From a virus, in IMG/VR virus record IMGVR_UViG_3300013131_000167, positions 1 to 30,645 of that record: a stretch of 30,645 nucleotides of DNA, one strand, 5' to 3'. Positions 1 through 30,645 of the stretch are shown in pieces (the stretch's first letter is position 1; each line of letters starts with the position of its first letter). Under the pieces are notes generated by a model. The model did no database searches, was not told where the DNA came from, and saw nothing but the letters and a program-made list of their open reading frames with translations. Made by a program: the position numbers and the translations under genes.

Positions 1-273
1 AGCAATAGTAGTGTCAGTAATGGTTAGGTTACTTCCTACCGTAAGATATGTCAGCTTGTCTGCGCTGTCATCCCAGAAGACGAGCTTATCGGCAGCCGCA
101 TCATCAGCGGTGATTACACCGGCTGTGGCGGAAAGGATGTCTGCGGCGGTCGTGCCAATGGCCACGGGAGAGCCAGGAAGCATTGCCCATCCTTTTCCGT
201 TCCAGCGCCACGTCCTGTCGCTGTCGGTGTATAAGTCGTTGACTGACGGGGATGCCGGAAAATCAAGTGCCAT
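1..273 (-). CDS. Partial phage fibre / virion structural protein (N-terminal 91 aa)
   Basis: The ATG is at 273 and the frame stays open to the window edge, so only the first 91 residues are visible. The protein begins MALDFPASPSVNDLYTDSD and soon has a WRWNGKGW motif. I recognise this opening (a short MALDFP peptide, a 'time to draw the sample' type YTD segment, then W-W-NG-W) as common at the N-terminus of cyanophage and other phage tail-fibre or adhesin proteins. This is memory of the family, not a search. The start lies 6 nt after the stop of the upstream gene, consistent with one operon. The later residues (ADDAAADKLVFWDDSADKL) are typical of repeated fibre shaft segments. The C-terminus that would define receptor binding is outside the window. 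Confidence 0.7.
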   Translation of the reverse strand, partial: MALDFPASPSVNDLYTDSDRTWRWNGKGWAMLPGSPVAIGTTAADILSATAGVITADDAAADKLVFWDDSADKLTYLTVGSNLTITDTTIA

Positions 274-279
274 AAGTGG

Positions 280-774
280 TTACGGAGCCAATGCTTCAAT
301 GAACGTTGCTGGCAGGTCGTACTCGGCAGCAATCTCCTGCACGGCGACGATCAGCTCAGCCGAGATCAGTCCCATGGCAAAGGCAGTGTTCCATGAATTG
401 AGGAACACACGGCTGTCACCTTCGCTGGCCTGTTGCAGGCCCACCACCATGCCGCCATAAAGTCCTGGAGCAGCTTGTAACACGGCACCAAGCATGGCAT
501 TGGCGGCAGGAAGAGCCATGATGATGGCACTGAAATCCACCCAGCGCGGCACTACTGGCGGCGGTGGAAGCGGCTCGATCACATAGGCGCCATCCACCCA
601 TAGGAGCTGCTCAGTGGCAGGGTCGTAGGCAGGTTCCGTATATGGGCCGACGTAGCCAGCATCTGCAATCTCCTCAGCCGTGGGAGGTTGATACGCGTAG
701 CGCGTGAAGCCGTTGGATAGCCGGATGCGGTTAGGCAGTGGTGCGGGGCGTTGTTGGCGGAAGGAGTAGAGCAT
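280..774 (-). CDS. Conserved phage protein, possibly tail-fibre assembly related
   Basis: This gene encodes 164 aa. The N-terminus (MLYSFRQQRPAPLPNRIRLS) followed by a segment TAEEIADAGYVGPYTEPAYDP resembles small phage proteins found beside fibre genes, some annotated as fibre-assembly chaperone-like; I am recalling the pattern, not a confirmed match. A proline run (PLPPPPVVPRW) separates this region from an alanine-rich, probably helical C-terminal half (DFSAIIMALPAANAMLGAVLQ to IEALAP). No signal peptide or catalytic motif is visible. It sits between the glycine-rich adhesin gene (6 nt upstream) and the partial fibre gene (6 nt downstream), which fits an accessory role in host-binding structures. 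An unrelated virion protein is an alternative. Confidence 0.65.
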   Translation of the reverse strand: MLYSFRQQRPAPLPNRIRLSNGFTRYAYQPPTAEEIADAGYVGPYTEPAYDPATEQLLWVDGAYVIEPLPPPPVVPRWVDFSAIIMALPAANAMLGAVLQAAPGLYGGMVVGLQQASEGDSRVFLNSWNTAFAMGLISAELIVAVQEIAAEYDLPATFIEALAP

Positions 775-780
775 TATTAG

Positions 781-2415
781 TTAATAGATGGCGTAATATG
801 AGTTGATGTTTCCGTTAATGCTGGCAACATTGGACGATTGGTCAGTGCTGTAAAGTATAACTTCCTGAATATTCCCCCTCATGCTCCTAGGAAAGAAGAA
901 TCCGTATTGTGATAATTGTGAAGCTGTTGCCGATCCAGTATGGATCATTGAGATCAAAACCTGACTTGATACCTTGCCGGTGGTGGTCAAGTTAGTAATT
1001 GTGTTGTTAATGCGGTTTGAACCATTTCGAATCGCAGCTAAAGAGGCACTTGGTTCAAGCCAACTAGAGCTGCTGCCGTGATAATGAAATTCGTCGCTAT
1101 CGCCCAAAAGAAAAATTTCAGCACCTGTTTGACTGGAATGGATATTTAACACCTGGAAAACTGAAATAATATTAGTCAATCGTGAAAAAATTAAATTAGT
1201 GTTGCCATTATTGTTATATGTAAGGCACGGTCTTCCGTTAAAGACGTTCACGGTGCCATTGGTAACAATTTGAGGCTGAATTGACGTATTAGACTGAGTG
1301 GCATTATTTGCATTGCCACTTTGATCATACCAAGTCTTTACGAAGCCATTGGTTCCGCTGCAAAAATTCGCTAAAGACCCAGCACCAGATCCGCTAATTT
1401 GTGCTTCATTAAAACCTTGCTCTGCGTTATCACTCTCACGACGTACCAAGACCAAGTTCCCGGAATATACGGAGTCGAGGAGCCGAAGACTATAAGCAAC
1501 AGAAGCATTTGGGTAGTCTGAAAGCAACTTCCCTACGGGCACAATGGGGTAGCGGATCATTACGATGCCATCACTGCCGGCGGCGCCAACGCCGCCGCCG
1601 CCTGAAGAGCTACCGCCGCCGCCGCCGCTGCCTCTGTTTGTCGCGCCAGCGGCCCCGGTGATATTGCTTGCCCTTGCAGCCCCGGCTCCACCTGCCGCGT
1701 AAGTCTTAGATGTTCCATCAAAGGATGAGGTAACGCCTGCTCCTCCCGCTGGTTGCGCCACTCCCGATGTTGCATTTGTGCCTACCCCACCAGCACCGCC
1801 GCCACCGCCGCCGATAAGAAAAGCGTCACTTCCATTTCCGCCAGCAAAACCTTGCCCGCTAGTTCCTGCTGCCCCTGTTTGTTGAGTGTTTGTTCCCCCA
1901 CCTCCTGAGCCGCCACTAGCTGCGGCAAGTGACGGTTGCGAAGACGCTCCTCTTCCTCCTCCCGTGGCCGTGAATGTAGAAAAAACAGAGTTGCCACCGC
2001 TTGTCTGCGCCGTTGCTCCGTTGCGGCCAACCCCGCCTGAACCAATAGTGATTGAATAAGTGCCGGCTGCTATAGTTACGCTTGAGGTTAATAGACCACC
2101 AGCGCCTCCTCCTCCTCCTTCAAATGTGCCGCCACCGCCGCCGCCGCCCGCGACAATGAAATACTCAACCAGTCCGCCGATGGTTACATCAAACGCCTTG
2201 ACAGACGTTGCAGTTGTAAAAGTATGAACTCTGTAGTTAATCCCACCATCTGAAATATCATTAGTAGTGCCGCCACTTGCCGTAACTAATCCAGCAACGG
2301 GCCATAAATTACTGCGACGCGCCTTAATCTGCTCGTCAAGCGTCCACACTCCTGAAGCCGCCGCAAGGGAAGTAGTGCGATCCGTCCCAATCAACCCACC
2401 ATTAAAGCCAATCAT
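781..2415 (-). CDS. Glycine-rich adhesin with lectin-like (arabinofuranosidase-B-type) C-terminal domain
   Basis: This 544-aa protein has three parts. Residues 1 to about 75 form a short N-terminal region. Residues about 80-290 are extremely glycine-rich, with runs such as AGGGGGGG and repeated GGGGAGG, and the phrase YSITIGSGGVG; this matches the polyglycine-sandwich type domain used by phage adhesins for receptor binding. Residues about 295-544 contain AYSLRLLDSVYSG, LVLVRRESDN and VKTWYDQSGNANNATQ, the signature I associate with the catalytic-domain fold of alpha-L-arabinofuranosidase B, a jelly-roll that in phages is probably a sugar-binding or lectin-like module. Enzyme activity cannot be claimed. 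The start overlaps the preceding stop as ATGA (2412-2415). It is probably a receptor-binding tip protein. Confidence 0.75.
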   Translation of the reverse strand: MIGFNGGLIGTDRTTSLAAASGVWTLDEQIKARRSNLWPVAGLVTASGGTTNDISDGGINYRVHTFTTATSVKAFDVTIGGLVEYFIVAGGGGGGGTFEGGGGGAGGLLTSSVTIAAGTYSITIGSGGVGRNGATAQTSGGNSVFSTFTATGGGRGASSQPSLAAASGGSGGGGTNTQQTGAAGTSGQGFAGGNGSDAFLIGGGGGGAGGVGTNATSGVAQPAGGAGVTSSFDGTSKTYAAGGAGAARASNITGAAGATNRGSGGGGGSSSGGGGVGAAGSDGIVMIRYPIVPVGKLLSDYPNASVAYSLRLLDSVYSGNLVLVRRESDNAEQGFNEAQISGSGAGSLANFCSGTNGFVKTWYDQSGNANNATQSNTSIQPQIVTNGTVNVFNGRPCLTYNNNGNTNLIFSRLTNIISVFQVLNIHSSQTGAEIFLLGDSDEFHYHGSSSSWLEPSASLAAIRNGSNRINNTITNLTTTGKVSSQVLISMIHTGSATASQLSQYGFFFPRSMRGNIQEVILYSTDQSSNVASINGNINSYYAIY

Positions 2416-2771
2416 GAGATGTCCTCATAGCCGATGACAAGCTCCAGGTCGCTGGCGGCATTGGCCACTGCGCGGATGGAGTCGCCTTCTTCTAGGTAGA
2501 AATATGTTTCCTTGCTGCTGATGATTTGCGTGGCATCAGCAGGCACGGCAAGAGTCTTGGCTAGATAGCGATCAGTGGTGCCGTCATAGATGGAAACGCT
2601 GATGTCTGCAGCATTAGTGCCATCCACATTGGCGCAGAAGATGCTGTTGATCTTCAATGCCCTGCCGCTTGCTGCGCTATTTGCTAGTGCATTAGCCAGC
2701 AATGTGGTAACAGCATACCGGGCAGTTTTACCGGTGATCGTTGTTGGATTTTTAAGATTGGGAGCAGCCAT
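2412..2771 (-). CDS. Small virion protein, paralogue of the gene at 17057-17413
   Basis: The gene encodes 119 aa starting MAAPNLKNPTTITGKTARYA and ending near YFYLEEGDSIRAVANAASDLELVIGYE. The same beginning, spacing and YLEEGD motif occur in the 118-aa product of 17057-17413, with roughly 45% identity by eye over the full length, so the two are paralogues. The composition is beta-rich, with no signal peptide or membrane segment. It is joined to its neighbours by a TAATG overlap upstream (2771) and ATGA downstream (2412-2415). The family is unnamed to me. A likely role is a small decoration, fibre-base or adaptor protein, inferred only from context among fibre genes and beside the tip genes in its second copy. 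Confidence 0.75.
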   Translation of the reverse strand: MAAPNLKNPTTITGKTARYAVTTLLANALANSAASGRALKINSIFCANVDGTNAADISVSIYDGTTDRYLAKTLAVPADATQIISSKETYFYLEEGDSIRAVANAASDLELVIGYEDIS

Positions 2772-3163
2772 TAGAAGATCATTGCGGCAATAGTGGGGCT
2801 AATGCTTTCAGCACCAAATGGACCTAACTCGACCCAGGCGGCACTGTTTCCGTCATTGACATAATTATAAAGTATACCTGATGTGCTATCTAGCCATTCG
2901 TCGCCGGGGCTTGGAGACCCTGGAGCGGAACTGGAATAGGTGAAGGTCGTACCACCACTTGCTGTAGCCCATGACAGCACACCCAAGCCATTAGTGGTAA
3001 GGTTTTGGCCGTTGCTGCCATCAGTTGCCGGCAACGTCCAAACTAGGTTAGTTGTGATCGTTGCAGGCGCCTTAAAGGCGACGTAATGCGACGAATCAGA
3101 ATCCTCAAAGCGCAACTCACGTTGTGCTCCAAGTTCAATGTCGGTTAGGAACTGCCGAGACAT
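2771..3163 (-). CDS. Small tail-fibre-like protein
   Basis: The gene encodes 130 aa. It starts MSRQFLTDIELGAQRELRF, then has a segment ending in a stretch like LVWTLPATDGSNGQNLTTNG, GVLSWATASGG. The phrase 'TLPATDG..GQ.L.TNG.G.L.W' is a recurrent phage-fibre motif. The first ten residues resemble those of the next gene upstream (MPRKFFTDLDL), suggesting a common docking peptide. Its C-terminal part (SSAPGSPSPGDEWLDSTSGILYNYVND) is also of fibre type. The ATG overlaps the preceding stop as TAATG at 3163. Function is inferred as a short fibre or fibre-tip component; no enzymatic motif is seen. Confidence 0.75.
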   Translation of the reverse strand: MSRQFLTDIELGAQRELRFEDSDSSHYVAFKAPATITTNLVWTLPATDGSNGQNLTTNGLGVLSWATASGGTTFTYSSSAPGSPSPGDEWLDSTSGILYNYVNDGNSAAWVELGPFGAESISPTIAAMIF

Positions 3164-3954
3164 CAGCCAATTACAACGACGCGGTAAGCGTTACTGGCGG
3201 GTGCCGTTGCAAATATCAGCGTCACGGCATTGACAGAGGTGCGCTGCACATCGACTTCCACATCGTCGTAGGTGCCGCTGTTGGGGAACACAGTCGCCGT
3301 CACGTCGCGGGTGTTGAAGTTATGCGTCACCGTGTAGGTGGTGGCGCTGCCGTCGCCGATGTTGCTAGCGGACTTCCTGAATCGACCAGATAAGTTGGCC
3401 AGTTTCAACGGTGTGACGATTCGCAGGTCGTCAGTGCCGGCGTCAACTTCGGCTTGAGTGGCCAGCTCAGCAATACCTGATGTTGTTTCGCTTGCTGCTG
3501 GTGCGCTGGTGCCAAAGATGGTCCAGGCGATTGCTGTGGTGTCTAGGGTGCCGTTCACCGCCGTCTGGCGGTAGCTAGTGCCTGCGCTGGTGCCTTCCTC
3601 AACGCTAGTGACGGCTTGCTCTAGTTCATCAAAGGTTGAGCAGTCCAGCGAGCGCGTCATGACGCTCGATGCGCCATTCCAAACGTAGATGCCGTTTTCA
3701 GCGCCAGCTGTCTGGGCCCGCACCAAGACTCGATCCTGGTTGGCCATTGTGATGCCATCAATCGTGGCGCCAGGGCTGGAAAGGTTTAAGTTGGCTTGCG
3801 TGGCGACACGTACCGAGTCCTTCCACGCCAGGCCTTCAATGGCCGAGTCTACATAAGACTTCGGCACTGCATCACCGGCAGAGCTGGGTGTCGGGACGTT
3901 GATGACCTTTGAGACTGACTGGAGGTCAAGGTCGGTAAAAAACTTGCGGGGCAT
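3163..3954 (-). CDS. Tail fibre protein
   Basis: The gene encodes 263 aa. The N-terminus MPRKFFTDLDLQSVSKVINV leads to an AVPKSYVDSAIEGLAWKDSV segment, then ITMANQDRVLVRAQTAGAENGIYVW, a beta-rich pattern common in phage tail fibres of the long, trimeric kind. The middle carries GIAELATQAEVDAGTDDLRIVTPLKLA, a second well-known fibre motif that normally precedes the distal domain. The C-terminal 75 residues have a repeated T-rich beta pattern (TYTVTHNFNTRDVTATVF). A GAGGA Shine-Dalgarno-like sequence lies about 7 nt before the ATG at 3954. It follows the collagen-like gene after a 10-nt gap. A structural fibre role is well supported; the receptor is unknown. Confidence 0.85.
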   Translation of the reverse strand: MPRKFFTDLDLQSVSKVINVPTPSSAGDAVPKSYVDSAIEGLAWKDSVRVATQANLNLSSPGATIDGITMANQDRVLVRAQTAGAENGIYVWNGASSVMTRSLDCSTFDELEQAVTSVEEGTSAGTSYRQTAVNGTLDTTAIAWTIFGTSAPAASETTSGIAELATQAEVDAGTDDLRIVTPLKLANLSGRFRKSASNIGDGSATTYTVTHNFNTRDVTATVFPNSGTYDDVEVDVQRTSVNAVTLIFATAPASNAYRVVVIG

Positions 3955-3964
3955 GAAAGGGTCC

Positions 3965-4279
3965 TCAGAGAAGGCGGGCTAGGCCAGCAGTTGCTGGACT
4001 AAGTGTAACAACGGTTTGGTTGACGGTTGGATGTGAAATCTCGCCATCAATTTCTTGGCTGCCCGAATCAAGCAGCTCCACAGTTGGGCGAAAACCCAGA
4101 TTGTGGTTGATTGTCCAAGTAGTGGCAGGCGTTGACTGGGTGTGAACATAGGCAGTAACACCACCGCCACCACCGCCAGCAGGACCTGCAGGGCCTGCAG
4201 GACCTATGGGACCTATGGGACCTTGCGGGCCAGCAGTGACAACAGTTACAACTGCTGTGTTGCCAGTAGCAGTAGTCAT
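3965..4279 (-). CDS. Collagen-like short fibre protein
   Basis: The gene encodes 104 aa. Residues about 17-35 form a run of Gly-X-Y triplets (GPQGPIGPIGPAGPAGPAG) followed by six glycines, the signature of a collagen-like triple helix. The C-terminal two thirds (WTINHNLGFRPTVELLDSGSQEIDGEISH) is the short beta domain that in phages often follows such a shaft: 'I.HNLG..P.V...DS.G..I.G.I.....'. The DNA behind the triplets (4181-4230) is itself repetitive, which could allow length change by slippage. The ATG overlaps the previous stop as ATGA (4276-4279). It is probably a trimeric short fibre. Confidence 0.8.
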   Translation of the reverse strand: MTTATGNTAVVTVVTAGPQGPIGPIGPAGPAGPAGGGGGGVTAYVHTQSTPATTWTINHNLGFRPTVELLDSGSQEIDGEISHPTVNQTVVTLSPATAGLARLL

Positions 4280-4614
4280 GCTGTGTACCCCTCTGACACG
4301 TAGATTATACCTTCGAGATAGTATTCTTTCAGTCCGCTTGGATTGGTAAGCAGCACATCGTAGAAGACTTCATTGGGAAGCGTAGCAGTCTGTTCATCTG
4401 TCAACGCAACATCAATAGTACCAGCAACGCGATCAGTGTAGGTAACAGCAAAATCTGCGAACTTAGTGCTGCGGTCTTGATTCCATACTTGAGCCGCAAC
4501 CGTCCAGCCAGTTAGATTGATGGCTGCGCCAGTGCTGTCATCGAATTGCACAGTAAAACCGTGATCTGCCCGGCGTTGCAGTGGGAAATTATATTGGCCG
4601 GGAGAGATTGCCAT
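4276..4614 (-). CDS. Phage virion protein with beta-sandwich-like fold (baseplate/fibre-base type)
   Basis: The gene encodes 112 aa: MAISPGQYNFPLQRRADHGF, then INLTGWTVAAQVWNQDRSTKFADFAVTYTD, and a C-terminus EYYLEGIIYVSEGYTA. The pattern of a charged first strand, 'LTGWT..AQ.W', and a closing 'YYLEG..YVSEG' resembles small structural proteins that precede fibres in cyanophages, and more distantly the N-terminal domain of upper baseplate proteins of Gram-positive phages. The similarity is from memory. It lies between the 49-aa basic gene (9 nt upstream) and the collagen-like gene (ATGA overlap). It is probably a fibre attachment or adaptor protein. Confidence 0.75.
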   Translation of the reverse strand: MAISPGQYNFPLQRRADHGFTVQFDDSTGAAINLTGWTVAAQVWNQDRSTKFADFAVTYTDRVAGTIDVALTDEQTATLPNEVFYDVLLTNPSGLKEYYLEGIIYVSEGYTA

Positions 4615-4623
4615 AACGCCATT

Positions 4624-4773
4624 CTAGCCCTTGCCCTGGCCCTGGCCACGTAACTTCTTGCGGCCATGACTGGGCTTGCTGTGTGTGCCATTGCCTTGAC
4701 GGGTGAGCTTTGGTTTGCCCGGTTGATGCTGAATTGCAGCGGCGCTGGTGTTGGTCTTACTACGCACAGCCAT
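4624..4773 (-). CDS. Small basic conserved phage protein (49 aa)
   Basis: The ATG at 4773 and TAG at 4624-4626 give a 49-aa protein starting MAVRSKTNTSAAAIQHQPGK and ending KLRGQGQGKG. It is rich in Lys, Arg, Gln and Gly (no acidic residue is present), so the product is strongly basic and probably disordered. I recall similar 'KSKT..T..I.H.PGKPK.TRQGNG' peptides in cyanophage genomes, which supports it as a real gene rather than a chance frame. An 89-aa frame overlapping here (4512-4781) is its shadow. It is compactly set between two structural genes. A role in binding nucleic acid or stabilising virion proteins is speculative. Confidence 0.75.
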   Translation of the reverse strand: MAVRSKTNTSAAAIQHQPGKPKLTRQGNGTHSKPSHGRKKLRGQGQGKG

Positions 4774-4785
4774 AAGGTCACCCGC

Positions 4786-5205
4786 TTATGTCAGCGTCAG
4801 GATGCCCGTGGGGTCCCAAACAATAGTGAAGGTTTCGCCGTTAAGTAGGTTTACAGTTGTACCGTAATCGTAGTAGCCGATAAGGGGGTCGCTGGCAGCA
4901 GTGTCGTTGTAGAGGACTATGTAGCGAAATGCTGGAACGGTGTCGGTTGCTGTAAGTACTAAGTCGGCGGCGTCCAAGGTGTATACACCGCTTGTTTGTG
5001 AAGAAGTTATGCCTGTAAGATTGCGTCCAGTAGTAGTACCATCCTGAATGCTACTGTAACTTATTTGGGAGATGCTAGACAGCAGACTGCTGTTGTTTGT
5101 GGGGGCGGACGCAGTTAGCGCTACAGCTAAAGTGTCGGTTTGCCAGTTGTGTACACCTTCAGCCAAGGCTTCAACCAAGGGGTTGAACTTAGTGAATACG
5201 GCCAT
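4786..5205 (-). CDS. Virion structural protein (cyanophage type)
   Basis: The gene encodes 139 aa, starting MAVFTKFNPLVEALAEGVHN, followed by LAVALTASAPTNN and a closing FRYIVLYNDTAASDPLIGYYDYGTTVNLLNGETFTIVWD. The phrase 'F.KF....E.LAEGVHN..TDTL.VALT...P' is one I recognise from phage structural genes next to fibres. The last 55 residues form a compact beta domain with a 'DPLIGYYDYG' motif. It lies 5 nt downstream of the fibre gene at 5211-5999. No transmembrane or catalytic feature is seen. The function is inferred as a head or tail decoration or fibre-base protein. Confidence 0.75.
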   Translation of the reverse strand: MAVFTKFNPLVEALAEGVHNWQTDTLAVALTASAPTNNSSLLSSISQISYSSIQDGTTTGRNLTGITSSQTSGVYTLDAADLVLTATDTVPAFRYIVLYNDTAASDPLIGYYDYGTTVNLLNGETFTIVWDPTGILTLT

Positions 5206-5210
5206 GGTGC

Positions 5211-5999
5211 TTAGCCTTCGTAGATAGTGTTTACAGAGCCACCGTCGAAGGTGTCGGTGCTGGTAGTGGTTATGCGTAAGCGGGTAAGCACAGCCGACAG
5301 TTCTTTCGTACCACCGGCGATAATTGCAGAGGCGGTGGCGTCGGTACGGCCGCCGGCAAACGATGCGACCCAGATATTCCCACTTATGTTTGAGATGGTC
5401 ATCGAGCCGCCAACACCTGCGGCGTTTAGACCTACTCGGACGATAAAGCCTGCCGTTGAGGTGGCTGCACTGCTGTCCACTGCTGCACTGGCGTAAGAGG
5501 AGGCGCTGGCGTAGCCGGTGATTTCAAAGGCGCTGGATGTGCCCAGTTGAATAAGCAGGTCTGCGGTGGCGGAGAGGGAGACATTGTTGAGCAGCACCGT
5601 GACCCGCTTGACCCAACTGGGGATGCTGGTGAAATCGATTTCGGTGCCAGTGGTACTGGGAACTGCGGTGTTGCGTACCAGTCGTGCTCGATCCACGTAG
5701 GTTTGGACCCCGGAGCCGTTCGTGCTGAGGACTTGATCGGCGCTGCCTGCAGCGGCGGGGGCTACAACTAGGCCGAGGTTTGCCAAAGCAAGCGTTCCTA
5801 CAACAACAAAGTCTGTGTTGCCGGCGTTGCGGATCTTGAGCAAGCCTGTGGTGGTGTCAGGCCACCACTGGTAGGCGTAAGTGGGAGAGGGAGCGGTTGC
5901 GCCACTGTTGTTACTTACAATTGCAGCTAATGCGTTATTTAGATCTGCTCTAACGGCTGCTCCGCTGGCATTATCTATTACGTAGTCGTGCTGGGCCAT
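5211..5999 (-). CDS. Tail fibre-like protein
   Basis: The gene encodes 262 aa. The N-terminal 60 residues (MAQHDYVIDNASGAAVRADL, then SPTYAYQWWPDTTTGLLKIRNAGN) form an attachment region common among phage fibre genes: 'DNASGAAVRADLN.AL.AI.S.NSG...PS..YAYQWW.DT.TG.LK.RNA'. A linker with SADQVLSTNGSG follows, then a distal beta domain from about residue 105 (TGTEIDFTSIPSWVKRVTVLLNNVSLS). A Shine-Dalgarno-like AGGAG lies about 9-10 nt before the ATG. It is the first gene after the J module and so probably the first fibre to be made. The distal domain resembles those in carbohydrate-binding fibres, but no specific ligand can be named. Confidence 0.85.
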   Translation of the reverse strand: MAQHDYVIDNASGAAVRADLNNALAAIVSNNSGATAPSPTYAYQWWPDTTTGLLKIRNAGNTDFVVVGTLALANLGLVVAPAAAGSADQVLSTNGSGVQTYVDRARLVRNTAVPSTTGTEIDFTSIPSWVKRVTVLLNNVSLSATADLLIQLGTSSAFEITGYASASSYASAAVDSSAATSTAGFIVRVGLNAAGVGGSMTISNISGNIWVASFAGGRTDATASAIIAGGTKELSAVLTRLRITTTSTDTFDGGSVNTIYEG

Positions 6000-6003
6000 G
6001 GTT

Positions 6004-7308
6004 TTAGATTCTCCTGCCGTGGCCGACAGATGTATGGGTGAACTGGCGGCTCACAAAAGTGCCCCCACTATTGAAGAAGACTACCTGGAAACTGGTGGTG
6101 GTGACGTTCGACAACATGAAGTGGTCGCCTGTGTCCATGTCCATGGGGGTTATGTTAACCGCCGGGGTGTCGTAGAAGGGATGAGCGAAGCTGACTGTAA
6201 AGGTGCTGACGGAATCCAGGGGACCTAGGCCGTCAAAATCACCGCCAACCGCCACCCCATCTACACCCGTATCACTACCTAGTATAGCAGAGTGTTCCAC
6301 TCGCTGCTGGAGTTCAAGCAAGGCACCGACCTGAGTGAGGATGAGGTTTTGGCTGGCTTGCTCGCTGAATGCGGCGACCTTGAACTGAAACCCCCGCCCC
6401 CTTAGCAGGTTGTTGGTGCAGATGCGCCATTCGCTCCAGGTTGGGCTGCCACTTGGGTTGTCTGGGGTGCTGCGCACATAGAGCAGGGCGTTGGTGTCGG
6501 CTACGTCGGCGCCATCCACGTCGCCCCAGGTGTCCAGGTCAGGCAGGTTGTCGTCAAATAAAGCGGCGACGTTGAAGGGGAGGACGGCAAGTCGGCGGGT
6601 GATGTTGACGTCGTAGACAGCAAGCAGATCTACGGGGGTAGCGAAGAGGTATTCGCCGGTTGTGGCGACTCCGCCTTGGGCGTCGAGGGTGCCTAGGGCG
6701 TCGAAGTTGTTGTTGGAGGCCAGTGTGTCGAAGAGGGTGCCACCATCAATACTCAAGCCGCCTCGCTCAGAGCTGTAGTACAGGCCGGTGAGCGTACCGG
6801 CAAAGCCTGTGAGGTCTTCAGCGACCGAGGCAACCTGCAGCCGTGGATGAGGGCTGGGAAGCTCGATGGAGGTGGAAGAAACGGTTGAGGACCGGATACC
6901 GCCGCTGGTACTGAATTTGAGTAAGTAGGTGCCTTGGAGGAGGGGCACCACGGTTGCGCTTTGGGCGCCAGCAGCATTGGGAACTAGCTGAGTACTGGAT
7001 TCCCACAGCGCCCCACCTAGAACAGGCTGGTGGCGGATGATTACCTTTCCGCCAACGGTGACGCTGACATCTGAGATCGGGTTCCAGCTAAGGAGGCCGG
7101 TGGTGTCATCTATGGGGGTTATTGAAGCGCCTGTGACGTTTGGTGGAACGACAGCCTGTATGGAGATGGAGCGCTGCAGTTTTGTGGTCGCAGAACGCAC
7201 GCCTAAGCCGTTTATAGCAGTAATTTCAATCTCGTATGTACCTGCGTCAGCGTTGCGTATCTCCGCTGATGGTACGCCTGTTTTAAAAGTCTCCCAGTTG
7301 TAGCCCAT
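6004..7308 (-). CDS. C-terminal part of split tail-tip protein J (FnIII and lectin-like domains)
   Basis: The gene encodes 434 aa. It begins in the middle of a fibronectin III domain (AGTYEIEITAINGLGVRS), the natural continuation of the truncated FnIII strands that end the preceding gene (ATEYEVRYRLVS). A second FnIII-like region follows (residues about 50-150). Residues about 160-290 carry GGTLFDTLASNNNFDALGTLD and YLFATPVDL, a pattern I associate with the C-terminal half of lambda J. The last 80 residues (FTVSFAHPFYDTPAVNITPM, then FQVVFFNSGG) look like an H-type lectin-like domain. The ATG shares a base with the stop of the previous gene (TAATG). I infer that the two gene products work together as one J protein. 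Confidence 0.8.
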   Translation of the reverse strand: MGYNWETFKTGVPSAEIRNADAGTYEIEITAINGLGVRSATTKLQRSISIQAVVPPNVTGASITPIDDTTGLLSWNPISDVSVTVGGKVIIRHQPVLGGALWESSTQLVPNAAGAQSATVVPLLQGTYLLKFSTSGGIRSSTVSSTSIELPSPHPRLQVASVAEDLTGFAGTLTGLYYSSERGGLSIDGGTLFDTLASNNNFDALGTLDAQGGVATTGEYLFATPVDLLAVYDVNITRRLAVLPFNVAALFDDNLPDLDTWGDVDGADVADTNALLYVRSTPDNPSGSPTWSEWRICTNNLLRGRGFQFKVAAFSEQASQNLILTQVGALLELQQRVEHSAILGSDTGVDGVAVGGDFDGLGPLDSVSTFTVSFAHPFYDTPAVNITPMDMDTGDHFMLSNVTTTSFQVVFFNSGGTFVSRQFTHTSVGHGRRI

Positions 7309-9812
7309 TAGGATACCAACCTATAGCGCACTTCGTATTCTGTCGCTTCAGGAGCTGCTTGCCAATTGAGTAGAACTTTGTTTTGTAGTTGGCCGTCTTG
7401 TTCGTAAGCGGCAACTGTTGTGCTTGCGTTTTGTGGCGACGCTGGCGTTTCTATGTTTAGGGGTAAGTAAGTTTTACGCACCAGGGAACGGCCTCTTTCG
7501 ATGTAGTCGTACTTGCTTGGATTGTAAGACAAGGCGGTGATGATGTATTCAGTACCGTTCTGCTCCTGTACTCCCAATACGCGCCAGGTACTGGATTGCA
7601 TGGTGTTGTTATTATATATAAAAGCACCTCCTATAAGCGGGGCCGAGGTGAAAGTGTCTAACACTGTCACCTTGGCTCCACTTACATCGGTAACTGTTTT
7701 TGTAGTTACTGTGCCGTCTTCTAAGGCTACGATAATTGTGGGTGAGCCTGAGGTAGGAAGATCGGTAGCTGCTCGCTCATCTATTACTACATAGTCATTG
7801 CCTGCAGCTGTTACTCGACCACCACGCCGTACACCAGAACGTAAAGGATCGCTTACTGCAATTAACATGCCTGGCCTTACAGCTATGCCTGCTTCTAAAG
7901 AGGTTTTAAATGTAAGAGTTTCATTTTCATAATTTTCAGTGTAAAGAAGCCACTCGCCTAATCTATAAGCTTGGCTTCTGCTTGTACAGGCAAACGCTGT
8001 TACGTCTGCTGTAATTACGCCAAATTTAGCTATAGCTTCGGGGTCTTCGATGGACTCGTAAGCTAGTTCTTGAGTTTCGATGTCTAGGTAGCCAACGACT
8101 GCTACTGTGTGACGTGTCTTTAGGCTACTGCCTGTGTATTGAAAGCCCTCATCGGAAATGTTAGTTTGATTGAAAACGTATAAGGGGTCGGTGGGGCGAT
8201 CTTGTGACAAGAGGAGGAAGCCGGCGCTCCAGTAGGGCATGGCGCGGAACACGCTGCACATGTCGTTAATTAGTTTGTATGCTTCTACGCTTGTTTGAAT
8301 AGATACGTTGCAGGAAAATCGAGGTTCCGTTCCTCCCTGCCCATTGTCTACATATTGATTACAATAAACACTCGCTTGATAAAAACTAAACTTGTCCATG
8401 TCACGGACAGCTATATTGAATCCGTAACGGCAGTTTGTGAGAAGGTCATATAAGCACCAGGCAGGGTCCGAACACCAAGTAGCCGCCTGGAATGTGCCGT
8501 CCCAGATGCCTGTATAAGTTAGGCTGCCATTTTCAATATTTACCGTTGCATTACTAGGGATTTTTATTCTTAACCCCCTTACATGGTAAGAGCGCAGGGG
8601 GACTCGGCTGAAGTCTTTGGCGTTAAGTTGGAGAGCAACTAAAGCGGAGTTTGGGTATCTAAGTTTTGCGTCGGTAATTTCTGTGAAACTTGCCCAACTG
8701 AAAGAGTTTTGAGTTTTAGAGTCTGAGCTGTCTGGACTTACCCTTACTACACGTATATCTACAGGGAAAGCGCCTGTAAGCGCAAAGGAGTGACTGCGTT
8801 GATAGGAATCGCCTGTACGCCCTGACAAAGTTTGATCTACAACTACGTTGTAACCTCCTCCATTATAAGCAACTTGAATCTGATAGCTAACTTCACTGCC
8901 AACAATATCTCCCTTATCTGTAACCCTTTGTAGGGCGGGAAATGTCAAGGTTACCTGGATTCTGTCAACATCAGTGTCTGCAATTTGACGAACAATAGGT
9001 TCGCCATTAAGCACTGCTACATTTACAGTCTTTTCATTCTGGGCATTGTTAAATCCACTTATAAAGTCTTGTGTTTGAGTGCCACGACGGGTGGCTATGG
9101 TTGCGTTTTTAAAATTATAATCACTGGAAGATGGATTAGTGGGGTCTGCAGACTTCCTTAAGATGGGTGTTTTGTCGAAGTAGATGTCTTTGAGGAGAGC
9201 AGTGTTGTAGGCAGCTGTTCCTCTTTCGTATGCCCGAGCAGAAGGAAACCCCTCTATCATGCCTTCGCCGATTAGATCAATTATCTTGACATAAGCGGTG
9301 GAGTTTAGAGAGTCATCAGCAGTAGTAGGTGTATACCCTCCACGTCCCTTACCGCCGCCGGAGCCTGCGGTAAAGCCAGGACCCAAGCCAGCGTTGTGGA
9401 CTCGGATGCCGCCAGCAACGAAGGTGTGGTGCCCCTCTACGGTCAGGTTGTAGACCGTGCCAGGGCCTAAGGGGGTGCGCTCCACAATGGGGCGGAGGTG
9501 ATTGTTCTCGTCAATCAAGCAGTCGTTTTCGCCTAGGGTTCCTATTTCGACAAAGGCGTTGAATTGGTTGAGTACCCAGTGGTTAGGAGTTGCGTCTAAG
9601 TAGGTGCCTCCCCATAAGCTGAAGCGAGTGACTGGCTCGTTTTCGTGTACGTGTAAGTGGAGAATTTTGGCTTCGTGGAAGACACCGCGATCGTCAAAAC
9701 TAAGTACAAAGTCACCGACTTGCAAGGTGTCAATGCGCTGCACTCCATTAGGCGTTCTTACGGGCGTATGGCCTAAAAAACACCCAAATGCGCCAGCTAT
9801 TGCAAATGTCAT
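7308..9812 (-). CDS. J: Tail-tip attachment protein J, N-terminal part, with embedded Hint domain
   Basis: The gene encodes 834 aa. Residues 1-10 (MTFAIAGAFG) precede an intein-like Hint domain (residues 11-140, annotated separately). A glycine-rich linker follows (residues 141-160), then the usual J start: ADDSLNSTAYVKIIDLIGEGMIEGF, where lambda-type J proteins have a 'dtL.S...a.vldllsEGeI.G' motif. Residues up to about 790 match the J core by general features, including CSDPAWCLYDLLTN and RYGFNI, well-known J motifs. The C-terminus stops within a fibronectin III domain. Without the Hint domain the length is 704 aa, and adding the next gene gives 1138, almost the 1132 of lambda J. ATG overlaps the I stop as ATGA. 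J forms the tip that contacts the receptor. Confidence 0.9.
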   Translation of the reverse strand: MTFAIAGAFGCFLGHTPVRTPNGVQRIDTLQVGDFVLSFDDRGVFHEAKILHLHVHENEPVTRFSLWGGTYLDATPNHWVLNQFNAFVEIGTLGENDCLIDENNHLRPIVERTPLGPGTVYNLTVEGHHTFVAGGIRVHNAGLGPGFTAGSGGGKGRGGYTPTTADDSLNSTAYVKIIDLIGEGMIEGFPSARAYERGTAAYNTALLKDIYFDKTPILRKSADPTNPSSSDYNFKNATIATRRGTQTQDFISGFNNAQNEKTVNVAVLNGEPIVRQIADTDVDRIQVTLTFPALQRVTDKGDIVGSEVSYQIQVAYNGGGYNVVVDQTLSGRTGDSYQRSHSFALTGAFPVDIRVVRVSPDSSDSKTQNSFSWASFTEITDAKLRYPNSALVALQLNAKDFSRVPLRSYHVRGLRIKIPSNATVNIENGSLTYTGIWDGTFQAATWCSDPAWCLYDLLTNCRYGFNIAVRDMDKFSFYQASVYCNQYVDNGQGGTEPRFSCNVSIQTSVEAYKLINDMCSVFRAMPYWSAGFLLLSQDRPTDPLYVFNQTNISDEGFQYTGSSLKTRHTVAVVGYLDIETQELAYESIEDPEAIAKFGVITADVTAFACTSRSQAYRLGEWLLYTENYENETLTFKTSLEAGIAVRPGMLIAVSDPLRSGVRRGGRVTAAGNDYVVIDERAATDLPTSGSPTIIVALEDGTVTTKTVTDVSGAKVTVLDTFTSAPLIGGAFIYNNNTMQSSTWRVLGVQEQNGTEYIITALSYNPSKYDYIERGRSLVRKTYLPLNIETPASPQNASTTVAAYEQDGQLQNKVLLNWQAAPEATEYEVRYRLVS
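9393..9782 (-). other. Intein-like Hint domain within J (BIL-type candidate)
   Basis: Residues 11-140 of J. The domain starts with Cys11 in CFLGHTPVRTPNGVQRIDTL, an intein block A; VGDFVLSFD follows. Block B is TYLDATPNHWV with the T75-x-x-H78 motif. The end is YNLTVEGHHTFVAGGIRVHN, a block F/G with penultimate His139 and terminal Asn140. There is no homing endonuclease; 130 aa is the size of a mini-intein. The residue after the Asn is Ala, not Cys, Ser or Thr, so normal protein splicing lacks its C-extein nucleophile. This is the pattern of A-type bacterial intein-like (BIL) domains, which can cleave or modify themselves. Activity here is inferred only. Confidence 0.88.
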
Positions 9813-10411
9813 GGGTTTACAATTATAGCGTCAGGATCACTGGGTCCTCCAGTGCTATCTTCAATAGTGGCACCTGCACTAATAGTTATACTTCCAACGA
9901 TTACTTGTCCGTATATTATAGGAATGGGCAATCCACTTCGGCTAGTATTTTGAATACCTGAAAAGCTGTAACTTTCCTTAGGGTCTTTTTCGCCTAGTTG
10001 CGTACTCGGCACTGGAGATAGTAGTTCAGCTATTCCACCCAAGACCAAACTTGCGCCGATGCCTAGCAGGATGGGGGCGAGGGCAACGCCGAAAAGGGCT
10101 ACGCCAGGAATGAAGAAGCTGACGGCAATAAGGAGCACGCCGACAATGATTCGGCCGATTGCACCAGCGCCCGCGATGACAGGGGTGATGGATATGACTT
10201 CGGTTTCGCCGACTGGGTGGTGGAGTTCGTGTTCGGAAAGGATGTGCTTGCCCGTACTGACTCGGTAGTACTGGTCCGCCATCAGGTGTTCGAGATGCGG
10301 GAAATTGCTGATCAGGAAGCGCACGGCCTCTGCCACGCTCTCCACCTCTGCACGAAATACCCGCTGCCCTACCTCTTTGGCGAGTTGCCCGTAGATTTTT
10401 ATAGTTTTCAT
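9809..10411 (-). CDS. I: Tail assembly protein I (lambda gpI-like)
   Basis: The gene encodes 200 aa from the ATG at 10411, which overlaps the K stop as ATGA; an upstream in-frame codon at 10438 would lie within K, so I prefer 10411. The N-terminal MKTIKIYGQLAKEVGQRVFR, then AVRFLISNFPHLEHLM, is a ubiquitin-like beta-grasp module as in lambda I. Residues about 85-145 are strongly hydrophobic (IIVGVLLIAVSFFIPGVALF, then PILLGIGASLVLGGI), a glycine-rich membrane-like hairpin also typical of this family. The C-terminus (GLPIPIIYGQVIVGSITISA) is the conserved final motif. I is needed for tail-tip assembly together with L, K and J and is probably not kept in the mature tail. Confidence 0.88.
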   Translation of the reverse strand: MKTIKIYGQLAKEVGQRVFRAEVESVAEAVRFLISNFPHLEHLMADQYYRVSTGKHILSEHELHHPVGETEVISITPVIAGAGAIGRIIVGVLLIAVSFFIPGVALFGVALAPILLGIGASLVLGGIAELLSPVPSTQLGEKDPKESYSFSGIQNTSRSGLPIPIIYGQVIVGSITISAGATIEDSTGGPSDPDAIIVNP

Positions 10412-11148
10412 GCTTGCCCGACCTGGAGCTTCATCCAATTATAATGCCTAAGTCTTTTGCCAGTGATGACTTCGTACCAGCCGCCGCCGCCGTAGATGTC
10501 ACGGCTACTAAGGCGGCCAGCTAAGTGGTGAAGGATCATGCTATCGCCGATGTAAACTGCACAGTGGTCTAAACCTTTGCTGTTAATTCGCATTAGTAGT
10601 GCGTCTCCTCTTTTAAGTTCTTCTTCTTCGTCTATAAGACTAAAACCTGCAGCAGCCCAACACTCATCAAATATAGGATTTCTTTCAAACTCCCTAGGAT
10701 CTGCAGGACGTGGCCAGTCAGGCAACAAGATGTTGTTTTCAATATACCAATCACGCACAAGACTCCAGCAGTCTGCTACGCCCCAGGTGTATTCACGGCC
10801 GACAAGGGGGGCCTTGAAGCCGCAGGGAGCAAGTTCTGCCCAGGTGTTGACAACCGGGTTGCAGATGACCCAGGGCAGGCCAGACGACTCACAGGCAATG
10901 CGGTCCGCCTCGCTGGGGGCAGCGGCTGTTTTGGGGTGACTGTGAAACACCGCCGTAATCTCGCCCAAGTTCTCCGCAGCCGCGTAGTCCTCCGGGTCAA
11001 GAATAAACATGTCACTAGCATTAGGCGCTAAGTTCTTACAGGGAATATACCGCTCTCGCCCTTTTACAACTACAACAAGACCACACGCCTCTTTAGGCAT
11101 TTCTGCTAGTGCATGTGCAAGCGCTTTGTTACGGGCAGCTTTTTTCAT
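10408..11148 (-). CDS. K: Tail assembly protein K: JAMM peptidase plus NlpC/P60 hydrolase
   Basis: The gene encodes 246 aa. The N-terminal half is a JAB/MPN (Mov34) domain: Glu20 in PKEACG, then His69-Ser-His71-Pro, with Ser79 and Asp82 (HSHPKTAAAPSEADRI), the complete zinc-metalloprotease JAMM motif. The C-terminal half is NlpC/P60: Cys127 in WGVADCWSLVRDWY and His195 in DHCAVYIGD, with His207 as the likely third catalytic residue. The family, lambda gpK, is thought to work in tip assembly or peptidoglycan cleavage. All key residues appear intact. The gene overlaps L as TAATG and I as ATGA. The substrate is not known from this sequence. Confidence 0.93.
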   Translation of the reverse strand: MKKAARNKALAHALAEMPKEACGLVVVVKGRERYIPCKNLAPNASDMFILDPEDYAAAENLGEITAVFHSHPKTAAAPSEADRIACESSGLPWVICNPVVNTWAELAPCGFKAPLVGREYTWGVADCWSLVRDWYIENNILLPDWPRPADPREFERNPIFDECWAAAGFSLIDEEEELKRGDALLMRINSKGLDHCAVYIGDSMILHHLAGRLSSRDIYGGGGWYEVITGKRLRHYNWMKLQVGQA

Positions 11149-11894
11149 TAGAAGCTATACTGACCAATACCAGGGAAGGAGCCGAAGGGCAAAGGATTGT
11201 TCACACCAAAGCGGGCTTCGCAACTGGTCAACCGCTTACCACACACGTCGTTGCTTTCATTGGTTGGTACGTCATTTTCGTTAAAATAAGCGGTGCCAGT
11301 GTAGGAGCATTCTGCAGAGCGATAGCGCCATTGACAGATGTTGTTTATGGTTTGGCGTTTTGGCGCTCGTACACCGGCTAAGTCTAAGGCAGAAACCAGT
11401 TCAAACTCAACAATAGTATTAGTCTCGGCCGACTTACGATCTATAAAATATACCTCGACAGGCATGATCGCAGAAGGGTCACTGGCGCCAAAAGGATTTA
11501 CGTCGCCCTCAAAGTTTTCAGCGTCTAGGAAGCGGGCTAGTGTGCGGATGCGTTCCACACGAGCACCTGCAAGGTCGGCGCTGAGGGCGAACTCGCTGAT
11601 CTCAAGCAGGACTGTAGTGATGGTGGCGTCTACGTTGGCGATGCGGACCGTGGGGCGAGGCATCGCTCCGCTGCCTGTGTAGTCAAACCCCTCCGCCTCC
11701 ACAGGCCATGCGTAGAAGGTATTGCCATTCCAGACAACGTGGCCGCTGATCGATTTGGCGTTTACCCCAGCATGGAAGCGGTAGGTTTCGCAGACACCGT
11801 GGATACGGGTGCAGGTGGTTACCTGAAAAAGCTCAACAATTGAGCTGGGGCTCAGCTTGGCCAGCTCTTGGCGGACTGCGATGGTTACTGTCAC
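11148..11894 (-). CDS. L: Minor tail protein L (iron-sulfur protein family)
   Basis: The gene encodes 248 aa and starts at a GTG at 11894; an in-frame stop (the end of the zinc-ribbon gene) lies two codons upstream, so no earlier start is possible. The first 180 residues have the L pattern (LAKLSPSSIVELFQVT, then HVVWNGNTFYAWPVEAEGF). Near the C-terminus are four cysteines, C187, C196, C218 and C225 (CQWRYRSAEC, then CGKRLTSC), the spacing expected for the four cluster ligands described for lambda gpL (a 4Fe-4S protein). L helps form the tail-tip complex. It is joined to K by a TAATG overlap. Confidence 0.9.
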   Translation of the reverse strand: MTVTIAVRQELAKLSPSSIVELFQVTTCTRIHGVCETYRFHAGVNAKSISGHVVWNGNTFYAWPVEAEGFDYTGSGAMPRPTVRIANVDATITTVLLEISEFALSADLAGARVERIRTLARFLDAENFEGDVNPFGASDPSAIMPVEVYFIDRKSAETNTIVEFELVSALDLAGVRAPKRQTINNICQWRYRSAECSYTGTAYFNENDVPTNESNDVCGKRLTSCEARFGVNNPLPFGSFPGIGQYSF

Positions 11895-11897
11895 GGT

Positions 11898-12059
11898 TTA
11901 CCAGCGACCGTCAGGGCATCTCATATATGGTACACGCGCTTTGAGCTGCATGTAGCAGCCGCATAAGCGGCAGCGGTGTGTGGTTGGGGTGTAGTGGGGG
12001 CAAGCCGCGCAGATCAGTAGGCGTTCAGAGGGGAGCAGGGGTTTGCCGGGGTTTGGCAT
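11898..12059 (-). CDS. 53-aa zinc-ribbon protein
   Basis: The ATG at 12059 overlaps the upstream stop as TGATG, and the TAA ends at 11898, three bases before the L start. The product has six cysteines: C17 and C20 (CAAC), C30, C33 and C35 (CRLCGC), and C48 (RCPDGRW). Two CxxC knuckles suggest one zinc site; the remainder, MQLKAR plus a final CP..RW, matches a small zinc-ribbon family I recall from many phages, where the partner is unknown. Its position directly before the iron-sulfur protein L is suggestive but not proof of a link. Confidence 0.82.
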   Translation of the reverse strand: MPNPGKPLLPSERLLICAACPHYTPTTHRCRLCGCYMQLKARVPYMRCPDGRW

Positions 12060-13789
12060 CAGTCTCTTATTTGTGCTATATCAAAAAGACGAGTGTTTAG
12101 CTCAGGAGCAGTGGCCGTAAAAGATACGGAATAGCTAGCAAACTCGGTTCGCACGCTTCCCCAAGTGTTAAGTCTGGGTAGGGCTTTGGTTTCAGTTACG
12201 CTAGTTAGAGGATTTGAAGGTACGTTTGTACGGCTTAGCATGGTGCGAGATTCGTTAGGGTAGTCGGTGCTTGAAATAGAAAATAATTCTACTTGTTGAG
12301 TGGTGTCTACATGATCTCCGCTGTCAAATTTTAGCAAAAGAGTTTCTGGGCTGTAAGAATAAGTCGCAAGTTGCACTAATACACTGTATATTGCGGCGGA
12401 GTTTCTATATCTCCGGGTAGATACTATAGTTCCTTCAGTTGTAATTTCTAGTATGTAAGCGTACGTCCTCCCGCTAAAATCAAAAGTATTTACTCTATTA
12501 CCTGCTACAAATATACGATCGCCTGTAGTAATAAGTAACTGGAATTCGCCTATCTCATTTAAATAATCACTGCCAAAGTCCTCGCTTAAAGAAAAGTACT
12601 TTTGCCAAATAAGGTTACCTGCTGCACTAAACTTAAGTATGTTAATTGTTGTATTGTAACCGCCGGTGGTAAGTCTACAAGCTGCGTATACGTTTAATGA
12701 TGAGTCAGAGCCTATACAACCACGAAAACAAGATACATTTCTTTGGCTGTAGGCAGGGAACCCCGACTCAGCTATAAAAGATGTGTAAGGCCATTGAATA
12801 AAAGCGCCTGTAATTGCGTTTAATTTTAAAAAAGTTGGAGCAACCCCCGGGCTTTGTCCAACTCTACCTGAAACGTATATACAATTGTTAGAGTAGTGCA
12901 TACCGTGAAATACAGTAGCTGCGTCTTTGTATCGATATGAAGCACTAAGTGAGTAGTCCCATTCATACGTATTACCTGTCCAGCGTGCCCCCCATTGCAC
13001 ATTTAAGTTGTAGTTAAGTTTTATAATCCATCCTGTTTTTGTTTCGTTAATTCCATTTACCCAAGTATTGTCTCCTATAGCGTGCGTAGATGCAATGTAC
13101 CAATTTCCTTGAGGATCTTGCACTACTTGTTCTAAGTCTCTCGCAAAATATCCATTGTCAATTATGAGAGCTTTAAAAGACTTAGAAAATAATATGTTTC
13201 CGGTAGTTTTTGATATACGCAAAAAATGAACATTGTAGTTATAAGTGCCTAGGGCATTAGTGCCTGCCGTAGTTTGTGTTCCGTTAGCGCTACAAGTGTT
13301 ATATATTAGCCATAAGTTATTGTATATATCAAATTTAATATGAGCAGGCGAAAACAAAAGCAGACCATCTGCACACTTATATTGTTTAGTCCACAAGATT
13401 GAAGCGTTTACCCTAGAGTTACTAATCTTTGTAACTACAGGACCCGCGCAATAAGGAGGGCCGCCATAAACTTGAGTTGCAGTCCACCTATGCGTAGCAT
13501 AAACTGCGCCGTCTATATCTCTAACTGATTCCGTAGGGTCGCGGTTGGGGTTTAAACCAACACTGCCGCTGCCCCCTAAGGTGAGAACCCGGAAGAAGCG
13601 GGTGTAGTAGATGTCTTCGTAGTCGCAGTAGCCATCTGCGCAAAAGGGATCACCATCGGAAGGAGTAGGGATGAGGGGGAAGGAAGGGGAGGTGAGAGGA
13701 GGGGCAGAAAAAGACTGGTACGTCCACTCGGAGGAGGTGCCGATTGACTGAGCGGCTAAGAGTTCCTCGGGAGATAAAGGGTTCGTCAT
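12059..13789 (-). CDS. Beta-propeller-like virion protein, second tandem copy
   Basis: The gene encodes 576 aa. After a 45-residue N-terminal segment comes FPLIPTPSDGDPFC, which is shared exactly with the preceding gene. The body carries about six propeller-blade-like repeats of the form 'hhKh.....G.h.W.+.Y', for example VTKISNSRVNASILWTKQYK, FLRISKTTGNILFSKSF, IIKLNYNLNVQWGARW, FLKLNAITGAFIQW, ILKFSAAGNLIWQKYF and ILEITTEGTIVSTRRY, with intervening DPQGNWYIAS-type strands. The end (NTRLFDIAQIRD) parallels RLYDIGQDGDP in the paralogue. No signal peptide is evident. It overlaps its neighbours by TAATG and TGATG. Probably a tip or side-fibre receptor-binding or scaffold protein; the function is not known. 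Confidence 0.8.
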   Translation of the reverse strand: MTNPLSPEELLAAQSIGTSSEWTYQSFSAPPLTSPSFPLIPTPSDGDPFCADGYCDYEDIYYTRFFRVLTLGGSGSVGLNPNRDPTESVRDIDGAVYATHRWTATQVYGGPPYCAGPVVTKISNSRVNASILWTKQYKCADGLLLFSPAHIKFDIYNNLWLIYNTCSANGTQTTAGTNALGTYNYNVHFLRISKTTGNILFSKSFKALIIDNGYFARDLEQVVQDPQGNWYIASTHAIGDNTWVNGINETKTGWIIKLNYNLNVQWGARWTGNTYEWDYSLSASYRYKDAATVFHGMHYSNNCIYVSGRVGQSPGVAPTFLKLNAITGAFIQWPYTSFIAESGFPAYSQRNVSCFRGCIGSDSSLNVYAACRLTTGGYNTTINILKFSAAGNLIWQKYFSLSEDFGSDYLNEIGEFQLLITTGDRIFVAGNRVNTFDFSGRTYAYILEITTEGTIVSTRRYRNSAAIYSVLVQLATYSYSPETLLLKFDSGDHVDTTQQVELFSISSTDYPNESRTMLSRTNVPSNPLTSVTETKALPRLNTWGSVRTEFASYSVSFTATAPELNTRLFDIAQIRD

Positions 13790-15480
13790 TAGGGGTCACC
13801 ATCTTGGCCGATGTCGTAAAGGCGCGTAGCACGATCAGGTGTAGTTACAGTGAATGAGTTAGAGTAAGTATAAAAGTCAGATCTTAAGGTTGACCAATAG
13901 TCAAGGTGAAAGCTGCGCAGACTACCATCTCCGTCTCCAATGCGTACAAAATAATCACTTTGAGTTATTGATGATAAGGCAAGCTGGACCATAGTACGAT
14001 CCCCTACATTGAAGACGCTTATATCTTGTGTAGTATCTACGTGATCTGCCAAGCTGAAGCGGCAGAAGAGGGTTCCAGGGCTGTATGCGTAGGTCTGCAA
14101 ATAGCGTATGTTATCGGTGTAGCTACGGGAAGGATTGCCAAAAGAATTTTCATACCTACGGACGGTTAGAAGCTGGCCAGTAGGTGCTATTTCACAAAGC
14201 ACACTGGTGCCTCTAAATACGGCAACACTAACCGATTCTGCTTGCCCTATGAATATGCGATCACTTGCGGTAATGTGTATAACAGGTGACATACTAGAAA
14301 GTGTAGCAATAGAGTAATGCTTGCTCCATTGTCTTATACCATTTGAAAGAAATTTTGTCACTATTAACCCGCGAGTGTCGGTAGTGGAATCAAAGCCAGC
14401 TACATAAACATTTAATTGCGAATCTATAGCTATACAAGCGCCTTGACTGGCTTCAGCTATAACATCTGAATAATCAGCTGCGTAAGGGGGTAAATTGTTT
14501 AGTCCGGGGATATCGCTAGGAACCAAGGGAGGCCCAGCAGGCCACGATGTGTCTAGCACCCCAGTAGTTGCGTTTATTCTAACTAATGTAGGAACAAAGC
14601 CAAACCGGCTCTCAGCTGTAACAACAGCGTATATGTGATTATTTTTATACTTTATATCCTTAAGCATAGTATTCCCAGGAATAGTATAAGTAACAAGGAA
14701 TTGTGTGGTGATTTGTCTTCCTGCCCAGCGCACTCCCCATTGAATAGTAAAATTACTGTTTAGTTTAACAATCCAAGGTGTCTTTACATTTCCAGAATGT
14801 TGTGTGTACGGTTGGGAAGGGGGTACAGGTACAAAATACGACTGTTGCGCTCCCCAAGGACTTTGCACAGGCTCATGGCTGCTAGCGATATACCAGTTCC
14901 CAAATGGGTCTACAGCAACTACAAAAGGTTGAGGCCATACATGGACAGAAGGTGACTCTGTAGGCAGTATGTTTAAAATAAAAGATTTGTGAAATAAAAT
15001 GTTTCCTGTGGTTTTGGATATGTGTAAAAAATGGTATTTTATTTTTGAGGTGATCTCTGCATTATCTGGAACATAAGTAGTGTAAGCTGCCCATAAATTA
15101 TTACTAGCATCTAGTACTAAACGTACACAGCCTTGATCTACACCTCCCGGGCCTAATGTGTCGCCGTCCGCCGACTTATACTGCCTGCTCCATGTAATTG
15201 CTGGACTTAATGTGCTTTGGCTTATTTTAGTAATTACAGGGCCTAAGCATGGAATCCCGCCTGTAAAATCAGTCCAGCTATGAGCTGCGTATATAAATCC
15301 ATCGACATCTATAACTGACTCATTGCCGTTTAGATTATGTAGTCCCGAAGTAGACGAAAGGCTGGTGGTGGAATCTACTCGGAAGAAGCGAGAACGATAG
15401 AAGCCTTCGTCGCAGAACTCCTGGGTACAGAAGGGGTCACCATCGGAAGGAGTAGGGATGAGAGGGAAGGGAGGTGGCAT
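13789..15480 (-). CDS. Beta-propeller-like virion protein, first tandem copy
   Basis: The gene encodes 563 aa from the ATG at 15480. An in-frame ATG at 15564 exists but would overlap the M-like gene by 76 bases and add 28 residues with no counterpart in the family, so I prefer 15480, 8 nt after that gene's stop. It starts MPPPFPLIPTPSDGDPFC and has two nearby cysteines. Six propeller-like blades are visible (ITKISQSTLSPAITWSRQY, FLHISKTTGNILFHKSF, IVKLNSNFTIQWGVRW, LVRINATTGV, VTKFLSNGIRQWSKHY, LCEIAPTGQLLTVRRY). The gene and the next one are clear paralogues. It probably forms a tip-associated propeller; the ligand is unknown. Confidence 0.8.
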   Translation of the reverse strand: MPPPFPLIPTPSDGDPFCTQEFCDEGFYRSRFFRVDSTTSLSSTSGLHNLNGNESVIDVDGFIYAAHSWTDFTGGIPCLGPVITKISQSTLSPAITWSRQYKSADGDTLGPGGVDQGCVRLVLDASNNLWAAYTTYVPDNAEITSKIKYHFLHISKTTGNILFHKSFILNILPTESPSVHVWPQPFVVAVDPFGNWYIASSHEPVQSPWGAQQSYFVPVPPSQPYTQHSGNVKTPWIVKLNSNFTIQWGVRWAGRQITTQFLVTYTIPGNTMLKDIKYKNNHIYAVVTAESRFGFVPTLVRINATTGVLDTSWPAGPPLVPSDIPGLNNLPPYAADYSDVIAEASQGACIAIDSQLNVYVAGFDSTTDTRGLIVTKFLSNGIRQWSKHYSIATLSSMSPVIHITASDRIFIGQAESVSVAVFRGTSVLCEIAPTGQLLTVRRYENSFGNPSRSYTDNIRYLQTYAYSPGTLFCRFSLADHVDTTQDISVFNVGDRTMVQLALSSITQSDYFVRIGDGDGSLRSFHLDYWSTLRSDFYTYSNSFTVTTPDRATRLYDIGQDGDP

Positions 15481-15488
15481 GGCGAGGT

Positions 15489-15833
15489 CTAAGAAAACTC
15501 GAAAACTCGCTTGAAGGTGGCGGTAACGTTGAACCAGTTGTAGGTCTGCTGAGTGACGGTCCACTCCTCACAGCGCCACCGCTGGGCTGCTGTTGCGTCA
15601 GGTGGTTGCCAGTCAAAGGCTTCACCGGCATCTGCGCGAGCCTGTAAGAAGGTGTCGATCTGGGTGGCGTCTGACTCCCTGACTTCCCAGGTGAGGCGCC
15701 ATTCGGGGCGGAGGTTGTTTAAGCCGAAACGCAGCGAGACCTCGTAGCCGTCCCCGTACAGCATCTTGGTGCGTATAGGTTCCGACTGCTTAGGAGCCGG
15801 TGTTACAGGCAGGATGGCGGGGAAGGTTGCCAT
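15489..15833 (-). CDS. M: Minor tail protein M-like
   Basis: The gene encodes 114 aa, near the 109 aa of lambda gpM. Features include SEPIRTKMLYGDGYEVSLRF (the 'gDGYe.R...G.n' motif), PEWRLTWEVRES, FDWQPP and WRCEEWTV, and a final FNVTATFKRVFE. This order (GDGYE, W-W-V, F-W-PP, C-W) is the conserved M pattern. It shares its first base with the previous stop (TAATG at 15833). M is a minor tail protein needed in tip assembly. A second M-like protein lies 1.6 kb upstream (17420-18181), so in this phage the M position is duplicated. Confidence 0.87.
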   Translation of the reverse strand: MATFPAILPVTPAPKQSEPIRTKMLYGDGYEVSLRFGLNNLRPEWRLTWEVRESDATQIDTFLQARADAGEAFDWQPPDATAAQRWRCEEWTVTQQTYNWFNVTATFKRVFEFS

Positions 15834-16060
15834 TACATCAAGGGCGGCAGCCCAATCATCTTGCTTTCTCGCCGGCCTTCAGACTGCACAGCGCTTGAGG
15901 GAGCGTACCACGTAGGCGTGTTATTCGTTGCATTAACTATGCTTGGATAGCTAATGCCTGTGACAACAGCGCTTACTGTCGAACTGCCCGTCACAAGCGT
16001 AGTGGTAAAGCCGGTGGATATGGCTGCCTGGCCTAAGGGAGATTGATTGAAGGTAGGCAT
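15833..16060 (-). CDS. Hypothetical small virion protein (75 aa)
   Basis: The gene encodes 75 aa, starting MPTFNQSPLGQAAISTGFTT, with a Thr, Ser and Val-rich middle (TVSAVVTGISYPSIV) and a basic end (QSEGRRESKMIGLPPLM). No family is recognised. It overlaps both neighbours by TAATG at 16060 and 15833, so it is translated in the same chain. The beta-rich composition suggests a structural component, perhaps a short adaptor between the 331-aa protein and the M-like protein. A chance frame is less likely because both junctions are exact overlaps. Confidence 0.65.
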   Translation of the reverse strand: MPTFNQSPLGQAAISTGFTTTLVTGSSTVSAVVTGISYPSIVNATNNTPTWYAPSSAVQSEGRRESKMIGLPPLM

Positions 16061-17055
16061 TAGCCGACTGTTCTAGCGAGAAGTACGCATGTGCCACCGC
16101 CGGAGGAGTTGTTTGCCGCTTGGTGGGCTATCACCTCATACTCTTCTGTGCCGGCGCTCACAACCAAAGTATCACCAGTAGTAATAGCTATGTTTGCATA
16201 ATAACCAGTTAAACCAAAGTCTGCGGGTAAAACAGGTAAGTAGGGAGAGCATTGTATGGAAGTAAAAACAGGAGTGTGGTCTGCAGCTAGGCCTGTATGC
16301 GTGTTTGTGAACGCAGTGGGAAGCCATGTAGTAATAGTATTCTGGTCTACGTTAGTGGTGCCTGAGCCTGAATTATTTCCGATTGGAGCATACCTTAGAA
16401 ATTGAGGAATTAAACGAAAAGCGGTAACACTGGTAGTGCCATTAAGAGCACTTGACCCTAGAAAAGTGCGTCGGGTATGCCCTGCGTAGTGCATAAAAGC
16501 CATAATGCCATAGTAGAACGTACTTGCTCCAGTTGTTGAAATAACTCCGTTAAATGCAGTTAAATTTTGATTTACAAAAGAAGTTGCTGTGTAAGCGCCA
16601 AAAGGAATTAAAAAGCGAAAAATAGTAGAGCTTTGACGGAACACAAACCAAGTGCAACTTGCGTTAATAGCACTTGTGTAACGGGTAAGTGTGAGACTGG
16701 TTGCAGTTGTTAAGGTGTTAACAAAAGAAAGGTGGTTTGTGGTAGAGTTTGTTGTAGTGGAGTAGAAGTTTTGATACTGTGTGCCACTGGGAGCATTTGT
16801 CGTGTTGTTCCAGTTCAGTGCGGTATGTATAGCAATTTCTGTGGTGGTGAACATGAACCAGTAATAGACCGTGCCGTAAGTCTTGGTTGAATCGTTTACT
16901 ACTTCTAGGATGCGGTTTTCTACGCTGCCGCTAAGAAATGCACCGTACCACTCGGTCATCAGGCCTGCGTCGATAAATGCAGAGCGAAATAGGTTTGCTA
17001 AGCCTGATGCAGTCCAGGTAGGATCAAGGGTATATACTTGCTTGGTTACGGCCAT
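16060..17055 (-). CDS. Virion structural protein, unknown family
   Basis: The gene encodes 331 aa. The N-terminal MAVTKQVYTLDPTWTASGLA, then FRSAFIDAGLMTEWYGAFLSGSVENRILEV, is followed by a region rich in Thr, Ser and Asn (NFYSTTTNSTTNHLSF) and aromatic beta strands (CTWFVFRQSSTIFRFLIPFG). Its end is LVVSAGTEEYEVIAHQAAN, then GTCVLLART. A similar N-terminal phrase ('VY.LD.TWTA...A..FR.AF.DAGLM..W') is one I recall from cyanophage tail genes, with no assigned function. It lies in the cassette between the two M-like proteins. A receptor-binding or decoration role is inferred from that position only. Confidence 0.7.
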   Translation of the reverse strand: MAVTKQVYTLDPTWTASGLANLFRSAFIDAGLMTEWYGAFLSGSVENRILEVVNDSTKTYGTVYYWFMFTTTEIAIHTALNWNNTTNAPSGTQYQNFYSTTTNSTTNHLSFVNTLTTATSLTLTRYTSAINASCTWFVFRQSSTIFRFLIPFGAYTATSFVNQNLTAFNGVISTTGASTFYYGIMAFMHYAGHTRRTFLGSSALNGTTSVTAFRLIPQFLRYAPIGNNSGSGTTNVDQNTITTWLPTAFTNTHTGLAADHTPVFTSIQCSPYLPVLPADFGLTGYYANIAITTGDTLVVSAGTEEYEVIAHQAANNSSGGGTCVLLARTVG

Positions 17056-17056
17056 T

Positions 17057-17413
17057 TTAGGAAACCCTTTCGTAGTGGATGGTCAGATCAATGGTAGATA
17101 CTGCATTGGCTCTAGCGTGTAAGGCGTCGCCCTCTTCTAAGTAGAGGTACTCGTTCTTATCTAGTACTATAAGAGAAGTGTTTGGGGCTACGGTTGCGGC
17201 TTTGATTACATAGGTGTGTACGGAGCTACGGAATACTGTTATGTCTACAGATGCAGTGCCGCTAGTAAGGTTAGCAGCACGAATTACGTTGACTTTAAGT
17301 AGTTCATTGCTTGTAGGGCCATTACTTAAGGCACTCGCTAAAGTAGTGGTAGCGGAGTAAAGACCGGTTTTGCCAGTTATAGTTACTGGTTGCTTGAGAT
17401 TGGGGGCTGCCAT
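17057..17413 (-). CDS. Small virion protein, paralogue of the gene at 2412-2771
   Basis: The gene encodes 118 aa and starts MAAPNLKQPVTITGKTGLYS. It has the same YLYLEEGDALHARANAVS end motif as the protein at 2412-2771 and aligns to it along its whole length, with about 45% identity by eye. Starting codons and the first seven residues match exactly. It lies 1 nt before the 331-aa gene and 6 nt after the M-like gene. Two copies 14.6 kb apart, each among host-interaction genes, suggest a repeated adaptor or decoration subunit. The family is otherwise unidentified. Confidence 0.75.
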   Translation of the reverse strand: MAAPNLKQPVTITGKTGLYSATTTLASALSNGPTSNELLKVNVIRAANLTSGTASVDITVFRSSVHTYVIKAATVAPNTSLIVLDKNEYLYLEEGDALHARANAVSTIDLTIHYERVS

Positions 17414-17419
17414 GGTCGA

Positions 17420-18181
17420 TCAGTCTCCCCACCAGTCTACCTGGAAATCGCGGTCCCAGCCGTAAACCTGATCAAACATGCTCACAAAATAGTCAGTGCC
17501 GAGGCTGAAATACAGTAGCGTGACCGGCTTCGGGCTGAGCGCAAGATTCCCTGCTGTTGCAGGCATAACACGGCCCCACAGCACTGAGGTGTTCGTTCCG
17601 GTGAGCTGGAACATCCCCTTATCGGCATAGATCGGCCTAGTCTTAAATAGGCCTACACTGGCCAAAGAGTCAATACTACCCAGTCCATCGAAATTACCAT
17701 CAGATGCAAGAGCATCGAAAGCAATAGTAAGTATAATGCTGCCTGCATTTGTCCTAAAAACTCTGTTGTATAAAAACGTGGAAGGCAGGCCGGTCAAGCT
17801 TAGGGCGCCGACATTGGGAGCTATTCGCGGCAGGTCGTAGCTGAACACCTCTCGAATCGTGGCCTCAACCTCCCAGATGCCATAGGCAACCACCTGCTTA
17901 GTCCAGTTGTCGCAGCGGAATCGCGCTCTTGTACCAGTCGGCGGGGTCCACCGAAACCACTCCCCCGCCTTAGCCCGTTCGGCAAAGAAAAAATCGAGCG
18001 TGTTGGCCTCAATGGGACGCAATATCCATTTCACCCTCCACTCGGGCGAGGTTTGGTTCTGACCTCGAACGAATCGTTGCTCGATGCCCCATTCCGGCAT
18101 GGCGGTGGCACGCTGTCGTGGCCTGACCGTCTTGGTTACCGGGTAGACGGGGGTATAGGCCGGCAAGCAAAGATCGTCCAT
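17420..18181 (-). CDS. Minor tail protein M-like with C-terminal extension
   Basis: The gene encodes 253 aa. Residues about 1-115 are M-like (MPEWGIEQRFV, SPEWRVKWILRP, WFRWTPPTG, FRCDNWTKQ, IWEVEATIREVF), with the same order of W, PP and CxNW features as the shorter M-like protein at 15489-15833. Residues about 118-253 form an extra domain with FDALASDGNFDGLGSID, which resembles FDTLASNNNFDALGTLD in the C-terminal part of J (6004-7308). Such a fusion of M to a J-like module is unusual. The ATG is 2 nt after the stop of the 57-aa gene. It probably sits in the tip complex. Confidence 0.82.
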   Translation of the reverse strand: MDDLCLPAYTPVYPVTKTVRPRQRATAMPEWGIEQRFVRGQNQTSPEWRVKWILRPIEANTLDFFFAERAKAGEWFRWTPPTGTRARFRCDNWTKQVVAYGIWEVEATIREVFSYDLPRIAPNVGALSLTGLPSTFLYNRVFRTNAGSIILTIAFDALASDGNFDGLGSIDSLASVGLFKTRPIYADKGMFQLTGTNTSVLWGRVMPATAGNLALSPKPVTLLYFSLGTDYFVSMFDQVYGWDRDFQVDWWGD

Positions 18182-18183
18182 AC

Positions 18184-18357
18184 TTACAACAGCAGACCGC
18201 CGGGTAGCCTTTGCCTTGCTAGCTCCTCCTGCACAGCCTGGCTTATGGCCCGGCCGAGTTGCTCGCTTTTATTTGAGTCGCCCTGCACCTTACGCAGCTT
18301 TGGTACTGACTGCTTACTCGATCCATAGTCCGATGCAATGTCAGGAAAGATTGCCAT
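18184..18357 (-). CDS. 57-aa chimeric remnant: M-like N-terminus, tape-measure-like C-terminus
   Basis: The ATG at 18357 is 2 nt after the stop of the tube-like gene and the TAA at 18184 is 2 nt before the next ATG. The first 25 residues, MAIFPDIASDYGSSKQSVPK and LRKVQ, resemble the N-terminus of M-like minor tail proteins (compare MATFPAILP, KQSEPIRTK). Residues 33-57, QLGRAISQAVQEELARQRLP then GGLLL, strongly resemble the end of the tape measure protein (LGQAISAAVQAEIIKQKRPG, GILA). It looks like a product of recombination in a duplicated tape-measure/M region. Whether it works is unknown; its spacing shows it is translated. Confidence 0.72.
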   Translation of the reverse strand: MAIFPDIASDYGSSKQSVPKLRKVQGDSNKSEQLGRAISQAVQEELARQRLPGGLLL

Positions 18358-18359
18358 TT

Positions 18360-18767
18360 TTACAGTTCAAGTGTTATAAGGCCATTCGTTACATAGTTGC
18401 AGCTTATCGCTTGCACGTCGTCCGGGCTTGAGCCGTAAGTAGCTTCTTGAATCAAACCGTTAAAAACTATTTTTTTGCTGCTAGTTAGATAAAGTTCAAA
18501 TAACGCATTGCCCTGATCATCAGGATTATTCACCGCCTCAATAAAATCATTATTATTTCCGTCATATATTAAGTCAACAGAGCCGCTACCTGAGATAGTC
18601 CCACCAAATGCTTCACGGTAAGTGCTTCCAACTAGAGTTCTTTCAAGAATTTCTTTCCTTACGTTCATTGTCCAAGACTTGACAGTAGTAAGCACGACAG
18701 CGGCTCCACCCGTTGCGTTGAATCTAACAGATCCTTCGTAGCCTTGATGGTAAGTGAAAGCGCTCAT
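18360..18767 (-). CDS. Tail-tube-like protein, possible distal tail subunit
   Basis: The gene encodes 135 aa: MSAFTYHQGYEGSVRFNATG, VKSWTMNVRKEILERTLVGS, then SGSGSVDLIYDGNNNDFIEA and a final VTNGLITLEL. The 'V+.W.+.+....+..T..G' stretch followed by a G.G.+.+.Y strand resembles the same region of the major tail protein (VRDWSLEISRAEIDVTTIGK) and is a typical tail-tube fold element. It directly follows the tape measure gene with a TAATG overlap, where siphophages often have a distal tail protein. I infer a tube-like ring at the tail tip. The alternative is a duplicated tail-tube subunit of unknown place. Confidence 0.65.
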   Translation of the reverse strand: MSAFTYHQGYEGSVRFNATGGAAVVLTTVKSWTMNVRKEILERTLVGSTYREAFGGTISGSGSVDLIYDGNNNDFIEAVNNPDDQGNALFELYLTSSKKIVFNGLIQEATYGSSPDDVQAISCNYVTNGLITLEL

Positions 18768-21700
18768 TATGCAAGAATGCCTCCAGGACGCTTCTGTTTA
18801 ATTATTTCGGCCTGCACTGCGGCTGAGATTGCCTGACCCAGTGCTGCACCTTGCTGCTGGTCTCCCTCCACGCTAGTGCCCTTCGCGTCCACATTCACTG
18901 TAACGTTAATGTCGCCACCACCACCAGAGGCATCAACGCCTAGGCGGCCTCCTGGACCTCTAGTGAGGGGCATGACGGCCTCTGGGCCGGCCTCACCCAT
19001 GAGGCCAGTGCGCATGGCCCCGCCGTCGGCGAATTTGAACAGGGTGGGGGACTTGACGATCGAGTTGGCGAAGGCACCGCCCATCGCAAATGGGGTGATG
19101 GGATCTGCAAACATGTCGCCTTTGGCAAAAGCGGCAATGCCGTTTTGGGCAAATACGCCACCGTTAGCGAAGCCAAAGTTGGGACCCGCAGCGCCCTTGC
19201 CTGTGATGGGATCGAAGTAGCCACCCTTAAAAACACCACCACCACTGAAGCCAGGGAGCACGCCCAGTATTTTGTTCAGGATTGCCATAGTGATCATCTT
19301 GGCAATCATCTGAGCTGCCATATCCAAGAAGTGATCGGCTGTACTCTGGAAGAAGCTGGCTAGCGCTTCTTGGGCTGACATGCTTCCGCTGATGACACCC
19401 TTGAAGGAATCGGAAAAGGCTCTGCCAATGGCATCAGCAGCGGCGATAGCTCGATTAGCTGGATCGGCAAGGTCGGCTAGCTCTTTTTTGAGTTCGCCAA
19501 TCCTGCTTTCAACTTTTTCGCGGGGGGATAAGATTGAAGCTTCGGCGGCCCCACGAGCACCAGAAGCGGCTCCGCTGGCCTCGCCCTCTGCCTTCTCGGC
19601 TAATTTATTTCGCAGATCAAGAATATCCTGAAGCTTCTTCCTTAGCTCCTCTTGCTTTGCGACATCCTCGGTTGTTGCAATAAGGCCAGCAAGCGTGGCT
19701 TCTGTCAGCCTGAAAGTGCCGTCAACAAGTTCCGGATTCAGCTTGAGCCTCTCTAGCTCGGCTCTTACGGCTTGATTCGTGGTTGTTTCAAGCCCAGCCA
19801 AAACACTATTCTTATCTCTTACAATTTCAAGAACACGTATCTCTCCTTCAATAAGCTCTGGGGCGATGCCCTCAAAAGCTAAGCGGTTCCGCTCCTTACG
19901 CTTCTGAATTTCAAACTCAAGTTCTCGGTTTTGCTCTTTGTATTGAAGAATTGGAGCCAACACCTGTTGCTCAAGGGCAAAGCGAGCCGCTTCCGATTGG
20001 ACTGCGAGCCTTTGCCTATCAATCGCTGTTGCGCCTGCAGTTGCAGCCCTGATTTTTTCAATTATCCCGAGATATTGCTGCATCAAGTCATTGATGCCGA
20101 TAAGCTGCGGGCTGCTCGGCAAAGCAGGCATCGACGGGGGCCGTGGAGCGATCGGCTTGGCACCCACGGCGCCTGAGGCCGCCTGAACGGATGCACCAGC
20201 AGAGGCTGCCTGGCCAGCTCCGCCAGTGAGCCCCCTGACCATCCTTCCGGTCTTTCTGCTGAAATATCCAACGCCTGGCTGAAGGTAAATGTCGGGGTCC
20301 GCCTTGCCAGAAACGGCCTTACCAAGCTGCAGGAACGGCAGGGGAGCATAGGGATCGCCTCCCTTTGCGCCTTCTATGTGAACATGCGGGCCAGTGCTCA
20401 GTCCAGTTGAACCCACTCTTGCAAGAAGTTGATTCGACCCAAATTTGTCACCGGCTTTGACTAGCACTTCATTCAAATGTGCAGCGAAAGCCCTGACGCC
20501 GTTGTCAAGCTCTACTTCAAGAATCTTCCCGTATCCGCCAAGAGTTCCCACCTTCAGGACTTTTCCTCCAATTTCATACCCAAGCGCAGTGCCGATTGGC
20601 GCAGGAATATCGACTCCGGTGTGCATCCGCATCTGGCCCGTGATCGGATGACGACGCTCCCCAGGCCTGTCTCCGATCGGAAAGCCGTCAACCGAAGTTC
20701 CCGTATAGCCGCCCTTTGCTTGAACTGCTAGTCCTTCTTGCGCTACGATTTGCTTTTTCCTCTCTAGATCAATTTCCACTTCGTAGCGATGCTTGGCCAT
20801 CGCTAAACGGTGCTCTTCAATCTGTATGACGTAATCACCAATCTGCCTTTCAATTTGCAGGCGAGCGCGAGAGACATCACGTGAGAACTCATCGCGCTGG
20901 ATCGCCATTTGGGATACGCGATCTTCAACTTGAAGTTTGTAACGGTTAACTTCTTGGTCGATCCTCTGCAGCTCCAGCTTGAGTTGCTTTTCAGCCTGCT
21001 GGAGATCAGCTTCGCCTTCGGCCCTGATTTTCAGATACTCCCTTGCGGCATTAACGACGCCCTGAGCAACTGGATCAAGGCCGATAGACGCTTTTTGAAG
21101 CTGCAGATCAAAAGCTTCAATTGCGTTCTGCTGGCGCTTCCTATCATTTTCAATAAGTTTCTGCTCAAGCTCTTGGCGCTTGCTGAATACTTGATCCTCG
21201 ACAGAGCGGCGGAATTCGATAGCCTCCCGCTCCATATCAGTCGCACGCTTACGAAGACTATAAACGGTATCTTCAATGCTTAGGCGAAGATCTACATTGC
21301 TCCGCTCAAGTGCTATTCCTTGCTGAACAAGTGAGCGGGCCTTGTCAGCTTTTTCAATCGCCTTATCAAGATTGGCCAGCTGCTGCTCTGGAGTAAGCGC
21401 CCCTTCCCGCGCCCTAGGCATATTTGCGCTAGGCTTGTAAAATTCTGCCAATGCAGTCCGCTGCCTAGCAGCCTCTTTTTTGCTCAGGCCACCAAACAAA
21501 GGGCCAAATTTGATTCCGATTTGTTCCGAAAGATCTATATTTCTTATTTCACGGTCAAACGCTTCTTTTTGATTGCCGGTTAAACCGGCTGATACGTCCT
21601 TCGCCAGCTGCTGCGACCTAGAAGATTGATTGCTAATATCAACTATGCTCGCAACCCATTCCAGTAGCCCGGCCATTGGCCCAGCAAGGGCTGCCTGAAG

Positions 21701-24700
21701 TTGCAGGTTAAACTCAGCCCATGCCTTGCTCAACCTAAGAGAGGCATCGCCTAGCTCCATTAAATCATTAACGCCAGAGACGCCAATTTTCTTGATCATC
21801 TCAGCTTGAATTTCAGCGGTTGCCCTTGCTGTCTGACCAGTTTCAATCAGCTTAGAAATATAATATTCTTGCTGACGACTTGCAAACAGCCCTGCTGCTT
21901 TAAGGCTTTCAAAGCCTTCAATTGGATAATTAAGAGATTTGCCAGTTTCTTGCGCTGCCTGATTCAGGGCATCAAACGCAGCCCCCAGCGCCGTACCGAT
22001 CAGCGATAGGCCGAAGCCCAGGCCGCCACCAAGGAAGCCACCGCCAAAGCCACCAGCAAGGCCACCAACGGACGCTCCAAGGCCCTGGCCGAACAAGAGC
22101 GGGAATGCGCCACCGATCAGGCCTTCGCTGATGCCACGACCGATCCTGGGGTCAAATCGACGAGTCAGGAAGTCAGCATCGGGAGCGCGACGCTCAAGCT
22201 GCCGATCAAGATTGGCCGCAGTCTCACGTAATTGATTGTCAAGCCGATCAAACCCTTCAATTGTTGGATCAAGAACAGAGCGGAATTCTTTCAGGATCGC
22301 GCTCAGCGCTTCCAGCTCCTTGGCAGACACCTTGGCTGGGTTGGCCAACTCCTTGAGGCCCAGGAGCGCCTGTGGCCCTTGTTGAGCGGCCTCAGCGGCT
22401 CGACGGGCCAGGTCGTCAGGATCTCTATAGGGGCCGCTACCAGGGCCTCCGCCAACGGGTGGGCGAGGGCCGCCGCCACCACCAAACACGCCACTGATGG
22501 CATTAGAGATGCGATCGAACAGGCCAGAGATTGCATTGCGAAGGCCCCCTTGGGCTGCCGAAACAGCTGCATCAACCACACGGCCAGCTGGCAGGGCAAG
22601 CTGCCTTGATGCGCTCTCGCCCATCACAGAAGCAGCCCGCTCCTCTGAGCGTTGATATGCTCTCATCCGGCGAAGTTCTTGTGCTGGTGATAGCCCAGAA
22701 GCAAAAAGACTAGACGGCAGAGTAAGCTGTCTCTCGCTCATCACGGCGGCACCTCTTTCGTCCGATCGCTGGTAGGCCCTCAGGCGCCGGAGTTCCTGAG
22801 CCGGGGAAAGGCCAGAAGCGAATAGTGCAGGCGGGAGGGCGCCAGCAATTGGACGACTAGCAAGAAGACCTGGGCGCCCAGCACCTCTAAAAGCATCTTC
22901 AGCGAGAACAGAAAGCCCTCTTTTCGCGGAACGCTCGTAAGCCCTAGTAATTCTTTCTTGCTGTGATGGTGTAATAATTTCCACTGCAGGCGCCAATAGC
23001 TTTGGCCCAGTAAATCTTTCCGCCCTAATTCTCTCGGAAGCGGGAACTCTCAGCTCACGAATAAATTTAGAAAAGGCATTTGTAATTGCTTTTTCAAGCT
23101 CCCCAGGGCCAAGCATTCTTTGCGTAGGCATGAAAGAGGGAAGCTCCTCGGATACACGCGCTCGTCGATTTGCAGCGCCGACCAAATCCGTGGTTATTCG
23201 AGAACTGGGCAGTGCATTCAGAAGGTTTCTGTAAATACTTGGTTGGGTTGTCAGCGCCGCAATTTGGCTTCTGAAGCGACGGAACATCTCATCCATTTCG
23301 CCGCCAGCGCCAGATGAATCAAATGATCGGATAGGCAAAGGCCTGTAGCCGGCAGAAGGCGTGTCAATGAAGCTAAATCCCCTATTTGTGGCGGTAAGTT
23401 TTTTGACAGTTCTCTCTGGAGTTAGCTGGCCAAATGCTTTTTCTGTTGCCGCCTGAATCCTTGGATAGGATTTCTGCATTTCGGAAATATATGTGCTGAC
23501 GAGATTCTCTACTAGCTCAATCATGAAACGAGAAGGGCTCTTGATTCCGAATGCTTTGTTAATTGCTTGAGTTGCGGCAGTAGCAAAGGCCTTGGCAGCG
23601 GCAGCAGAACTTGTAGCGCCCTTTTTCAACCCCGATGCGAATGTCTCGATGATATTTCCGGCAGCTTCGCCTGCTGCTGGCTTGCCTGTATTGAATTCAC
23701 GAACAATCTTGTCAATTCCCTCAGCAGGGTTCATGGTCCCAAGGAATTGCTGGCGAGATTGGCGAGCCTCTTGCAGACTCTGCAGTGCAGCCTGAAGTCC
23801 AACGCCAGGAATTCCCCCAGTCTTCAACTGAGTTCTCATTGCATCTGCATAATTCCTAGCGGCAACGACTTGACTGGCTAAAGTTTGAAGCTCCCGCTCG
23901 CTAGCTTTGTTGCGAATTGCCTGAATATTGTTAATAGCTTGCTCAACTTGTAGTCTTTCATTGGAGACGACAACGCCTTTATTCTCAAGATCAATAAGCT
24001 GACTCAGGCCACCCCTGGCCAAATTCAACAGCCGCTCTCTTCTTGCTTCTAGCTGCTCAGCAGTTGCAGGCTTTTTGCTACCGGAACCTTGACCGGAGCC
24101 TTGATATTCTCCAGCGGCTTTTGCCTCTAAGGTCCTTATTCTAAGAAGATCTCTGAAAAGCTTAATATTCTCGCCAATCGCCCTAGAATTGTCAAGAGTG
24201 AAATCAACTTCACCCCCAGCAAGGTCGTTCAGTAGTTTGCGGAGCCTAACTTTTTCATCCAAGAATTTAACGCCCTTTCCCTCTTCAATATTGTATTTCA
24301 GTTGCAGTTCAGCTAGTGCTCTTTCTTGCGCAACTATCTGATTAAATGCTTTACCGCTCTCTGCTGCTCCTTCCCCTTTCATTTCCTGCCTGATCTCTTC
24401 TCCTCTTGCAAGGGCAATCTGCCAGGAATTTCGCGTCCAGTCTTTTTTAGAAGCAGTCGCCTGAAGCGCAGTTTCAAGTTTAAGCTGCTTCTCAACTTCT
24501 TTTGTTATAAATTGAGCTGATTCAAGCCTTTGCTCATAAAGTTCATTTCGGGCTTGATCAACGCTAGCAGACAGTGCAAGTTTTTGAGATTCGGGAATAG
24601 CAGCTTTTCCAATCCTGGTCAATAAATCTTCTGTTTTTTGATATACATCGTTAATTTCAACTGCATATTTCTGCTGAGCCGCCAAATCGTTAATTTTTTT

Positions 24701-27169
24701 ACTTGGTCCGCCAACAGCCCCCTTCAAGACATCGGCTATTTTTCCATCAATCTTAGCTTGACTCTGTGATATGCCAAGACGAAGACGAGCATCCTGCAAT
24801 TCTTTTTGAATTAGATCAACTGACTGTTTTGTTGCTGGAATTTGCCCAGATTTAATGTCTGAAATCAGCTTTTCAATCTTAGCCTTATTCTCAGCAACAT
24901 TAACTCCATCAATCTCAACTTCAACAAGTCTCTTTTGAAGCTTTTCAAGTGCTAGAAGCTGAGTAGATTGCTTGTCTGGCATCTTTCGTCTTTGAACCGC
25001 ATCCTCAAGCCTGTTTAGAAAATCTTTTCCTGCATCTGCGCCAGTTTCCGGAACGGTGGCAGTGCTTTTTAGCACTTTGTCTGCGGCCTTTTCAACACTC
25101 GACAAGCCTGCAAGATATTCATCAATCGCTTGCGTTAAATCAAGCCTGTCGTAAGAGGCCTGAAGCTTTTGCGCGTTGCGCTCAGCCTGCTCGGTATATT
25201 TTATTAAATCTTTTAGGGCAGCCTGTTCGTTTTTTAATCTTTCTTCAAAGGCTTTATTCTGTTCTTTCGCTATTTGCTCTTGTGCCGCAGGGGAGCCAGG
25301 GTAAATTTCACCAGTTTTTGACTTGCCCGTTACCGGCGAAAACTGCTGGCCTTCGATACCGAAGACCTGGACAGGCTTGGCCCTGAGAAGAGCTTCTTTG
25401 GCTTTTATCTGCTTGCCGATTTCATTTGTCAGGCCAGTGGCGCTTTCAAGCTGATCGTTACCCAGCCTGACAAACGCTTCTTCAAGTTTAAGCCGCAACT
25501 GATCTTTCTCTGCAACTGAAAACTTTGACCTATCTATCTGATCCTGTAGGTCAATTTGTTTTTCACGCAGCTTTCCGCCATCTTGAATTCTTTTCTGTGC
25601 AACTTTTTCTTCTCTTTGCCGGAATTTTTCTTGCTGTGTAACAGCCTCAAGGCTACCAAGACGAGTTGATGGTGCATTAGCAATATCAAGCTGGGCGTTC
25701 CTCAATTCTTCATTTGTCCTAGCGATGCCTTCTTCAAGAGCCCTAAATTCGACACTTAGCATCGGAACCAAGGCTTGAAGGTTCCGTAGCATATTGATAT
25801 AGGCACTAAGGGCTGCGCTACTTGCGCCAGTGGCGACAGTTGGCATTTCAGTCAGCACTTGACCAACAAGATTCCTTGCACCGGCAATCATCTCCGGCGC
25901 CCGAAGTCCTTTTGGAGCCTGAATTCCGCCACCACCAGAAAATCCAGCAGCGAGGGCAGTGAAGGTATTCTGCTGCGCTCTAGCAAGCTTAATTGATGCT
26001 ACTTCAGCGGCAACAGTATATTGCCTGAAATCGTTGCTGGCAATATTTGAATTATTGGCGACTAGCGCAAGCGATTCGGCTTGAGCTTGAATTTTATTGA
26101 GTGAAGTTTTGTTCCCGGTTACATCATTTCGATAGCGAAAATCAACTATATTAGCAAGACTCTTTTGTGTCTTAACGACTGCATCGCCGGCTTGCACCGC
26201 TTCGGTCTCAAGCTGGTTAATTAAAGTAATATCATCCCTAAGCTGAGTCCGAATCTCAGCCCTGCGCCTTTGCTTTGCTTGATTTCTCTCCCTGATTTGT
26301 TCATTTTGCGGTTCTGCTTTTTTAGCTTCCATCAAAGACCGAATGACATCGGTATTAAAGCCCTCGCCAATAACTGCGGCAATATTAGGCGAAAGCGGAC
26401 CAATCAACCTTTCATTTCTACCAATTGCAGCAAGTTCTTCTCTTAGGGCTTGCGCTCTAACTCTGGTTTGGACAAGCTGATCAGCAAGCCTGTCAAATTG
26501 AACTCTTTGATTTGATAGATCTGTTCTTGCGCGAGTTTCGTCTGCGCCAATTTGAGCAGAATCCCCAAGTCGATTGAACTCCTGCGCTAAAGCACGAATT
26601 GATCGCTGTGTAGCAGCAACTTCGTTAGCATTTATTAGTTGTCCGAGCGTAGGCACCCTGATCTCTGCAGATGCTCGCTGAATTTCGGCAAACTGACGAC
26701 CTATTGATCGAAAGCGTCCGAGCAACTGACCGACTTCATTCTCGGCGGTCCTATAGGCAGCAATATTTTTATTTAGCCTTTCTACGACCTGTCTTTCGGC
26801 ATTGCTATCAGTTCTTGTGCGACGTTGGCGCCTTTCCGCTAATGTTTGCTCTGCGCGAACTGCCCCTTCAAGTGCTCTTGATTGACGATTGACTGCAGCT
26901 TCGTATTCTCGTGTTGCCCTGGTTTGCTGTTTGGTTAATTCTGTGGCCCGCTTAGCGATTTCTGGCCTTGGATCGCTGGCTGTCCCTATATTCTTCAGCT
27001 TCGCCTCAATCTCCCTAACGTTGCTATTCAACGTTTTGGTAGCAACATCAAGCGTTCTACTGTTAATTTTGTCAACAGCACTTTGCAGCTGATTGACATC
27101 TTGGATCAGCCTGTTTACAGCCCCAGAGCCCCTTACAACAAGATCAATAGTTGCTTGGGTGCTGGCCAC
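18767..27169 (-). CDS. H: Tape measure protein with M23 peptidase domain
   Basis: The gene encodes 2800 aa from a GTG at 27169, with a GAGGAG-type Shine-Dalgarno about 10 nt upstream. Most of residues 1-1500 are charged, helical and Gln/Glu/Lys/Arg-rich, as in tape measure coiled coils. Residues about 1680-1733 are hydrophobic and glycine-rich, a likely membrane-inserting segment. Residues about 2160-2275 form a LytM/M23 peptidase domain. The C-terminus (GEAGPEAVMPLTRG, then LGQAISAAVQAEIIKQKRPG) is the conserved end of lambda H-type proteins. The length would suit a long tail by the usual rule of about 1.5 Angstrom per residue (about 420 nm), an inference. It overlaps the next gene by TAATG. 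Confidence 0.95.
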   Translation of the reverse strand: MASTQATIDLVVRGSGAVNRLIQDVNQLQSAVDKINSRTLDVATKTLNSNVREIEAKLKNIGTASDPRPEIAKRATELTKQQTRATREYEAAVNRQSRALEGAVRAEQTLAERRQRRTRTDSNAERQVVERLNKNIAAYRTAENEVGQLLGRFRSIGRQFAEIQRASAEIRVPTLGQLINANEVAATQRSIRALAQEFNRLGDSAQIGADETRARTDLSNQRVQFDRLADQLVQTRVRAQALREELAAIGRNERLIGPLSPNIAAVIGEGFNTDVIRSLMEAKKAEPQNEQIRERNQAKQRRRAEIRTQLRDDITLINQLETEAVQAGDAVVKTQKSLANIVDFRYRNDVTGNKTSLNKIQAQAESLALVANNSNIASNDFRQYTVAAEVASIKLARAQQNTFTALAAGFSGGGGIQAPKGLRAPEMIAGARNLVGQVLTEMPTVATGASSAALSAYINMLRNLQALVPMLSVEFRALEEGIARTNEELRNAQLDIANAPSTRLGSLEAVTQQEKFRQREEKVAQKRIQDGGKLREKQIDLQDQIDRSKFSVAEKDQLRLKLEEAFVRLGNDQLESATGLTNEIGKQIKAKEALLRAKPVQVFGIEGQQFSPVTGKSKTGEIYPGSPAAQEQIAKEQNKAFEERLKNEQAALKDLIKYTEQAERNAQKLQASYDRLDLTQAIDEYLAGLSSVEKAADKVLKSTATVPETGADAGKDFLNRLEDAVQRRKMPDKQSTQLLALEKLQKRLVEVEIDGVNVAENKAKIEKLISDIKSGQIPATKQSVDLIQKELQDARLRLGISQSQAKIDGKIADVLKGAVGGPSKKINDLAAQQKYAVEINDVYQKTEDLLTRIGKAAIPESQKLALSASVDQARNELYEQRLESAQFITKEVEKQLKLETALQATASKKDWTRNSWQIALARGEEIRQEMKGEGAAESGKAFNQIVAQERALAELQLKYNIEEGKGVKFLDEKVRLRKLLNDLAGGEVDFTLDNSRAIGENIKLFRDLLRIRTLEAKAAGEYQGSGQGSGSKKPATAEQLEARRERLLNLARGGLSQLIDLENKGVVVSNERLQVEQAINNIQAIRNKASERELQTLASQVVAARNYADAMRTQLKTGGIPGVGLQAALQSLQEARQSRQQFLGTMNPAEGIDKIVREFNTGKPAAGEAAGNIIETFASGLKKGATSSAAAAKAFATAATQAINKAFGIKSPSRFMIELVENLVSTYISEMQKSYPRIQAATEKAFGQLTPERTVKKLTATNRGFSFIDTPSAGYRPLPIRSFDSSGAGGEMDEMFRRFRSQIAALTTQPSIYRNLLNALPSSRITTDLVGAANRRARVSEELPSFMPTQRMLGPGELEKAITNAFSKFIRELRVPASERIRAERFTGPKLLAPAVEIITPSQQERITRAYERSAKRGLSVLAEDAFRGAGRPGLLASRPIAGALPPALFASGLSPAQELRRLRAYQRSDERGAAVMSERQLTLPSSLFASGLSPAQELRRMRAYQRSEERAASVMGESASRQLALPAGRVVDAAVSAAQGGLRNAISGLFDRISNAISGVFGGGGGPRPPVGGGPGSGPYRDPDDLARRAAEAAQQGPQALLGLKELANPAKVSAKELEALSAILKEFRSVLDPTIEGFDRLDNQLRETAANLDRQLERRAPDADFLTRRFDPRIGRGISEGLIGGAFPLLFGQGLGASVGGLAGGFGGGFLGGGLGFGLSLIGTALGAAFDALNQAAQETGKSLNYPIEGFESLKAAGLFASRQQEYYISKLIETGQTARATAEIQAEMIKKIGVSGVNDLMELGDASLRLSKAWAEFNLQLQAALAGPMAGLLEWVASIVDISNQSSRSQQLAKDVSAGLTGNQKEAFDREIRNIDLSEQIGIKFGPLFGGLSKKEAARQRTALAEFYKPSANMPRAREGALTPEQQLANLDKAIEKADKARSLVQQGIALERSNVDLRLSIEDTVYSLRKRATDMEREAIEFRRSVEDQVFSKRQELEQKLIENDRKRQQNAIEAFDLQLQKASIGLDPVAQGVVNAAREYLKIRAEGEADLQQAEKQLKLELQRIDQEVNRYKLQVEDRVSQMAIQRDEFSRDVSRARLQIERQIGDYVIQIEEHRLAMAKHRYEVEIDLERKKQIVAQEGLAVQAKGGYTGTSVDGFPIGDRPGERRHPITGQMRMHTGVDIPAPIGTALGYEIGGKVLKVGTLGGYGKILEVELDNGVRAFAAHLNEVLVKAGDKFGSNQLLARVGSTGLSTGPHVHIEGAKGGDPYAPLPFLQLGKAVSGKADPDIYLQPGVGYFSRKTGRMVRGLTGGAGQAASAGASVQAASGAVGAKPIAPRPPSMPALPSSPQLIGINDLMQQYLGIIEKIRAATAGATAIDRQRLAVQSEAARFALEQQVLAPILQYKEQNRELEFEIQKRKERNRLAFEGIAPELIEGEIRVLEIVRDKNSVLAGLETTTNQAVRAELERLKLNPELVDGTFRLTEATLAGLIATTEDVAKQEELRKKLQDILDLRNKLAEKAEGEASGAASGARGAAEASILSPREKVESRIGELKKELADLADPANRAIAAADAIGRAFSDSFKGVISGSMSAQEALASFFQSTADHFLDMAAQMIAKMITMAILNKILGVLPGFSGGGVFKGGYFDPITGKGAAGPNFGFANGGVFAQNGIAAFAKGDMFADPITPFAMGGAFANSIVKSPTLFKFADGGAMRTGLMGEAGPEAVMPLTRGPGGRLGVDASGGGGDINVTVNVDAKGTSVEGDQQQGAALGQAISAAVQAEIIKQKRPGGILA
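20345..20692 (-). other. M23 (LytM) endopeptidase domain in the tape measure protein
   Basis: Approximate residues 2160-2275 of the tape measure protein. The zinc-ligand motifs are HTGVD (His2183, Asp2187) and HVHIEG (His2262 and His2264), with His2231 in AFAAHLNEV as the other catalytic candidate. 'RHPITGQMRMHTGVDIPAP' and 'VGSTGLSTGPHVHIEG' are close to classic M23 motifs. All residues needed for zinc binding appear intact, so the domain is probably active. In tape measure proteins this domain is thought to open the peptidoglycan layer during DNA injection. Confidence 0.9.
22613..22840 (-). repeat. Two tandem 38-aa repeats in the tape measure protein
   Basis: The segment has two adjacent copies of a 38-residue (114-base) unit with a shared core FASGLSPAQELRR-RAYQRS-ER-A-VM. 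A degenerate relative (RITRAYERSAKRGLSVLAED) lies just upstream at about 22880-22960. The unit is helical and charged. The unit is repeated in DNA with differences, so it is an older duplication. It may adjust tape length or present a repeated binding site. Confidence 0.75.
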
Positions 27170-27211
27170 GCTCTAAAGTCTCCTCGTGAATTGAGTCTAG
27201 CTAGGGGCAGG

Positions 27212-27235
27212 AAAAAGCCGCCCCGAAAGGCGGCT
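27212..27235 (-). terminator. Intrinsic terminator after G/GT
   Basis: Read on the minus strand, AGCCGCC pairs with GGCGGCT across a six-base loop and is followed directly by five T residues. The hairpin begins at the stop codon of the GT extension and ends 43 bases before the tape measure start. It probably lowers transcription into the tape measure and tip genes relative to the major tail protein and G. Confidence 0.85.
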
Positions 27236-27828
27236 AGCGAGAGCGTGCTTGACGCTTGATCTTCTCCATCTGCTTTTCTTGTCGTTTATTTTTAACAGCA
27301 AAGTAGGCAGCCCAGAGTTGAAGTTCTTCTTCTGTAACCTTATTTTTTAATTCAAATAAGGTACAATGAAGAGCTTCGGCCAGCGAAAGCTGATAGTAAA
27401 GTCTGCCGTTATTCTCCAGCTCCGCTTCGATTACTTTTAGAATCAGGCTGCTTGTCGTTTTCCTCTCCGCGAGGCTTGAGTACGCAGAGAATCATTTTCT
27501 GCACGTCTTCATCTTCTACATCGTGCTTGATGCGGGGAATATCACCAGCTTGGAAAATGCGTTCGCCATTTTCATCAAGGGCCTTGGCGATAAGCAGTTG
27601 CATTGCAAAGCCGCCAGCGGTTTCATTTTTCTGAGCCTTCTCCCTTTCAGCCGCCGTAAGCGGAGCGGCGTAAAATATGAACTCAGTGCCATTAGCAAGA
27701 ATAATCTCCTGCTTGATAGGGGTGAAATTGGCAGCCTTGGCAAGAACATCAATTGCCCGGCCAAAGCCGGAGGGCGGGGTAGGGGCCGGAGTGGTAGCCA
27801 TCAGAGAGAAGAGAATCTTTTTAACCAT
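27234..27828 (-). CDS. Tail assembly chaperone GT, frameshift product (apparently +1)
   Basis: The G gene (27409-27828) ends in TAA, but another frame is open from 27491 to the TAG at 27234. It continues with VIEAELENNGRLYYQLSLAE, then LHCTLFELKNKVTEEELQLW, AAYFAVKNKRQ, which is a typical T-domain (an 'sl.eal..t..El..kvt..El..W.ay' pattern). The frame is +1 (or -2) relative to G, unlike the -1 shift of lambda. The likely slip site is TCT-AAA-AGT at 27441-27433, where the Lys tRNA can re-pair on AAA one base downstream. The fused protein would be 131 + 66 residues. GT binds the tape measure and recruits the tail protein. Confidence 0.72.
27409..27828 (-). CDS. G: Tail assembly chaperone G
   Basis: The gene encodes 139 aa in the usual position for lambda G between the major tail protein and the tape measure gene. 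It has an N-terminal proline-rich segment (MATTPAPTPPSG), then helical and beta elements (IDVLAKAANFTPIKQEIILA, EFIFYAAPLTAAEREKAQKN), as in chaperone G proteins of this phage group. The start is uncertain: ATG at 27828 has a GGAG one base upstream, which is too close, while ATG at 27801 removes nine residues and overlaps a short upstream frame. I keep 27828 as the longer form. G assists the tail tube to form on the tape measure. Confidence 0.75.
   Translation of the reverse strand: MVKKILFSLMATTPAPTPPSGFGRAIDVLAKAANFTPIKQEIILANGTEFIFYAAPLTAAEREKAQKNETAGGFAMQLLIAKALDENGERIFQAGDIPRIKHDVEDEDVQKMILCVLKPRGEENDKQPDSKSNRSGAGE
27433..27441 (-). promoter_or_regulatory. Candidate +1 frameshift site in G
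   Basis: On the minus strand the codons are TCT AAA AGT. A +1 slip of the Lys tRNA on A-AAA would keep perfect pairing, and the next codons in the shifted frame (GTA ATC GAA) lead straight into the T-domain. The in-frame AGT Ser codon may be slow. No other position between the +1-frame stop at 27492-27494 and the G stop at 27409 looks better. Confidence 0.55.
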
Positions 27829-27853
27829 ACTCCATTAACGGACAGGTCGCAAA

Positions 27854-27919
27854 TCAACGGGTTGCCTCCTCCCAGTCGATGGAGCTAAAAAAAGTTTCGT
27901 GAACAATTGCATCAGGCAT
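27854..27919 (-). CDS. Possible 21-aa leader peptide before G
   Basis: A short frame starts ATG at 27919 and reads MPDAIVHETFFSSIDWEEAT, one more Arg, then TGA. It lies between the terminator after the major tail protein and the G gene. It contains a strong GGGAGGAGG sequence near its end that has no well-placed ATG after it; a TTG lies 7 nt downstream. It could be a leader peptide or a remnant, or chance. The support is weak. Confidence 0.25.
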   Translation of the reverse strand: MPDAIVHETFFSSIDWEEATR

Positions 27920-27929
27920 TATGAAAAAC

Positions 27930-27951
27930 AAAAAACCCCGCCGAAGCGGGG
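27930..27951 (-). terminator. Intrinsic terminator after major tail protein
   Basis: On the minus strand, CCCCGC pairs with GCGGGG across a TTCG tetraloop, an unusually stable hairpin, followed directly by a run of six T residues. It lies 20 bases after the stop of the major tail protein gene. It would let the major tail protein transcript end here and reduce the expression of downstream genes, as expected for a protein needed in many copies. Confidence 0.92.
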
Positions 27952-27971
27952 CATTGCAGCGATCACCGAGA

Positions 27972-28742
27972 TCAGGAGGTGGCTAAGTCGAAGTTGACCG
28001 TATCAGACGGACGGAAGTTGATAGTTACGGTCTGGGCATCGTCTGGATTCACAGTCAGCGAGGCTGATGTGAGGGTGACCTCCATGTCAATCGAACGGCT
28101 CTTGGCTTCGTTAACAGAACCGCCAGATTCAATACGTTCAATATAAAGCTTCACTGAGGCACCAACTTGGCGACGCAGTAGCACGTCTTGAACGATGCGG
28201 TTAGCAAGACCCGCGTCCTCATCCGTCATATAGACGTTGGCAGTGCCAGTGGCATCACCAAAGCCGGGGATGTAAGAGCGGAAGGGTACAAACTGCCCAA
28301 GAGTCTTGCCGATTGTCGTGACATCGATTTCGGCCCTGGAAATCTCAAGGCTCCAGTCGCGCACCTCTGCAACTGCGCCAAATGCCGCGTAGTGGACTTC
28401 AAACTTGTTAGGAGCAGCAAGTGTGCCGTCGTCCGTGATGTCAACCAGCGGAGTTAAAGTGGCGCTAGCCGCAACCGTCATCGCACCAGTGGAGGCGCTG
28501 TAAGACGCGACATAGTAGTCAGTAGCAGCAACAAGGCCAGCGGGAAGAGTCCCGACGCCAAGCGCTCCAGTCAGTGTGTTGCGAAGACGAAATTGAACAA
28601 CATCGCCAGGCTTGAAGTTGAAGTTGGTGCCGACGTTAATAGTGTCAGTTGCTACGGTAACATCAGATTCGCCAAAGGTTGCAACAGTGCCGGCGGGCTT
28701 GTAGTAGAAAGCGCCGGAGATGCCAGACAGAACGGTAGCCAT
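27972..28742 (-). CDS. Major tail protein (tube subunit)
   Basis: The gene encodes 256 aa. It lies between a tail terminator and the G chaperone, the usual place of the major tail protein. The N-terminal MATVLSGISGAFYYKP leads into an inserted domain (residues about 25-95; ATDTINVGTNFNFKPGDVVQ, then AATDYYVASYSASTGAMTVA). The tube core resumes with VRDWSLEISRAEIDVTTIGK, PFRSYIPGFGDATGTANVY and a final TVTINFRPSDTVNF. No Shine-Dalgarno is visible before the ATG; the leader is C-rich. A strong terminator follows, consistent with high-level expression of this gene alone. Confidence 0.85.
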   Translation of the reverse strand: MATVLSGISGAFYYKPAGTVATFGESDVTVATDTINVGTNFNFKPGDVVQFRLRNTLTGALGVGTLPAGLVAATDYYVASYSASTGAMTVAASATLTPLVDITDDGTLAAPNKFEVHYAAFGAVAEVRDWSLEISRAEIDVTTIGKTLGQFVPFRSYIPGFGDATGTANVYMTDEDAGLANRIVQDVLLRRQVGASVKLYIERIESGGSVNEAKSRSIDMEVTLTSASLTVNPDDAQTVTINFRPSDTVNFDLATS

Positions 28743-28805
28743 TGGAGGTCGGGGGAGGGGGTAGTGGCTTGGTGGGCACTGCCCAGCTAGAGATAGAGTA
28801 GCAAT

Positions 28806-29234
28806 TTATTTGGGGCTGGCCTGCCAACCAGCACTAATTACGCCGACAAAATGAGGGATATTGTCTGGCATTTGAAAAGATGGGCCAGAAATCTGGCCTA
28901 TGCGAATATAGGTAGAGTCAGAAGTTTTATTGGCTAAATTAAGGGTATCAATTACTTGTTTTGCAAGCCTAATCATTTCTTGGCAGCGGGCAGGTCCTTT
29001 GTCTTTCGGGGTGAAACATCTGATAATCAAAGCTCCCCTGGGGTAATCAAGAGAACTCTCAAGCGTCGCCTCCGTTGTCAAACCAAAAGTTACATTTATT
29101 CTGACGTACTCCTTAGGGGCATCAGGAGGCACAGCGATGATATTGTCAAAATAAACCGGTACTGACGGCACCTGAGAATTGTAAGCCGTCAATAGCGGTG
29201 CTTCAATTTTTGCTCGAATTGATTGGTAATTCAT
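28806..29234 (-). CDS. Tail terminator protein (lambda U-like)
   Basis: The gene encodes 142 aa, near the size of lambda gpU. Its N-terminal MNYQSIRAKIEAPLLTAYNS, then VPVYFDNIIAVPPDAPKEYV, followed by ALIIRCFTPKDKGPARCQEM, matches the 'IR..ie.pl..a......+pv.fdN....p....+yvrv....G.......' pattern of tail terminator proteins that cap the growing tube. It is positioned directly before the major tail protein gene, as in lambda-like phages, and its ATG overlaps the preceding stop as TAATG at 29234. The assignment is by pattern and place. Confidence 0.72.
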   Translation of the reverse strand: MNYQSIRAKIEAPLLTAYNSQVPSVPVYFDNIIAVPPDAPKEYVRINVTFGLTTEATLESSLDYPRGALIIRCFTPKDKGPARCQEMIRLAKQVIDTLNLANKTSDSTYIRIGQISGPSFQMPDNIPHFVGVISAGWQASPK

Positions 29235-29881
29235 TAGAACGATGTCTTAAACCCAAGAGACATGCCCTCACCTAGGTCTCTTTGTAGGCCTCCGCCTTCG
29301 ACATAAGTGTGATACCAGTCAGGTTCGGCTGTTCTTGACGCTGGGGCATCTTTAAAGCTTCCAGAAAAGCCGCCGCCAATGTCATACCTAAAGCTAGGAT
29401 TATTTCGCTCATCTCCAAGTGTTGGATCTTTAAGCGGCTCTGGCCATCCCCGTTGCTCAGCCAAATCCCTCCGAAAGTATCCGGCTTCGCTATCAATAGC
29501 CAAGTTCGCATGTAAAGCAGTATTAACAATCTGAAACTTCGCTACATTGGACGAAACCTTTGTGCTTGGCCCTGTCCCGCCTTTCATGTATTTCTCTATA
29601 GTATCAATTCTCACATCGTTTTTGGTATATTTGTAAATCTTGCCATCACTCCCAGGTCCTCCTGGATTGCCGCCTTCTGGAACGAATCTCCAGGAAGCTG
29701 AAAATTCACCGCTCCAAGCAGGGCCAACTTTAACGAGACCATTCATAGTAGCGATAGCTGCCTCTTGGACGCCTCTGGCGATTGGCCTTCTTAACTGCTG
29801 GGCGAATTCTTGTAACTCACGCTGAGCAATCTGCCTGTTAGTGGCGGCGCTGGTTGATCTTCTTTTAGCTCTTCTTGGCAT
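29234..29881 (-). CDS. Tail-completion / neck protein (HK97 gp10 or lambda Z-like)
   Basis: The gene encodes 215 aa from the ATG at 29881, which has AAGAG 8 nt upstream. A longer frame starts at a TTG at 29911, which I consider less likely. The N-terminus MPRRAKRRSTSAATNRQIAQ is highly basic, then a helix leads to VKVGPAWSGEFSASWRFVPE, the 'vdtG.l..Sw......' motif of tail-completion proteins. Middle residues (VSSNVAKFQIVNTALHANLA, then EAGYFRRDLA) fit the fold's later strands. The placement before the tail terminator supports a neck role. The C-terminus (GGGLQRDLGEGMSLGFKTSF) has no known match. Confidence 0.68.
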   Translation of the reverse strand: MPRRAKRRSTSAATNRQIAQRELQEFAQQLRRPIARGVQEAAIATMNGLVKVGPAWSGEFSASWRFVPEGGNPGGPGSDGKIYKYTKNDVRIDTIEKYMKGGTGPSTKVSSNVAKFQIVNTALHANLAIDSEAGYFRRDLAEQRGWPEPLKDPTLGDERNNPSFRYDIGGGFSGSFKDAPASRTAEPDWYHTYVEGGGLQRDLGEGMSLGFKTSF

Positions 29882-29914
29882 TTGATTCGCTCTTGGAAAG
29901 GTAAAGTTCAATAA

Positions 29915-30313
29915 TCAACCAAGTCTTGCGTAAAGGATGTGCATGATTGGACTGTCGCCTCTGTAAGCGAAGCTGCTCATACCGATCTCTGGCTTGCCAA
30001 GGATTTTAGCGGTTCGCTGAACTCCATCCTGCAGGAAGCGAATTGAATCGGTAATTTGTGGATAGTAGCTTCCAAGAGAGCTGGCGGCAATCAATATCTT
30101 TACATCCGACAATTGATAAGAATCCTTAATCTCCTCAAATCTGACATTTAGCAAAACAATACGAACAGGTATTTCAGCGGCCACCCCTAGCACGGTTCCC
30201 GTGGCTGGATCGTAGGACTGGTTTTTAGATGCCTTGATGTAAGTAGCATCGATTCCCCATTGGTCGATTAACGGGGCTGGAATAGATCCAAATACATCAT
30301 CTACTAAAGACAT
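29915..30313 (-). CDS. Probable head-tail joining protein
   Basis: The gene encodes 132 aa from the ATG at 30313, which follows the previous stop by 2 nt. A longer frame starting from a TTG at 30352 would overlap the previous gene, so I reject it. The protein begins MSLVDDVFGSIPAPLIDQWG, then IPVRIVLLNVRFEEIKDSYQ and ILIAASSLGSYYPQITDSIR, and ends EIGMSSFAYRGDSPIMHILY. The pattern of a long helix-poor beta barrel fits head-tail adaptor or stopper proteins at this place in the order, but I do not recognise a named family. The assignment rests mainly on position. Confidence 0.55.
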   Translation of the reverse strand: MSLVDDVFGSIPAPLIDQWGIDATYIKASKNQSYDPATGTVLGVAAEIPVRIVLLNVRFEEIKDSYQLSDVKILIAASSLGSYYPQITDSIRFLQDGVQRTAKILGKPEIGMSSFAYRGDSPIMHILYARLG

Positions 30314-30315
30314 AG

Positions 30316-30645
30316 CTAGTAGCGATTGCTCCAGCTTCCTCCGTAAGGCCAAAGCTGCCCATTTATGTATCGCACTCCTGATGGGCGCTGCCTGGTAATA
30401 TATCCCCGATAGCCAACTCGCGCAGTAGATTCACGTCTTACCTTTGGCTGATAGAAGTCTCCGCGAATCATGTATCGAGCAAAGATGTCCATTGAAAATG
30501 GCGGAATAAAAAGCATTCCACTTTGAGACATTTCCGTGGACTTGAACTTAACCCTGAGATCTCCGCGACCAAGCTCAACTTCTTCGTATTCGCTGTTTTT
30601 GTATCTCTTGGCTCCGCCATCAAAATCAGGAATTCCTGTATAGCC
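30316..30645 (-). CDS. Partial virion protein, C-terminal 109 aa
   Basis: The frame is open from the right edge of the window to the TAG at 30316, so only the C-terminal 109 residues are visible. Residues include EVELGRGDLRVKFKSTEMSQ, then FIPPFSMDIFARYMIRGDFY and YRGYITRQRPSGVRYINGQL, ending PYGGSWSNRY. The segment is basic and rich in Tyr, Arg and Gly. No family is recognised. An internal ATG at 30531 could be mistaken for the start, but the upstream codons are also open and read as natural protein. By position it could be a neck or head-completion protein. Confidence 0.6.
   Translation of the reverse strand, partial: GYTGIPDFDGGAKRYKNSEYEEVELGRGDLRVKFKSTEMSQSGMLFIPPFSMDIFARYMIRGDFYQPKVRRESTARVGYRGYITRQRPSGVRYINGQLWPYGGSWSNRY

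Follow-up and report, generated by a model that had tools for sequence, protein, structure and literature searches.

Protein J, which contacts the host at the lambda-like tail tip of an IMG/VR virus, carries, within its variable Gly-rich N-terminus, a Hint domain that sequence profiles and predicted fold place with the A-type bacterial intein-like (BIL) domains. The reading that we favor, at somewhat better than even confidence, is that this endonuclease-less domain excises itself from J, that its flanks are most likely rejoined, and that it constitutes an optional cassette occupying one site. The window, as we term the whole stretch of the virus record analyzed here, comprises 30,645 bases. 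Pfam and PHROG searches reveal a lambda-like tail tip block (L-K-I-J) on its minus strand, with the following elements:

11148 to 11894, minus strand: gpL-like minor tail protein (Pfam/PHROG)
10408 to 11148, minus strand: gpK-like protein with JAB and NlpC/P60 domains (Pfam/PHROG)
9809 to 10438, minus strand: gpI-like tail tip protein, a beta-grasp region ending PVIAGAG and then the lambda gpI plug region (PHROG, alignment)
7308 to 9812, minus strand: J, 834 aa (translation)
9783 to 9812, minus strand: N-terminal flank (N-extein) of Hint, MTFAIAGAFG (translation)
9393 to 9782, minus strand: A-type BIL (Hint) domain, J residues 11-140, 130 aa, without endonuclease (translation, profiles, fold); motifs C1, block B TPNH (65-68), VYN (110-112), HTF (119-121) and HN (129-130)
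9381 to 9392, minus strand: residues +1 to +4, AGLG, with Ala+1 and Gly+2 invariant
9336 to 9380, minus strand: rest of the Gly/Lys-rich C-terminal flank, PGFTAGSGGGKGRGG, matching the Hint-free J N-terminus, e.g. MSRIVGAGGGGGGGKGGGG
7308 to 9335, minus strand: rest of J, from residue 160 through 834 to the stop codon, an HD/FNIII hub region resembling lambda gpJ (Pfam/PHROG, gpJ alignment)
6004 to 7308, minus strand: 434-aa ORF whose N-terminus carries on the J profile (PHROG 31 positions 915-995)

The J product matches the Pfam models FNIII-A_GpJ (5e-38) and Phage-tail_3 (2e-20) and PHROG 31, 'central tail fiber J' (7e-202), and its ATG overlaps the stop codon of gene I. When J from residue 141 onwards is used as the query, lambda gpJ residue 2 aligns with query residue 14, corresponding to J residue 154, and hence Hint and its flanks lie N-terminal to the lambda-like J. 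In the window J spans two ORFs (6004-9812, minus strand), the 834-aa ORF ending at 7308 and the 434-aa ORF beginning at that same base; a J ORF of similar length is seen in relatives L004, L005, L016, L019 and L047, and others have one ORF of ~1250 aa. Two neighboring products of the tail block encoded upstream of L, of 576 and 591 aa (12059-13789 and 13789-15564, minus strand), yielded no Pfam or PHROG match.

The original prediction of a Hint domain at J residues 11-140, with a Cys in first position, a TPNH block, a final RVHN and then Ala, agrees with the translation to the base (9782-9393). The J start reads MTFAIAGAFG, followed by C11FLGHTPV...DATPNHW...VYNLTVEGHHTFVAGGIRVHN140 and then A141GLGPGF (7308-9812, minus strand). 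The profile check proposed with that prediction bears out the identity of the domain: all 20 members of alignment A1 match PT-HINT (best 1e-10), Intein_splicing (4e-9), intein_Nterm and intein_Cterm, a sequence match that is far beyond chance across the alignment, the window copy itself being borderline against PT-HINT (27.9 bits for a cutoff of 27.7, and 23.7 in a scan of full-length J). The top hit in an hmmsearch of the PDB is 2LWY, a 'bacterial intein-like domain' from Clostridium thermocellum (3e-11), with the Mtu RecA mini-intein and gp41-1 ranking behind it. AlphaFold assigns pLDDT values of ~90-98 to residues 11-140 and low values to both Gly-rich flanks, and the predicted Hint fold aligns with intein and BIL structures (BIL2, 2LWY, gp41-1 and DnaB mini-inteins; Foldseek and VIA-align) with Z up to ~20-22 at ~1.5 A.

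A first scan of viral contigs returned ~450 IMG/VR contigs with Hint at the J N-terminus. The relatives analyzed here are the best 80 of these 450 and 80 more, partly overlapping, from a second scan seeded with a divergent copy, so that all prevalence figures constitute lower bounds. A profile search that did not require the catalytic residues yielded 142 distinct full Hint copies, 139 of them belonging to the phage J family. T65, H68, N112, H129 and N130 are constant in 139/139 of these distinct phage copies, and C1, Ala+1 and Gly+2 in every one whose contig reaches them. Hint length is exactly 130 aa in the 161/161 copies that satisfy the motif definition. In alignment A1 the L088 copy is 59% identical to that of the window. 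Median dN/dS is 0.044 for Hint versus 0.074 for the J core, ratios that show Hint to be under purifying selection. H44, H46 and C88 (J residues 54, 56 and 98), which lie outside the standard intein motifs, are each kept in 138/139 copies; H44-x-H46 and C88 are candidates for metal binding or for a redox switch with C1.

The assignment to A-type BIL domains, also put forward in the original prediction together with the Ala at +1 and the missing endonuclease, is supported on each of these points. A VYN..HT[FY]..HN sequence followed by a non-nucleophile is the A-type BIL pattern, and 2LWY itself has VYN..HTY..VHN. Besides the N-terminal Cys, block B TxxH and C-terminal His-Asn (139/139) of such domains, the J Hint has their size (~130-150 aa without endonuclease), a non-nucleophilic +1 residue (Ala in all main-family copies reaching that position, Lys in L194/L195, Gly in L183) and a variable, non-conserved host region, namely an N-terminal linker that is rich in Gly and Lys and differs in length among Hint-free J proteins. 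It shares with canonical inteins their presence or absence among otherwise near-identical host genes, but Cys, Ser or Thr never occurs at +1 (Ala in 138/142 distinct matches), the site is a low-complexity N-terminal linker rather than a conserved functional one, and neither a homing endonuclease nor any other mover was found for Hint, given a domain of 130 aa and a Pfam scan of 18 window proteins. Release of a polymorphic toxin would place a toxin domain directly after Hint, where the J core is found instead.

Comparison with individual systems refines this placement. The C. thermocellum BIL 2LWY, the best profile match, has the same fold (26% identity, rmsd 1.6 A, Z 20.3). Dassa and colleagues are said to have described in 2004 a C. 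thermocellum BIL with a native Ala at +1, as in the J Hint. A-type BILs share with the J Hint C1, block B, a VYN..HT[FY] block F, the HN end, a non-nucleophilic +1, the lack of an endonuclease and insertion in a variable region; whereas their hosts are variable bacterial proteins, the J Hint resides in a tail-tip protein of phages, occupies one fixed site across divergent J lineages with a nearly invariant AGLG downstream, and is often present or absent, with cassette exchange. Mini-inteins (gp41-1, Ssp DnaB, Mtu RecA) resemble it in fold (Z ~20-22), catalytic motifs and presence/absence among near-identical genes, but the J Hint differs from them in lacking Cys/Ser/Thr at +1 and a homing endonuclease, in carrying Asn rather than the usual Asp at block F position 4, and in its location, which is a low-complexity linker at the N-terminus and no conserved active site. 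The BIL2 domain of Tetrahymena BUBL (6Y75) is the top Foldseek match (21-22% identity) and shares BIL chemistry, but it joins ubiquitin-like domains through isopeptide bonds, whereas the J Hint flanks are short Gly-rich peptides. Finally, polymorphic-toxin PT-HINT (PF07591) is the best Pfam match and also ends in HN followed by Ala, but in J the hub, not a toxin domain, lies downstream.

Outside the phage contigs, the nearest relative not associated with a phage tail is a C-terminal Hint (L183:6389-6814, 43% identical) from a Flavobacterium MAG, where it belongs to an ORF of 704 residues and its HN is followed by Gly-Gly. A close Hint-J copy (76% identity) lies on a 7-kb contig, possibly a co-binned phage, in a cyanobacterial MAG (L182); as the only close copy from the genome scan, it is too weak a basis for assigning a cyanobacterial host. 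A tblastn search of INPHARED with two Hint queries located no Hint-J in cultured phages, its matches being other proteins (mostly helicases, terminases and unnamed products). One BFVD entry, 'Putative gp62' from an uncultured virus (A0A218MKA3, 36% identity), is likely a deposited relative, and we found no published report of a Hint in protein J in the open-access literature.

Hint is far from universal in J. Two scans that started from the J core found it in 28/60 and 20/72 J genes, ratios that describe these scans and are not population estimates. On the J-core tree (96 rows) its presence changes at least 18 times, with 9 changes forced by starred branches, and the tree thus needs 9-18 gains or losses of Hint. 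Pairs with and without Hint have J cores that are 98-99% identical over their first ~380 residues, and in one of them (L262/L222) gene I is near-identical at its 3' end as well, as far as the shared ATG. Two further comparisons document cassette exchange. L058 and L072 are ~90-98% identical in DNA across Hint, the Gly run preceding it and ~85 nt past it, versus ~40-70% in most windows elsewhere. Conversely, L112 and L146 are only 60-76% identical in Hint and mostly 79-96% in J and the near-upstream flanks, the L146 Hint being ~90% identical to that of L143, whose J lineage is ~68% identical to L146 downstream. From these patterns it follows that Hint moves as a unit; it is an optional cassette. 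A chimeric assembly behind L058/L072 was rejected, since each allele turns up again in other metagenome samples, that of L072 in L074 and L081 and that of L058 in L070 and L077.

Comparing the J start with Hint-free homologues, as the original prediction had advised, identifies the empty site as a similar Gly-rich N-terminus, for instance MSKIIGSGGGGKGG or MSRIVGAGGGGGGGKGGGG. Alleles with Hint are laid out as M..IxG[AS]GGGGG (the N-terminal flank in most relatives), C...HN and AGLGxxIxG[AS]GGGGGGKGGGG, the +1 to +4 residues being AGLG or AGIG in nearly all copies, so that the flank motif occurs on either side of Hint at the protein level. A target-site duplication at the DNA level was rejected, the longest strings common to both flanks being just 5-15 nt. 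A motif resembling the IxG[AS]GG of both J flanks, PV[IVL]xG[AS]G, closes the beta-grasp region of gpI in most relatives; with a JAB peptidase in the adjoining gpK, a recognition motif shared by gpI and the J flanks is possible. L193, L194 and L195 harbor a divergent Hint at the same N-terminal site as the main family, in a different J lineage and with Lys at +1, which suggests that the site has been colonized more than once.

The chemistry that we infer for the J Hint builds on what is described for type A BILs: an N-terminal thioester, C-terminal cleavage by Asn cyclization, and splicing by attack of the freed amine on the thioester (PMC4031507). J would fold around Hint after translation, a thioester would form between C11 and the N-terminal flank, and cyclization of N140 would break the N140-A141 bond. 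The freed amino group of A141 would then most likely attack the thioester, rejoining the flanks, and a fraction of J would end up C-terminally cleaved and begin with AGLG. The 14-kDa domain would depart, leaving J with a Gly-rich N-terminal arm as in Hint-free alleles. The invariance of the catalytic residues in 139 distinct copies makes autocatalytic processing, as originally predicted, the likely chemistry. The assumption that the lack of Cys, Ser or Thr at +1 restricts the domain to cleavage needs correction, however, because type A BILs provide a precedent for splicing without a +1 nucleophile (PMC4031507, citing Dassa 2004 and Aranko 2013), with cleavage products often outweighing splicing in the reported cases (PMC4031507).

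The most serious competitor, clearly less probable than splicing yet deserving attention, holds that Hint is an N-terminal pro-domain cleaving only its own C-terminus, with mature J starting at AGLGxxIxGAGGGG and the fragment made up of flank and Hint discarded. No branched intermediate can form with Ala at +1, cleavage is the main outcome in type A BILs (PMC4031507), and AGLG is nearly invariant and followed by sequence resembling the Hint-free J start. AGLG is conserved even in divergent J backgrounds, more strictly than a neutral flank would require, which is also compatible with cleavage yielding a new N-terminus that matters; similarly, with IxG[AS]GG in both flanks of most copies, C-terminal cleavage alone would also yield a Hint-free-like N-terminus. 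Yet such cleavage has no need for C1, T65 and H68, and the invariance of C1 and block B in addition to HN points to chemistry at both ends, which argues that both the N- and C-terminal reactions are selected. Cleavage alone also leaves IxG[AS]GG conserved in an N-terminal flank that would be discarded. The best argument for ligation over cleavage alone comes from the second, divergent Hint of L193-L195, which has no flank repeat: QLVKGAG precedes its Cys, its final HN leads directly into KGGGGSPPPP without the post-Hint motif, and joining of the flanks would restore a canonical J start, supporting rejoining.

In evolutionary terms, we infer an intein-like cassette with frequent gain and loss at one site, which would spread between J alleles by recombination from near the I/J junction to the Gly-coding run. 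A broader version of this proposal, in which an A-type BIL has become a mobile cassette common in the tail-tip genes of phages and spreads in this way without an endonuclease of its own, and in which its excision alters or times the J arm at the gpL/gpI/gpJ seam, possibly under metal or redox control via H44, H46 and C88, is considerably more speculative and must be regarded as doubtful.

It is improbable, in turn, that Hint acts as a regulated gate, kept in J until tip assembly or a redox or metal signal so that excision times assembly. In the lambda tip the site does fall on the seam between gpL, gpI and gpJ (PMC10721106), the near-invariant H44, H46 and C88 could provide metal or redox control, and zinc activates the related Tetrahymena BIL2 (PMC8616854). 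Such a gate is unneeded, however, given Hint-free alleles with near-identical J and I (aligned 3' end). The existence of these alleles implies that a working tip is possible without Hint, and a required trigger predicts fixation in the lineage, at odds with a Hint that is polymorphic between near-identical J alleles. The dedicated maturation or trigger step at tip formation that had been proposed for the domain is thus disfavored, although Hint may have a conditional effect on timing.

Two further explanations appear very unlikely. Transfer of a thioester on the Gly-rich flank to another tail protein, at one of its lysines or its N-terminus, would parallel BIL2, the top Foldseek match, which passes a ubiquitin-like domain to substrates and forms isopeptide bonds (PMC8616854), and both a JAB peptidase and a beta-grasp gpI that ends PV[IVL]xG[AS]G are encoded next to J, but the flank is a 10-18 residue peptide with no folded domain and Hint-free alleles manage without it. 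If Hint stayed unprocessed in virion J as a structural domain at its N-terminus, where J tolerates long extensions, there would be no reason for the invariance of every catalytic residue at a dN/dS of ~0.04.

Phage inteins typically reside at conserved sites of enzymes for replication, packaging and nucleotide metabolism, and an endonuclease often accompanies them. In the J family, by contrast, an endonuclease-less intein-like domain occupies a linker of a virion protein in hundreds of aquatic phages and varies between near-identical genomes. Two questions are thereby made testable: what natural role a BIL plays, and how an element spreads without an endonuclease. The family also offers ~140 naturally occurring BIL sequences that have Ala at +1 and AGLG flanks with little variation, a useful resource for engineering splicing without a +1 nucleophile.
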